Part shown: one piece after another, positions 1-50,671 of the stretch
How the letters are laid out: every line of letters starts with the position of its first letter
Numbering within the stretch: position 1 is the first letter of the stretch
From: Nitrospira sp.
Lineage (GTDB): Bacteria; Nitrospirota; Nitrospiria; Nitrospirales; Nitrospiraceae
NCBI GenBank assembly: GCA_030444405.1
Contig: JARFPM010000038.1
Coordinates: 1 to 50,671 of the forward strand
Length of the DNA stretch: 50,671 bases
Reading direction: 5' to 3'
The notes under the pieces: model-generated
Seen by the model: the letters and a program-made list of their open reading frames with translations, nothing else
The model's database searches: none
Told to the model about the DNA's origin: nothing
Program-made: the position numbers and the translations under genes

Positions 1-331
1 CCCTCAACGGCATCTTTTTCCTGACGGGCAAACTGTAGCTCATCAGATGTAGGTTGTGAGCTTTGAAATCAACTACTCGTTTCCCTTCCCGGTTCATGAT
101 GTAAGCATCGGACACATTCCATTCCAGCGGAACCGTCCAATCAAAAACCTTGGTTCCGCTAGGCACCTCATGCATTTCAAGCGGAATACGCTTTCGGATC
201 GCTCGAAGAGTTTCTCTGACACCCTCACCGGTAATGCTCCGGCATATCGGATAAAGCTCCACCATGAACTTATGCATCTCTTTGCCTAACTCTTGACCTT
301 TCGATGCCTCTTTGGGGCCGGCTAATGTCAT
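1..331 (-). CDS. DUF4910 family protein, 5' part only
   Basis: This open frame starts with ATG at 331-329 and runs off the left edge of the window without a stop. The first 110 codons contain ELYPICRSITGEGVRETL and HEVPSGTKVFDWTVP followed by WNVSDAYI, which I recognise as the N-terminal signature of the DUF4910 (aminopeptidase-like fold) proteins found in surface-polysaccharide and modified-sugar clusters. The biochemical role of the family is not established to my knowledge. The start codon overlaps the stop of the upstream RmlC-like gene in an ATGA, so the two are translationally coupled and belong to one operon. The C-terminal half, with any metal-binding residues, lies outside the window. 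The family call is confident; the function is open. Confidence 0.85.
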   Translation of the reverse strand, partial: MTLAGPKEASKGQELGKEMHKFMVELYPICRSITGEGVRETLRAIRKRIPLEMHEVPSGTKVFDWTVPLEWNVSDAYIMNREGKRVVDFKAHNLHLMSYSLPVRKKMPLR

Positions 332-876
332 GATGGCAATGCGCTGTTCTTGTGAAATGCCGGCCACATTCGATCCTTGTCCGACATGACCAAAATAGGT
401 GCAGGCCAGGCAATCTTGAACGCAGGATCATCCCATCGGAATCCTCGAACGCTAGCTGGCGCATGGAACTCCGACATGTGGTACGACACTTCGCTATCTT
501 GTTCGAGTGTGAGAAACCCATGGGCACAACATTTCGGAATATAGACAGCCCGGCGATTGTCTGCCGAGAGCGTTATCCCGACATACTGACAGTACGTCGG
601 CGATGCAGGCCGTAAGTCGACGATGACATCATAGATGGCTCCCGCCGTGCAACGAATCAACTTCACTTCCTCATGTGGAGCAGATTGATAGTGAAGCCCC
701 CGCATGGTGCCTTTATGGGTATTCACCGAAATGCTTGACTGTACCCATGTGATCGGAAGTCCATGAGCCTCGAACTCCCGTTGACACCAGGTCCTCAGGA
801 ACATTCCCCGCTCATCTCGTACCGGCTCAGGATCGATCAGGAATACACCCTTGAGGACGGTTTCCGTGAAAATCAT
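328..876 (-). CDS. RmlC-like dTDP-4-dehydrorhamnose 3,5-epimerase family protein
   Basis: The 182-residue product has the length and order of the RmlC cupin family: an N-terminal DERGMFLRTW segment, the MRGLHYQ motif carrying the usual catalytic His, DVIVDLR, then IPKCCAHGFLTL and RGFRWDDPAF. Members epimerise C3 and/or C5 of 4-keto-6-deoxy nucleotide sugars. Because the operon starts with a cytidylyltransferase, the substrate here is more likely a CDP-sugar than dTDP-dehydrorhamnose; that is inference. Where many RmlC proteins have an [DE]YY segment before the RG-WDDP motif, this one reads SEFH, so an aromatic active-site residue may be changed. The gene overlaps both neighbours by 4 bp (ATGA at each end), which supports tight co-translation. 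I give no rmlC symbol because the substrate is uncertain. Confidence 0.85.
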   Translation of the reverse strand: MIFTETVLKGVFLIDPEPVRDERGMFLRTWCQREFEAHGLPITWVQSSISVNTHKGTMRGLHYQSAPHEEVKLIRCTAGAIYDVIVDLRPASPTYCQYVGITLSADNRRAVYIPKCCAHGFLTLEQDSEVSYHMSEFHAPASVRGFRWDDPAFKIAWPAPILVMSDKDRMWPAFHKNSALPS

Positions 877-2108
877 GAATACACTTGCACTTCAGGAATC
901 GGAACGACGAACTTTCCTCCCCACTCCCGAATGTAGCTCATCTGCTGCATGACTTCCTCCCGAATATTCCAGGGTAGAATCAGCAGATAGTCAGGACGTG
1001 TGTCACGGACTCGTTCCGGCCCATAAATCGGGATGTGGACGCCGGGCAGAAAATGCCCTTGCTTATGTGGACTCCGGTCTACCGTGTAGTCAATAAGGTC
1101 AGTCCGAACGCCGCAATAATTGAGCAACGTATTACCCTTTGCAGGAGCCCCATAGCCTACAACGTGCTTGCCCTCCTGTTTCGCAGAGATGAGAAAGGAC
1201 AGCAACTTTCTCTTCGTCACTTCAACTTGCAGACCAAACGACAGGTAGTGATCCAGCCGACCGAATCCAGCGGTTTCTTCTCGCGATTTCAGTTCCTTTG
1301 CCCGCGCTTCTACGGGCTTGGAAGTGTCGTCATCGTGGCAAGCATAGATTCGCAGGGACCCACCATGAGTGGATAGCTCCTCTACATCGAACAGTTTCAT
1401 TCCATGACGAGCAAACACCTTCTCGACCGCCAAGAAAGAAAAATAGGAAAAATGTTCGTGATAGATGGTATCAAACTGGTTCTGCTGCATCAGCTGAAGC
1501 AGGTGCGGGAATTCCATGGTGATCAGGCCCTTCGGCTTCAGCAACACCTTGAGCCCATTCAAGAAATCATTCAGATCCGGGACATGGGCCAGCACGTTGT
1601 TCCCGATAATCAGATCAGCACTCCACCCTTCAGCAGCTAAATCCAGAGCCGTCTTCTCCCCGAAGAAGGCCACCTTCGTATGAATCCCCTTCTTCTTTGC
1701 CACCTCAGCTATATTAGAAGCAGGCTCGACTCCCAGCACAGGGATGCCCCGCCACACGAAGTTCTGCAAGAGATATCCGTCGTTACTGGCGATCTCCACT
1801 ACTTTGGAGTTCCGATCCAACCTGAATCGATCCACGATCATCTCGACATAGGCTTTGGCATGTGCCAGCCAGGAATCCGAAAATGATGAAAAATACGCGT
1901 AGTCCGAAAAAATATCGTGCGGCGTTGAGAATTGCTGCAACTGGACCAGCAGACACCTCTCGCAAACATACACATGCAACGGATAGAAAGGCTCCATACG
2001 ATTCAACTGGTCGGGCTTAATGTAGGAATTGGCCAATGGAGACATACCAAGATCGACGAACGTACGCGTAAGCGTCGCACCGCAAGATCGACACTCTGAT
2101 TGCCCCAT
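873..2108 (-). CDS. SAM-dependent sugar C-methyltransferase (TylC3-like)
   Basis: The frame is open to 2168, but I place the start at the ATG at 2108 because a GGAGGAGG ribosome site lies just upstream and the protein then begins at the zinc-binding CRSCG segment as in relatives. The 411-residue product has three parts: an N-terminal four-cysteine zinc region (CRSC, then CERC about 50 residues later; Methyltransf_13 type), a central Rossmann methyltransferase with VVEIASNDGYLL as the SAM loop, and a C-terminal domain with GYGAPAKGNTLLNYCG typical of Methyltransf_14. Family members such as TylC3/TcaB9 add a methyl group at C3 of a 4-keto deoxy nucleotide sugar, giving branched sugars. Its stop overlaps the RmlC-like start (ATGA). 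The operon therefore probably makes a C-methyl-branched deoxysugar. Confidence 0.87.
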   Translation of the reverse strand: MGQSECRSCGATLTRTFVDLGMSPLANSYIKPDQLNRMEPFYPLHVYVCERCLLVQLQQFSTPHDIFSDYAYFSSFSDSWLAHAKAYVEMIVDRFRLDRNSKVVEIASNDGYLLQNFVWRGIPVLGVEPASNIAEVAKKKGIHTKVAFFGEKTALDLAAEGWSADLIIGNNVLAHVPDLNDFLNGLKVLLKPKGLITMEFPHLLQLMQQNQFDTIYHEHFSYFSFLAVEKVFARHGMKLFDVEELSTHGGSLRIYACHDDDTSKPVEARAKELKSREETAGFGRLDHYLSFGLQVEVTKRKLLSFLISAKQEGKHVVGYGAPAKGNTLLNYCGVRTDLIDYTVDRSPHKQGHFLPGVHIPIYGPERVRDTRPDYLLILPWNIREEVMQQMSYIREWGGKFVVPIPEVQVYS

Positions 2109-2180
2109 ACTGAAACCTCCTCCTACTAGCAAAGGATGGCGCGCCGTGCTCAATCCCCCGTGCGACAACTGACCACGCCC

Positions 2181-3239
2181 TCAAGCATTGCCTCGTTCTT
2201 TCCACGTAAGGTCGTCTGTCAGTTGCCCACTTTCCCGCAGTCGTTTTAGTGCAACTAATCGTATCAACTCACCCGTGCGGAACTCATGGTCGCGAAACTG
2301 CATAGCCATGAGTCCATCATGGAGATCCTTCACTGCACTCTGGAGATCAACGATAGGCAGAAATCCTTGCGCCAGCTTAGAGAACTTGTCAAAATTCACA
2401 CGATATGAGCGTTTATCTGGTTGCGCATCTTTATTGATCGAAACCTCGACGTTCGGCACAAGATTGGCCACCGCTGCCGCCAAATCCTTTACCTGATAAT
2501 TCCATGCGTCGCTCCCCACATTGACCGTCAGAAACGATCCACCATCTCGACGGTCTCGCTGCACGGCCCAATCGATTGCTCTCGCCATATCTTTGACGTG
2601 AATCAAGGGACGCCATGGTGTCCCATCACTCAGAATATTGATGCGTTTTGACACAATCGCGCCAGCCACAAAATCATTCAACACAAGATCCAATCGCAGC
2701 CGATCACTCATACCACACGCTGTTGCAAACCGGAGGCAGGTCGCCGTGAAGGCTTCCGATGCAAGTGATGCCAGTTCTCGCTCAGTTTGAACTTTCGATT
2801 TGGCATACGCCGTAAGAGGATTCAGAGCATCCTCTTCTCGGCGGGGGCCACCTTCGGCAAATCCGTACACACTGCAGCTCGATGCGAACACAAATTTCTT
2901 AACGCCTGCTCGCTTTGCTTTCCCGGCTAGATCGATACTTGCTCGATGGTTGATATCGAGGGTAACCTTTTCAAAAGTGGCACCCATAGGGTCGTTCGAG
3001 ATGGCACAGAGATGTACGATGGCGTCTATTCCTTGCAGGATCTGCTCAGGAACATGTCGGATATCCCCGAAATATTGCTGATCAGCCCGACTTTCAGGGA
3101 ATCGGGAAGTGCCAGTTAAACAATGCGCGAAGTAACCCATATCGTAGCCGATGAGCGTTGCTTGAGGATGGGATTCTCGCAAACGACGCAGTACCAATGG
3201 GCCGACATAGCCCATATTGCCTGTAACTAGAATCTTCAT
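2181..3239 (-). CDS. NAD(P)-dependent epimerase/dehydratase (extended SDR)
   Basis: The 352-residue protein is an extended short-chain dehydrogenase. The dinucleotide loop TGNMGYVG lies at residues 6-13, the catalytic serine region is FASSCSVYG, and the YxxxK pair is YAKSK near residue 145. Such enzymes bind NAD(P) and act on nucleotide sugars as 4-epimerases, 4,6-dehydratases or ketoreductases; the exact reaction cannot be read from sequence. In this gene set it is likely a reductase or epimerase acting after C-methylation. A dedicated CDP-glucose 4,6-dehydratase is not visible in the window. The start ATG at 3239 has an AGGGGG-like site upstream. The 235 bp between this gene and the cytidylyltransferase gene show no gene or clear hairpin. 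Confidence 0.85.
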   Translation of the reverse strand: MKILVTGNMGYVGPLVLRRLRESHPQATLIGYDMGYFAHCLTGTSRFPESRADQQYFGDIRHVPEQILQGIDAIVHLCAISNDPMGATFEKVTLDINHRASIDLAGKAKRAGVKKFVFASSCSVYGFAEGGPRREEDALNPLTAYAKSKVQTERELASLASEAFTATCLRFATACGMSDRLRLDLVLNDFVAGAIVSKRINILSDGTPWRPLIHVKDMARAIDWAVQRDRRDGGSFLTVNVGSDAWNYQVKDLAAAVANLVPNVEVSINKDAQPDKRSYRVNFDKFSKLAQGFLPIVDLQSAVKDLHDGLMAMQFRDHEFRTGELIRLVALKRLRESGQLTDDLTWKERGNA

Positions 3240-3474
3240 GCCCTACCCCCTAATTCAATCGCCCCTGTCTTGCGTGGGACACAGCTTGATGCCAGGCGCA
3301 ACAGTATTTACTAAATGCGTCGAATGCTAGACGCTCTCAAGACTAATTGTCTCTACGCTTTCGCGTACGATATGGCCGATATAACCGCAGCAGGAAGGCC
3401 GCAGACTTACTCAGTCCTTTCCAAGATTGAAATGATGGACGAAAGGATACGAACCGGCCTGAAAATTAATGACC

Positions 3475-4248
3475 TTACCATACTTTCCAGGGAGCCTTTG
3501 ACGACTGCCATAGCTCCTCCAAATAATTCTTCTCCTTCAGCGTATCCATACAGGACCAGAAACGATCATGCCGAAAGCCCATCAATTGATTATCTCTTGT
3601 GAGCTGCTGGATTGGATCCCTCTCCCACACGGTCTCATCGCCCTTAATATAATCAATGGCCTTATAGTCGAGAACATAGAAACCGCCATTGATCCAACCT
3701 TCCTCGCCATGAGGTTTTTCTTTGAAGTCGACGATGTGATCTTGATCGAACACAAGCCGTCCAAATCTAGAGGGAGGCAGAACTGACGTCACCGTGGCTA
3801 ACTTTCCGTGAGACTTATGGAACTTAATGGTGGCTTGAATGTCGACATCTGAAACGCCATCTCCATACGTAAAGAGAAACGTTTCGTTCTCCCCTATCCA
3901 TTTTTTCATCTGCTTGAGTCGCCCTCCCGTCTGAGTGTGCAGACCGGTATCGACGAGATGCACTTTCCAGTCTTCGTGCCTCTTCCTGTCATGAATCGTC
4001 GTCTTTCCGCTCCCAAGATCGACAGAAATATCGTTATTGAACGCATAGAAATTGAGGAAGTAGTCCTTAATCATCTCTCCCTTGTAGCCAAGACCGATAA
4101 CAAATTCCCTAATCCCGTGCGCAGCATAGATCTTCATGATATGCCACAGGATTGGTTTGCCCCCGATTTCCACCATAGGTTTCGGTCGCAGAGTGGTCTC
4201 TTCGGATAGCCGAGTTCCCCATCCACCTGCAAGAATTACCGCCTTCAT
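3475..4248 (-). CDS. rfbF: Glucose-1-phosphate cytidylyltransferase
   Basis: This nucleotidyltransferase joins CTP and glucose-1-phosphate to CDP-glucose, the first step of CDP-deoxysugar synthesis. The N-terminus MKAVILAGGWGTRLSEET and the following RPKPMVEIGGKPILWHIM are the sugar-nucleotidyltransferase signature, and YGDGVSDVDI carries the metal-binding aspartates. The overall sequence matches RfbF/DdhA rather than the thymidylyltransferase RmlA. I start at the ATG at 4248, not the in-frame ATG at 4254, because AGGAGG sits 8 bases from the former and only 2 from the latter; this gives 257 residues, the usual family length. It is the first enzyme gene after the NusG-like regulator, with about 97 bp between them, and probably shares its transcript. 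Confidence 0.93.
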   Translation of the reverse strand: MKAVILAGGWGTRLSEETTLRPKPMVEIGGKPILWHIMKIYAAHGIREFVIGLGYKGEMIKDYFLNFYAFNNDISVDLGSGKTTIHDRKRHEDWKVHLVDTGLHTQTGGRLKQMKKWIGENETFLFTYGDGVSDVDIQATIKFHKSHGKLATVTSVLPPSRFGRLVFDQDHIVDFKEKPHGEEGWINGGFYVLDYKAIDYIKGDETVWERDPIQQLTRDNQLMGFRHDRFWSCMDTLKEKNYLEELWQSSKAPWKVW

Positions 4249-4345
4249 GCTCATTTCCTCCTTGCGCCAGGCTACAACACTTGTTGGAAGGAATTTCCCG
4301 TCGAAAAGCCTTCAGAACGAACCAATTGTTCGAAATCTGCGGAGT

Positions 4346-4852
4346 TTACGCTGCAGCATATGGAATGAGTTGGTTGATCTCCAACACAACCCGCGCCTGG
4401 AGCGCGAGTGTGCGCAGCAGCACCATCGCCCTTTGATGTCCGGACATCTCTCGCATAAACACGGCATCAAGTCCCACAAATGGGCCGTCCTTAATTTGGA
4501 CATGCTGGCCGCTACTTAGCTGTTTCGACGTCTCCAGTACGCACACTTGACGACTTGCCATTCTACTCTTGATGGCATCGATCATCGCAATATCGACCTC
4601 CACAGGAGTTGCACCGAACTCCACGATTTTCCGAACTCCTCTGGCATAAGACACCGCTCGATAGTGCTCCGATAGATTGATTCGTACGAATAGATACCCT
4701 GGGAAGAGAGGAGTAATTACGGTTCTCACCTTGTGGCGAATAGTCCTCTGCTCGTGCAACAGCGGCAAGAAACACTCCACTCCCATGCATCGGATATTCT
4801 GCTCGGCTTGCTTTTCGCAGTTTGACTTCGTACTAAGTACATACCATCGCAT
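4346..4852 (-). CDS. NusG/RfaH-like specialised transcription antiterminator
   Basis: The 168-residue protein has the NusG N-terminal fold (MRWYVLSTKSNCEKQAEQ, then FLPLLHEQ and TPLFPGYLFVRI, the conserved FPGYLFV strand) and a C-terminal KOW-like segment (GQHVQIKDGPFVGLDAVF). Specialised NusG paralogues of the RfaH/UpxY/LoaP type bind RNA polymerase at a leader signal and let it transcribe long polysaccharide operons through pauses and Rho sites. Its place directly upstream of the sugar operon, and an ops-like element in its own leader, fit that role. The frame extends to a GTG at 4867, which has an AGGAAGAA site; I chose the ATG at 4852 because family members begin at the W-Y-V strand, but either start is possible. 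Confidence 0.87.
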   Translation of the reverse strand: MRWYVLSTKSNCEKQAEQNIRCMGVECFLPLLHEQRTIRHKVRTVITPLFPGYLFVRINLSEHYRAVSYARGVRKIVEFGATPVEVDIAMIDAIKSRMASRQVCVLETSKQLSSGQHVQIKDGPFVGLDAVFMREMSGHQRAMVLLRTLALQARVVLEINQLIPYAAA

Positions 4853-4928
4853 CTTGCAGCATCTCACTTCTTCCTGAAAATGAATCGTTCATAGCTCATC
4901 TGCCGTCTTATGTGATCGGGAGCATCAA

Positions 4929-4940
4929 CAGGCTACCGCC
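4929..4940 (-). promoter_or_regulatory. ops-like antiterminator recruitment element
   Basis: On the minus strand the sequence reads GGCGGTAGCCTG, an exact match to the core of the enterobacterial ops/JUMPstart element (GGCGGTAGCNTG) that pauses RNA polymerase and recruits RfaH. It lies about 77-88 bases upstream of the NusG-like start, in the direction of transcription, and a few tens of bases after a plausible promoter. That is the position expected of a working ops element. A match to 11 fixed bases is rare by chance in a window of this size. Binding by this window's NusG paralogue is inferred. Confidence 0.6.
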
Positions 4941-4942
4941 CT

Positions 4943-4958
4943 TCCGGTATCGACCGGA
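4943..4958 (-). other. Leader hairpin just before the ops-like element
   Basis: The minus strand reads TCCGGT CGAT ACCGGA, a perfect 6-bp stem with a 4-base loop, ending two bases before the ops-like element. In the transcript it would form a small hairpin close to the 5' end. It might assist pausing or be part of the signal read by the antiterminator (LoaP-type NusG paralogues read RNA hairpins). No U-run follows, so it is not an intrinsic terminator. Confidence 0.4.
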
Positions 4959-4966
4959 TCTTTTAC

Positions 4967-4995
4967 TTTCTAATGAACTATGCCTTCCAAGTCAA
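4967..4995 (-). promoter_or_regulatory. Candidate sigma-70 promoter for the antiterminator/sugar operon
   Basis: On the minus strand TTGACT (4995-4990, five of six -35 consensus bases) and TAGAAA (4972-4967, four of six -10 bases) are separated by 17 bases. The predicted start near 4960 would give a leader of about 100 bases that contains the hairpin and then the ops-like element ahead of the NusG-like gene. The arrangement makes the promoter more credible than the boxes alone. Confidence 0.4.
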
Positions 4996-5286
4996 CTTGC
5001 GATGGAAAGCTATCTTTAGAAGGCAACCACCATTCTTCTTGGAGAAGTCCTTGATCGACGCTCCACATCGACGTGTGCGCCACCAGGCATCAACTAGGAG
5101 ACTGGCGATTCTTGCTGCAAACGTACCAGCTTGCGGATAACTAGGTTGCACCGCTCCCGATCACTTCTCAATACCGCTACACTTCCAAAGCCTAGCTATG
5201 CGAGTCTGACAATAGGAATCTATCATGACAATCGAGCGTCTTAGATATCCTCTACTTAATTAAAGAGGAGCTGTTTGTGAGTGAAG
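4996..5286. other. Non-coding stretch between the PilZ-like gene and the operon promoter
   Basis: No credible open frame is seen on either strand. Near the PilZ-like stop there is an inverted repeat, TCCTCT at 5248-5253 and AGAGGA at 5264-5269, around an AT-rich 10-base loop; it could end the PilZ-like transcript but lacks a following T-run. The remainder shows nothing I can name. Confidence 0.5.
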
Positions 5287-5634
5287 CTAGAACATGAACT
5301 TAAGTCCTACGAAATACGGGACGTGGCTGTTTGAATTCCAAATTGGAAACTTTCTTATCCAGCGCACTTCAGCAAGCGTTGGCGTTTCAGCAGTGGTTAT
5401 GGGTGTCGGCACGTAGACTTTCAATACTTGCTCAATATTCGGGGCTTGATCCATAAGAATTAACATGCCTCCGCTACTTATATTCAGCGATAGCGCTTTC
5501 CCCCCCCTAACAAGATTACCATTCCTTGTCTCCGGCGCTGTCATCTCATAAAGAATTGGCCTCAGCAATGCAGCCCGCTCACTGTGATTTTCATAACTAT
5601 CTCTTATCGGCCACTCCCATTCAATTGGTGTCAC
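5287..5634 (-). CDS. PilZ-like domain protein
   Basis: The product of about 115 residues has a short N-terminal segment, an arginine-rich stretch RAALLR and, later, LSLNISSGGMLI, which fits the [DN]xSxxG half of the PilZ c-di-GMP-binding motif with Asn in the first position. The arginine pair is spaced one residue wider than the usual RxxxR, so nucleotide binding is uncertain. I place the start at GTG 5634 because a GGGGAGGA ribosome site lies 7 bases before it; the upstream ATG at 5652 would put that site inside the gene. It precedes the antiterminator and sugar genes on the same strand, so a link between c-di-GMP and polysaccharide production is possible but not shown. Confidence 0.6.
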   Translation of the reverse strand: MTPIEWEWPIRDSYENHSERAALLRPILYEMTAPETRNGNLVRGGKALSLNISSGGMLILMDQAPNIEQVLKVYVPTPITTAETPTLAEVRWIRKFPIWNSNSHVPYFVGLKFMF

Positions 5635-5768
5635 CTCAATTCCTCCCCTCATAAGAATCGTTGCCTAATTTTCCATGTCATTTTGTGGACTTAAGCCGTA
5701 TATGGCTATTCCCCCAGATATAGGAAGGGCTGGTGCTCAAACTAGGATCCTCCCCAACCTGACTAAGC

Positions 5769-5781
5769 TGATTTCAAATCA
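5769..5781. promoter_or_regulatory. Perfect 13-bp palindrome in the PilZ/LuxR divergent region
   Basis: TGATTTCAAATCA is a perfect dyad (6 bp arms around one base) in the region between the divergent PilZ-like and LuxR-type genes. Its place about 70 bases upstream of the candidate LuxR-type promoter fits an operator for a dimeric regulator. There is no direct evidence for which protein binds it. Confidence 0.3.
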
Positions 5782-5852
5782 ATGTGAAATATATTTACCC
5801 CTCACAGAATCAACAATACCGATGACGTAGGCTGCATTCCCAAAGGTATATG

Positions 5853-5881
5853 TTGACTACCTCGAAAGGGTTAGGTACTAT
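5853..5881 (+). promoter_or_regulatory. Candidate sigma-70 promoter of the LuxR-type gene
   Basis: TTGACT at 5853-5858 and TACTAT at 5876-5881 are separated by 17 bases. The predicted transcript start near 5888 lies 22 bases before a possible TTG start codon and 73 bases before the ATG at 5961. Confidence 0.45.
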
Positions 5882-5960
5882 TGCTACATTAGTTTAAAAT
5901 CTTATCAGCTTGATCTCCGAATCGAGCCAAGCAACTAGTTGTTGTCGAAACCCCATCGTT

Positions 5961-6569
5961 ATGACAGAAGCGGTTAAAGGCATTGACCAAACAGATGCCC
6001 TTGCTGATCAGAGGGCGGGATCTGGGATAGTGGTGCTGTCGGCATCTATGCAACTTCTACATATGAATCGGCAAGCTGCGGAGCTTGCCAAGAAGATCAC
6101 CGCTGTCGAGCATGGCGGAACTACCACGATTTCAGCGCATGGAGTTCTCCCCACAGCCCTAACTGAGCTTTGTGCGGAAATTATTAAAGCTCTTCACATA
6201 CGCACCGAAGCCAAGGATTGGGAACAATTTGAACTCAAGCGTGTGACAGGCGACCCTAATCAGCCTATCCTTCTGAGAGGCTTTGGTTTACCGGATCGAG
6301 GGGGCGTCCAAAATGCCAGGCTTGTGGTTACCATGGAAGAGTTGGGACGCAAACAAAACCTCAATACCGAACATGCTCGAGAGCGTTTTCAGTTGACTAA
6401 CCGCGAGCAATCAGTTGTTGAACATTTGGCAAAAGGGTGGACCAACAAAGAAATCGCCAATGCCCTCCAGATTACTGAACAAACTGTAAAAGAACATATT
6501 AAGCACATCATGCGAAAGACTAACGCTACCACTCGGACAGGAATTCTCGTCCAAATATTCAATTCTTGA
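5961..6569 (+). CDS. LuxR-type transcriptional regulator with PAS-like sensor region
   Basis: The C-terminal 65 residues form a GerE/LuxR helix-turn-helix: LTNREQSVVEHLAKGWTNKEIANALQITEQTVKEHIKHIMRK in sense, with the usual NKEIA and TVKxH recognition-helix positions. The N-terminal 130 residues have VVLSASMQLLHMNRQAAEL, which resembles the first strand and helix of a PAS fold, and lack a receiver-domain phosphorylation site. It is probably a DNA-binding regulator responding to an unknown signal. The frame is open back to a TTG at 5910; I chose ATG 5961, but neither start has a good ribosome site. It faces away from the PilZ-like gene and is followed by a lipoprotein gene on the same strand. 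Confidence 0.8.
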   Translation: MTEAVKGIDQTDALADQRAGSGIVVLSASMQLLHMNRQAAELAKKITAVEHGGTTTISAHGVLPTALTELCAEIIKALHIRTEAKDWEQFELKRVTGDPNQPILLRGFGLPDRGGVQNARLVVTMEELGRKQNLNTEHARERFQLTNREQSVVEHLAKGWTNKEIANALQITEQTVKEHIKHIMRKTNATTRTGILVQIFNS

Positions 6570-6643
6570 CGCTCTTTTTCCAAAAATTTTCCTAATTTTT
6601 TGATCTACTAGCGTTGTATCAATAACGCAACAGTGCGTCGGGA

Positions 6644-6672
6644 TTGACACATTACTTCCATGCGAGTCCAAT
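6644..6672 (+). promoter_or_regulatory. Candidate sigma-70 promoter of the lipoprotein gene
   Basis: TTGACA (6644-6649, perfect -35) and TCCAAT (6667-6672, four of six -10 bases) are separated by 17 bases. The predicted start near 6679 would give a leader of about 86 bases before the lipoprotein ATG at 6765. Confidence 0.4.
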
Positions 6673-6764
6673 CAAACTCTCTTATTTTCTTTGTGATTTC
6701 TTGCGATACTCCTGCGGTCTACCATTTGCAATACTTATCGGGTGGTCGGGAGGGAGTAAGTGAA

Positions 6765-7265
6765 ATGAACTATGACGCGCTCAGAGAATGGGTGATAGTA
6801 GGATTATTGGGGGCAGCAGTCCTTGCCTCAGGTTGTACAACCGGTCCTTCATCCCAATTGACAGAACAAAGGAATAGCGGCTTCATGTCACTGTGGAATA
6901 CCTATGCCGATTGTAAATCAACCTCGGACTTAGCCCAGGCAAGTTCGGATTTGACGCAACTCCGTTCAGCTAGCCAAATCGGGGAGGTAGACGAAGGGTT
7001 TATCCTGCCGCTGCCAAGTCACCTTGAGCGTCTAGTGGCCAATCCAACGAGTCGAGCGGCAGTTGATATAGAAGCGATGGTTGCCGCTTGTGCCCTACAC
7101 ACCGGAGAACTAGCCCTTAATCAAGGGCAGACTGATATCGCTCGTGATCTCCTGGTTTCGGTTGTCAAGCTCCATAAGGAAGAAGGCTCCTACTACGTCT
7201 TAAAGGCAAAGACGTTGCTGGCAAAACTTGGGCAGGGGGTCAACGTTTCTTTCCACGTTCGCTAG
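6765..7265 (+). CDS. Hypothetical lipoprotein
   Basis: The frame is open to 6660, but the ATG at 6765 has a GGGAGGGAG site upstream and begins directly before a signal peptide. The signal runs through VIVGLLGAAVLASGC, whose LASGC is a good lipobox, so the mature protein is probably anchored to the envelope through its cysteine. The remaining 140 residues are mostly helical, with two regions (ADCKSTSDLAQASSDLTQL and the end TLLAKLG) that look like pairs of helices as in tetratricopeptide-like proteins. I recognise no catalytic motif. Its last four bases overlap the 3' end of the converging glgA gene. Confidence 0.7.
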   Translation: MNYDALREWVIVGLLGAAVLASGCTTGPSSQLTEQRNSGFMSLWNTYADCKSTSDLAQASSDLTQLRSASQIGEVDEGFILPLPSHLERLVANPTSRAAVDIEAMVAACALHTGELALNQGQTDIARDLLVSVVKLHKEEGSYYVLKAKTLLAKLGQGVNVSFHVR

Positions 7266-8746
7266 CTCTCCCTTCCTCTCTGCAGCTCTCGATATAAATC
7301 CACATATAGTTTTGCCGATCGATCCCAAGACAGATCGGTAATCATTCCCGCGTGAATCAAGGATTGCCATGTCTGCCGTTCTTTGTACACATGAAGCGAG
7401 AGCAAGAGCGCCGAGAGTAGGGAGTCAGTTGAGGCTTCAATGAAATGGAAGCCAGTTGCGCACCTAGATTTGACCGTTGACGGTCGAAAGTGAACAACGG
7501 TATCAGCCAATCCTCCGGTACGGCGCACAATAGGTACCGTACCATACCGAAGGCTATACAGCTGACTTAAGCCACATGGCTCATAGCGAGACGGCATAAT
7601 CAGCATGTCCGAGCCTGCTTCAATGCGATGCGCCATTCCTTCATCAAAGCCAAGGCATAACCCAATTCGATCAGGATATCTGGCTCTGGCTGCAATAAAT
7701 TGTTGTTCCAAATGGTGATCCCCCGTACCGAGCACTACGATTTGTGTGTCTAAGGACATGATCTCAGGAATCACATCTATCAAGAGATCAAAGCCCTTCT
7801 GAAAGGTCAGCCGGCCGATCACAGCCAACAAGGGAACATCACGATTCGGAAGTCCAAGCTCCCGTTGTAGCGCTCGCTTGCATGTTTGTTTTCCAGACAA
7901 ATCAGCGGCAGAATACTGCGCTGGCAGGTAGGCGTCGCTCTCGGGATTCCAGACAGCGACATCGATACCATTTGTAATCCCTTTGACGCCATCCGCACAG
8001 TTTGCCAGTACGCCTTCCAAACCACATCCATATTCTGGGGTCATGATCTCCTTCGCATAGGTAGGACTCACTGTGGAAACAGCATCCGAAAAGATGATGC
8101 CGCCCTTCAGACAATTGATCGACCCATAGAACTCGAGGCCGCTCGGGGAAAATAGCGATGGGGGAAGGCCCGTCTTCACAAACTGATGGCCAGGGAAGGT
8201 TCCTTGATATCCCACGTTGTGCAGAGTCAGGAGCACTTTCAGTTCTTCAAGCCCCTTATACTCGTGAGGAAGGGTTTTCAGATACACCGCGCACAGGGCT
8301 GCCTGCCAATCGTGCAAGTGCAGCACATCAACCTTCTCCGCTCGAGTCTCGATCAGACCACGCACTGTTTCGAGGACCGCACGACAGAATAGGACAAACC
8401 GCTCTAGGTTGTCCGGATAATCGTGATGGTCATATTGGTAGAGCCCCGGGCGATCAAAGTAGGGGTCGTACCGCACGAACAGCACTCTTAACCGATGCAA
8501 TGCACCGGTCACAAATACGTTCTCTTCTTCCACCGTTACGTCTACAGGCTTTCCATCCATGGGAATAGAAAGTCGCATGGCCAGTTGACGAGACTCACTG
8601 GGTGCTCGACCTCGATAACCCGGCATCAGCAATGTCACATGATGTCCCGACTTCGTCAGCTCGATCGCCAACGCGCTGACCATATCGGCCAATCCGCCCG
8701 TCTTGGCATACGGAACGGCTTCGGAGGCTGCCATCACGATATTCAA
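7262..8746 (-). CDS. glgA: Glycogen synthase (ADP-glucose type, GT5)
   Basis: The enzyme transfers glucose from ADP-glucose to the growing alpha-1,4-glucan. The 494-residue protein has the GT5 layout: N-terminal AVPYAKTGGLADMV, with the KTGGL ADP-glucose loop, LHLHDWQAAL, SPTYAKEI, and the C-terminal nucleotide-binding half with VIGRLTFQKGFDLL and MPSRYEPCGLSQLYSLRYG followed by RRTGGLADTV. Length and motifs are normal, so the gene appears intact. The start is a TTG at 8746, chosen because AGGAG lies five bases before it and MNIVMAASE is the family N-terminus. The branching enzyme glgB is 24 kb away in the same window on the other strand. Confidence 0.95.
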   Translation of the reverse strand: MNIVMAASEAVPYAKTGGLADMVSALAIELTKSGHHVTLLMPGYRGRAPSESRQLAMRLSIPMDGKPVDVTVEEENVFVTGALHRLRVLFVRYDPYFDRPGLYQYDHHDYPDNLERFVLFCRAVLETVRGLIETRAEKVDVLHLHDWQAALCAVYLKTLPHEYKGLEELKVLLTLHNVGYQGTFPGHQFVKTGLPPSLFSPSGLEFYGSINCLKGGIIFSDAVSTVSPTYAKEIMTPEYGCGLEGVLANCADGVKGITNGIDVAVWNPESDAYLPAQYSAADLSGKQTCKRALQRELGLPNRDVPLLAVIGRLTFQKGFDLLIDVIPEIMSLDTQIVVLGTGDHHLEQQFIAARARYPDRIGLCLGFDEGMAHRIEAGSDMLIMPSRYEPCGLSQLYSLRYGTVPIVRRTGGLADTVVHFRPSTVKSRCATGFHFIEASTDSLLSALLLSLHVYKERQTWQSLIHAGMITDLSWDRSAKLYVDLYRELQRGRES

Positions 8747-8790
8747 ACCATCTCCTGATGCTGTGTTCTCATGCAGGGTAGGCGGAAGAC

Positions 8791-9264
8791 CTAGGGTCCG
8801 GGAAGCGGGTCAAGCCGGGTTTTGAATCGATCCTCATAGGCCCAGGCTTTTGCAAGAGCATGCAACTCCTCGGCTTTGAGCTCTTCCCTGTAAACAAGGC
8901 GATCATCGAGAAATACCAGGAGCCAACCACGATCAGGATACGCGAAATAGACTCCTTCGTCAGCATGCACGCCGGCCTTCCACCCTCTCGGAGCTTCTCC
9001 CGTTGCCACGCGCGATCGCGGAATTAGACTAAAGTCGGGCATCACAAAAAAATAGGTAAACTCACTGTGATAAATCGGCGGTTTCCCCCAGGCGTTTACG
9101 ACTGCCCTGGTGGTGATTTGATCCAGCACAAGATCATTGGCTTGTACCAGCTGTTCTTGCTGCTCCAGCGTCGGCATACTCTTGCAGCCTACGATTAGTA
9201 CGAGTGCCAAAACTCCACTCAAGCACCGTATCGCCTTTATTGGAGTAACGGAAATGTTGGTCAC
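8791..9264 (-). CDS. Hypothetical lipoprotein
   Basis: I start at the GTG at 9264, which has AGGA five bases upstream and gives a compact signal peptide (ISVTPIKAIRCLSGVLALVLIVGC is the stretch, lipobox LIVGC). The longer frame to ATG 9306 would overlap the upstream DUF971 gene by about 29 bp. The mature part of about 130 residues contains VVNAWGKPP, a Tyr/Phe-rich segment and GWLLVFLDDRLVYREEL, which loosely recalls small outer-membrane assembly lipoproteins of the SmpA/BamE type, but the match is too weak for a name. It lies between the DUF971 gene and glgA on the same strand. Confidence 0.65.
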   Translation of the reverse strand: MTNISVTPIKAIRCLSGVLALVLIVGCKSMPTLEQQEQLVQANDLVLDQITTRAVVNAWGKPPIYHSEFTYFFVMPDFSLIPRSRVATGEAPRGWKAGVHADEGVYFAYPDRGWLLVFLDDRLVYREELKAEELHALAKAWAYEDRFKTRLDPLPGP

Positions 9265-9277
9265 GTTTATCCTAGCC

Positions 9278-9634
9278 TCACATGAGCCGTCTGGATTTTG
9301 GCTCAACTGGTTTCACCGGCTGACAGATATCGCACTGACACAATCTTCTTAGCAATGAATAAGAATAGATTCCGGTATCGTGGCCGTCGCTCCATTTGAA
9401 CTGCAACGCGTAGCGTCCCACCGACTCGATGTCCTGGAGCATAATCAAGATCGGTACATCCTCTGACTTAAGACGCCGCTCGCCAGTCCACTCATCGACA
9501 CAGGCCGCGCAGGGACAGTGCTGCCGCAGATAACGAACTGAATAGATACCCTTGTGACCATCGCTCCACTGGATTCCCAGCACTCCCTTGTCGAGCCACT
9601 CCATATCTCGAGGCTCCAGAGCGGTGGCCGCCAT
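9278..9634 (-). CDS. DUF971 (GBBH-like N-terminal) domain protein
   Basis: Placed at ATG 9634, which has GAGGGG seven bases before it, the product has about 118 residues. It shows two copies of the DUF971 pattern: LGIQWSDGHKGIYSVRYLRQHCPCAAC and, later, LQFKWSDGHDTGIYSYSLLRRLCQCDIC, each ending in a closely spaced cysteine pair. The domain is found alone in bacteria and fused to gamma-butyrobetaine hydroxylase in eukaryotes; in bacteria it has been connected with iron-sulfur cluster handling, but its role here is not shown. It follows recO by 25 bp and is probably in the same operon. Confidence 0.8.
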   Translation of the reverse strand: MAATALEPRDMEWLDKGVLGIQWSDGHKGIYSVRYLRQHCPCAACVDEWTGERRLKSEDVPILIMLQDIESVGRYALQFKWSDGHDTGIYSYSLLRRLCQCDICQPVKPVEPKSRRLM

Positions 9635-9659
9635 GTTTTCACCCCTCATCGTACCTGCC

Positions 9660-10418
9660 TCATCCTGGCGATGCGATCGATAGGAAGTCAACTGGTGGCA
9701 GCCGTTTCCCGGCAACAACCGTTACATACCCTTCAATCGCTTCCTCCACCTCATTGCGCACTTGGCCCGTAGCCCGCAACCGCGTGAGTACCGTAGGAGC
9801 CAGCCGAATGGCTTGTTGGAGAAACAAAAGGCTGCCTCGTGAGAATGCGACACATCGAACTCGTTGACGTGCGGCACAGGTCAGGCACACAAGGCCTCCG
9901 GCGATCGGAGAAAATTGAGGCTCCCCGACGAAATGCGACTTCCCACAGGCGGCGCAATGATCGGTCTGCGGGCGAAACCCGGTCAACCCCAGCAGTCTGA
10001 TCTGAAAAAGGAGCGCCGTAAAGGTCGAATCTTCGCTTTCGTGGAGCGAGGCGAGGCCCTGCTCCAGGGTATCAAACAAGAGCGGGTCTGGATCTCCATC
10101 CGGAGTGATCGCTGCTACGACGTTGACCATCCGTGCCGCCGAGGCCATCAAGCGAAGGTCCTCCCGCAACACCTGAGAAGACCGCACCAGATCTAGATGC
10201 GAAATCCGAAACAGGGAATCCCCTGTTTTTTCAAACAGATTCAGACGACACACACTGAACGGTTCGATCGCAGCCCCGAAGCGACTTTTCTGACGACGGG
10301 CACCACGAGCTACGCCTCGGATTTTACCGAGATCCTTGGAATACAAAGTGACGATTCGATCGGCATCGCCCCACTTGCGGCTTCGCAAGACGATCGCCTT
10401 CGTCTTTAACAGAGGCAC
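9660..10418 (-). CDS. recO: DNA repair protein RecO
   Basis: RecO helps load RecA on single-stranded DNA at gaps in the RecFOR pathway. The protein has the N-terminal OB-fold with LLKTKAIVLRSRKWGDADRIVTLY and KIRGVARGARRQKSRFGAAIEPF, then a helical domain with a zinc finger of the CAAC/CLTC type (HCAACGKS then LVCLTCAA). I prefer the GTG at 10418, because GGAG lies six bases before it and the protein then begins at the usual LLKT segment; another GTG lies at 10430. It sits 51 bp downstream of mgtE and follows era in the usual era-recO neighbourhood. Confidence 0.92.
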   Translation of the reverse strand: MPLLKTKAIVLRSRKWGDADRIVTLYSKDLGKIRGVARGARRQKSRFGAAIEPFSVCRLNLFEKTGDSLFRISHLDLVRSSQVLREDLRLMASAARMVNVVAAITPDGDPDPLLFDTLEQGLASLHESEDSTFTALLFQIRLLGLTGFRPQTDHCAACGKSHFVGEPQFSPIAGGLVCLTCAARQRVRCVAFSRGSLLFLQQAIRLAPTVLTRLRATGQVRNEVEEAIEGYVTVVAGKRLPPVDFLSIASPG

Positions 10419-10469
10419 GGCTCTCTCCACTCTAACCGCGACAGAAGCGTGAGTATGTACCAGCGCGTG

Positions 10470-11930
10470 TCACCGGAGATACTCTAAGAAAAGTGTGGCC
10501 AAAGTCAGGTAGATTGTAATACCGGTGATGTCGTTAGCCGTCGTGACAAAAGGACCGGCCGCAACGGCCGGATCGACCCCTACGCGTTTAAGGAGAATCG
10601 GCATAATCGTCGCCATGCTGGTCGATACCAGAAATGCGATGACCAGCGAAGCTCCGACGACCATACCCAGAAACCCTTGATGCAAAACCCAGCCGACCAG
10701 TGTCAGTGTCACACCGCAGGCCAGCCCCATGACCAGGCCGATCTTCGCTTCACGAAAGAAGACAGGCCATACATGGGTGAGCTCCACAGCGCCGGTGGCC
10801 AATCCTCGAATAATCAGTGTCGAGGACTGCAACCCCACATTGCCGCCCATCGCCGCAATCACAGGAATAAAACTCACGATTGCCACAACTTCCTGGATCG
10901 TATAACGGAAATACCAAAGAATCGCACCGGACAGAAGACTCCCGACCAAGTTGGTAAAGAGCCATGGCAACCGCAGTTTCGCCGAGCCGAGACTCGAGGA
11001 CTTTGAGCCTGCTTCTTCTTCAATCGCCCCAGCCATCTTCAACATGTCTTCGGTGGCTTCTTCCCGGATCACGTCGACCACGTCATCTACCGTGATGATG
11101 CCCACGAGTTTGCCGTCCCGTTCCACAACCGGAATAGCCAGGAGGTTATAGCTGGCCACCTGGCGCGCGACTTCTTCTTGGTCCATGTCGATCGCCACAC
11201 TCATGACCTCTCGGGTCATGATATTTTTCAGTGGAGTCGTTGGAGGGACGGTGATCAGCTGACGGAGCGAGAGGACACCGACCAGACGATCATCCTTGTC
11301 CGTCACATAAATATAGAACACCATTTCCGCATCGGTAGCCTGCTGCAACCGGCGGATGGCCTCCTGTGCCGTGGCATCTTCCGGCAAGGAAAAGAACTCT
11401 GTGGTCATGATTGCGCCGGCTGTATCTTTGGGATACTTGAGGATGTCGGCGACTTCGGTAGAATCCTCGGTCTTCATCAAGGCGAGAATTTCCTGACTGC
11501 GCTCTTCGGGGAGAAACCCAAGAATATGCGCCACGTCGTCGGGACCGAGGTCCTTCAAAAGCCACGCAATGTCGGAATGCAGCAGATCTGCGAGTACTTG
11601 CTGAATACTTTCGCCATCAAGTTCACTGAGCACCTGGCCACGTTTGCCTTCGCCGCGGACCAGCTCAAAGATTTCCCGTTTTTCTTTCGGCGAGGAGAGA
11701 TGGGTGACCGCTTTGGCGATATCAGCGGGGTGCATACGCCCCAACATCTTGGAGAGGTTCGTGATGGCTCCTCGTCGGAGCAGCTTTTGCACGGACTGGA
11801 TGACGATATCGGACTTCGTCTGCCCACGTTCGGTCTGATCGCGCAAGACCTCGCGCAGCACATCGCGCTCAGACAGGCGCGGGCGCTGCTCCGGCAAACG
11901 AGATTCTGTTGGTCGTTCCGTCGGCTGCAT
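10470..11930 (-). CDS. mgtE: Magnesium transporter MgtE
   Basis: This inner-membrane channel moves magnesium ions down the gradient and is gated by magnesium bound in its cytoplasmic domains. The 486-residue protein has the complete family order: an N-terminal superhelical domain (MHPADIAKAVTHL, VAHILGFLPEE), a CBS pair (about residues 165-285, with GVLSLRQLI and LVGIITVDDVVDVI), the connecting helix, and a C-terminal five-helix membrane domain with FIPVIAAMGGNVGLQSSTL, the conserved pore segment. It starts only 6 bp after era. No M-box riboswitch can be placed there, so its control is probably at the protein level. Confidence 0.94.
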   Translation of the reverse strand: MQPTERPTESRLPEQRPRLSERDVLREVLRDQTERGQTKSDIVIQSVQKLLRRGAITNLSKMLGRMHPADIAKAVTHLSSPKEKREIFELVRGEGKRGQVLSELDGESIQQVLADLLHSDIAWLLKDLGPDDVAHILGFLPEERSQEILALMKTEDSTEVADILKYPKDTAGAIMTTEFFSLPEDATAQEAIRRLQQATDAEMVFYIYVTDKDDRLVGVLSLRQLITVPPTTPLKNIMTREVMSVAIDMDQEEVARQVASYNLLAIPVVERDGKLVGIITVDDVVDVIREEATEDMLKMAGAIEEEAGSKSSSLGSAKLRLPWLFTNLVGSLLSGAILWYFRYTIQEVVAIVSFIPVIAAMGGNVGLQSSTLIIRGLATGAVELTHVWPVFFREAKIGLVMGLACGVTLTLVGWVLHQGFLGMVVGASLVIAFLVSTSMATIMPILLKRVGVDPAVAAGPFVTTANDITGITIYLTLATLFLEYLR

Positions 11931-11936
11931 AATTCT

Positions 11937-12821
11937 TTAGTACCCCAACTGCACCAAAGTTTGCTCGTCCTCACGCCAGGCTTTTCTGACCTTCACCCAC
12001 AGCTCCAGAAACACTTTCATGCCGAATAGCCGTTCCATGTCCAGTCGCGCTTGCGTGCCGATCGATTTCAAACGCTCTCCTTGTTTGCCTATCAGGATGC
12101 CCTTCTGCGTCTCTCGCTCCACTAAAATCGACGCTCGAATTTTCGCTAGCTTGCCCTGCTCGACAAATTCATCGATCTCGACCGCAACCGCATACGGCAC
12201 CTCTTCTTCTGTCGCTTGCAACACCTTCTCACGGATCATTTCAGCCGCCAGCGTTCGCATTGTCTGATCTGTAACCATATCGTCGCCGTAGGCTCCTTCT
12301 CCAGATGGAAGATAGGGAACCGTCACAGCCAGCAGCCGGTCAACATTATTGTCGACCTGAGCAGAAACCGGCACGATCTCCGTCCATGCGAAGAGCTTGC
12401 CATACCGATCGAGAGTTGGAAGCAACTTCTGCTTGTTCACGAGATCGATTTTTGTGACGACAAGGATCACCGGACGCGGCTGTTTGGCCAATGCCTCCTT
12501 CATGTACTTCATTGCCGTCATATCTCCCGGACCCGGCATGCTCGTCGCATCCATGAGCATGTACAACAGATCTGCATCTTCCAAGGTCTCCACGGCGGTT
12601 CGAACCATGCGACGATTCAGCAAGTGCTCAGGCTTATGAAGCCCAGGCGTGTCGAGAAAAGCAATTTGTGCTCCTTCCACATGCACGACGCCCATAATGC
12701 GAGTCCGTGTAGTCTGAGGTTTACTCGACACAATCGAAATCTTTTCGCCTAGCAGGCAATTGAGGAGGGTCGACTTGCCGACGTTTGATCGGCCAATGAT
12801 GGCCACGGTTCCGAACTTCAT
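11937..12821 (-). CDS. era: Ribosome-assembly GTPase Era
   Basis: Era binds 16S rRNA and helps mature the 30S subunit. The GTPase motifs are all visible: GRSNVGKST (G1, residues 10-18), the switch threonine in QTTRTR, DTPGLHKP (G3), VTKIDL (G4) and VSA (G5). The C-terminal KH domain carries the GILIGKQGERLKSIG RNA-binding loop. At 294 residues the length is normal. The start overlaps the ftsB stop (ATGA), so translation is coupled, and mgtE follows after 6 bp. Confidence 0.95.
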   Translation of the reverse strand: MKFGTVAIIGRSNVGKSTLLNCLLGEKISIVSSKPQTTRTRIMGVVHVEGAQIAFLDTPGLHKPEHLLNRRMVRTAVETLEDADLLYMLMDATSMPGPGDMTAMKYMKEALAKQPRPVILVVTKIDLVNKQKLLPTLDRYGKLFAWTEIVPVSAQVDNNVDRLLAVTVPYLPSGEGAYGDDMVTDQTMRTLAAEMIREKVLQATEEEVPYAVAVEIDEFVEQGKLAKIRASILVERETQKGILIGKQGERLKSIGTQARLDMERLFGMKVFLELWVKVRKAWREDEQTLVQLGY

Positions 12822-13177
12822 GGCTTCGAGAAGGGTCGCGGCATTTTCTCGGGATCCGGCGCTAATTGATACACAGTTTCGCCCTTGCGCACATAGCCCA
12901 ACTGCTCTCGAGCCAACTGCTCGATCTTAGCCGGGTCATGCTGGAGACGGGTAATATCTCGCTGCAATGTGGTATTTTCTCGACGTAAAGCCGAGAGTTC
13001 TTGATCCAAATTCTTGGCGTGATCGCGCATAGAGAGATACCGAGTCAGGCCCATTTCTCCCGAAAACAAGGCCACGAATAGCCAAGCACAGCCACCAGCG
13101 CCGATCACCTGCATGACGATCAGGACGCGCTGTCGCCATTCCAGCCACTGCCTTCCGCGATTCTGTTTGATGATCAT
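12818..13177 (-). CDS. ftsB: FtsB/DivIC-family septum formation protein
   Basis: FtsB is a small bitopic membrane protein of the divisome that pairs with FtsL. The product of about 119 residues has a short basic cytoplasmic start, one transmembrane segment (VLIVMQVIGAGGCAWLFVAL) and a coiled coil rich in Leu/Glu/Arg heptads (LDQELSALRRENTTLQRDI), ending with EQLAREQLGYVRKGE, the conserved tail of the family. The start at ATG 13177 has GGTGGG just before it; the longer frame to 13192 adds five residues. Its place directly after eno is the usual one in many Gram-negative genomes. Confidence 0.87.
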   Translation of the reverse strand: MIIKQNRGRQWLEWRQRVLIVMQVIGAGGCAWLFVALFSGEMGLTRYLSMRDHAKNLDQELSALRRENTTLQRDITRLQHDPAKIEQLAREQLGYVRKGETVYQLAPDPEKMPRPFSKP

Positions 13178-13200
13178 GTGCCCACCGACCACGGAACCAG

Positions 13201-14523
<1,323 letters not shown>

Positions 14524-14535
14524 TTATCCCACATG

Positions 14536-14638
14536 CGCGGGTGGCGCCGACTCGTTGCCCATTCGCCCGCACCGTAAGGGACCCACTGGGGGATGGGTGA
14601 AGCGAGGACGAATGGGCCGGTCGGCGACAGGACCCGCG
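14536..14638. repeat. Long imperfect palindrome between gatB and eno
   Basis: About 103 bp folds back on itself in several nested steps: CGCGGGT (14536-14542) with ACCCGCG (14632-14638), CGCCGAC (14545-14551) with GTCGGCG (14620-14626), CCCATTCG (14558-14565) with CGAATGGG (14609-14616), and a terminal ACCCA/TGGGT hairpin (14581-14598). It starts right after the gatB stop and precedes the eno ribosome site. It could end gatB transcription, process the mRNA, or be a dispersed palindromic element. No T-run follows the arms on the minus strand. Confidence 0.6.
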
Positions 14639-14639
14639 A

Positions 14640-16067
14640 TCACCCCAACTTCTTTTTCAACAACTCATTCACCTTTCCCGGATTCGCTTTCCCGCCGCTC
14701 GCCTTCATCACCTGCCCGACAAGGAAACCCAATACTTGTTGTTTACCTTCCTTGAACTGCGCGACCTGCCCGGGATTCTTGCTGAGGACCTCTTCAATGA
14801 CCTTCGCCAGCGCGCCTTCGTCGGAGACCTGCGTCAGCCCTTTTTCCTGCACGATCTGTTCGGGAGTCTTCCCACTGCTATAGAGTTCCGGAAAGATTTC
14901 ACGGGCGACTTTTAAGCTGATGGTCCCTTTGTCCACCATCCGCATAATGCTCACCAGCCGTTCAGGCGTGACAGGCGACGCTGAAATATCTGTCCCGGAG
15001 TTGTTCAACTCTCTTGTCAACTCCCCCATTACCCAGTTACTCACCGCCTTCGGGTGGTTGAAGAGCTTCACGGAGGACTCAAAGTAGTCAGCCATGCCCT
15101 TCGAAGTCGTCAGGATGGTGGCGTCATATTCAGGCAACCCATAGTCCGAAACGAATCGCTTCGTCCGCACGGTCGGCAGTTCAGGCTGGCTGGCACGGAA
15201 TCCTTCGATCCACTCCTCATCCAACCTCAACGGCACCAGATCAGGGTCCGGGAAGTAACGATAGTCATGAGCTTCTTCTTTGGACCGCATGACCGCCGTT
15301 TCACCACGTTCGATGTTCCAGAGTCTCGTTTCCTGGCGAATCTTACCTCCCTCATTTAAGACCCTAGTCTGCCGCTTGATCTCATAGTCGACCGCATCCT
15401 TCACATACTTGAATGAATTGATGTTCTTCAGCTCGACTTTCGTCCCAAACTCCTGCTGCCCCGACGGGCGCAGCGACAAATTCGGCTCACACCGAAAGCT
15501 TCCCTCCTCCATGTTGCCGTCGCAGACGTCAAGGTACATTAAGATATCCCGCAGCCCTTTGAGGTAGGCTACCACCTCGTCGGCAGACTGCATGTCCGGT
15601 TCCGTCACGATCTCCAGCAGCGGCGTGCCAGCACGGTTCAGATCTACCCGGCTCCCACTGGTGCCGGTCTCATGGACGTTCTTCCCGGCATCCTCTTCCA
15701 AATGCGCACGACGGATGCGGATTCGCTTGGTCCCTCCACCATCACGAATCTCAATCCACCCATGCTGGCAAATCGGGGATTCATATTGAGAAATCTGATA
15801 CCCTTTGGGCAAATCCGGGTAGAAATAGTTCTTTCTCGCGAATCGATTGTTCGCCGCGATCCTACAGTTCAGCGCCAAGCCTGCACGAACCGCCATTTCA
15901 ACTGCCGTTCGATTGATAACGGGCAAGCTGCCTGGCAGACCGAGACAAACTGGACAGGTCAGGCTGTTGGCCGGCATGCCAAATGTCGTGCCGCACCCGC
16001 AGAACATCTTGGAGTTGGTCCGCAGTTGCGCGTGGACCTCCACTCCGATGACCGTCTCAAAGATCAT
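14640..16067 (-). CDS. gatB: Aspartyl/glutamyl-tRNA amidotransferase subunit B
   Basis: GatB is the kinase/tRNA-binding subunit of GatCAB, which converts Glu-tRNA(Gln) or Asp-tRNA(Asn) to the amide form. The 475-residue protein begins [15 protein letters not shown], has the zinc cysteines CGCG then CPVC, the signature [23 protein letters not shown] split around residue 80-100, [17 protein letters not shown], and the helical GatB/YqeY tail. The start overlaps the ytxH stop (ATGA). Its presence with gatA and gatC indicates that the cell makes Gln-tRNA and/or Asn-tRNA indirectly. Confidence 0.95.
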
Positions 16068-16387
16068 CCTCGATCAGATCCCTCATCGTGGATGCGACCG
16101 CGTTCGCGCCTCATGGCTTCGCGTCCAGCATCGAATGCCTCCTGCAAGACGGACCGCTTCGTTTCGACAAACTCCTTGCCCTGATCGACGACTTCCTCAA
16201 ATGCCTCACCGGCCCGCCCCGCAAGGTCTCGAAGATCGTTTTCCGCGCGACGGGCATAGCCCCGAAGCTGGTCGCGCGATTCGCTCCCTGATTGAGGCGC
16301 CAACAACAGTGCCGCGACAGCACCCATCGCTGCACCGCTCAGAAAAGCCAAAAAGACAGCCGCTGATGTTCCTCGTTCATCCGCCAT
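16064..16387 (-). CDS. YtxH-like small membrane protein
   Basis: The 107-residue protein has an N-terminal hydrophobic helix with the YtxH pattern, [20 protein letters not shown], then a long charged, probably helical segment with repeated Arg/Glu/Ala ([20 protein letters not shown]). YtxH proteins are stress-associated in some Gram-positives; in Gram-negatives the role is unknown. It overlaps gatB by 4 bp and the upstream DUF948 gene by 11 bp, so the three are surely co-transcribed. Confidence 0.75.
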
Positions 16388-16784
16388 TGTGTGTCCCTCC
16401 TTCGTGTTTCATGCGTTCCCGCACAACGTGAGTCGCCGCCTTGAAGCCCGCAACCATGCTCGCCACATTGCTTAAGAGCGTGCCACTCGATCCACGGACA
16501 ATATTATGAACTTGTTGCACAGACTCGCCGACTTCGCCGACGGCATGCAGCAATACGGCTGCATGTTCGACACCCTCGCGTGCCTGATTCGTCACTTCGT
16601 TCAAGTTCTGGCTGACGGCACGCAATTCGGCCACCAAGGCTGGCATCTCTATGTTCATTTTAGCCAGTAACTGCTCGGACTCGGCCACCGTTTTGCGGAC
16701 TTGCATCAATACCGGTACGAGATACCCGACCAGCACGGCGAATGCCACGGCTACAAGGAGCCCAGCGATTTCGACGATTGTCAT
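16377..16784 (-). CDS. DUF948-family small membrane protein
   Basis: From ATG 16784 (AGGAGG ten bases before it) the product has about 135 residues. A single N-terminal transmembrane helix (IAGLLVAVAFAVLVGYLVPVL) is followed by a long amphipathic helical region with heptad-like hydrophobics, typical of DUF948. Proteins of this type often pair with a YtxH protein, as here. Function unknown; an envelope-anchored coiled coil is the plain reading. Confidence 0.7.
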   Translation of the reverse strand: MTIVEIAGLLVAVAFAVLVGYLVPVLMQVRKTVAESEQLLAKMNIEMPALVAELRAVSQNLNEVTNQAREGVEHAAVLLHAVGEVGESVQQVHNIVRGSSGTLLSNVASMVAGFKAATHVVRERMKHEGGTHNGG

Positions 16785-16838
16785 TGTTGCCAATCCTCCT
16801 GGTCTTTCTTCCCAGATGTTCTCTCCCTCAGCTGCCCC

Positions 16839-18305
16839 CTACCGTATCATCGGCTTTTTGAGATGCCACTGTGTCGATTGCTCATAGGCATGCGCGGCTC
16901 GAAGCATCGTCTCTTCCTCAAATGCTCGCCCGATCAGTTGCAGCCCGATCGGAAGTCCTTCTTTGCTGAAGCCGCAGGGCAAAGCAATCGCCGGCAATCC
17001 AGCTAGATTGACCGAGATCGTAAAAATATCGGAGAGGTACATCTGCAGCGGATCTTCGCTCTTTTCACCTAGCTTGAAAGCCGGAGTCGGTGTCGCCGGC
17101 GTCACGATCAAATCTACTTCGCTGAACGCGGCATCGAAATCCTGGCAGACCAACGTTCGCACAGCCTGGGCTTTCCCATAGTACGCCTCGTAATATCCGG
17201 CGCTGAGCACATACGTCCCCAGCATGATCCGACGCTTCACTTCCGGTCCGAACCCCTCCTGCCGCGTCTTCATATAGAGTTCGAGAAGATCTTTGGTTTC
17301 CTTGGCACGAAACCCGAACTTCACCCCGTCGAAGCGGGCGAGATTCGAGCTGGCTTCCGCCGTCGCGATTACATAGTACACAGCCACAGCCGCATCGGTC
17401 CTCGGGAGCCGGATCTCCTTAATGTCGGCTCCAAGATTCTTCAACTCCTCAATGGCCGCTCTGACTGCCTGCTCGACCTCCGGATCAAGTCCTTCGGTGA
17501 AGAATTCAACCGGCACGCCGATCTTCAGCCCTTTGAGATCGCGCTTTTGCAGCGCTTTCATGTAGTCCGGTACAGAACGGTCGATCGACGTGGAATCCAG
17601 CGCATCATGGCCGGCAATGGCTTGCAGGAGAAACGCCGCGTCGGATACGTCTCTCGTGATCGGTCCGATTTGGTCTAGCGAGGAGGCAAACGCGACCAAG
17701 CCGTACCGCGACACCCGTCCATAGGTTGGCTTCAGTCCGACTACTCCGCAAAACGCCGCCGGTTGCCTGATGGACCCGCCGGTGTCTGAGCCGAGTGCGG
17801 CCACACATTCCTCTGCCGCCACCGCCGCCGCAGATCCTCCGCTTGATCCTCCCGGCACACAATGCAGGTTCCAGGGATTCCGGCTGGGGCCAAACGCGGA
17901 GTTTTCCGTCGATGACCCCATCGCGAACTCATCCAAATTCGTTTTGCCTAACAGAATGTATTCCTGGGCTCGCAACTTGGCGATGACTGTCGCGTCGTAA
18001 GGCGGGACAAAATTCTGCAACATTCGAGAGCTGCAGGTCGTGTGAACGCCGTCCGTACAGATATTATCCTTGATGGCAAGAGGCATTCCGGTGAGCGGCT
18101 TGGTCTTCCTCCATTCCCTGAGCTTCCGGTCCAGGACGTCCGCCTCCATGAACGCTGACTCTTTGACTTGAGTGACGAAGGCCTTCACCTTGGGCTCCAC
18201 GTGGCTGATGCGCAAGAAGTAGGCACGCACGATCTCCGTCGCCGTTACTTCCCCGGCCTTGAATTGTTTCTGAAGCTCCAAGAGAGTCAGTTTATGAAGG
18301 GACAT
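16839..18305 (-). CDS. gatA: Aspartyl/glutamyl-tRNA amidotransferase subunit A
   Basis: GatA is the glutamine-hydrolysing amidase of GatCAB and passes ammonia to GatB. The 488-residue protein has the amidase-signature triad: the Lys in LAIKDNI (near residue 78), and the Ser pair in [15 protein letters not shown] and [19 protein letters not shown]-type segments and the C-terminal ALPCGFS complete the fold. The start ATG 18305 (GAGAGACTT upstream) removes eleven residues from the longer frame. It lies 74 bp downstream of panD, so gatC and gatA are separated by a gene of another pathway. Confidence 0.95.
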
Positions 18306-18379
18306 AAGTCTCTCGCTACCGACGGGTGAGATGAACACAGACCAACACGGGCGTCTTCAGTCAGCCTGTCCGTGGCTTG

Positions 18380-18736
18380 TCAGCTCACCGTCACAATTCG
18401 ATTTTTTTCATTTACCCGAACGATCTTGGGTGCGTGCTTCCTAATCTCTTCTTCGCCGTAATACTCATAACAAAAGATGATGATCTGGTCTCCGACCGCC
18501 GCTTTTCGCGCGGTGGGCCCATTCAAAATGATCTCCCCTTTTCCTCGCGTGCCGTTGATCGCGTAGGTCATGAATCGCTCGCCGTTATTCAAGTTCGAAC
18601 AGACAATCGCCTCATATGGTAGGATCCCGGCCGCCTCCATCAAGTCTTGATCGATGGTCAGGCTGCCTTCATACTCGAGATGGGCGCCTGTCACTGTGGC
18701 ACGGTGAATTTTCGAACGTAGCATTTGTCGAAACAT
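18380..18736 (-). CDS. panD: Aspartate 1-decarboxylase proenzyme
   Basis: PanD decarboxylates aspartate to beta-alanine for pantothenate and coenzyme A. The 118-residue proenzyme has the self-cleavage site Gly24-Ser25 in YEGSLTID, which yields the pyruvoyl group, and INGTRGKGEIILNGPTAR, followed by GDQIIIFCYEYYGEEE, which carry the active-site residues. Length and spacing are standard for the PanZ-independent or PanZ-dependent forms alike. It lies between gatC and gatA, an uncommon place. Confidence 0.95.
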   Translation of the reverse strand: MFRQMLRSKIHRATVTGAHLEYEGSLTIDQDLMEAAGILPYEAIVCSNLNNGERFMTYAINGTRGKGEIILNGPTARKAAVGDQIIIFCYEYYGEEEIRKHAPKIVRVNEKNRIVTVS

Positions 18737-18807
18737 CTATCTTCCCGTTATTCGTCAATCGCTGCGTACCTTCGTTGTTGTCAACGTGCGAGTTGGCTGC
18801 CTGACGA

Positions 18808-19101
18808 TTAACGCTCCTCTAGAATTTTGGGAACAACAAACCCGTCCGCTTCACGCTCCGGCGCATTCGCCAAAGCCTTCTCCGAAGACAGCGACGGACG
18901 CACGAAGTCCTCACGAAACACATTCACTTGCCCCATGACCGTTGCGGTCGGTTCGATTCCCGTCGTGTCGTACTGGTTCAACTTATCGACATGCGCAAGG
19001 ATCTGGGTCAACTGTTTGGCAAACGTCTCCTTCTCTGCCGGTGTGACAGCCAATCGCGCCAACTGTGCCACCTTTTCCACATCCTGTTGGGTAATCTCCA
19101 T
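18808..19101 (-). CDS. gatC: Aspartyl/glutamyl-tRNA amidotransferase subunit C
   Basis: GatC is a small chaperone-like belt around GatA and GatB. From ATG 19101 the product has 97 residues: ITQQDVEKVAQLARLAVT at the N-terminus, then the QILAHVDKLNQYDTTGIEPTA segment and FREDFVRPSLSSEKAL, all typical of GatC. The frame extends eight codons upstream to 19125 through a Glu/Lys-rich stretch that is more likely the ribosome-binding region. Downstream genes are panD and gatA. Confidence 0.92.
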   Translation of the reverse strand: MEITQQDVEKVAQLARLAVTPAEKETFAKQLTQILAHVDKLNQYDTTGIEPTATVMGQVNVFREDFVRPSLSSEKALANAPEREADGFVVPKILEER

Positions 19102-19144
19102 CTCTTTCTCTTTTTCCTTCCCCAAGGATGTTCAAAATAGTCTT

Positions 19145-19271
19145 CCAGCAAGGCCGCAGGGAGTCTCGCGACTGAGGGGTACCATTCTCACCCACCCACC
19201 CCGAGCTGCCAAGACAGCTCCTTCACCGGTGGGTACCTCGCAGGGAGAGAGACGACCGAGAACGCCGCTGG
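19145..19271. repeat. Long imperfect palindrome between glmS and gatC
   Basis: About 127 bp with nested complementary arms: CCAGC (19145-19149) with GCTGG (19267-19271), TCTCG (around 19164) with CGAGA (around 19257), GGTACC on both sides (around 19179 and 19232), ACCCACC with GGTGGGT closer in, and an inner AGCTG/CAGCT hairpin (about 19204-19219). The build resembles the palindrome before eno although the base sequence is not the same. It may act as a transcript-end or processing structure after glmS. Confidence 0.45.
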
Positions 19272-19291
19272 AGGCCATTTTCAACATCCGT

Positions 19292-21124
19292 TTATTCTAC
19301 CGTTACGCTTTTTGCCAGATTCCTCGGCTGATCGACATCCGCCCCGCGTAATACTGCAATATGATACGCGAGGAGTTGAAGCGGGATGGTAAACAAAATC
19401 GGCGAGATCAGCGGATGGGTATCAGGAACAGTAAACACCGCATCCGCAATCTTGCCGAGCTCCCGTTCACCTTCGGCCACGAAGGCAATCACCGGCGCGT
19501 GTCGCGCCTTCACTTCCATGAGATTGCTGACCGTTTTGTCGTACAGTCGGTCCCGAGGCGCCAGGACCACAACCGGCATATCTTTGTCGATCAGCGCGAT
19601 CGGACCATGCTTCATCTCGCCCGCCGCATAGCCTTCGGCATGGATATAGGAAATTTCCTTGAGCTTCAGCGCACCCTCCAGTGCGATCGGATAGTTGATA
19701 CCTCGCCCCAAAAACAGAAAGTTCCGTTTCTTGTAATACCGCTTGGCGATCGCCACGATTTCGGCTTCTCGCTGCAACACGCGCTCGACTAATACCGGCA
19801 ATTGCACCAGCCGATCGAGCCAGGCTTTCCCGTCTACCGCCTTCATCACATTACGAACTCGCGCAAAATGCAAGACCAGGAGATACAGCGCGGTGAGTTG
19901 TGCGGTAAACGCCTTGGTTGAGGCGACACCGATCTCCGGCCCGCAGTGCGTGTACAGCACCCCGTCCGACTCACGCGCCAAGGTACTGCCGACGACGTTG
20001 ACAATCGAGACGACGCGCGCACCTTTTTGCTTCGCCTCTCGCGCAGCAGCCAGCGTATCAGCTGTCTCACCGGATTGAGAAATCGTAATGAACAGGTCAT
20101 TCTTTCCGACGAGCGGATCTCGATACCGAAACTCGCTGCCGATATCCACCTGAACCGGAGTACGAACCATCTCTTCGAACAGATACTTTCCGACTTGACC
20201 CGCATGCCAAGACGTTCCGCAAGCGACGATCCAGATGCGCTCAACCGCTGCAAATTCCTTCGGTGTCAAGCCGATATCAGGCAGATCCGCTTCCCCAGTG
20301 TCATAAGAATACCGTCCGCGCATGGTATCAAGAATGGTCTGCGGCTGTTCGTGAATCTCTTTCAGCATAAAGTGGGGATAACCGCTTTTCTCCGCTGCCG
20401 ACGCATCCCACGTGATCGTGGATGACTGACGCGAGACGGCATGGCCGTCGGCATCGGTGAGGTCCACCCGGTGCTGAGTGACCACCGCCACGTCCCCCTC
20501 TTCGAGATAGGTCACTTCCCGCGTATATGCGAGCATCGCCATCACATCGGAAGCGACGTAGGAGGCGTCCTTCGTCCGACCGACAACGAGCGGGCAGCCC
20601 GACCGCGCGGCAATCAATGTTCCTGGTTCCCGCTCGGAAATCACAGCCAGCGCATAGCTGCCCCGCACGTCTTTCGTCGCGAGCCGCACAGCATCGGCCA
20701 GCTTGTTTTCTTTCTTCTGAAGATACTTGTCGATCAAATGGGCAACAACTTCCGTATCGGTTTCCGATTGGAATTTGTAGCCGTCTCTTTGCAACTGCTG
20801 CTTCAGCTCCTGATAGTTTTCGATAATCCCGTTGTGTACCAACACGCACCCTTTCGACCGATGCGGATGGGCATTCTGTTCCGAGGGCTTCCCATGGGTC
20901 GCCCACCGAGTATGGCCGATTCCGACCGTCCCCTTGAGCTCATTGGCCTTGAGCGAATTTTGAAGGTTGACCAGTTTGCCCACACTCCGTCTGACGGCAA
21001 TCTTTTCTCCCTGCATGACGGCTACGCCCGAGGAGTCGTAACCACGGTACTCCAACTTCGCCAATCCCCCGATGAGAATCGGAACCGCATCTTGATCGCC
21101 GACGTATCCGATGATTCCACACAT
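19292..21124 (-). CDS. glmS: Glutamine-fructose-6-phosphate aminotransferase
   Basis: GlmS makes glucosamine-6-phosphate, the first committed step to UDP-GlcNAc for murein and lipopolysaccharide. The 610-residue protein has the class II glutamine amidotransferase half beginning MCGIIGYVG with the nucleophile Cys2, RGYDSSG and GHTRWATHG, and two SIS sugar-isomerase domains (ACGTSWHAG, ISQSGETADTL, and ALKLKEISYIHAEGYAAGEMKHGP). The C-terminus PRNLAKSVTVE is the family end. It lies 57 bp downstream of glmU, so both UDP-GlcNAc genes form one unit. No glmS ribozyme was recognised in the short gap. Confidence 0.96.
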   Translation of the reverse strand: MCGIIGYVGDQDAVPILIGGLAKLEYRGYDSSGVAVMQGEKIAVRRSVGKLVNLQNSLKANELKGTVGIGHTRWATHGKPSEQNAHPHRSKGCVLVHNGIIENYQELKQQLQRDGYKFQSETDTEVVAHLIDKYLQKKENKLADAVRLATKDVRGSYALAVISEREPGTLIAARSGCPLVVGRTKDASYVASDVMAMLAYTREVTYLEEGDVAVVTQHRVDLTDADGHAVSRQSSTITWDASAAEKSGYPHFMLKEIHEQPQTILDTMRGRYSYDTGEADLPDIGLTPKEFAAVERIWIVACGTSWHAGQVGKYLFEEMVRTPVQVDIGSEFRYRDPLVGKNDLFITISQSGETADTLAAAREAKQKGARVVSIVNVVGSTLARESDGVLYTHCGPEIGVASTKAFTAQLTALYLLVLHFARVRNVMKAVDGKAWLDRLVQLPVLVERVLQREAEIVAIAKRYYKKRNFLFLGRGINYPIALEGALKLKEISYIHAEGYAAGEMKHGPIALIDKDMPVVVLAPRDRLYDKTVSNLMEVKARHAPVIAFVAEGERELGKIADAVFTVPDTHPLISPILFTIPLQLLAYHIAVLRGADVDQPRNLAKSVTVE

Positions 21125-21181
21125 GACGGTTGCTCCAGGTCCAGCTAGGCTGACCGGCAGACGACGACACTCCCACCGTAA

Positions 21182-22780
21182 TCAGCGTTTCGATGACTTC
21201 GCGCGCACCCTCTTCAAGTTACTCGAAGCTTTTTGGGTCTTCTGTTTCCTCGGCCTACTGGAAGCCTTCGCTGAGTCTTCGCTCGGCGCCCCAGCGGTCA
21301 GCAACACCCGACGTTTCGCTGCCCAGCCGACTCGATTCACCTGCAGGACACGGGCGATCGCCAATGAATCAGCCGGCACGTTCTGCGTCACGGTCGTCCC
21401 TGCCGCCACCACCGATCCCTCTCCGATCGTGACCGGCGCAATCAGCTGCGTATCGCTTCCGAGAAACACATTCTTGCCGATCACCGTTCGATGCTTTCGC
21501 GCTCCGTCGTAGTTACAGGTGATGGTACCGGCACCGATGTTGACGCCTTCTGCAATCGTGGCATCACCCAAATAACTGAGGTGATTGGCCTTGGATCCTT
21601 CGCCCAATTCGGTTTTCTTCATCTCGACAAAGTTTCCGACTTTGGCTTTCCGCCTGACAACCACACCTGGACGAAGATGCACGAACGGCCCCACATGTGC
21701 GTCATCATCCACTTCTGACTCAGAGAGCACAGAGGAATCCAAGATCTCGACGTGATTGCCGATCACACAATCGGTGATGCGGACCCCGGAACGGATTGTC
21801 GTCCCTTCACCGACAATTGTTTTGCCTTCGAGACTCACGTTTGGGTAGAGCACCGTATCTCGTCCGATGGTGACTCCGGCATCAATCCACACGGAGCCAG
21901 GATCACGCATCGTGACTCCCGCTTCAAGCCAGCGCTCCCGGATCTGCTGACGGACGACCTGTTCCGCAGCCGCCAGCTGTTGTCTGGTATTGACTCCCAG
22001 CCCCTCTTCGGGATCTTCAAGAGTCACCGCCGCAACACACCGCCCCTGCGCAACCGCCATTCGAACAATATCAGTCAGATAGTATTCATTCTGCGCGTTG
22101 CGTGGCTCCAGCTTATCGAGCGCATCAAAGAGAAATTCTCCGGACACGACATACGTCCCTACGTTGATTTCCTTCGTGGCCCGTTCTACCGAAGTGGCAT
22201 CACGATCTTCGACGATCTTCAGCACGTCGGACGAAGTTATTTCACTCTGCTGATACCCGCCGGACTGCCGGCGGATGACTCGGCCATAGCCGCTGGGATC
22301 ATCGAGCGTCGCCGTCAGAATCGTGACCGTGGCGCCCTGGGATTGATGAACTCGCAAAAGTTCGCGCGCCGTCTCTTCCTTCAGCAACGGGGTGTCCCCG
22401 TTCAAGATAAGATAATTCGTCGGATGCACCTCGTCGCCACGACAAAACGCGGGGCGACTTTGCATCACGGCATGGCCGGTTCCGAGTTGCTCGGCTTGCT
22501 CGACGATGCTCACAGCCTTCGATCCCGGCCTGCCCGCAATACCTGATTCAATCACTTGCCGAACCCTGTCGGATTGATGTCCAACCACAACGACAATGCG
22601 ATGGCCCGCCAGTTGTAGCGCCACATCAACGGCGTAGAGAACCATCGGCCTCCCCGCGACATGATGCAGCACTTTTACTTGGTTGGACTTCATCCGCTTG
22701 CCCAACCCGGCCGCCATCACGATCACCCCCAACCCGGGAATACGCGAGGCCGTTGTGTGTTGATCGACCGATTGTTTCAT
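21182..22780 (-). CDS. glmU: Bifunctional GlmU (acetyltransferase/uridylyltransferase) with basic tail
   Basis: GlmU acetylates glucosamine-1-phosphate and then couples it to UTP, giving UDP-GlcNAc. The N-terminal uridylyltransferase has VIVMAAGLGKRMKS (residues about 19-32) and LNGDTPLL; the C-terminal left-handed beta-helix has VGNFVEMKKTELGEGSKANH and YLGDA, which carry the acetyl-transfer His, and NIGAGTITCNYDG. At 532 residues it is longer than the usual 450-460: about 16 residues precede the first strand, and about 43 residues follow the usual end near QVNRVGW. That tail is rich in Lys, Arg and Ser (SSRPRKQKTQKASS). The enzyme parts look complete. The role of the tail is unknown. Confidence 0.94.
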   Translation of the reverse strand: MKQSVDQHTTASRIPGLGVIVMAAGLGKRMKSNQVKVLHHVAGRPMVLYAVDVALQLAGHRIVVVVGHQSDRVRQVIESGIAGRPGSKAVSIVEQAEQLGTGHAVMQSRPAFCRGDEVHPTNYLILNGDTPLLKEETARELLRVHQSQGATVTILTATLDDPSGYGRVIRRQSGGYQQSEITSSDVLKIVEDRDATSVERATKEINVGTYVVSGEFLFDALDKLEPRNAQNEYYLTDIVRMAVAQGRCVAAVTLEDPEEGLGVNTRQQLAAAEQVVRQQIRERWLEAGVTMRDPGSVWIDAGVTIGRDTVLYPNVSLEGKTIVGEGTTIRSGVRITDCVIGNHVEILDSSVLSESEVDDDAHVGPFVHLRPGVVVRRKAKVGNFVEMKKTELGEGSKANHLSYLGDATIAEGVNIGAGTITCNYDGARKHRTVIGKNVFLGSDTQLIAPVTIGEGSVVAAGTTVTQNVPADSLAIARVLQVNRVGWAAKRRVLLTAGAPSEDSAKASSRPRKQKTQKASSNLKRVRAKSSKR

Positions 22781-22836
22781 CGAGGACTCCGGAAATAAGA
22801 GGATCGCAATCGAGTATCAGACACCGTATTTATCAT

Positions 22837-23505
22837 TTATCCGATCGGCACACCGGCATCCGGCTGTTTGACCTGACTCCACTTCGAGTCTCCGCTCAGG
22901 GCCGAAGCCATTGCGCCGGACGGCGTATAGAGACCGCCTGACACAATCAGTTTCATCGCTTCTTCAATACTGATATCAACTGATGTCACTTCCCGTTCCG
23001 GCACTAATAGAAAATATCCCGACGTCGGATTGGGAGAGGTGGGCACGTAGACATGAATCAGCGCCTCCTGACCCAATGCCGTGGTCTCGCCTTTCGTCAT
23101 GCCCGTCACAAACGCAAAACAATAATGGCCGTTCTTCGGGAATTGAATCAAGACAACACGCCGATACGACCCTCGCTCCGAAAAAGACAGAATATCCATC
23201 ATGGATTTCAGCGTGGAATAAATCCCCCGGACGAGGGGCAGCCGGTTGAGCCAATCCTCCCAAAGACCCACAATCTGACGCCCGATAAAGTTCGCCGTGA
23301 ACAACCCGACTAAAAAGATGAGCAGAACCAGTGTGACGATCCCTAGGCCAGGGATATAATGGTCCGGCACCAATTCTGCGACGGCATCTCCTAAGATGCC
23401 GTCTACTGCGACGAACAGGGTCTTCAGGATGAGAATAGTGCCCCAGATAGGAGTGACAAGAAGGAGGCCTGTCAAAAAATAGCGTCTTAGCGCGACCTTG
23501 AGCAT
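22837..23505 (-). CDS. DUF502-family membrane protein
   Basis: The 222-residue protein has two hydrophobic segments near the N-terminus (LTGLLLVTPIWGTILILKTL and LGIVTLVLLIFLVGLFTANF) followed by the conserved cytosolic part: PLVRGIYSTLKSMMDILSF, VVLIQFPKNG, and HVYVPTSPNPTSGYFLLVP. These are hallmarks of the DUF502 family of inner-membrane proteins, whose function is not known. It lies 56 bp upstream of glmU on the same strand and diverges from tmk. Confidence 0.88.
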   Translation of the reverse strand: MLKVALRRYFLTGLLLVTPIWGTILILKTLFVAVDGILGDAVAELVPDHYIPGLGIVTLVLLIFLVGLFTANFIGRQIVGLWEDWLNRLPLVRGIYSTLKSMMDILSFSERGSYRRVVLIQFPKNGHYCFAFVTGMTKGETTALGQEALIHVYVPTSPNPTSGYFLLVPEREVTSVDISIEEAMKLIVSGGLYTPSGAMASALSGDSKWSQVKQPDAGVPIG

Positions 23506-23680
23506 GAATCACCGACACCCAGTCATAGGGAGAGTATTGAGTGGTTCATCTTACAGAGTTCCGGACAAACCCCGCAAGCGTTTTATTGTAAATTTCAACG
23601 AGTTATGTGCTCGGACTGGGTGAATTCCCGAAAGGTACCGGTCTTGCTATTCGCCGCGACCTGACATAGGATCGCGCGGT

Positions 23681-24301
23681 GAAGGAAGCGGAAAAACGAC
23701 ACAAGCTCGAAGACTGTGTGAGCGACTGACCGCGCAAGGCCTGAACGTGCTGCATACCAGAGAACCGGGAGGGACGCTTCTCGCCGAACGTCTGCGCAGT
23801 ATCCTGCTCGACCATTCGGGGGAAACCATCGCCCCCGAAACGGAAGCCTACCTCATTTTCGCGGCAAGACGCCAGCATGTGGATCACGTCATCATGCCTG
23901 CGCTCGCACAAGGAAAGGCTGTCGTCTGCGATCGATTCTCAGACTCGACGATGGCCTATCAGGGGTATGGACGGGGATTGGATCTACGAGTATTGCGCAC
24001 GATGAACGACTGGGCGACCGGGAAACTGGCTCCTCAACTCACGTTGCTCTTCGACGTCCCCGTGGCTGTCGGACTCAGTCGACGCCGTGGTCGCGCTGCA
24101 ACCCAAAATCGACTCGATCGAGAAGTCGAACGGTTCCACCGGAAAGTTCGTGAGGGATTTCACGCGTTGGCACAACGAGAACCGCGGCGCATCATGGTGA
24201 TCGATTCCACACAACCGCTGGAGTCGGTGACACAAACCGTAGAAGAACTGGTCGTGAACTGGCTCAAGACCCATCGCACACGGACATCGAAACGCCGATA
24301 G
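23681..24301 (+). CDS. tmk: Thymidylate kinase, 5' end damaged
   Basis: Tmk phosphorylates dTMP to dTDP. The recognisable part begins EGSGKTTQARRL at 23681, continues with HTREPGGT, the DRFSDSTMAYQGYGRG substrate loop and the lid arginines in RRRGRAATQNRLD, and ends with 24301. What is missing is the first strand and the first Gly of the P-loop (usually FITFEG before GEGSGKT): the codons before GEGSGKTT read IGSR instead. No ATG, GTG or TTG lies in frame between the stop at 23621 and the GTG at 23747, which would delete the P-loop entirely. So the 5' end is deleted, mis-assembled or uses an odd start. I list the coordinates from the first conserved residue. Confidence 0.8.
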   Translation, partial: EGSGKTTQARRLCERLTAQGLNVLHTREPGGTLLAERLRSILLDHSGETIAPETEAYLIFAARRQHVDHVIMPALAQGKAVVCDRFSDSTMAYQGYGRGLDLRVLRTMNDWATGKLAPQLTLLFDVPVAVGLSRRRGRAATQNRLDREVERFHRKVREGFHALAQREPRRIMVIDSTQPLESVTQTVEELVVNWLKTHRTRTSKRR

Positions 24302-24304
24302 CCC

Positions 24305-25333
24305 ATGCCTTTCGCCGATATCACAGGCCATGAGCAACCCATCTCCCTCCTTCAAGCAACGTTGGGCAATGAACGCCTGGCCCATGCGTATCTGTTCTAC
24401 GGCGAAACCAGGATCGGAAAGTTGATGACCGCCGTGAGGCTGGCTCAGGCCCTCAACTGCGAGCAACCCTCACAGACAGAGGCTCAGGACAGCTGTGGCC
24501 GTTGCCGATCCTGCCTGCAGATAGCCGCTCGGACGCACCCGGATTACTTTGTCATCGAGCCCGATCCGAAGGCCGCAACGCCTCAAATCAAAATCGAGCA
24601 AGTGCGGGAGATCGAACAACAGTTCGTCTATCGACCACTCGTCGGGGAACGGAAGATTTGCCTGATTGACGACGCAGATCGCCTGACGATCGGTGCAGCC
24701 AATGCGCTCCTGAAGACCTTGGAAGAGCCTCCGGGTCATAGTCTCTTCATTCTCGTCACCAGCCGACTCCATGCACTTCCGATCACCATTCGCTCACGTT
24801 GCCAAGCGCTTCGTTTCACGGCGCCTGCCCGCACCCAAGTTGAAGCAGCGTTGATACTCAAGCGGGAGATTCCTCCTGCCGACGCCCGCTTCCTGGCGGT
24901 CTTCGCCGATGGCCGAATTGGAGAAGCGCTCACGATGAATGTGGCAGACGTTCGCGCGCGACAACAGGAATGCCTGACCTTGGTGAAGCCGGAAAGCTTG
25001 ACGTCGAGCGCGACCATCCTCTCGGCAGCGGAAAGCTTGGCCAAGACGGACCGTGGAGAAGAAACGCTCGCGTGGCTTACACGATGGATCCGTGATCTGG
25101 TCATCGTCATCGTAGATGGAGATCAGGATCAGATCCTTCACCTCGACCAACTCGCAGACCTGCGGCGATACGCCCAGCGAGCGGACATCGATATTCTCCT
25201 GACCCTCTTGAATGACATCGAGCGAACCGAACAGCAAGCCACGCGGCACCTCAACGTGCAGATGGCGCTGGAAACGATTCTGCTTCGCCTGCGCGAGGCA
25301 CTCGGACTTGTCCCTGCCGGAGTCTCTGCCTAG
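24305..25333 (+). CDS. holB: DNA polymerase III delta-prime subunit
   Basis: This clamp-loader subunit works with delta and tau/gamma to load the beta clamp. The 342-residue protein has the start FADITGHEQPISLLQATL, HAYLFYGETRIGK (a degenerate P-loop, as usual in delta-prime), a zinc module CGRCRSCLQIAARTHPD, ICLIDDADRLTIGAANALLKTLEEPP and the SRCQ sensor motif. The C-terminal part is less conserved, as expected. It begins 3 bp after the tmk stop; the tmk-holB pair is common. Confidence 0.9.
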   Translation: MPFADITGHEQPISLLQATLGNERLAHAYLFYGETRIGKLMTAVRLAQALNCEQPSQTEAQDSCGRCRSCLQIAARTHPDYFVIEPDPKAATPQIKIEQVREIEQQFVYRPLVGERKICLIDDADRLTIGAANALLKTLEEPPGHSLFILVTSRLHALPITIRSRCQALRFTAPARTQVEAALILKREIPPADARFLAVFADGRIGEALTMNVADVRARQQECLTLVKPESLTSSATILSAAESLAKTDRGEETLAWLTRWIRDLVIVIVDGDQDQILHLDQLADLRRYAQRADIDILLTLLNDIERTEQQATRHLNVQMALETILLRLREALGLVPAGVSA

Positions 25334-25369
25334 AAATAGACGCTTCCAACCTGGTATCTTGCCCTCGCT

Positions 25370-27340
25370 ATGACGGAAGCGAACCCCTTTTACCTCACCA
25401 CCCCGATTTACTACGTCAATGACGTGCCGCACATCGGCCACGCCTACACCACGATAGCCGCCGACGTGTTGGCGCGCTATTGGCGGCTGCGCGGACGCGA
25501 AGTATTTTTTCTCACCGGCCTTGATGAACATGGCCAGAAAGTGCAACAGGCGGCCGACAAGGCCGGCGTCGATCCCCAAGTCCATTGCGACAAGCTCGCA
25601 CCCCAGTTTCAAACATTATGGCAACGCCTCAACATCTCGAACGATGCGTTCATTAGGACGACGGATCCCGAGCACAAATCCATCGTCCAACGATACCTTC
25701 AAGATCTCTACGATAAGAAGCTCATTTACAAAGATTCCTATACCGGATGGTATTGCACATTCGATGAACGGTTCTGGACCGAGAAAGACGTGGAGTCCGG
25801 GCTCTGTCCGGACTGCAAGCGCCCCGTCGAACAGCTCAGCGAGCACAACTACTTCTTCAAGATGGGCCAATACCAGAACCAGCTTCTCGACCACATCAAG
25901 CAACACCCGTCCTTCATCAGACCGGAATCACGCCGGAATGAAGTCCTGGGGTTCTTGCAAACCCAGAAGCTCGGCGACCTCTCAATCTCAAGGCCGAAGT
26001 CACGACTCTCCTGGGGCATCGAACTACCATTCGATAACAACTATGTGACCTATGTCTGGTTCGACGCCTTGGTGAATTACATGTCCGCCCTGGAGTACCT
26101 CCCGCGAGAGAAACCGGCTAGCCATCGATTCTGGCCCGCAAACGTCCACCTCGTCGGCAAGGATATCTTAACGACGCATGCCGTCTACTGGTCCACGATG
26201 TTGATGGCTTTAAACCTTCCATTACCCGAGACCATCTTCGCCCATGGCTGGTGGACCGTGGATGGCGAGAAGATGTCCAAGAGCCGCGGCAATGTCGTCG
26301 ACCCTAACAAAATGGTGGGGGCCTACGGCGTCGATGCCTTCCGCTATTTCCTCCTACGCGAGGTGCCCTTTGGACAGGATGGGGATTTTTCCCAGTCAGC
26401 CATGCTCACACGTGTCAACAGCGATCTTGCCAATGGTCTCGGCAATCTTTTGAGTCGTACACTGACCCTCATCGAACGGACGCAAGGAGGGGCGGTACCG
26501 GTTCCCGGAGAAATTGGCACAGCGGAGCAAGAGCTGCAGCAAGCTGCCGTGACACTCCTGAACGAAGCATTGTCGCACCATCTAGAGCAATTAGAGTTCA
26601 ATCGATCCTTGGAAGCCACCTGGCAAGTCGTCCAACTTGCCAACCAATATGTCGACAAGACCGCGCCTTGGGCACTGGCTAAGGATGAACGCAACGCAGT
26701 ACAACTCAGAACCGTCCTGTACACGATGGCTGAGACGCTCCGCTGCCTCAGCCTGGCCACGTATCCAGTTATCCCGAAGAGTGCGCAGTTGATCTGCTCC
26801 CAACTCGGCATCGCGGCTGAATTCACAAGGCCTTTGCTGAGAGACAAAGTCGAATGGGGTGGTCTCAAGCCTGGCACCATCATCCATAAAGGACCGTCGC
26901 TTTTCCCACGCATTGAATCAAAACCAGGAGCAAGACCAGTGACCGAATCATCCGTCCCTTCACAACCAACCGCTGCAGCACCAACATCCATAGCCGCTCC
27001 CGCACCTCCGGCTTCACCGCAGATCACAATTGACGAATTCATGAAGATTCAGCTCAGGACGGCGAAGGTGCTCTCCGCCGAACGGGTACCGAAGTCGGAG
27101 AAGCTGATCAAGCTGCAAGTCTCCCTCGGCACCGAACAACGCCAGATCGTCGCAGGAATCGGCAAGAAGTACGAACCGGACGCGCTGATCGGCAAAACCA
27201 TCGTGGTCGTGGCCAACTTGAAGCCGGCCAAGCTGATGGGCATTGAATCGCAGGGCATGGTGCTCGCAGCGGGCGATGCCGACGTGCGCGGTCTCGTCAC
27301 CATTCTGGAAGAAGTGGATCCCGGTACCAAGGTGAAATGA
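25370..27340 (+). CDS. metG: Methionyl-tRNA synthetase
   Basis: MetG charges tRNA(Met). The 656-residue protein has class I signatures HIGH (in NDVPHIGHAYTT) and KMSKS (in DGEKMSKSRGNVV), one zinc-knuckle region (CTFDERFW, then CPDCKRP), the anticodon-binding helical domain, and a C-terminal tRNA-binding EMAP-II-like domain (ITIDEFMKIQLRTAKVL to the end), linked by a Pro/Ala-rich hinge near residues 515-555. All domains are complete. The stop overlaps the next start (ATGA). Confidence 0.96.
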   Translation: MTEANPFYLTTPIYYVNDVPHIGHAYTTIAADVLARYWRLRGREVFFLTGLDEHGQKVQQAADKAGVDPQVHCDKLAPQFQTLWQRLNISNDAFIRTTDPEHKSIVQRYLQDLYDKKLIYKDSYTGWYCTFDERFWTEKDVESGLCPDCKRPVEQLSEHNYFFKMGQYQNQLLDHIKQHPSFIRPESRRNEVLGFLQTQKLGDLSISRPKSRLSWGIELPFDNNYVTYVWFDALVNYMSALEYLPREKPASHRFWPANVHLVGKDILTTHAVYWSTMLMALNLPLPETIFAHGWWTVDGEKMSKSRGNVVDPNKMVGAYGVDAFRYFLLREVPFGQDGDFSQSAMLTRVNSDLANGLGNLLSRTLTLIERTQGGAVPVPGEIGTAEQELQQAAVTLLNEALSHHLEQLEFNRSLEATWQVVQLANQYVDKTAPWALAKDERNAVQLRTVLYTMAETLRCLSLATYPVIPKSAQLICSQLGIAAEFTRPLLRDKVEWGGLKPGTIIHKGPSLFPRIESKPGARPVTESSVPSQPTAAAPTSIAAPAPPASPQITIDEFMKIQLRTAKVLSAERVPKSEKLIKLQVSLGTEQRQIVAGIGKKYEPDALIGKTIVVVANLKPAKLMGIESQGMVLAAGDADVRGLVTILEEVDPGTKVK

Positions 27341-28200
27341 CGCCGCTTCCCCTCGTCCTGTTTGGCCTGCTTGGCTTAACCCTCCCGCTCATCCTACTCC
27401 CCTGTGTCACGCCATCCGCCAAAGGCCAGACACTTCCTGATTTCCCCCTCAACGGGCCTCAATCAACAATAGTACTCGTGCGGGTCGTCGCGCATGGGGC
27501 GATGGTGTTGGGCAGAGAGGTCGGCGGGGCCCGCGTGACCATTACCGAGGTCGCAAGTGGCCAAATCCTCGCTACCGGGATGCAGCAGGGCGAAGCCGGC
27601 GATCAGAACCAAATCATGCGGACTCCCCACCTGATGGAAGAGCCAATCTACAGTTCTCGCCCCTCGGCCGCATTCACCACGACATTGCAGCTACAGAAAC
27701 CGACATTGGTGGAAATTTCTGCAGAAGGTCCGCTCGCTTTTCCCGCTGCATTACGGAGGACCAGCAAGACTCTTCTACTCACACCGGGGCAGGACCTGAC
27801 GCAGGACGGCATCGTCCTGCACCTCTATGGCTATCTGGTGCAGATCGAACGGCCCAAGCCACGTGACGCATTGATCGCAAAAGACGATGTCAAACTCCGA
27901 GCCTCAGTCCGAACCCTATCCGGCTCACTAGTTCGTCCACATGGAGATTGGGACTCGCGGAAGATCCGTATCTATGGAGAAGTCCTGATCGGGGATCGGG
28001 TCATCGAACGGCTCCAGATGTTTTACGATGAAGGAAGCCGCACGTTTGAAGCGCCGTTCTTTGTGCCGCCATCGAAGGAAGTTCCAGACGGGATCACGCT
28101 GCGGGTGATCGCCACGGATCTCTCAACCGGTAACTCTGGAATGGATCAGGCCAACTATCCGGTGCTAAGCGAGCGACCCCCGCCCACACCCGTTCGTTAG
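27337..28200 (+). CDS. Hypothetical secreted protein
   Basis: The 287-residue protein begins with a signal peptide (LVLFGLLGLTLPLILLPC, then AKGQ as a plausible cleavage site). The mature part is rich in beta-strand patterns and Pro/Thr, with VRVVAHGAMVLGREVGGARVTI near the N-terminus, a segment that looks like an immunoglobulin-like or carboxypeptidase-regulatory-like beta sandwich (ARVTITEVASGQIL), and a second beta domain near the C-terminus. No catalytic motif is seen. It is translationally coupled to metG by an ATGA overlap, which is more likely a matter of packing than of shared function. Confidence 0.65.
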   Translation: MTPLPLVLFGLLGLTLPLILLPCVTPSAKGQTLPDFPLNGPQSTIVLVRVVAHGAMVLGREVGGARVTITEVASGQILATGMQQGEAGDQNQIMRTPHLMEEPIYSSRPSAAFTTTLQLQKPTLVEISAEGPLAFPAALRRTSKTLLLTPGQDLTQDGIVLHLYGYLVQIERPKPRDALIAKDDVKLRASVRTLSGSLVRPHGDWDSRKIRIYGEVLIGDRVIERLQMFYDEGSRTFEAPFFVPPSKEVPDGITLRVIATDLSTGNSGMDQANYPVLSERPPPTPVR

Positions 28201-28271
28201 CCTGCGGTCGGACGAACTTAAACTATCGGCAAGACTTGCCGCATCGTCTCCCCCATGCGAAACTGTCATTC

Positions 28272-29210
28272 ATGACGGCCCTCGCCTCGTACTCACATCT
28301 CCGATCACGACTCCAACTGGCTCTGGCGATCAATGCCGTGATCATCGCGGCTGAGTTTGTCGGCGGCTGGCTCCTCAATAGTGTCGGCCTCATGAGCGAC
28401 GCAGGCCACAACCTCATCGACCAAGGTTCACTCTTCCTTGCCCTTTACGCCCATCTCCTCACCGCGCGTCCTGCCTCCGAGACCCGTACCTTCGGCTACC
28501 ATCGTGCTGGCATCCTTGCCTCATTTCTCAATAGTTTCATTCTTCTGCTGACCGCATTCGGCATCGCGATCGTCGGCCTGAAACGGCTGTTGCAACCAGT
28601 TCCCGTAGACGGCTTGTGGGTGATGGCGGTTGCCGCCGTAAGTTTCATCGCCAACCTTGGGATCGCACTTCTACTCCAACACGGTGCAAAAGACGATCTG
28701 AACATCCGGAGCGCGTTCTGGCACATGTTAGGTGATGCGTGGATCTCGCTCGGTGTCATTGTCAGTGGTGGGGCCATTCTCCTGACAGAATGGACCTTCC
28801 TCGATCCGCTCGTGAGCCTACTGATCGTCGGAGTTATTCTCCGAGGAACCTGGCCGATCTTTAGAGAGTCGATGGATGTCCTGTTGGAATCAACCCCACC
28901 TGGCATTAGCGCGTCTCATGTCGCAGCCACGATGGAATCCATCCCCGGCGTCAGGAACGTGCACGATCTTCACATTTGGGCGGTCGAACCTCGGTTGGTC
29001 ATGCTCACCAGTCACGTCATGATCGAACATCATCGGACCCCGCTGGAGTTGCTGCAGCTGATCCAGAACCGGATCACGACGGATTTCGGAATCAAACACA
29101 TGACCATTCAACTGGAAACCGAGTGCTGCGATCCAGACGACATCCACTGCGACCTTCGAAAGCTGACAGAACAGCACCACGAAGCCCATACCTTCGCGCA
29201 TTATCATTGA
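28272..29210 (+). CDS. Cation diffusion facilitator (zinc/divalent metal exporter)
   Basis: CDF transporters exchange cytosolic zinc or similar ions for protons. From ATG 28272 the product has 312 residues with six predicted helices; helix 2 has LMSDAGHNLID and helix 5 has WHMLGDAWISLGV, the paired His/Asp sites that bind the metal. The C-terminal cytosolic domain has VHDLHIWAVEPRLVMLTSHV and ends in a His/Glu/Cys-rich tail (ETECCDPDDIHCD, then HHEAHTFAHYH) that may bind metal. The longer frame starts with TTG at 28236; neither start has a strong ribosome site. Confidence 0.88.
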   Translation: MTALASYSHLRSRLQLALAINAVIIAAEFVGGWLLNSVGLMSDAGHNLIDQGSLFLALYAHLLTARPASETRTFGYHRAGILASFLNSFILLLTAFGIAIVGLKRLLQPVPVDGLWVMAVAAVSFIANLGIALLLQHGAKDDLNIRSAFWHMLGDAWISLGVIVSGGAILLTEWTFLDPLVSLLIVGVILRGTWPIFRESMDVLLESTPPGISASHVAATMESIPGVRNVHDLHIWAVEPRLVMLTSHVMIEHHRTPLELLQLIQNRITTDFGIKHMTIQLETECCDPDDIHCDLRKLTEQHHEAHTFAHYH

Positions 29211-29516
29211 CCTCTTCGTCTCCGACTCAGCTGCACTCACATAGCTGAGGCGAGGCAGGAAACGTCCAGCGCGCTTTGCTTTTGCGATCTCATCAAGACA
29301 CATTATGGAAACCCATCCTCCAGACGCGACCCTGGACGGCTAGCAACAAGCAACGAACCATCATCAGCGCTCGCATTACTCAGATATCCCTCAACCACCA
29401 ACTATCTTTCCCTGCATCCTTCACGTTCCAGACCCATCTCGTTACAATGGTGCGTACTCAAGGAGGCTCATCCAAAACAGCTGAACAGGGATCAAATCCA
29501 TAGCTTTGGTTGTTGC
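29211..29516. other. Non-coding stretch between the CDF gene and the cupin gene
   Basis: The stretch shows one clear hairpin, CTCAGCT (29226-29232) pairing with AGCTGAG (29243-29249) around a 10-base loop, directly after the CDF stop. It may help end that transcript but no T-run follows. The remaining 260 bases have only weak open frames without ribosome sites and nothing that I can name. Confidence 0.45.
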
Positions 29517-29819
29517 ATGTCCTATCTCACCCATCAGAAATTTCCGGTGCCTCTCAATCGTGACCAGGTCTCGCACGACTGGGGCAGTCGAGGCTACTCC
29601 TGCGACGTGTTCACCGATCCGCCCGGCAGGGAGTGGAATGATTTCGTCCACGCGACAAACGAACTGGTGACCGTGATGGATGGGAGACTCAAGCTCACCA
29701 TCGACGGCGAAGAGATCATTGCAGAGCCTGGCGACGAAGTGTTTATTCCTAAAGAGGTTCGCCATTCCGTCAAGAATATTTCCTCCTCCACGACGCATTG
29801 GCTGTATGGGTATGATTAG
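29517..29819 (+). CDS. Small cupin-domain protein
   Basis: The 100-residue protein is a single cupin barrel. The first motif reads WNDFVHATNELVTVMDG, with one His and one Glu in metal-ligand positions, and the second reads PGDEVFIPKEVRHSVKN, with the expected His. It may bind a metal and a small ligand; an enzyme or sensor role cannot be chosen. Its neighbours are unrelated metal-transport and lipoprotein genes. Confidence 0.75.
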   Translation: MSYLTHQKFPVPLNRDQVSHDWGSRGYSCDVFTDPPGREWNDFVHATNELVTVMDGRLKLTIDGEEIIAEPGDEVFIPKEVRHSVKNISSSTTHWLYGYD

Positions 29820-30022
29820 CAATGCGCACCAGTGAGCCCCCTGCCGGCGAGAGTCGACGATCCTCACCTCATACCCTCGAACCTACCAGGTCGCTTTTCC
29901 TTTTGGCATGACAAAGCGTCATGCGATTCTGGTATCCTAGCCCCCATTCGCAGGCCCTCCCAATCTTCAACCACTTGAGGTGGGTCATCTCACAACCACA
30001 GCTTCTCCGAAGGAAGAACCCG

Positions 30023-31510
30023 ATGCTTCCTCCATTAAGACACAAAGCTCTCATCGCGTTATCCATTACGGTATCCTTGACGGGTTGTCTGGCCAAAGAG
30101 CATGTCCTTCGCCCACCGTCGCCGATGATACTACCGTCAACACCACCCCCTCTCTCTCCGGTGGTGGAATCCAGTATCAGCTTTCCTGTCCAGATCAACC
30201 TCACCCGATTCTTGAATGCCGCCAACGATGAGAACGTGGTTCCAAAGACATTTGATCAATCGGGCATCCCTATCAAGCACTCAAAAGGCGCTGAGCGTAG
30301 GTATTATGTAGAACGGGACGATTTTGCGATCGCGCGCTCAGACGCATACCAATCCATGAGCCCAGATCAAAGGGTTATGCCCCGTGATTGGTGGAAAGGG
30401 ATCGATCTCCCGGGCACCCGCCTCCCCCTCACCGCTGACCTTCACTCTTACCCCAATACGCATGCGCAACCACCGGCGGGGAGGGTACCCGTCGACTGTG
30501 GCACCGGCCATGAACGGGCAAAAAGAACAATGGTAAATGGAAGTATCGCAATCGAAATGACTCCGAACTACAGCCTGTCAGGGACGGTGGCTGATGTAGC
30601 GGTCAGCGCAATGGATGCTTGCAACTCCCGCGTCGCCACCGTAGACCTGCCTCAAGAAGTCAAAAATAGGCTGACAGACAGCGTACGAGAGGGGCTCAAT
30701 CAGGCAGTCGCGCACCTCAATACAAGCACGATTCGAACTCAAGTGGACGAGGTATGGAACGGGCTGCGCGCTCCAATACAACTAGAACCGAACTCGTGGC
30801 TCCAGTTCAATATCGACAAGATCAAACACAACGGCTTTTCGATCGGTGGACAACGACTGGATGATACGATCCATGTCGTCGCAAACCCGGTAATCGTCTT
30901 TGGTCCGGAACCCCCAGCGATCACTGCCGGACTTCCTCAACTCGATACTCAACTGGCTTCCCCAGGATATCACGTCGTTGCTGATATCCCGCTGGACTAC
31001 GCCTCGCTTTCTCAATCGCTTGCGGGGCGACTCCAAGGGAAGCGTATCGCTGTGAAGGGAGATTTCATTCTCATTACTGACGCGTCAATCTTCGGTCTTG
31101 GTGGCAATCAAGTACTTCTGAAGATTGTGTTTACGGGAGATGCGATCGGTCACCTGTATTTCGTCGGAAAACCCGAAATGAATGCACTGACACAGACCGT
31201 CCAAATCAGTGGTCTCCGTCTGGACGCGGCCACCGAACAGCTGTTACAGAAGGATGGCCCAGATTGGCTCTATCGCTCTTCCCTCCAAGACCTCATTGGG
31301 GGTGAAGCCTTACTCGGCATGACCCCGGCGATCGACCGCATGCGCGACCTTACGACAAAGGTACTCAATCGAGCACTGACTCCGACTATCACGACCTATG
31401 GGACCGTCGCGTCTGTGCAGGGCATCGGCGTGTTCGCCGACGTGAACGCGCTGTACGTTCGAGTGATGAGTGACGGCTCAGTCAATCTGAAGGTCGACGG
31501 CAAGCAGTAA
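30023..31510 (+). CDS. DUF4403-family lipoprotein
   Basis: I start at ATG 30023, which has GAAGGAAG upstream; the frame is open to 29921. The first 20 residues form a signal peptide ending LSITVSLTGC, a lipobox, so the protein is probably lipid-anchored. The 495-residue product matches the DUF4403 layout: SSISFPVQINLTRFLNAAN near the N-terminus (the start of a large lipid-binding-like beta barrel), a central ATVDLPQEVKNRLTDSVREGLNQAV, and repeated long beta segments to the C-terminus. The family function is unknown. It converges with the transporter gene 6 bp away. Confidence 0.8.
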   Translation: MLPPLRHKALIALSITVSLTGCLAKEHVLRPPSPMILPSTPPPLSPVVESSISFPVQINLTRFLNAANDENVVPKTFDQSGIPIKHSKGAERRYYVERDDFAIARSDAYQSMSPDQRVMPRDWWKGIDLPGTRLPLTADLHSYPNTHAQPPAGRVPVDCGTGHERAKRTMVNGSIAIEMTPNYSLSGTVADVAVSAMDACNSRVATVDLPQEVKNRLTDSVREGLNQAVAHLNTSTIRTQVDEVWNGLRAPIQLEPNSWLQFNIDKIKHNGFSIGGQRLDDTIHVVANPVIVFGPEPPAITAGLPQLDTQLASPGYHVVADIPLDYASLSQSLAGRLQGKRIAVKGDFILITDASIFGLGGNQVLLKIVFTGDAIGHLYFVGKPEMNALTQTVQISGLRLDAATEQLLQKDGPDWLYRSSLQDLIGGEALLGMTPAIDRMRDLTTKVLNRALTPTITTYGTVASVQGIGVFADVNALYVRVMSDGSVNLKVDGKQ

Positions 31511-31516
31511 TTCCAC

Positions 31517-32857
31517 TTAGCGCAGAAACACCAGCCAGAGATAGATCGCGCCGAGTGCCACCGACCCGATCATGACGGGAAGTCCGAACTTAAAGAACTG
31601 CCAAAAGGTAATCCGGTAGCCGGCTTTTCTGGCGATATCCACAATCACGACGTTGGCGCTCGCGCCGATGATCGTACCGTTACCTCCTAAACAAGCGCCC
31701 AAGGCCAATGCCCACCAGAGCGGGATGATGTCCGGTTGATGGACCAAGGTAACGTAGTCGGTCATCTCCGGATGGAGCGACCGGGCAAGATCGACGATCA
31801 ACGGATTCATCGCTGCGACATAGGGAATATTGTCCACAACGGCAGAAAGTATCGCCGATCCCCACAGCACCGTCATCGTGGATCCGGCGAGATTGCCCCT
31901 CGTCACCGTCACGAGTTGATCGGCTAGATACCGGATCACACCGACTTTGACCAGTCCTCCCACCAGGATAAATAATCCGATGAAAAAGAAAATGGTCTTC
32001 CACTCCACTTCAGCCAAATAGGTCAGCTCCTCATCATCCTCCGGCTTGCGTCTCGCATGACCGATGAACATGAACAGACTTGCCCCCAGCAACGCAATCG
32101 TGGCCGGTTCCAAATGGACGAGGGAATGGACGCAGAATGCCACATTGACCACCGCCAGCAAAATCAGACAACGGCGCAAGAAAGCCTCGTCCGGAACAGC
32201 CTCCCGTGAGCTCAGAGCAAGCACGGCCTCCCGCAGATGGGGTGCGACCGTCATCGTTCGGCCAAAAATCAGCCACAGCGCCGTCAAGAATACCATCATG
32301 ATCACGATGACAATCGGCCCCATGACGTACAGAAAATCGAGATAGCTGAGCTCGGCCTTACTCGCAATCATGATATTGGGTGGATCCCCAACGAGCGTAG
32401 CGGTCCCACCGATATTGGAAGCCAGCGCCTCGGTCATCAGAAACGTGACAGGGTTCAACTCCAACCGCTTGGTGATCGCAAGGGTGACCGGGGCCATGAG
32501 CAGGACGGTGGTAACGTTATCGAGCATGGCGGACAATACAGCGGTTAAAATGGCTAACAGCACGAGTAATCGGAAGGGCTTCGCATCGGCTCGCTGTGCC
32601 GCCCAAATGGCCAACACTTCAAATAGCCCGGTCTCCCGTACGATGTTGATGATCACCATCATGCCGATCAGCAAGAAGACGACGTTGTAGTCCACCCCGT
32701 ACTCATGGGAATAAAACGCCTCCTCTTGCGAGACCACGCCGAGCCCGATCATTACGGCCGCTCCGAACAAGGCCACAATTGTCTTGTGGAGCCGCTCGGT
32801 CATGATGAGCACATAGCACAAGCCGAAGATAAGAAGGGCCAGCGTCATAGGTGACAT
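31517..32857 (-). CDS. ArsB/NhaD-type ion transporter (P-protein-like)
   Basis: The protein of about 446 residues has some 11-12 hydrophobic helices and the internal two-fold repeat of the ion-transporter superfamily: SAMLDNVTTVLLMAPV and GGTATLVGDPPNIMIAS in the first half, SAVVDNIPYVAAMNPL and GGNGTIIGASANVVIVD in the second. The Asp-Asn pairs in the helix breaks fit a sodium- or anion-coupled carrier; arsenite, sodium/proton and citrate-type carriers all share this layout, so the substrate is not assigned. ATG 32857 is chosen by GGGG seven bases before it; the frame runs to 32875. It is divergent from glgB. Confidence 0.85.
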   Translation of the reverse strand: MSPMTLALLIFGLCYVLIMTERLHKTIVALFGAAVMIGLGVVSQEEAFYSHEYGVDYNVVFLLIGMMVIINIVRETGLFEVLAIWAAQRADAKPFRLLVLLAILTAVLSAMLDNVTTVLLMAPVTLAITKRLELNPVTFLMTEALASNIGGTATLVGDPPNIMIASKAELSYLDFLYVMGPIVIVIMMVFLTALWLIFGRTMTVAPHLREAVLALSSREAVPDEAFLRRCLILLAVVNVAFCVHSLVHLEPATIALLGASLFMFIGHARRKPEDDEELTYLAEVEWKTIFFFIGLFILVGGLVKVGVIRYLADQLVTVTRGNLAGSTMTVLWGSAILSAVVDNIPYVAAMNPLIVDLARSLHPEMTDYVTLVHQPDIIPLWWALALGACLGGNGTIIGASANVVIVDIARKAGYRITFWQFFKFGLPVMIGSVALGAIYLWLVFLR

Positions 32858-33023
32858 GTATGTCCCCGAAACCAAAAGAGACGGATCAGCCTAAGGGCCA
32901 TCGCATTATCCGGGGCCGATCGCGACAATGCAATCAGACTCGTCGTTCCGGCATGTCATCCGACGTCATCGCGAAGAACATTTTCCCCTTTCTAATCAAG
33001 ACCGTAGCCGTTAGGATAATGCA

Positions 33024-35222
33024 ATGACCATTCAACAGGATGACCTCGATCGCCTCATTGCAGGCACACACTGGGCCCCTCACTCAGTTCTGGGCCCTCA
33101 TGCCACGACGATCGACGGCCGCCCTTCCCTCGCAATCCGGGCCTGGCTACCCCAGATCAAGGATGTGGAGGTCGTATCCGACTCCATCCTCTGGCGTATG
33201 ACTCGCATTCGTGAGGAGGGACTGTATGAGACGCTTCTTCCAGGTACGGCACTCGCGTCATCCTACAAGCTTCGCATCACACGCCACGACGACACCGTCG
33301 CTGACATTCATGATCCCTATGCATTTCCCCCGCTGTTGACGGATTTTGAACTACACCTCTTTGCCGAAGGAACTTTCTACAAGGCGTATGACAGTTTCGG
33401 CGCCCATATCCGCACCGTCGAGGGCGTCTGCGGAATTCATTTTGTGGTGTGGGCTCCCAATGCCGCCCGCGTGAGTATCATCGGCGAATTCAATGGATGG
33501 AATGGCCTGTGCCATCCCATGACGAGTCGAGGATCGACCGGACTCTGGGAACTCTTCATTCCCGATCTACCGGAAGGTACCCTCTACAAATATGAAATCC
33601 GGTCACGAGAACAGACCGTTCCCTTGCTGAAAGCGGATCCCTACGCCTTTGCGAGCGAGCTCCGCCCACGGACTGCCTCGGTCGTGCGTGACCTGTCCAG
33701 CTACACCTGGCACGACGGCGCGTGGATGGCCGCTCGATCGGAATGGGATCCGCTGACCGCTCCCGTCTCCATCTATGAAGTCCATCTCGGATCATGGATG
33801 CGGGTACCGGAAGAGAACGATCGTTGGCTCACCTATGGAGAACTCGCTGCGAAGCTGATCCCCTACGCAACGGATCTGGGCTACACACACCTTGAACTCA
33901 TGCCGGTGACGGAACATCCGTTCGATGGATCATGGGGTTATCAAGCGACAGGCTACTTCGCGGCCACCAGCCGATATGGAGATCCCATGGGGTTCATGGC
34001 TTTCGTCGATGCCGCTCACCAAGCCGGTCTCGGCGTCATCATGGACTGGGCTCCCGCGCACTTTCCAGACGATCCCCATGGATTGGCGTTGTTCGACGGC
34101 ACACACCTCTACGACCATGCCGACCCGCGCCTCGGCTATCACCCTGATTGGCACAGCCGGATTTTCAATTATGACCGAGTCGAGGTGCGCACCTTCCTGT
34201 TGAACAGCGCGCTCTTCTGGTTGGACAAATACCACATCGACGGATTGCGCGTAGACGCCGTGGCGTCCATGCTCTACCTCGACTACGGCCGAAAGTCCGG
34301 TGAATGGATCTCGAATGAGTTCGGCGGCAACGAAAATCTTGGGGCCGTCTCACTCTTGAAAGAACTCAACGTGCTCATCCACCGAGAATTCCCTGGGGCC
34401 GTCACGATCGCGGAAGAATCCACGGCCTGGCCCGGTGTGTCTCGACCGACCTATACAGGCGGGCTTGGCTTTACGTTCAAGTGGAACATGGGATGGATGC
34501 ATGACATGCTGGCCTTTTTCCAGCACGATCCGATTTACCGTCGGTTCCATCAAAACCAAATTACGTTCGGTCTGCTCTACGCCTTCAGCGAGAATTTCGT
34601 CCTCGCCCTCTCTCATGACGAAGTGGTCCACGGCAAACGAACCTTGCTGGACAAAATGCCCGGCGATGTCTGGCAGCGGTTTGCGAACCTCCGGCTGCTC
34701 TATGGCTATATGTACAGCCATCCCGGCAAAAAAATGCTGTTCATGGGCGGAGAGTTCGGCCAGTGGCGGGAATGGAACCATGACACCAGCTTGGATTGGC
34801 ATCTCTGCGAGGATGAGCCGCATCGTGGCTTGCAACGTCTGATCCTCGACCTGAACCGCGTCTATCGCGAAGAACCGGCGCTGCACGAGGTCGACTTTGA
34901 CTGGAGCGGCTTTCAGTGGATTGATTTCAGCGACGCCGATAACTCCGTCATCGCCTACCTTCGAAAGGCGAAAAGCACGCCAGCGGCCATCGTCTGCCTG
35001 TGTAACTTCACGCCAGTGCCTCGCCACAATTACCGCATCGGCGTTCCTGAACCGGGCTGGTATCGAGAGCTCATCAACACCGACGGGATCGCCTATGGCG
35101 GCAGCAACATGGGAAATGGCGGCGGTGTTCATGCTGCGGAAATGCCGAGTCACGGTTTCCGCTACTCTCTGACGGTCACGCTCCCGCCCCTGTCTGTCCT
35201 CATGCTGAAACGACGGGCCTAG
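33024..35222 (+). CDS. glgB: 1,4-alpha-glucan branching enzyme (GH13)
   Basis: GlgB makes the alpha-1,6 branches of glycogen. The 732-residue protein has the normal order: an N-terminal N1 segment (LIAGTHWAPHSVLGPH), the CBM48 domain (VVWAPNAARVSIIGEFNGWN), and the GH13 barrel with ELMPVTEHPFDGSWGYQ, DGLRVDAVASMLYLDY (nucleophile Asp), TIAEEST (acid/base Glu) and LSHDEVVHGK; the C-terminal beta domain closes the protein. An AGGA site lies seven bases before the ATG. Together with glgA, it shows that the cell makes glycogen; no glgC or glgP is in the window. Confidence 0.95.
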   Translation: MTIQQDDLDRLIAGTHWAPHSVLGPHATTIDGRPSLAIRAWLPQIKDVEVVSDSILWRMTRIREEGLYETLLPGTALASSYKLRITRHDDTVADIHDPYAFPPLLTDFELHLFAEGTFYKAYDSFGAHIRTVEGVCGIHFVVWAPNAARVSIIGEFNGWNGLCHPMTSRGSTGLWELFIPDLPEGTLYKYEIRSREQTVPLLKADPYAFASELRPRTASVVRDLSSYTWHDGAWMAARSEWDPLTAPVSIYEVHLGSWMRVPEENDRWLTYGELAAKLIPYATDLGYTHLELMPVTEHPFDGSWGYQATGYFAATSRYGDPMGFMAFVDAAHQAGLGVIMDWAPAHFPDDPHGLALFDGTHLYDHADPRLGYHPDWHSRIFNYDRVEVRTFLLNSALFWLDKYHIDGLRVDAVASMLYLDYGRKSGEWISNEFGGNENLGAVSLLKELNVLIHREFPGAVTIAEESTAWPGVSRPTYTGGLGFTFKWNMGWMHDMLAFFQHDPIYRRFHQNQITFGLLYAFSENFVLALSHDEVVHGKRTLLDKMPGDVWQRFANLRLLYGYMYSHPGKKMLFMGGEFGQWREWNHDTSLDWHLCEDEPHRGLQRLILDLNRVYREEPALHEVDFDWSGFQWIDFSDADNSVIAYLRKAKSTPAAIVCLCNFTPVPRHNYRIGVPEPGWYRELINTDGIAYGGSNMGNGGGVHAAEMPSHGFRYSLTVTLPPLSVLMLKRRA

Positions 35223-35312
35223 CAGACCACTGATCAGGAGACCCAGCGGATCGATGATGGTCCCACACAGCGCTCACGGTCTTCGCACAACCAACCATGT
35301 GACTTGGGAGGA

Positions 35313-36722
35313 TTACCGGGTGCGCAGTTGTTCCACTTGCCCCTGGGCCCGAGCCAGATTGACGCGCGAGGCATGCACGCGGAAGAGGGCGTCGATCATG
35401 TTGTCTTTCGCGCGCACGAGTGAAAACAACGCGTTCGACAATTCCAGCGTGTTGGAGCTCAACGTCCGGATGCGTTCCCGTGCAAGGCCCACCTCGGTCA
35501 GCGAGGCTTTGAGGCCGTCTTTCGCGATCCGCTGTTGTTCCAGTGAGGCTCTCAGGGTGACCAGCGCTTCTCTCACTTCCATGCCGACTTGGTTCTTGAC
35601 CAGGACCAGTTTGTAATTTTCCTGGTTGAATTCGCTCACACTCTGCCCGATGCGACCTTCGCGTTGCCCTCCATCGAAAATCGGAATCGACAGCTGGACT
35701 CCGACATTGTAGGTGCCGGTCGTGTTGTCGAGTCTATTGCCGATCAGCCCGTAGTTGCCCTCCGCCGACAGGGACGGAAGCCGCTCACTCTTGATCGATC
35801 GCAAACTCAATTCCGCGGTCCTGATCCGTTGCGTCTGTGCCTTGAGCTCAGGCCGATTGACGCTGGCCGCCTCCAGAGCGCTTTCCAACGATGGAATCAG
35901 CCCGTCGTAACCCTTCATTTCGTCCGTGAGCTGAAGCGTGACGTCATAGCCGATCCCGATTGAATTGAGCAGCGTAAACTTGGCCCGCTCCACCTCTCCC
36001 TTGGCCAGTTCGAGCCGCTGCCGTTCATTCTCCAACTGAGTTTCCAGTCGCGCCGCGTCAAGACCGGTCGCCATACCTCCCGCCAGCCGATTCTTGACAA
36101 ACGCGACCAGATCTTCATACAGAGTGACGTTGGCCGATCGGGCCTCCAGCGTCTCCCGATTGCGCAGTACCTCGAAGTAGGTCAGGGCGACCTTGGCGAC
36201 GGTATCATTCTCGGTGGTCGTGGAGTCCAGTTCCGCCACCTGGAGAGCCGAGCGGGACGCCCGCCACCGTTCGATCAGACTCAGACTGAACAGGGACTGG
36301 GTGAAGGAAGCGCGGCCGTCGAAGAGATCGAACGGATCGGTCCGACGCGGCGGCCCCCCGAGGGAACCTAGGAAGAAAGTTTGGTTGTTGTACTTGCCGG
36401 TGGACGCAATGTTCGGAAGTAACCCGCCCAATTGGGTTCGGGAGGCTGCGCGCGCGGCCTCGATCTTTTCACGAAACAGGCGAATGTTCGGATTCTTGTC
36501 GAGTGCCGCGTCGATGGCCTCCGCCAACGACAGCTTGAGCACCGGCAGATTCTCGGTCGGCAGCGGACGCGTTGGGCTCTCTTGAGCCAGCGCAGCACTG
36601 CTGGCTGACAGAATTCCGGCTAGGACGAAGAGCGCCGCTTGGGTCCAACAACGGGCGACTCGCCCGCACGTTCGGCCCTGCGACACGTCCGCCCCTCGGC
36701 CTGTTCGTAGATTGAGTCTCAT
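35313..36722 (-). CDS. TolC-family outer membrane channel protein
   Basis: The 469-residue protein has a signal peptide (residues about 25-46, ending SSAALAQ) and two TolC-type repeats made of long helices with LSLAEAIDAALDKNPNIRLFREKIEAARA at the first and RPELKAQTQRIRTAELSLRSIKSERLPSLSAEGNYG at the second, plus the beta-barrel strand segments FDGGQREGRI. TolC proteins form the outer-membrane exit duct of tripartite exporters. GGGAGAGAC precedes the ATG. It is the last gene of the secretion run, 14 bp after the HlyD gene, so it probably serves as the exit channel for that system. Confidence 0.9.
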   Translation of the reverse strand: MRLNLRTGRGADVSQGRTCGRVARCWTQAALFVLAGILSASSAALAQESPTRPLPTENLPVLKLSLAEAIDAALDKNPNIRLFREKIEAARAASRTQLGGLLPNIASTGKYNNQTFFLGSLGGPPRRTDPFDLFDGRASFTQSLFSLSLIERWRASRSALQVAELDSTTTENDTVAKVALTYFEVLRNRETLEARSANVTLYEDLVAFVKNRLAGGMATGLDAARLETQLENERQRLELAKGEVERAKFTLLNSIGIGYDVTLQLTDEMKGYDGLIPSLESALEAASVNRPELKAQTQRIRTAELSLRSIKSERLPSLSAEGNYGLIGNRLDNTTGTYNVGVQLSIPIFDGGQREGRIGQSVSEFNQENYKLVLVKNQVGMEVREALVTLRASLEQQRIAKDGLKASLTEVGLARERIRTLSSNTLELSNALFSLVRAKDNMIDALFRVHASRVNLARAQGQVEQLRTR

Positions 36723-36736
36723 GTCTCTCCCATTCT

Positions 36737-37609
36737 CTAATGCGTCGTATGAAACTTCACGGTGCAGGCAAGCCCGGCCGGCAAGGTGTTATTGAGGTTC
36801 GGCATTTCCAGACGGACTCCGAACGTCCCGCTCGCACTGTCTACCACACGATTCACGACGGTCACGTGAGCTTGATAGGTGGTCGAGGCATTGCCTTCCG
36901 GTCGCACATCCGCCTTCATGCCCGGCGTCAGCTTTCCCAGCAGGCTCAACGGAGCGAACACTTCGATCCGCAGGGGGTTGATCTGCGCCAGTTTGAGGAT
37001 CGGCGTCTTTCCAGCCAATTCACCGGGAGACAAGAGCCGATCGACCACGACCCCGCTGAGCGGGCTATAGATCGTGCGGAGATTCAGAGCTGCCGTGACC
37101 CGATGCCACTCCAGTTCGTCGATGTGTTTCTTTTCGGTCGCCTCCAGATGTGCCGTTTCCGCGAGAACCTTTTCTGTTTGAGCTTCATCGAGTTCGTGCT
37201 TGGCGATTGAGTTGGATTGGTAGAGATCCGTCGCCCGCTCGAGCTTCCTCGCGCTGAAGGCCATTTTTGCCTGCGTACTTTTAATCGTCGCCTCCGCCTC
37301 CGCCTTTGCTTTGGCCAGCGCAACTGTGGCCTTTTCCACACTTGCCTCCAACGTGACGATGGCCTGCCCCTTAGACACCCAATCGCCCCGCTCGACATGC
37401 ACCGTCTGGATCATGCCTTCCACCGGCGCCCCGATGGACACTTCCATATAGGGCTTCATGATACAGGCCAGATTGTCGGCAGCTTCAGCAGCGACGTTCC
37501 AACCCAAACAGCCGACGGCACAACACAGCGAAGCCCATACCAGATTACGGCAGCGACGCAGCCCACTCCTGACACGCCGGTCTACCAACTCCGGATCCAT
37601 CCTCAACAT
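36737..37609 (-). CDS. HlyD-family periplasmic adaptor
   Basis: From ATG 37609 the product has 290 residues. A hydrophobic N-terminal stretch (VWASLCCAVGCLGWNVAAEAA) looks like a signal or anchor. The first lipoyl half has SIGAPVEGMIQTVHVERGDWVSKGQAIVTL, followed by an alpha hairpin with strong heptads (EKATVALAKAKAEAEATIKS), then the second lipoyl half TIYSPLSGVVVDRLLSPGE and a beta-barrel. Adaptors of this type bridge an inner-membrane part to TolC. The frame is open to 37813, but that extension overlaps the SecA-like gene. It lies 19 bp after that gene and 14 bp before tolC. Confidence 0.88.
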   Translation of the reverse strand: MLRMDPELVDRRVRSGLRRCRNLVWASLCCAVGCLGWNVAAEAADNLACIMKPYMEVSIGAPVEGMIQTVHVERGDWVSKGQAIVTLEASVEKATVALAKAKAEAEATIKSTQAKMAFSARKLERATDLYQSNSIAKHELDEAQTEKVLAETAHLEATEKKHIDELEWHRVTAALNLRTIYSPLSGVVVDRLLSPGELAGKTPILKLAQINPLRIEVFAPLSLLGKLTPGMKADVRPEGNASTTYQAHVTVVNRVVDSASGTFGVRLEMPNLNNTLPAGLACTVKFHTTH

Positions 37610-37628
37610 CGTGCGGCCACTCCTCCCG

Positions 37629-39540
37629 TCATTCCACTCGTCCTGAAAATGCGAGCGTGGATTCGAGCTGATCTTCATGCTGGAGCAACTCCCGGCGCAC
37701 GCGGGCATGCAGCCGTTCCGCGGACCGCTGGGCCAGCCGCACCAGCAAGCTTGCCAACCATCCCTCCAGCGGCTGGCCTGACTTGAGCAGCAATCGCGCC
37801 ACCCATCGGGCAACGGTTCCGTGAGAGGTGGTCAGCAGCTCGTCCTCGAGCGAGGTCACCGCTTCGTAACTGCCGGGATCTCCCTGTCGGCCCGCCCGCC
37901 CGTAGAGCTGCCGATCGATGCGTTGGGCTTCATGCCGTTCGGTCGCCAGCACATGGAGCCCACCGGCCGGTGCCACGGAGCGGGTCAATTTGATGTCGGT
38001 CCCACGTCCCGCCATATTCGTCGCCACTGTGACCCGCCCCCGCTCGCCGGCTGCAGCCACGACCGTCGCCTCCTCCTGATCCTGTCTGGCATTGAGTACC
38101 ACATGCTCGATCTTTGCCCTCTCCAATTGCTTACTGAGGATTTCGGACGCGGCGACGGAACGGGTCCCGACCAGGACGGGACGACCCTGTCCACGCAGCT
38201 CTCCAATCCGATCCACGACCGCGTCCCACTTCTGGTCCGCCGTGGCAAACAGCCGCTCCCCCCGCCAACGACGCTGGAGCGGGCGATTCGTGGGGATCGT
38301 GACCGTCGCGAGTCGGTAGACGTTCCAGAGCTCGCCGGCGACCTCCTGCGCGGTTCCGGTCATCCCGGAGAGCCAGAGGTACCGCCGGAAAAATCGTTGG
38401 TAGGTCATCCGCGCCAGCGGCGCGTTCATCGGCGTAAGGGGGCAACCCTCCTTCAATTCGATCATCTGATGCAGGCCATGTTCCCACGATCGGTCGCCCA
38501 TGACGCGTCCGGTGTATTCATCGATGATCTGGACCTTCTCATCCCGGACGAGGTACTGCATGTCGCGATGAAACAGGTACAGGGCGGTCAGTGCCTGACG
38601 AACCAGCTCTTCCCTCCGCCTCGGCCCCGACCAAATTCCTTTCAGATCGTGGGCCCGCTTCGTGAGCGTCGCCTGCCCCTGGGGAGTCAGACGGATGCTC
38701 CGTTCCCGCCCGTCGAGCGAGAAGTCCTGTCCACGCTCCAAGCCCCGTGCAAGCCTCAGGGCCGTTTCATAGATCGGCTGTTCCGGGACCTGGCCGCCGG
38801 CGCCTGAAATAATCAGGGGGACCCGCGCTTCATCCACCAGCACACTGTCCGCTTCATCGACGATGCCGAAGCAGAGGCCCCGCAGGACCAACTGCCTCAG
38901 CCTGGTGGCATCGCCGTACAGCCGCTCCAGTTGCAGCTGAATGCGATTCGGGTGCCGCCCCACCACCAACCGATCCCGGAGATAGTCGAACGCCAGTTCT
39001 TTGTTGCAGCAATAGGTCACGTCACAGCTGTAGGCCCCCCGCCTCGCGACAGGATCGAGCTCATGGGTGACGGCGCCGACGCTGAGTCCGAGCATCTCGT
39101 AGAGTGGTCGCTGCCGCCAGCGTAGCGGTGAGTGTCTTGCCTTCTCCGGTCGCCATTTCTGCGATGCAACCGTTCAGCAGCACCCACCCTCCGACAATCT
39201 GGACGTCGTAGTGCCGTTGCGCGAGCGTCCTGTGCGCCACTTCACGGACCAGCGCGAAGGAACGGCACACCAGCTCCTCCGACAGACCGTCGCGGCGCAA
39301 TCGGTCCCGCAGCTGCTTGGCCTGTTGCGTCAGCCGGTCGTCCGACAATCGCTCAAGGGCGAGCCCTTGTTCTGCGACTTGAGTCACAATCGTCGTCTTC
39401 AGACATCGCCGCACACGGAGACGACGAAGCAGCGGACTGGCCAGTCGCGCCCCTTGACGGTCGAACCACCCTTCTTTCGGTACATGGCGTTCAGGGTAGG
39501 CGCTGTGTAGCGCGGTGCGTTCGCGAGCGAGATCAAACAT
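37629..39540 (-). pseudogene. SecA-like ATPase without the C-terminal SecA domains, frameshifted by an internal deletion
   Basis: Two frames together make a SecA motor. The first (ATG 39540) covers the N-terminus to the Walker A loop MATGEGKTLTATLAAA (residues about 129-144); the second resumes at LYEMLGLSVGAVTHELD (about 39107-39095) and continues with TYCCNKELAFDYLRD, VDEADSVLVDEARVPLIISG-type Walker B, NMAGRGTDIKL and YGRAGRQGDPGS. About 27 residues that relatives have between these points (including motif Ia, VVTVNDYLAxRD) are missing, out of frame. Counting both parts the protein would have about 640 residues: it ends soon after the second motor domain and has no scaffold, wing or zinc tail of housekeeping SecA (about 900 residues). 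Such SecA paralogues are suited to a dedicated substrate. It overlaps the M50-HlyD stop by 8 bp. Confidence 0.8.
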
Positions 39541-41680
39541 TGAATCGCGCCAGGAACAACTGGCGTCCCTGCCGATACCATTGGACGGCCAACGCTTCTC
39601 TGCCGTGATCGAACCGCACATACACCCGCCCGCCGACATTAAGGATGCCGTGTTGGACAGGCAACTCAAGATCCATCTGGAACAGTTTCTTGATGGCTTT
39701 TTGCCCCTTGGCATCGTGCGGGTCGAGCGGCACCTGGCCCCCACCCTCGCTGCCCAAGGCCGGGCTGGGCAGTTCTTCGCTGGCGGCCGGAACCAGGCGG
39801 GTGATCGTCGCCGGCATCGGGTCGGCCAGCCGCTCCGCCAACCGGACCTCGACATCCTGGATCTGATGCCGAATCAGGTCGATATCGCTTTGATCGACAA
39901 TGGTGCGGACGATGATCGTCTTGAGATCCACCACATGAGCCAACAGCTCGCCACGCTTCACAAATCGCCCGGGCAGATCCGCCGCCTTCGGTAGCACGAA
40001 CGTCCCCGCTGCCCGACTGCGGATCACCAGCTCCGACTGCCGTTCTCGTGCGCGGGCCAGCCGCTCCTCGATGTACCGTTGCTCCTCTTCCAACATTTTC
40101 GCCTTGACTAAGTCGTCGACCAATTGCTCCCGAATCCGCGCATTGATCTCTTGCAGTTGCCCTTCGAGCACCTTCACGTCCGTCTCGATGGCGGGGTCGC
40201 CACAGACCACCAGTAGATCACCCGGCCGGACGTTCGAACCAGGCGCCGCCACAACCCGTGTGACGAACCCGTCAACTTCGGCTCGGACGAACGCCTCGTC
40301 GGGAATCCAGACCACGCCCTCCGCCCTGGTCCGGAACGGCACCGGCACGAGCGCCAGCACAGCCACGAGTCCAGCCACCACAGCCATGCTCACTGCGACG
40401 GCCCGCCCGCGCACCCGACGAATCCGGCGACTCGTGCACAGATAGTTCACCCCTTTGCCCAACGGCAGCACAAACCAGGTCCCGGCCGTCAGGACGGCAA
40501 ACACCACACCTAGGAGAAAGAGCTGGTCCGTGAGATAGAGCAGAATGGCGGCGACAACCAGTACCCGATACACGAACGAGGTGACGGCATAGGCGACGAA
40601 CCAAGCCCGTTCGCCTGCCGTGGCATGAGGCACCGGCGCATCATCACGCCCGAACAGATAGCGTTCACAGAGGTAGCCAAGATAGGTATTGGCCCGCTGG
40701 CGGAGATTCGGAATTTCCAGAACGTCGGCCAGCATGTAATAGCCGTCAAAGCGCAGGAGCGGATTGGCGTTGAAGATCACAGTCGAGATGCCGGCAATAA
40801 AGATGGTATTGTAGGCCAGGGTTCTCACCGTGCCCGGTTCGACGCTGACCCACACGAACATCGCGATTGACGCGAGCACCAGTTCCACCAGCATGCCCGC
40901 CGCCCCCACGACCACGCGCTGCCATTTACCGGCGAACGCGGAAGAGGCCGAGGCATCCACATAGGGCACAGGCGAGAGGACCAGGAGCATGATGCCCATT
41001 TCGTGGACCTCGCCGCCGAATACCTTGACGGCGAAGGCATGGCCGAATTCATGCAGAGCCTTGATCACGGGAAAGAGCAGCCACAACAGCACAAGATTCT
41101 GCGGCGCCATCACACGGTCGATCAGATTGGCGGTGAGATCGGACCAGTGAGCCGCGCCGACCAGCAGGGCCGGCCCGACGATGAGACACCAGAGGGCCGC
41201 GCCCCACCAGGAAAAGAATGGACGGATGAGCGAGGCGAACTGCTGCAAGAACCGTTCAGGATCGACCAGGGGAAACTGCCAGGCGAACACGTTCATCAGC
41301 CGCCGCTGCCATTTGCGCCGGCGCTGCTTGTCATAGCGGGCCAGCAGCTCGGCGGTGTCCGGGGGAATGTCGCACTGCAATACGTCCGCGGCATGCAGCT
41401 GACTCAGCAACTGGACGACTTCCGGCTGGGTGGGGGCGTTATCCCCGAGCCGGGAGGAGGAGAGGTCCCAGATCTGCTGCACCGACCTCTTCCCGTCCAT
41501 CAAGCCGATGAACGAGAAGGCGGATGGGGAAAACCGGTGGAACCGTTCGTTTGAACGGTCCTGCAACACGTACCAGGTCTGTCCGCGATATTGATGCCGG
41601 TGCAACTTGGCATGGCTGCGAAGGCGCGGAGCGAGCGACGCGACGCGATACCAGGATGGGCTGAAGAGCGCTTCACTCAT
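39533..41680 (-). CDS. PqqD-like/M50 metalloprotease/HlyD fusion membrane protein
   Basis: The 715-residue protein combines three parts. Residues about 25-110 resemble a PqqD/RRE-like winged helix (YRGQTWYVLQDRSNERFHRF and later HAADVL). Residues about 150-450 form a multi-pass membrane region with the site-2-protease motif HEFGHAFAVKVFGGEVHEMG (HExxH near 211-215) and NANPLLRFDGYYMLAD, the second metal-ligand motif. Residues about 465-715 form a HlyD-type lipoyl/hairpin adaptor (RAEVDGFVTRVVAAPGSNV; RSRAAGTFVLPKAADLPGRFV). Fusions of this type occur in peptide and protein export systems. The start ATG 41680 follows AAGG. It is intact, unlike its neighbours on both sides, and likely forms the inner-membrane platform of the system. 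Confidence 0.88.
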   Translation of the reverse strand: MSEALFSPSWYRVASLAPRLRSHAKLHRHQYRGQTWYVLQDRSNERFHRFSPSAFSFIGLMDGKRSVQQIWDLSSSRLGDNAPTQPEVVQLLSQLHAADVLQCDIPPDTAELLARYDKQRRRKWQRRLMNVFAWQFPLVDPERFLQQFASLIRPFFSWWGAALWCLIVGPALLVGAAHWSDLTANLIDRVMAPQNLVLLWLLFPVIKALHEFGHAFAVKVFGGEVHEMGIMLLVLSPVPYVDASASSAFAGKWQRVVVGAAGMLVELVLASIAMFVWVSVEPGTVRTLAYNTIFIAGISTVIFNANPLLRFDGYYMLADVLEIPNLRQRANTYLGYLCERYLFGRDDAPVPHATAGERAWFVAYAVTSFVYRVLVVAAILLYLTDQLFLLGVVFAVLTAGTWFVLPLGKGVNYLCTSRRIRRVRGRAVAVSMAVVAGLVAVLALVPVPFRTRAEGVVWIPDEAFVRAEVDGFVTRVVAAPGSNVRPGDLLVVCGDPAIETDVKVLEGQLQEINARIREQLVDDLVKAKMLEEEQRYIEERLARARERQSELVIRSRAAGTFVLPKAADLPGRFVKRGELLAHVVDLKTIIVRTIVDQSDIDLIRHQIQDVEVRLAERLADPMPATITRLVPAASEELPSPALGSEGGGQVPLDPHDAKGQKAIKKLFQMDLELPVQHGILNVGGRVYVRFDHGREALAVQWYRQGRQLFLARFNV

Positions 41681-41836
41681 CAATAAAAACCTTGAATGCT
41701 CGTACGCAAGGCATCCTTCGTGACGCGCAGGCGAGACAAGCGAGATGTGCGTGACAGGCGCGACCCGCGAAGATGCAGCTTCCGCCTCGTCCCACCCTTC
41801 TCGCGCATCTCGCGAGTCCCGCGCGAATCAGACCTA

Positions 41837-43506
41837 TCACGGCAGCCATGTCCAGACGGTCAATCGGATCCAATCCACGACTTGATGCGTCCAGATCCAG
41901 ACCAGCAGGCGCTGATCGATCTCAATCTTGCCCGCGCCTTCCATCGCCGGACGAAGCCTGTCGTGGGGCTGATCCAGTGTGGCTTCCACGCGGAAGAAGT
42001 TGCGTCCCTCCTTCGCCGTGGACACGGGCGTGACTTTCGTGACCGTGACCCCAACCGGGTCGGAAGGAAAGGCCGAGAGCAAGAGCTGGCCGTGCTGCCC
42101 CACCTGCACGTCGGCGATGTCGCGCTCGTCAACTTCCAGCACCACGCGGTAGCTGTCGAGCGGGGCGATCTCGAACAACACCTTGCCTTTTTCCACCGGA
42201 GCCCCCAGCGACTGGGTCCAATCTCCGCTGACGACGATCCCATCGAAGGGCGCGATCACGCGGGTATGGGCCAGCTGATCATCGAGCAGCGCGATCTCCG
42301 ACTCGGCCTGGTGCATCTGCGCAGTCAGAATCTCGACCTTCGCCGCCTCCCGCTCGGTCAAGGCTTTGTGATACTCTTTCCGATATTCTTCGAGCTTGCT
42401 CAGCGACTTCACCCGTTCAAGTCTCAACTCGCGATCGTCGAGCGTACCAAGCACGTCGCCGGACTGCACCAGGTCGCCGGCGCGAATGGGCGCCTCCCGG
42501 ATATAGCCGTTGAATGGCGCCGCGGCCGCTCGTTGAACGACCGGCTCCAAGACTGTCTTCGCCGACACTCGATAGTCGCCCTTGGCCAGGAAGCAGAAGA
42601 CCAGCAGGGCTGCGAGCGACGCCGTGGTTAATTTCAGAACGACATGGCTGGGCCCAAGCAGGTCGCCGACAGACCGCGTGACCGAATCCCAGATCTTGGC
42701 CCCCAGCCACCGATCGTCGCGTCGATGGATCTCCAACACGGGCCCTCGATGGCTTCATCCATAGCCTCGGCCAAGCCGCGCATGACGTTGGTCTGTGCTT
42801 TGAATTCGGCACTGTGCGACACGGCAGCCACCCGTGCCCGTCCTCGCTTCACGAACCCAATGCTGACACGGTCGCACGAGAGGCTCGCCGCCAGCGTATT
42901 CACCAGCGCCATCGCCGAGGCATAAAACCGTTCGTGGCCGACGGACGTCGCCACCAGATCCAGCGCGGTCTGTACCCGCTCACGCGTCTCTTTTTCAGCC
43001 GCCGCCGCATCGCGCGCAAACAGCAGCTCCAGCCATGCGGCCCCCCAATGCAACTGCCGCATGATCACTTGCATATGGACATCCGACAGGGCCGGCACTT
43101 CGATCACGGCTGCCCCACAAAGCGCGCCACGCAGGTCAATGGGATAGCCGACGGCACAGTGACTCTGCTCCAATTCACCGTCCACCGCTTGCCGGCGAAC
43201 CACCACACCACGCCGCTCGGCAAACGCGCGCTCGGCAGCCTTCGTCAAATGAGTCAACGCCTGGGAACCCTCCGGCCAACTTGCTATGGGACGAAACGGG
43301 CCTCGTCCCGGAGGACCAAGGAGCACGAGCCCCGATCGCACCCCTTCGACCATGCGACATTGCAGGGCCAGCCATCCCTGGCAAAAGGCAGCCGTTGTCG
43401 TGGCTCCGGCGAACGCAACCCATGGCCCGGCGTCCTGCAGTACAGGTTCCTGAGCCGCAGCCTGTTCGCCTTGCGGAGGACCATGCTTCAGATGGGCTTG
43501 ATGCAT
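41837..43506 (-). pseudogene. GAF-HlyD fusion adaptor, frameshifted by an internal deletion
   Basis: The N-terminal frame (ATG 43506) encodes a GAF-type sensor region (two GAF-like halves; the second has LAASLSCDRVSIGFVKRGRARVAAVSHSAEF and GLAEAMDEAIE). It breaks near 42740-42747. The other frame, starting around GTG 42739, begins LEIHRRDDRWLGAKIWDS, which is the end of the GAF region, and then gives one membrane helix (LKLTTASLAALLVFCFLA) and a HlyD adaptor with lipoyl halves APFNGYIREAPIRAGDLV and APFDGIVVSGDW. In relatives the two parts form one protein, with roughly 70-80 more residues of GAF fold at the break. So an out-of-frame deletion lies here. The M50-HlyD gene follows 156 bp downstream. 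I infer a fused sensor-adaptor for the same exporter. Confidence 0.75.
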
Positions 43507-43929
43507 CTGCAACTCTCGATCAGCTCACTTGGTGCCGATTGGGACACAATGAGCACCATCCCTCGGCAGCGGATCATACATCGCACTGGACCGCAGTATC
43601 ACCCATCCCGTCCTACACTGTCGAGCAAAAGCATTGATTTAGGAGGGGAGCTGACGACAGCAGGAAGGGGCAGAGCCAGTTCGCACGGTTGAGGGAAAGA
43701 AGATCAAAGACGGAATCGAGAATGTATAAGTCGAATGGAAACGGCACAACCACGGAAGGGCTGTCCCGAACGGATCAAGATCTACGGAGCAACTGTGAAG
43801 AACAGCCTCACACAACAGACAACCGATATAACCTCTGAGGTCCTAACAACGCAAGTGCAGATGTTCCGACCTCTCGCAAGATGCACCAGGCAGGGAGTCG
43901 ATTCACGACTCCCTGCCATACGGTGTGAA
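43507..43929. other. Non-coding stretch between the RTX gene and the secretion run
   Basis: Apart from the strong hairpin near the RTX stop (listed separately) there is no gene. On the minus strand TCGACA (43624-43619) and GATACT (43600-43595) are 18 bases apart and could be a weak promoter for the GAF-HlyD gene, about 90 bases upstream of its start. The rest, about 43625-43885, shows nothing recognisable. Confidence 0.35.
43889..43917 (-). terminator. Strong hairpin after the RTX gene
   Basis: GGCAGGGAGTCG and CGACTCCCTGCC form a perfect 12-bp stem around the 5-base loop ATTCA, 12 bases after the stop of the RTX protein gene. It is the most stable hairpin I found outside the large palindromes. 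The bases after it on the minus strand have no T-run, so it may act in mRNA stability or Rho-type termination rather than as a standard intrinsic terminator. Confidence 0.55.
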
Positions 43930-44797
43930 TCAGATATTCGTGATCTTATCGCCGTCCTTAGTTGCCGAATTGATATCCGTAATCTTGTCGCCCGATCCGA
44001 TGATGAACCAGTCGTGTCCTGAACTTCCGGTCAGTTGGTCGGCGTCCTCGTCCACTACGTCACCATCGTTATTGTTGTCCCCCAGATCCCCATCTGCAAT
44101 CCAGTTAGCAGCCCAGTTATCGCTGATCGTTCGGAGAGAGTCATAGTTATGACCCTGCAGATCTCCAGCAACCAGGATGTCATGGCCGGCCGAACCGACT
44201 AGCCGATCTGATCCGTCACCGCCGATGAGAACATCGTTTCCTGCGGCTCCGGTGAGGGTATCATTTCCTTGATCGCCCCAGAGCACATCGTGCCCAGCGC
44301 CGCCGGAGATCGCATCGTTCCCGTCACCGCCATGGGATTCGAGATTGACGTTCCCGGTCAGGCTGATGTTGTCATCGCACGCCATCCCGTACACGATCAC
44401 GTGCCCACCGGCTCCCACGGAGTAGGAACCAGTGCCGTTAACGGTGACTGCACTCGGGTTGGTGGCATTCACCGCGATGGTGTCGCAACCATTGGTACCG
44501 ACGATGAGGACATTAGCCCCGTCCTGAACTGTGGTAATGACGCTCGGCGTCAAAACGGTCAGCGTCCCAGGGTTGATGGTCACATTATAGTTGGATACCA
44601 ATCCGCTCCCGTTGCTCACGGAACCATTGATCGCATAAGGTCCCACCAAGGCTGCCACCGGGACACCGGCGCTGGTGTACGTAATGGCAAGATTCTCGCC
44701 ATTGACGCCGGTGTTGACGGTCGTGCCTAAGGCAACGGCGAGATCAATGGTCTGACCGAATACCTTTGAGGCATTGGCGATTGCGATGGTCGCAACC

Positions 44798-44945
44798 GCC
44801 TTATTGATCGTGAGCGTGGCCGTGCCGCTGGCATCGTTGTAGTTCTGCAGCCCGGAGATCGACGCCGTGGTCGTGCCGGAATCGGCTACGTTGGTGCCGG
44901 TCTTCGAGTTGCTGGCCAGCGTTCCATCACTGCCCACACCCGGCC
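44798..44945. repeat. Direct repeat, copy A, inside the RTX gene
   Basis: This 148-bp segment reads the same as 45240-45387 (442 bp apart). It encodes GTLASNSKTGTNVADSGT and the following TASISGLQNYNDASGTATLTINKA part of an MBG-like domain. Past a 26-base insert absent from the other copy, the identity continues for about 36 bp. Identity at the DNA level suggests a recent duplication or gene conversion. Confidence 0.85.
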
Positions 44946-45239
44946 GTGTGCGCCCCACCATCATAGATGCCCGTGTAATCGACCACGTTCACCGTCGCCG
45001 TGGCCTTGGCAATCGCGTTATTGACTGTCCCAGACGTGTTGTTGTAATTGCCCGTGCCAGTGAAGATCCAGGCGTCACCGGTGTAGGTACCCGCATTGGT
45101 GTGCGTCGTGCCGCTCAGGTCCACCGAGCCAACCGTCGAGCCGTTCTCCCCGTTCACGCCCGTGATCGAGGTCACGCTCGCTGTGTGCGATGACCCGTCG
45201 TAGATCACGCTGTAGGCCGCGACCACGACCGTGGCGTTG

Positions 45240-45387
45240 GCCTTATTGATCGTGAGCGTGGCCGTGCCGCTGGCATCGTTGTAGTTCTGCAGCCCGGAGA
45301 TCGACGCCGTGGTCGTGCCGGAATCGGCTACGTTGGTGCCGGTCTTCGAGTTGCTGGCCAGCGTTCCATCACTGCCCACACCCGGCC
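45240..45387. repeat. Direct repeat, copy B, inside the RTX gene
   Basis: This is the second copy of the 148-bp segment at 44798-44945. The identity ends at CCCGGCC; here the following 26 bases of copy A (44946-44971) are missing, and the shared GTGTAATCG then resumes. The loss is not a multiple of three, and it is bounded by short GCC repeats, as expected for slippage or a mis-joined assembly. Confidence 0.85.
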
Positions 45388-47217
45388 CGTGTAATCGACC
45401 ACGTTCACCGTCGCCGTGGCCTTGCTCACCGTCACATTTGTACTGTAGTCGGTAAAACCGCCGTTCTGGTCGATGATTCTTCCCCAGAAGGTATAATTGC
45501 CGGCATTGAGGTTAGTGAAGTCCTGCGAGGCAGTCTCACTGCTTCCACTGGCATACGTAACACCGGTTAGTCCCGCAGCAGTGGTAGCGAAGGCATAGTG
45601 GAAGCCAGCCGATGTGTCACTGTTTGAGGGATCAGATGCACCGGTAAAGCTGATGGTAACTGTCTCGCCATACGTCTTTGACCCATTGTTCTGCAATGTG
45701 GCCGTCGGTGCGACGTTAAGGACGCTGACGCTCAGAGCATTCGCCCGATTCAGGAACGTGCCGTCCCCATCGATAAGGTCCACCGTCACGTTATAGGCAT
45801 TGGGTCCGTCGGCGTAGGTGTGCGTCTTAACGCCGTTGCTGCCGTAGGTATTGCTGGTGCCGTCGCCCCAGTGCACCAAGTAGCTGCTGACTGTGTCCGT
45901 CCCTGGATCGCTCACCGCGCCCAATGTCAGGCTATACACCGCACCTTCGTTGACGGTGGGGGCCCCACTGATCGCGATGGTCGGTGCGACGTTGTTGACC
46001 GTGAGACTAAATGTGGTACTCGACGAGGTAGTCCCGTCATTCGCCGTGATAGTCACCGTTGTCGGGCCTGCCGGGCCATCAGTTGGCGTGTACGACCATG
46101 ACCATGTACCGCTTGCATTGGTACCTGATTTGGTCACGGTCCCGACCGATGCACTCAATGTGACGGTATCGCCTAAGTTCGCATCCGACCAAGTTCCAGT
46201 ATTGATTGCCGTTGTGCCTTCATTAACCGTAACCGCAGCATTATCTCGATTGATGACCGGCGCGGTGTTGACCGCCGGAACTGTGACTGCGATGGTCAAA
46301 CCAGATCCTGGCCCAATAGGCGCAACTGATGGACTAGCAACTGCCTTCACGGAATATGTGTTCGCTGCAACGCCTGAACCGACATAGATAGTGAACGTAT
46401 AGGTGATTGTCCGATCTGTTGCTGTAGCGCCCGAACCAGTATAGACTGTACCGATAGTACCCGCATCACTATCGCTTGTTGCAGTGTAGATAACACCAAT
46501 CTCACCGGCACCAGGAGTAGAACTGTTGACCACCGTAATACTTGGTGACCCAGTTGACGCAAAGGTAAACGTCGGCGTCTGCGTTCCATTGTTTCCTGGT
46601 ACCGTCAAAACCACATTGGTGACAGAAGTAGAGCTTCCAGCAGCAATCGTGGCTGTCGTTGTACCGCTATAAGAAAAGGCCCCCGCATCCGTAAACTCAT
46701 GCGTTGCCACGGTGCCAGATGCAAGACCGGTCGCTGTCACAAGAAGTGATGAACTCGCATACTGATCCTCGACGAACCACGTGGTGCTGATGCTGCCGTT
46801 CACCGTGCCATCGTTGTCGGCCCGAACCCAGTCGAGCTGGCCATCGCCGTTCACGTCAGTTTGATACGCGTCAACTCCACCGTCGATCACATACCAGGGC
46901 AGATTGCCGCTTGGAAAATCCGGAACCTCGTCGGTGCGGGTCACCTGGAACTGAACCATTTCTCCTTCTGCAAACGTGGCGCCATCAACCGTGCTGGGCG
47001 TGTTGGTCGCCGTGATGACCGCCGTCTCCCCCGGAGAATAGTCCGCCTTGTCGGTGATGACGACGGCTTCCATCGGGGTCGCTGACAGCAAAATCCGATT
47101 TTCAAGAGACTCCAGAATAAACACGTCACGAGATGGCTGAGACTGTGTCGCGAGTTGCCGGGTTGCCTTGCGGCCGTTGTGCCCGTTACGTTTCAGCCGA
47201 TTAAGCCATTTCGCCAT

Positions 47218-47697
47218 GATTCCGTCTCCCTTTGTTAATGACCCTTCCTTACACTTGCCGATTACCGTTCCGAAACTCGACACATTCGAATCCACCTATC
47301 GTCAGCGCGCATGGTGCATGAACATTCACGCGAACGCCCCACTGGTCCCACTCTCCGGCGATGCCTGGTCTACACACCGCCATTCGTACAGCGAGAATAC
47401 GCGCAATGACTGTCCGGAGAAATTATGCGAAAGGGGTGAGGAAGAAATGCCGCGGGCTACTGCTATTCGTTGTGGTTGGATTTTTTCGAGTTGTCCTGCC
47501 TACGCTGAAATTGGGCATTCGAATGCTTCTGACTTTGCAGGGAAGCCAAAGGCACCAGGGTTTCAGGAGATTCCGCTCGTTATTCGCAGCGGACTAACGA
47601 ACGATAGCACCCGATTCCGACACAACAGCCGTCCTGATCTCCGTCAGGAGCAGAGGTGTTCTCAAAAATCGGGGGCGTGGACGTCGGAAGAGCGGTC
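47218..47697. other. Non-coding stretch upstream of the LEPR-XLL/RTX gene
   Basis: The minus strand, which should hold the leader and promoter of the RTX gene, shows no credible gene. A 273-codon plus-strand frame crosses it but has no ribosome site, unusual composition and no known domain, so I do not call it. I did not find a convincing promoter pair. Confidence 0.4.
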
Positions 47698-47860
47698 TAC
47701 CAGTAGCGGAAGGGACCGGAATCCAAATGCACGTAGCTCGAATGTTTGTAGAAGCCGACCCCGCCGTACCGCAATTCAGGTGCGGCTTGGCGTTGGTCGA
47801 TCGCTTCATCCACCGGACACACAAGCCCCTCCGCCTCGTCCTGCAGACTCGCGCGCGGCC
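47698..47860 (-). pseudogene. DUF882/YcbK-like C-terminal fragment
   Basis: Ending at the TAG at 47698-47700, about 50 codons encode APELRYGGVGFYKHSSYVHL and then DSGPFRYW, which matches the C-terminal end of DUF882 (YcbK-type, peptidase M15-like) murein-associated proteins, where GGVGYYPxSxFVHxDxGxxRxW is the standard end. The rest of the domain, with its HxxxxxxD zinc ligands, cannot be found upstream: the frame becomes low-similarity and the DUF3467 stop lies at 47910. So this is a remnant. Confidence 0.45.
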
Positions 47861-47909
47861 TGCCCACCTGTGCGTTCAGCTCGGACGTCGCGTCGGGGAG
47901 GAAACAGCG

Positions 47910-48223
47910 TTACCTGGTGGCAGGCCTGTCAGGTGCCGTTGGCAGAACACCCACATCCATCGTCTCGAAGCGAGCCTCATACTGCTTGATCACATTGTCC
48001 AGCAGGAGAGCCAAGCGTTTTGCGGCGAAAGGACTGAGAATCACGCAGCTGCTCAGCTTCACGCGCACTTCGGACGCATGCCGCTCCCAGGCGTTTTTCA
48101 TACGGAACATCGCCACGACTTCTTCACACGAGCTGGAGACGTTAGCGATCCCGCATCATCAAACTTCACTGCAGGTCCGGTTGGGACAATGGACTGCAAG
48201 ACGGCGAGTGGATTCGGCAGCAT
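47910..48223 (-). pseudogene. DUF3467-family protein, frameshifted
   Basis: The C-terminal part (48116 to 47910, extendable upstream to about 48146) reads ANVSSSCEEVVAMFRMKNAW and then VILSPFAAKRLALLLDNVIK with QYEARF, the core of DUF3467. The N-terminal part, from ATG 48223, reads LPNPLAVLQSIVPTGPAVKFDDAGS in another frame; relatives have a similar FDD segment a few residues before YANVV. The two frames must join near 48141-48155, where one to four bases seem to be missing. DUF3467 proteins are small and cytoplasmic, with unknown function. Confidence 0.6.
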
Positions 48224-48325
48224 GCAATTCCATCTCGATACCGTGGCACAAGCTGCCGTTGCCGCGATCTCCTCTGCCCATCCTGCTCTTGAGGCGAGAA
48301 GGCCCCGCGACTGAGCACCACTGCG

Positions 48326-50671
48326 CTAGCCCGCAGAATTCATGTCAGTCAGCACCTCTTGGACGGTCAGCGCGCGGTTGTAAATGCGCAACTCATCGAG
48401 CGAGCCCCGAAAGAACTGTTGGATATTGTTATCGGCGCCAACCTGGAAACCATTGTTACGACCGGTAATCGTCGCCGTAAGTGAGACGGTCGTCACAAGC
48501 ACACCGTTAACATAGTACCGTACCTGCGACCCATCAAAAACGACTGCAAGATAGCTCCATTGGTCTAGTGCGAGCGCGGAGCCCATTGATGCTGATAGTG
48601 GCCCGCCAGCTGTACCAATAAATAAGTTCGGCACCGTGCCCCCTGTGAGTTCCAGCCCATATTGATAGTATGGACTGGTCATCGTTGGGTTCCAGAATTT
48701 ACCCAAGACAACGGAATCACCTCCGGAGATCGTCTGCGGCTTAATCCACATACTGAGCGTCAAGCCGCTTCCAACGAAATTCAACGATGACGAATTCGGC
48801 ACAGTGATGTAGTCATTCACTCCATCGAACGTGAGACCTCCCCCATAGTTCCCCGTGGTTCTTGCAATCCCGTTAACAAGGGTGGCCGTGTTCCCGTTGC
48901 CGGACATGTCCAGGGCGCTGGTTCCAGAGGTCTCATTGAAATTCCATCCTGCCACGAGCCCGGAAGGTAATGGATTGGCCACGACTGTGTAGTTCGCGGT
49001 ATAGCTTTGGGCCGCTGTCGGCACGGTAATCGTATGCTGTTGCGCCCCGCCGTCCGACCAGGAGGCAAAGGTATAGGAGTTCGCCCCCACTGTCTGATTG
49101 CGCGCCTCTATTGTGTGATTAAAACCGATTAGGGTGTCATAGACGAACGGCGCGGTATGTGCGATTCCATCCAGGTAGATGGTGAGGCCGCCGGGTGCCG
49201 TATCGAACGTGAGATTGACCTTATCCGGGTAGACAATGGAAGTCCGAGTCGTCTGCAAGCCAGAGGAATCAGCGACCGTGAGTGTGATGCGATAGCGCGT
49301 GTCGCCACTGAAGTCATGCCCGGACGTTGGGATCGTAAACGTGCCACTGCTGACACCGGTGAGGAGAGCACCAGGGTGAACGTGTCCACCATGGAGGAAA
49401 TCGATCATCCAGGTGAAGGCGCTGTCCGGAAGCACACCATCTTCAACATCCGACGCTGTTGCGCTGAAGGAAATCACATCGCCAGCTCTGAACAATTCAT
49501 TATTCGCTGGGGTCGTGGTGAAGGTCGTGATGACCGGTTTGTTGCCTACGCTGATCGCAATCGGCGGCGAGATCGTTGAGTTGACCCCATCGGAAACCGT
49601 CAGACGCGCCTGATAGATCCCGGCATTTGCATAGGTGTGCTGCGGATTGGCCAGGGTGGAGGTCTGACCATCGCCAAAGGTCCAGGAGTAGGTCAGCGGC
49701 TGGCCTTCGGGATCTGAGGAACCCGCACTCGAGAAGGTGACCGTCAGCTGCGGCACACCCTCAGTCGGAGTGGCCGACGCCTGGACCACGGGCGGCAGGT
49801 TAGATTGAATGTACTCGATCCGACGGAGTTTGCTGATACCAAACGTGCCGCCGACATCCGAATACCCAAGGTCGAGGTAGTACAGCGCCCCTTCGGGTCC
49901 CTCCGTGAGATAGACGATGTCGCCGTAGGGTCCGTCGACCGAGCCGTCGGCGGGCTCGAAGTTGAACACGCCGGTGACATTGCCATTGGCATCCAACGTC
50001 AGACGCTTGATCCAATTCTGCGTGTAGTCGGCGAAGAAGTAACTGCCCTGATAACTGCTGGGGAACTGGGTCCCGTGATAGACGAACCCGCTGGTGATTG
50101 AGGCATCCCGCCCGTTATGGGGATAGGAATAGATCGGATTGGTATAGGCGGGATTGGTGGAGTTTCCCTCAACGTTGGGCCAACCATAATTGGCCCCCCG
50201 CGCGCCGAGATTCAGTTCTTCCCTCGCCGTCGACCAGTCGTTGCCGCCGACGTCGCCGATGAATAACCGACCAGTCGGCGCGTCGTAGTAGGCGCGGTAC
50301 GGATTGCGCAGTCCCAGCGCCCAGATCGCGTCGTAATGGGGTCCGGTGCCATCATAGAACGGGTTGTCTGTCGGGACTGTGCCGTCGGGATTGAAGCGCA
50401 AAATCTTGCCACGCGGGCTGGTCAGGTCCTGGGCCGGCGTGCCTTGGAAATGGTCACCAGTGGTGACATAGATCTTGCCGTCGTTGCCGAAATTAATCGC
50501 CCCGCCGTGGTGCTCCGTGTCTGCGATTTGGGGATCCTCATAGAGGATGACCTCGCTGCCGGCAATGGTTCCGTCGAGGTTGCTGTTGGCGGTGAATCGG
50601 GACAGGCGGTCTTTATTCGGGGAATCATTCGTATAGAACACGTAGTAGTAATGATTGGTGACGAAGTTCGG
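48326..50671 (-). CDS. PQQ-type sugar dehydrogenase/PKD/LamG protein, 5' end outside the window
   Basis: The frame is open through the right edge of the window, with 10 more codons (PNFVTNHYYY) upstream of the first possible start at 50641, so the N-terminus lies outside. The visible part of about 781 residues has a GSDH-type beta-propeller (HHGGAINFGNDGKIYVTTGD, RGKILRFNPDGT, IWALGLRNPYRAYYD, REELNLGARGANYGWP), a PKD domain (VTFSSAGSSDPEGQPLTYSW), further beta-sandwich domains, and a C-terminal LamG/concanavalin-like domain (DGVNDYITVPNSSSLNF to the end). Such proteins are exported and act on or bind polysaccharides. The C-terminus has no sorting motif I know. It is on the same strand as the secretion cluster and may be another cargo. 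Confidence 0.82.
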   Translation of the reverse strand, partial: PNFVTNHYYYVFYTNDSPNKDRLSRFTANSNLDGTIAGSEVILYEDPQIADTEHHGGAINFGNDGKIYVTTGDHFQGTPAQDLTSPRGKILRFNPDGTVPTDNPFYDGTGPHYDAIWALGLRNPYRAYYDAPTGRLFIGDVGGNDWSTAREELNLGARGANYGWPNVEGNSTNPAYTNPIYSYPHNGRDASITSGFVYHGTQFPSSYQGSYFFADYTQNWIKRLTLDANGNVTGVFNFEPADGSVDGPYGDIVYLTEGPEGALYYLDLGYSDVGGTFGISKLRRIEYIQSNLPPVVQASATPTEGVPQLTVTFSSAGSSDPEGQPLTYSWTFGDGQTSTLANPQHTYANAGIYQARLTVSDGVNSTISPPIAISVGNKPVITTFTTTPANNELFRAGDVISFSATASDVEDGVLPDSAFTWMIDFLHGGHVHPGALLTGVSSGTFTIPTSGHDFSGDTRYRITLTVADSSGLQTTRTSIVYPDKVNLTFDTAPGGLTIYLDGIAHTAPFVYDTLIGFNHTIEARNQTVGANSYTFASWSDGGAQQHTITVPTAAQSYTANYTVVANPLPSGLVAGWNFNETSGTSALDMSGNGNTATLVNGIARTTGNYGGGLTFDGVNDYITVPNSSSLNFVGSGLTLSMWIKPQTISGGDSVVLGKFWNPTMTSPYYQYGLELTGGTVPNLFIGTAGGPLSASMGSALALDQWSYLAVVFDGSQVRYYVNGVLVTTVSLTATITGRNNGFQVGADNNIQQFFRGSLDELRIYNRALTVQEVLTDMNSAG

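Follow-up and report, generated by a model that had tools for sequence, protein, structure and literature searches.

The window, the whole 50,671-nucleotide stretch of Nitrospira sp. DNA that was analyzed, carries a minus-strand row of genes encoding a TolC-family outer membrane duct (35313 to 36722; Pfam OEP, 2.1e-48), an HlyD-type periplasmic adaptor (36737 to about 37612, its start estimated by eye; HlyD_3, 1.1e-16, with RND_mfp also above its cut-off), a SecA paralogue (37629 to 39540; SecA_DEAD, PP_bind, P-loop), an M50-HlyD fusion (39533 to 41683) composed of a PqqD-like N terminus, an intramembrane metalloprotease, and an adaptor arm, and a GAF-HlyD protein (41837 to about 43512). The HlyD part of the GAF-HlyD protein was matched directly, and its GAF part was recognized through the homolog in a relative locus, L039, where the cassette-end homolog is 78% identical to the window TolC. 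An HlyD adaptor and a TolC duct are traits of type I secretion, and the cognate ABC ATPase is absent: a regular-expression search of the window for Walker A plus signature returned no ABC-like ORF, in agreement with the initial annotation.

Also on the minus strand, at 43930 to 47217, lies the gene for a LEPR-XLL/RTX protein. Its LEPR-XLL motif (47065 to 47121, minus strand; VFILESLENRILLSATP) is proposed as the address tag and matches the NCBIfam model NF012209 at 25.7 bits (21.2 bits in a second search; cut-off, 17), and RTX repeats lie at the far end (43930 to 44964). The large upstream protein described in the initial annotation is thus borne out by its motif and its repeats, but its gene is split over three frames (45328 to 47295, 44927 to 45379, and 43930 to 44964) and contains an internal 211-bp repeat of 88% identity.

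The five adjacent exporter genes reported earlier are all present in a row on one strand, but two are broken in frame. Intact genes for the SecA paralogue (663 amino acids) and GAF-HlyD (635 amino acids) exist in relatives. The window SecA gene is read in two frames that correspond to residues 1 to 147 and 170 to 663 of the intact relative at locus L060, with approximately 80 bp missing near 39104 to 39118. The window GAF-HlyD gene is 220 bp short at 42745 compared with that of L060, and its frame is broken there. This position coincides with the end of an 88-bp segment (42658 to 42745) identical to the start of another contig of the same assembly, C68. The overlap looks like an assembly-graph junction.

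The SecA paralogue had been described as lacking the housekeeping C-terminal domains, and this description held: neither the window pieces nor the intact L039 protein has a wing/scaffold match. Among 56 SecA relatives, SecA_SW was matched at an E value of 1 or below in only 4, with a best value of 0.037, while the Walker A and DEAD residues are invariant or nearly so. A model of the intact 663-residue protein of L060 (pLDDT, 88) matches SecA structures and ends at about residue 612 of Bacillus subtilis SecA. The canonical wing and two-helix finger lie beyond this end, a point that we counted against an exporter role. The paralogue and the housekeeping SecA occur together in the same genome.

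The M50-HlyD fusion contains a PqqD-like region at approximately residues 25 to 101, the two site-2-type (M50) metalloprotease motifs HExxH (211 to 215) and NxxPxxxxDG (305 to 314), and a MexA/MacA-like adaptor at residues 447 to 703. H211, E212, H215, N305, P308, and D313 are invariant across 48 sequences. Pfam PqqD was matched by 43 of 48 relatives at an E value of 1 or below (best, 4e-7); the match of the window protein itself is weak (0.016) and below the cut-off, and its residues 25 to 98 are predicted to form three strands followed by three helices. The PqqD-like domain is the best candidate for a reader of the tag. In structural comparison, residues 9 to 105 also matched parts of GdmN and of Rv2067c (Z of about 11).

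The initial annotation had asked whether this linkage recurs across phyla. We retrieved the best 80 of 467 M50-HlyD loci, a selection that for this reason leans to the form with the SecA paralogue (here type A, with type B denoting a sister form that lacks it); Planctomycetes were outside the genome sampling. GAF-HlyD was called in 78 of these best 80 loci and a SecA-like ORF in 75; of the five without SecA, two end at a contig edge and two belong to genomes that encode the paralogue at another site. The order GAF-HlyD, M50-HlyD, short SecA, HlyD recurs across phyla, which rules out chance linkage in one genome. The cassette is real and widespread, and its hosts include the culturable Thioclava, Bradyrhizobium, and Luteibacter. 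Nor do relatives always carry a type I ABC exporter gene in the operon. By regular expression, an ABC ORF was found in 3 of the best 80 loci, none above the cut-off of a type I model: an MsbA-related protein of 598 amino acids about 1.5 kb past HlyD (L072), a CcmA (L086), and an importer ATPase (L121). A type I ABC motor within the locus was rejected on these regular-expression searches of the window and of the best 80 of 467 loci.

LEPR-XLL proteins accompany the cassette. Matches over the cut-off were found in 43 of 49 cassette genomes versus 4 of 190 genomes sampled from a class, the cassette-bearing center included; the 43 leave out G305 and G335, which are among the six genomes negative by the model and show the motif by regular expression. 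Within one family, LEPR occurred in 17 of 18 type A genomes versus 2 of 180 others (Fisher 2e-21, uncorrected for ancestry), and four genomes of that family have two copies of each. In 28 of 49 cases the LEPR gene is a neighbor of the cassette and shares its strand, 27 confirmed by script and one (L073) by eye; coordinates alone gave 30, from which L074 and L134 were rejected as coincidences. In the phylum of the window, a LEPR frame of at least 500 amino acids was present in 14 of 17 type A genomes, 20 of 34 genomes with type B only, and 3 of 244 others.

LEPR also occurs without type A: in the phylum of the window in G197, G223, and G234, plus five short frames; in the family survey in G619 (type B) and G659, with weak matches in G562, G580, and G658; and in the class sample as weak matches in G393, G399, and G525. 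Because type B, without the SecA paralogue, also adjoins LEPR-type giants, whose LEPR scores lie near the cut-off, SecA was rejected as the defining partner of LEPR, and our amended reading is that the tag goes with M50-HlyD. No intact SecA paralogue was found in the type B genomes tested or in the genomes of L127 and L110, whereas the paralogue is present in 17 of 17 type A genomes of the phylum of the window.

Most LEPR-XLL proteins of cassette genomes are giants, with a median of 8,470 amino acids for the largest frame, and many of those beside cassettes bear RTX repeats. A shared C-terminal signal was sought in 28 giants, but their C termini gave scattered G, D, and A columns and otherwise no consensus; C-terminal signals of type I secretion are poorly conserved in any case. 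The N-terminal LEPR motif is conserved among the giants. The earlier proposal that this motif, rather than the RTX end, is the address thus gains support by association: LEPR tracks the cassette and is conserved at the N terminus, and the 28 giants show no common C terminus. A Sec-type hydrophobic core is missing from the LEPR leaders: judged by hydropathy only, 0 of 26 leaders reached 2.0 over 12 residues, versus 13 of 14 TolC N termini.

Because a conserved cassette travels with giant LEPR-tagged proteins across many bacterial groups, it is probably a dedicated export machine. The explanation that we favor, with a probability of about 0.66, is an N-terminally addressed exporter of LEPR-XLL proteins, which are mostly very large surface proteins of the RTX, Ig, or cadherin type. 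We infer a route in which the substrate would be made with a mostly basic, nonhydrophobic leader ending in [FL]ExLEPRxLLSAD. M50-HlyD would dock this leader through its PqqD-like domain, and the short SecA would act as the motor, using ATP to thread the unfolded chain. M50-HlyD would serve as the platform, its membrane part and own adaptor arm forming the way out together with HlyD, GAF-HlyD, and a TolC, and the leader might be clipped at its intact zinc site. We see about an even chance that the system is a separate, widespread Gram-negative export class, in which a PqqD-type reader on a protease-adaptor fusion recognizes the LEPR tag, a SecA that lacks the finger passes chains as long as approximately 18,000 residues directly from the cytoplasm to the surface, and type B serves LEPR-like giants. 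Such an exporter would have a SecA-family motor in place of the ABC motor and a leader reader of peptide natural products turned to a protein tag. If this is true, the transport of single chains of about 1 megadalton or larger across two membranes becomes directly testable in the culturable hosts.

Other routes could account for some of these observations. Export might proceed in two steps, with SecA/SecYEG or another route crossing the inner membrane, M50-HlyD, HlyD, and TolC carrying the protein outward from the periplasm, and the short SecA assisting or regulating. The early end of the SecA model, the missing wing/scaffold match, and the occurrence of type B beside LEPR-type giants in tested genomes without the paralogue would all fit such a scheme, but leaders without a hydrophobic core and the nearly constant presence of the paralogue in type A speak against it, and we consider it unlikely. 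We regard as very unlikely a scheme in which a conventional type I ABC exporter from another locus secretes the LEPR proteins and the cassette acts only later, in their processing, tethering, or regulation. RTX repeats on many giants would suit this arrangement, and 21 of 70 LEPR cassette genomes contain an LssB-type ABC exporter that scores over the cut-off; yet the other 49 gave no such match (13 candidates scored per genome, PrtD and HlyB types left out), 28 giants show no common C-terminal signal, and no type I ABC was found by regular expression within the best 80 of 467 loci.

The frame breaks raise the further alternative of a pseudo-operon in the window, with a SecA paralogue that has decayed or serves a moonlighting role. 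The genome of the window yielded no further copy of this paralogue, and at L110, L119, and L136 the SecA slot is filled by SecA-like ORFs of 488 to 573 amino acids. Against this, a SecA with conserved ATPase motifs has been kept in 56 relatives and the GAF-HlyD break falls on an assembly overlap, so that we find decay hardly credible.

The proposed LEPR exporter resembles several known systems in part. Type I secretion uses HlyB/HlyD/TolC, or LapBCE for giant RTX adhesins. The cassette shares with it HlyD-type adaptors, TolC, and RTX-bearing substrates, but the loci examined lack a type I ABC ATPase, the common motif is N-terminal, and the motor is of the SecA type. Accessory SecA2 of Gram-positive bacteria is an additional SecA that serves special surface proteins in some systems; a cassette genome likewise has a second SecA besides the housekeeping one, but the cassette motor is shorter and has no wing/scaffold match, its partners are HlyD and TolC, its hosts are Gram negative, and the leaders of its proposed substrates lack a hydrophobic signal core. 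RiPP proteases (daptide, NF041824; LiaK/YydH, NF058609) are a third comparison. Residues 19 to 405 of M50-HlyD match the daptide intramembrane protease model (7.2e-53), but at 180 bits they are below its 300-bit cut-off, the protease is fused to an adaptor arm, and the proposed substrate is a large protein rather than a peptide.

The NF012209 entry (LEPR-XLL; LEPR-8K) names the tag and its proteins, and its listing names no exporter; in the open-licence PMC literature, the LEPR-XLL domain is mentioned in passing, and matches to other LEPR spellings were unrelated, judged by title. The phrase "secondary SecA_DEAD domain" occurs there only in the paper by Kamneva, Poudel, and Ward (2015; PMC4452313) and one citing it, and combined searches returned nothing beyond papers already named for either term. 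The main text of PMC4452313 describes a type I secretion-like locus of Planctomycetes with a secondary SecA lacking the wing-scaffold, M50-HlyD, GAF-HlyD, HlyD, sometimes OEP, and no ABC, and proposes SecA as the ATPase and M50 as the membrane part. The initial claim that no established secretion type has this composition therefore gives way, since both the composition and the idea of SecA as ATPase were printed in 2015. That main text contains neither "LEPR" nor "RTX," and assigns no substrate or tag to the locus, and no mention of a PqqD-like domain or a SecA-less form was found in the paper. The window locus resembles the 2015 locus in its SecA_DEAD protein without SecA_SW, its M50-HlyD, HlyD, and GAF-HlyD neighbors, and its lack of an ABC. 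New here are the co-occurrence of LEPR-XLL with the cassette, leaders without a Sec-type hydrophobic core, type B beside LEPR-type giants, and, beyond the initial annotation as well, the PqqD-like N-terminal domain on M50-HlyD. The orphan exporter locus of 2015 thereby gains a likely cargo, and LEPR-XLL proteins of thousands of residues gain a likely route.

On the minus strand of the window, the genes are transcribed in the order LEPR-XLL/RTX protein, GAF-HlyD, M50-HlyD, SecA paralogue, HlyD, and TolC. The six-gene neighborhood described in the initial annotation, including the upstream LEPR/RTX gene, is present, with the M50-HlyD gene intact and the SecA, GAF-HlyD, and RTX genes frame-broken. 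The SecA paralogue occupies two frames corresponding to residues 1 to 147 and 170 to 663 of an intact relative, with approximately 80 bp absent near 39104-39118; a second copy was not found in this genome. GAF-HlyD lacks 220 bp at 42745, and the 88 bp at 42658-42745 are identical to the start of another contig of the assembly, C68, where the GAF-HlyD frame is unbroken up to the contig's limit. We read 42658-42745 as a putative assembly-graph junction joining two similar operon heads. On C68 lies a second version of the LEPR gene and of the GAF-HlyD head, whose DNA is approximately 79 to 83% identical to that of the window over the larger pieces. The break in the RTX gene falls in a region containing a 211-bp repeat. 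Same-genus relatives have an unbroken SecA paralogue (663 aa) and GAF-HlyD (635 aa). A single HlyD gene (36737-37612) separates SecA from TolC in the window; loci L039 and L060 have two there. A GSDH/PKD/laminin-G protein is encoded at 48326-50671 (minus strand) without its N terminus, since the frame is still open where the contig ends. These three domains are also among those of a LEPR protein at locus L118, and for this reason the window's protein may be a second LEPR cargo.

Linkage of M50-HlyD to the short SecA proved to recur across phyla. With a 13-row alignment as the query, the best 80 of 467 matches came from Nitrospirota, alpha-, beta-, gamma-, and deltaproteobacteria, Rokubacteria, Omnitrophota, and others (taxa as labelled in the records). 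Among these best 80 loci, GAF-HlyD was called in 78, the contig beginning just ahead of M50-HlyD in the other two, and a SecA-like ORF was found in 75. Where it was absent, the contig edge was reached (L071 and L084) or the paralogue lay elsewhere in the genome (L076 and L077); for L127, none was found in the locus or genome searched. Short, divergent SecA-like ORFs of 488 to 573 aa occupy the SecA slot in L110 (12348-13883), L119 (11802-13268), and L136 (12854-14575). For those of L119 and L136, whose genomes have full-length paralogues elsewhere, the best match to SecA models extends over only about the first half; the L110 ORF had no NCBIfam match at an E value of ≤0.1, and no full-length paralogue was found in its genome.

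The reported absence of a type I ABC ATPase also held. A regex search found no ABC-like ORF within the window and, in the best 80 of 467 loci, found one in three: an exporter related to MsbA, located some 1.5 kb beyond HlyD (L072), CcmA (L086), and an importer-type ATPase (L121), none of which scored above the cutoff of any type I model. Genome-wide, with 13 candidates scored per genome, an LssB-type exporter exceeded the cutoff in 21 of 70 LEPR cassette genomes, and 28 of the 70 had no match at 1e-120. From the locus search and these counts, such ABC exporters are unlinked to the cassette and apparently not constant in its hosts, some of which have one.

The link of LEPR proteins to the cassette as its substrates is strong for a computed result. 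LEPR-XLL (NF012209) scored above the cutoff in 43/49 cassette genomes, in agreement with the proposed co-occurrence; the median length of the largest LEPR frame per genome was 8,470 aa, and this frame exceeded 3,000 aa in 38/43. In the cross-phylum set, a LEPR gene stood next to the cassette, in the same orientation, in 28/49 genomes (30 by coordinates, minus two rejected on inspection). Among 198 genomes of the family of Thioclava pacifica (L089), strong LEPR matches (26 bits or more) occurred in 17/18 type A versus 2/180 other genomes (Fisher 2e-21, a value that ignores shared ancestry), after removal of weak matches of 20 to 21 bits in G562, G580, and G658 and with G599, G612, and G651 (29 to 30% identity) classed as type A because a SecA paralogue adjoins their M50-HlyD; G708 is a partial match. 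The two exceptions were G619 (type B) and G659 (no M50-HlyD; a 743-aa frame), and LEPR was present in 1/8 type B-only genomes of the family. Four genomes (G309, G310, G319, and G681) have two type A copies and two LEPR genes each. For 16 of 23 LEPR frames in this family, the end is estimated at 0.9 to 2.8 kb ahead of M50-HlyD on the same strand, roughly a GAF-HlyD length; the others lie farther away, on the opposite strand, or on a different contig. The longest LEPR frame encountered is 17,824 aa (G599). In a class sample of 190 genomes around a Bradyrhizobium, searched for LEPR-XLL alone so that M50-HlyD presence per genome is not part of the count, four had a match at an E value of ≤0.01: the cassette-bearing center and three weak matches in frames of 390 to 610 aa.

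Two forms of M50-HlyD were distinguished among 295 genomes of the window's phylum. Type A (56 to 87% identity to the window protein) occurred in 17 and type B (about 24 to 31%) without type A in 34; 19 genomes with weaker matches (E value above 1e-30) were counted among the others. Every one of the 17 type A genomes carries the SecA paralogue, the window's own in split form; the 34 type B-only genomes, all within the 79 genomes tested, showed no comparable second SecA. LEPR frames of at least 500 aa were found in 14/17 type A, 20/34 type B-only, and 3/244 other genomes (8/244 with shorter frames included). Of the 20 type B-only genomes where LEPR was matched, 19 have the match within 2 kb of M50-HlyD. 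Type B LEPR scores are mostly near the cutoff, at about 16 to 25 bits. The window's genome has both forms (contigs C8 and C114). The C114 locus, L054, has the order OEP, HlyD, HlyD (weak GAF), M50-HlyD, and giant gene, an arrangement that L056 to L058 resemble. The giants of L054, L056, and L057 start with LEPRIMFD- or LEQRLMFD-type motifs; that of L056 carries DUF4347, and that of C114 scored 18.2 bits in one LEPR search and was absent from the hmmscan listing. The C114 neighbor is 2,812 aa long, with LEPRIMFDGA near its N terminus and tandem-95 repeats, and no SecA paralogue was found near this system.

Leaders were readable by script in 26 of 30 fetched LEPR loci. They share [FL]-E-x-L-E-P-R-x-L-L-S-A-D, a conservation that is partly selection, since the LEPR model and a regex had served to choose the loci. 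With start codons assigned by rule, 18 to 101 residues precede the motif, net positive in 23/26. None of the 26 leaders reached a 12-residue hydropathy of 2.0, a value reached by 13/14 TolC and 55/69 HlyD N termini from the best 80 of 467 loci. No clear C-terminal consensus was found among 28 giants upstream of the cassette. Tryptophan followed by G/D/E/N/S/Q occurs in the last 90 residues of 21/28 large ORFs upstream of the cassette (L067 to L133) and in 5/28 and 9/28 in two control windows, with IDWGG-like or RxxRWD-like ends in several tails. This pattern may serve as an anchor or as a second signal; it is unproven, as it was chosen after inspection.

The predicted model of M50-HlyD (mean pLDDT, 86) shows three strands and three helices at the N terminus, then helices that make up a membrane region, and an adaptor resembling MexA/MacA (best Z, 15.3; 220 residues, 4.1 Å). 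Its metalloprotease residues are invariant. Pfam PqqD matched the N terminus in 43/48 sequences at an E value of ≤1 (best, 4e-7; the window's match is weak, at 0.016). In RiPP pathways, domains like PqqD serve to bind leader peptides. The model of the short SecA (pLDDT, 88) superposes on substrate-engaged SecA (6itc) over 594 residues at 2.6 Å and ends at about residue 612 of Bacillus subtilis SecA, an end point that leaves out the wing and two-helix finger. In line with an absent wing, SecA_SW matched only 4/56 paralogues at an E value of ≤1. The Walker A and DEAD residues of the short SecA show no or almost no variation.

The initial annotation knew of no established secretion type with this composition. 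Its core inference is not new: it was printed in 2015 by Kamneva, Poudel, and Ward (PMC4452313), who described secondary SecA_DEAD proteins without the wing-scaffold domain in five phyla, with M50/HlyD, HlyD, and GAF/HlyD neighbors, noted the absence of an ABC transporter, and suggested SecA as the ATPase and M50 as the pore. A term search of the main text of that article gave no occurrence of "LEPR" or "RTX." LEPR-XLL itself appears in the literature, for example, in a giant protein of about 8,000 aa in Vibrio. We assign the locus in the window to the secondary-SecA type published there (PMC4452313), with which it shares SecA_DEAD without the wing-scaffold domain, M50/HlyD, HlyD, GAF/HlyD, and no ABC transporter. 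The export mechanism is a hypothesis; the system as a whole would be a relative of tripartite exporters that is SecA-associated and, as proposed here, N-terminally addressed.

What the first reader, a model, noticed from the sequence alone, without database searches (positions are those of the whole stretch)
39533..41680. Fusion of a PqqD-like module, a site-2-protease core and a HlyD adaptor in one protein
An RRE/PqqD-like fold binds leader peptides in peptide-modification pathways, the HEFGH membrane protease could remove a leader, and HlyD links to TolC. All in one chain suggests a unit that recognises, cleaves and hands over a substrate. The active-site motif HEFGH and the NANPLLRFDG motif are both intact.
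Basis: partly seen in the sequence, partly recalled or inferred. Interest (0 to 1): 0.6.

Follow-up and report, generated by a model that had tools for sequence, protein, structure and literature searches.

The report
Membrane hub for exporting giant proteins
One bacterial protein joins a peptide-reading domain, a membrane protease and a secretion adaptor, and its genes travel across many phyla with giant proteins that share one short N-terminal tag, so it is probably the inner-membrane hub of a secretion machine whose cargo was previously unknown.

Summary
The fusion is real. ORF 39533-41683(-) carries an RRE/PqqD fold (profile E 3.6e-5 to PqqD; the lone-domain model matches PqqD and leader-bound RREs), a site-2-protease-type M50 core and a HlyD adaptor. 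HExxH and the second motif's Asp are invariant in 93 of 93 relatives. The locus is not new: Kamneva et al. 2015 (PMC4452313) described M50/HlyD + GAF-HlyD + HlyD + a truncated second SecA, role 'completely unknown'. No text I could search names its cargo. Here the cargo is indicated: giant RTX/Ig/cadherin proteins with the N-terminal LEPR-XLL motif. In 274 Gammaproteobacteria the fusion and the motif co-occur (25 of 29 motif genomes have the fusion; p=2e-21). 67 of 73 surveyed fusion-bearing genomes carry the motif, usually in a 4,000-14,000-aa gene next to the machinery. Two subtypes exist, with and without SecA, and each has its own motif variant (41 versus 13, one change on the tree). None of 93 loci has an ABC exporter. 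Best reading: an ABC-less, type-I-like secretion machine whose RRE reads the LEPR tag. Motif binding, cleavage and energy source are inferred. This window's GAF-HlyD, SecA and RTX genes are broken, probably by misassembly.

The parts
39533..41683 (-). PqqD/RRE - M50 - HlyD fusion protein (716 aa from TTG; ATG one codon in)
41378..41641 (-). N-terminal PqqD/RRE module, residues 15-102
40349..41209 (-). membrane part with M50 core, residues 159-445, seven hydrophobic helices
41039..41053 (-). HEFGH zinc motif, residues 211-215
   Evidence: H211, E212, H215 in 93/93
40742..40771 (-). NANPLLRFDG, residues 305-314, second metal-site motif
   Evidence: P308 and D313 in 93/93
39593..40345 (-). HlyD/MacA-like adaptor part, residues 447-697
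47065..47121 (-). LEPR-XLL motif (FILESLENRILLSATP) of the RTX/Ig protein: proposed export tag
45328..47295 (-). N-terminal frame of the RTX/Ig protein (Big_9 repeats)
44927..45379 (-). middle frame of the RTX/Ig protein
43930..44964 (-). C-terminal frame of the RTX/Ig protein (MBG domain, RTX repeats)
42634..43512 (-). GAF half of the GAF-HlyD gene (one ORF of about 635 aa in relatives)
41837..42739 (-). HlyD half of the GAF-HlyD gene
42745..42746 (.). probable assembly junction: about 220 bp missing against orthologues; 42658-42745 is identical to the end of contig C68
39061..39540 (-). SecA-like ATPase, first frame (NBD1, GEGKT); start inferred from orthologues
37629..39107 (-). SecA-like ATPase, second frame (DEAD box, preprotein-binding, P-loop); about 80 bp missing at 39107
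36737..37813 (-). third HlyD-family adaptor (mechanical ORF; HlyD part from about 37459)
35313..36722 (-). TolC-family outer-membrane protein

Best explanation
The protein is the inner-membrane hub of an ABC-less, type-I-like secretion machine for giant proteins that carry an N-terminal LEPR-XLL tag. The cytosolic RRE/PqqD module reads the tag as RREs read RiPP leaders. The seven-helix M50 core forms the membrane part and clips the substrate, at the tag or at a membrane-embedded segment. The fused HlyD part, with GAF-HlyD and the third HlyD, links to TolC. In subtype A (this window) a SecA-like ATPase without wing and scaffold domains probably drives or primes transport; subtype B lacks it. 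SHOWN by computation: the fold and motifs; the conserved gene set without an ABC exporter; the tag in neighbouring giant proteins, far above chance; co-occurrence across genomes; subtype-specific tags. INFERRED: that the giants are exported, that the RRE binds the tag, that M50 cuts, the cut site, and the energy source.
For: The tag regex occurs 40 times in the first 160 aa of ORFs in these loci and 0 times in 542,621 residues of ORF bodies. 44 of 50 fusion-bearing genomes have the tag, and 23 other loci carry it inside the locus. In 274 Gammaproteobacteria: both 25, fusion only 14, tag only 4, neither 231, p=1.6e-21. The giant gene ends within about 1.6 kb of GAF-HlyD in 18 of 21 cases computed. 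The tag variant splits exactly with the fusion clade, 41 versus 13, one change, 0 of 500 shuffles; the window's genome holds both subtypes, each beside its own tag variant. PqqD/RRE fold. M50 site 93/93. No exporter-sized ABC ORF in 93 loci or the window. SecA-like protein ends 71-88 aa after motif VI in 54/54. Substrates have no hydrophobic signal-peptide-like stretch before the tag, 0 of 39.
Against: No experiment shows secretion, binding or cleavage. 14 of 39 fusion genomes in the Gammaproteobacteria sample had no detected tag. Co-inheritance of one operon makes the co-occurrence and the subtype split partly non-independent. Seven of the surveyed subtype-A-like loci have no SecA-like gene, four carry one without Walker A, DEAD box or motif VI, and subtype B lacks it, so SecA cannot be the universal motor. 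In this window three genes of the set are broken.
Confidence: 0.68

Rival explanations
1. The M50 part is only a membrane scaffold or pore, not a working protease, as Kamneva et al. suggested; the RRE and HlyD parts do the work.
For: The 2015 paper proposes the M50 proteins as candidates for the inner-membrane pore. Seven hydrophobic helices fused to HlyD fit a structural role.
Against: HExxH and the second-site Asp are invariant in 93 of 93 across phyla, which a pure scaffold would not need. The closest named families of residues 19-405 are RiPP-maturation proteases.
Confidence: 0.25
2. It is a regulated-intramembrane-proteolysis or surface-release device: substrates leave by SecYEG or another route, and M50 later cuts a C-terminal membrane hairpin to free or retain them.
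For: A subset of substrates ends in a conserved two-segment hydrophobic hairpin with PAWxxxDPLPxL; all 11 of 274 Gammaproteobacteria with it also have the fusion and the tag. Some machines lack a SecA-like gene.
Against: Most RTX-type giants, including this window's, lack the hairpin. The substrates have no signal-peptide-like stretch before the tag. It leaves the RRE and three HlyD-family proteins plus TolC unexplained.
Confidence: 0.2
3. It is a RiPP maturation and export unit: the PqqD module binds a small precursor's leader, M50 removes it and HlyD exports the peptide.
For: daptide_HExxH matches all 19 members of A3 and the YydH/LiaK family matches 17.
Against: The daptide score is 180 against a cut-off of 300. 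The window neighbours examined include no precursor or modifying enzyme. The conserved partners are giant proteins.
Confidence: 0.06

Closest known systems
SecA_DEAD / type-I-related locus of Kamneva, Poudel and Ward 2015 (PMC4452313)
   Same: Same gene set: second SecA_DEAD protein, M50+HlyD protein, GAF+HlyD protein, HlyD protein, sometimes OEP; no ABC exporter found. They too proposed SecA as ATPase and M50 as membrane part.
   Different: They state that the biological role is completely unknown. The terms PqqD and LEPR do not occur in the paper. The SecA-less subtype B and the tag-subtype match are added here.
LEPR-XLL domain, NCBIfam NF012209
   Same: The window RTX protein passes its cut-off (21.2 vs 17 bits); this is the tag.
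   Different: In the held papers it is only a label on giant proteins, without a named machine. The subtype B variant LE[SP]R[LI]MFD[AG]A is often missed by the model.
Daptide intramembrane metalloprotease (NF041824)
   Same: Same order of PqqD-like and M50 parts; 180 bits over residues 19-405.
   Different: Below its cut-off of 300; the 379-position model stops before our HlyD part; substrates there are small peptides (from the model's name).
Type I secretion system (HlyB/HlyD/TolC)
   Same: HlyD-type adaptors, a TolC-family protein, RTX-repeat cargo.
   Different: No ABC exporter; proposed signal at the N terminus; M50-HlyD and a truncated SecA instead.
Bacterial SecA
   Same: DEAD motor, preprotein-binding and P-loop domains at high scores; top PDB matches are all SecA.
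   Different: About 660 aa; ends 71-88 aa after motif VI; no wing/scaffold match. By general knowledge of SecA this removes the two-helix finger.

Membership tests
Kamneva 2015 SecA_DEAD / type-I-related locus | second SecA_DEAD protein beside a canonical SecA | tested here: met
   canonical 952-aa frame on C35 plus the C8 copy (in two frames)
Kamneva 2015 SecA_DEAD / type-I-related locus | M50+HlyD, GAF+HlyD and HlyD proteins adjacent | tested here: met
   GAF-HlyD is split in this window
Classical type I secretion system | ABC exporter | tested here: not met
   none of exporter size in 93 loci or the window; one encoded elsewhere cannot be excluded
Classical type I secretion system | HlyD-type adaptor and TolC-type outer-membrane protein | tested here: met
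M50 / site-2 proteases | HExxH plus second metal-site Asp | tested here: met
   93/93
M50 / site-2 proteases | S2P core fold | tested here: inconclusive
   profile finds 3b4r E 0.0022 and 7w6x E 2.5; the fold search was filled by HlyD
M50 / site-2 proteases | intramembrane proteolysis | not testable with these tools
   needs an experiment
PqqD / RRE | three strands then three helices, PqqD sequence profile | tested here: met
PqqD / RRE | binding of a leader or N-terminal tag | not testable with these tools
   no complex prediction available
LEPR-XLL domain (substrate) | score over the NF012209 cut-off near the N terminus | tested here: met
   21.2 vs 17 bits, residues 59-77 of the ORF
Daptide metalloprotease NF041824 | score over 300 bits | tested here: not met
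   180 bits
Canonical SecA | wing/scaffold C-terminal domains | tested here: not met
   no SecA wing/scaffold match at E 0.01 in two intact relatives; short tail in 54/54

The most novel reading that the evidence does not exclude
A distinct secretion system class, widespread in Gram-negative bacteria: an RRE domain reads an N-terminal LEPR-type tag on proteins of up to about 14,000 residues and feeds them, in one subtype with a truncated SecA motor and in the other without, through an M50-HlyD hub to TolC, with tag-linked intramembrane processing.
Probability: 0.45. Interest if true: 0.85.

Novelty: new variant of a known kind. Interest (0 to 1): 0.62.

Why it matters
Many bacteria carry single genes for proteins of 4,000 to 14,000 residues, and how they cross two membranes is open where no ABC exporter is nearby. 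The 2015 paper left the second-SecA locus without a role. Joining the two gives each side its partner and makes both testable: a short tag, a domain that should read it, a protease that may cut it, and a lab strain (Methylobacterium extorquens AM1) in which the 2015 paper lists the four genes. If right, it extends RRE-type peptide reading from small modified peptides to some of the largest bacterial proteins, and it gives genome annotators a way to link LEPR proteins to their machine.

Tried and rejected
RiPP reading: weak, see rivals. A search of viral contigs with the whole protein found no relative. Foldseek with the whole model was filled by HlyD matches, so the M50 core was not tested by fold; I spent the second structure job on the RRE domain instead. 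The LEPR-XLL model alone made 13 of 21 fusion-bearing relatives look tag-less; reading the loci showed most of these carry the variant LESRLMFDAA beside the fusion. I first took the split SecA and GAF-HlyD frames as pseudogenes; the 220- and 80-bp gaps and the perfect 88-bp overlap with C68 point to misassembly. I considered a double-glycine-like cut after LLSA because conservation drops there but have no test. A first motif-VI pattern was wrong and was corrected. Paper searches for a later account of the locus found none in the held library; subscription journals are mostly not held.

Full report
WHAT WAS CLAIMED AND WHAT IS THERE. The window holds a 716-aa ORF at 39533-41683 on the minus strand. 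The claim of three modules in one chain is correct. Residues 15-102 are PqqD/RRE: weak by Pfam in the single sequence (E 0.016), but 55 of 71 relatives hit PqqD on their own, and a profile of the domain finds three PDB sequences only, all PqqD. AlphaFold2 of the whole chain gave pLDDT 87.2, of the domain alone 88.7. The domain model matches GdmN, NovN and Rv2067c domains, PqqD 5sxy (Z 9.1) and RREs solved with leader peptides, 5v1u (Z 9.3) and 6jx3 (Z 9.2).

M50 CORE. PF02163 is found at the family cut-off, and residues 19-405 match the daptide metalloprotease model at 180 bits, below its cut-off of 300. The profile of residues 1-440 finds the site-2 protease 3b4r (E 0.0022) and weakly RseP. 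In 93 fusion proteins H211, E212, H215, P308 and D313 never vary. Seven hydrophobic helices put the RRE in the cytosol if the HlyD part is periplasmic.

HlyD PART. Residues 447-703 match MacA, MexA and relatives (Z up to 15.4).

NEIGHBOURHOOD. On the same strand lie, in gene order, an RTX/Ig protein with a LEPR-XLL motif, GAF-HlyD, the fusion, a SecA-like protein, a HlyD protein and a TolC-family protein. The genome has a canonical SecA elsewhere. A second, diverged copy of the machine sits on contig C114: TolC, HlyD, GAF-HlyD-like, fusion (27% identity), then a giant protein with the motif LEPRIMFDGA and no SecA.

PRIOR ART. [quoted passage not shown] They wrote that the broader role is completely unknown; PqqD and LEPR are not mentioned. 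LEPR-XLL appears in two held papers only, without a machine.

THE LINK TO GIANT PROTEINS. In the Nitrospira-like relatives all 8 genomes with a LEPR-XLL match also have the fusion. A regex for the motif is found 40 times in the first 160 residues of ORFs of the loci and never in 542,621 residues of ORF bodies. A genome-contig scan returned the 80 best loci of at least 422 relatives. 23 of these show the motif inside the locus; of 50 others, whose genomes were searched whole, 44 have it, in frames of up to 13,738 aa. Where positions could be compared, the giant ORF ends within about 1.6 kb of GAF-HlyD in 18 of 21 cases (contig identity inferred from coordinates in part). Two Phycisphaerae genomes carry 10 and 14 motif matches spread over many contigs, as expected of a transferable tag.

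BACKGROUND TEST. Of 274 Gammaproteobacteria drawn evenly from the class, 39 have the fusion and 29 the motif. Both: 25; motif without fusion: 4, of which two are in frames under 170 aa. Fisher p=1.6e-21, or 9.5e-21 without the chosen centre. Relatedness between genomes inflates this number; the sampling was by class, not corrected by tree.

TWO SUBTYPES. Subtype A consensus is E-x-L-E-P-R-x-L-[LF]-[SA]-[AG]-[DG], with E(-2), E(1) and R(3) in 28 of 28; subtype B is L-L-[SA]-L-E-[SP]-R-[LI]-M-F-D-[AG]-A-A in 9 Nitrospirota cases. Gammaproteobacterial loci repeat the pattern. On a tree of fusion proteins the motif variant changes once: 41 against 13, SH-aLRT 99, 0 of 500 shuffles as low. L223 sits on a long branch and its place is unsure. 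One split is one event, so this shows co-inheritance more than repeated co-evolution. Several genomes hold both subtypes (G000, G005, G011).

SecA-LIKE PROTEIN. Intact relatives have DEAD, preprotein-binding and P-loop domains and no wing/scaffold. The protein ends 71-88 aa after motif VI in 54 of 54; the alignment to Thermotoga SecA stops at residue 646 of the chain. Four loci have a SecA-like protein without Walker A, DEAD box and motif VI, and seven with enough room have none. So a live SecA-like motor is common but not universal.

MECHANISM. Shown: modules, conserved catalytic residues, gene set, tag, co-occurrence, lack of a nearby ABC exporter, lack of a signal-peptide-like stretch before the tag (0 of 39). 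Inferred: RRE reads the tag; M50 cuts near it or in a membrane hairpin; the HlyD proteins and TolC give the outer path; SecA-like protein feeds subtype A. The weakest steps are cleavage and energy.

WINDOW-SPECIFIC CAUTION. GAF-HlyD, SecA and the RTX gene are each split. Against relatives about 220 bp are missing at 42745/42746 and about 80 bp at 39107, and 42658-42745 is identical to the first 88 bases of contig C68, which carries another LEPR protein and a GAF-HlyD end. This looks like misassembly between two similar loci; real decay is not excluded. The fusion ORF itself is intact.

VERDICT. Observation confirmed; interpretation partly supported; the system is a known locus with a newly indicated cargo and a second subtype.

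Noticed in passing
L014:1-2967, L050:10455-16502, L051:5162-10690, L059:5230-9678, L060:2120-8854, L078:8758-14565, L130:2601-6161, L141:8687-11356, L142:2-3340: A subset of LEPR giants (many with DUF4347) ends in a conserved hydrophobic hairpin, about ALSxGFVxWLLRxGxLLASxLxSxPAWxxFDPLPVL, then a charged tail. No Pfam or NCBIfam match covers it in four examples; all 11 of 274 Gammaproteobacteria with it also have the fusion and the tag.
   Followed up: partly
L077:12188-14113, L094:12348-13883, L099:12692-14869, L114:12854-14575: SecA-like proteins in the usual place that lack Walker A, DEAD box and motif VI: apparent ATPase-dead relatives kept in the operon.
   Followed up: partly
window 42745/42746 and 39107; L015:1-88: Probable assembly junctions; C68 starts with 88 bases identical to window 42658-42745 and carries its own LEPR protein and GAF-HlyD end.
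   Followed up: partly
genomes of L137 and L139 (Phycisphaerae): 10 and 14 tag matches spread over many contigs, against 1-2 in most Proteobacteria: possibly many cargoes for one machine.
   Followed up: no
L223:7552-9699 and L064:123-2351: Fusion proteins about equally far from both subtypes (25-28% and 22-26%); L223's genome has the tag variant LEDRILLDAN: perhaps a third subtype.
   Followed up: no
L015:8511-10328: A 605-aa ORF that reads like a SagB/ThcOx-type dehydrogenase (by eye, not searched) lies 4 kb from the LEPR protein of contig C68.
   Followed up: no
window 48326-50671: Incomplete protein with a glucose/sorbosone dehydrogenase domain, PKD repeats and a laminin-G-like domain, next to the RTX gene on the same strand; it may be another surface protein.
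   Followed up: no
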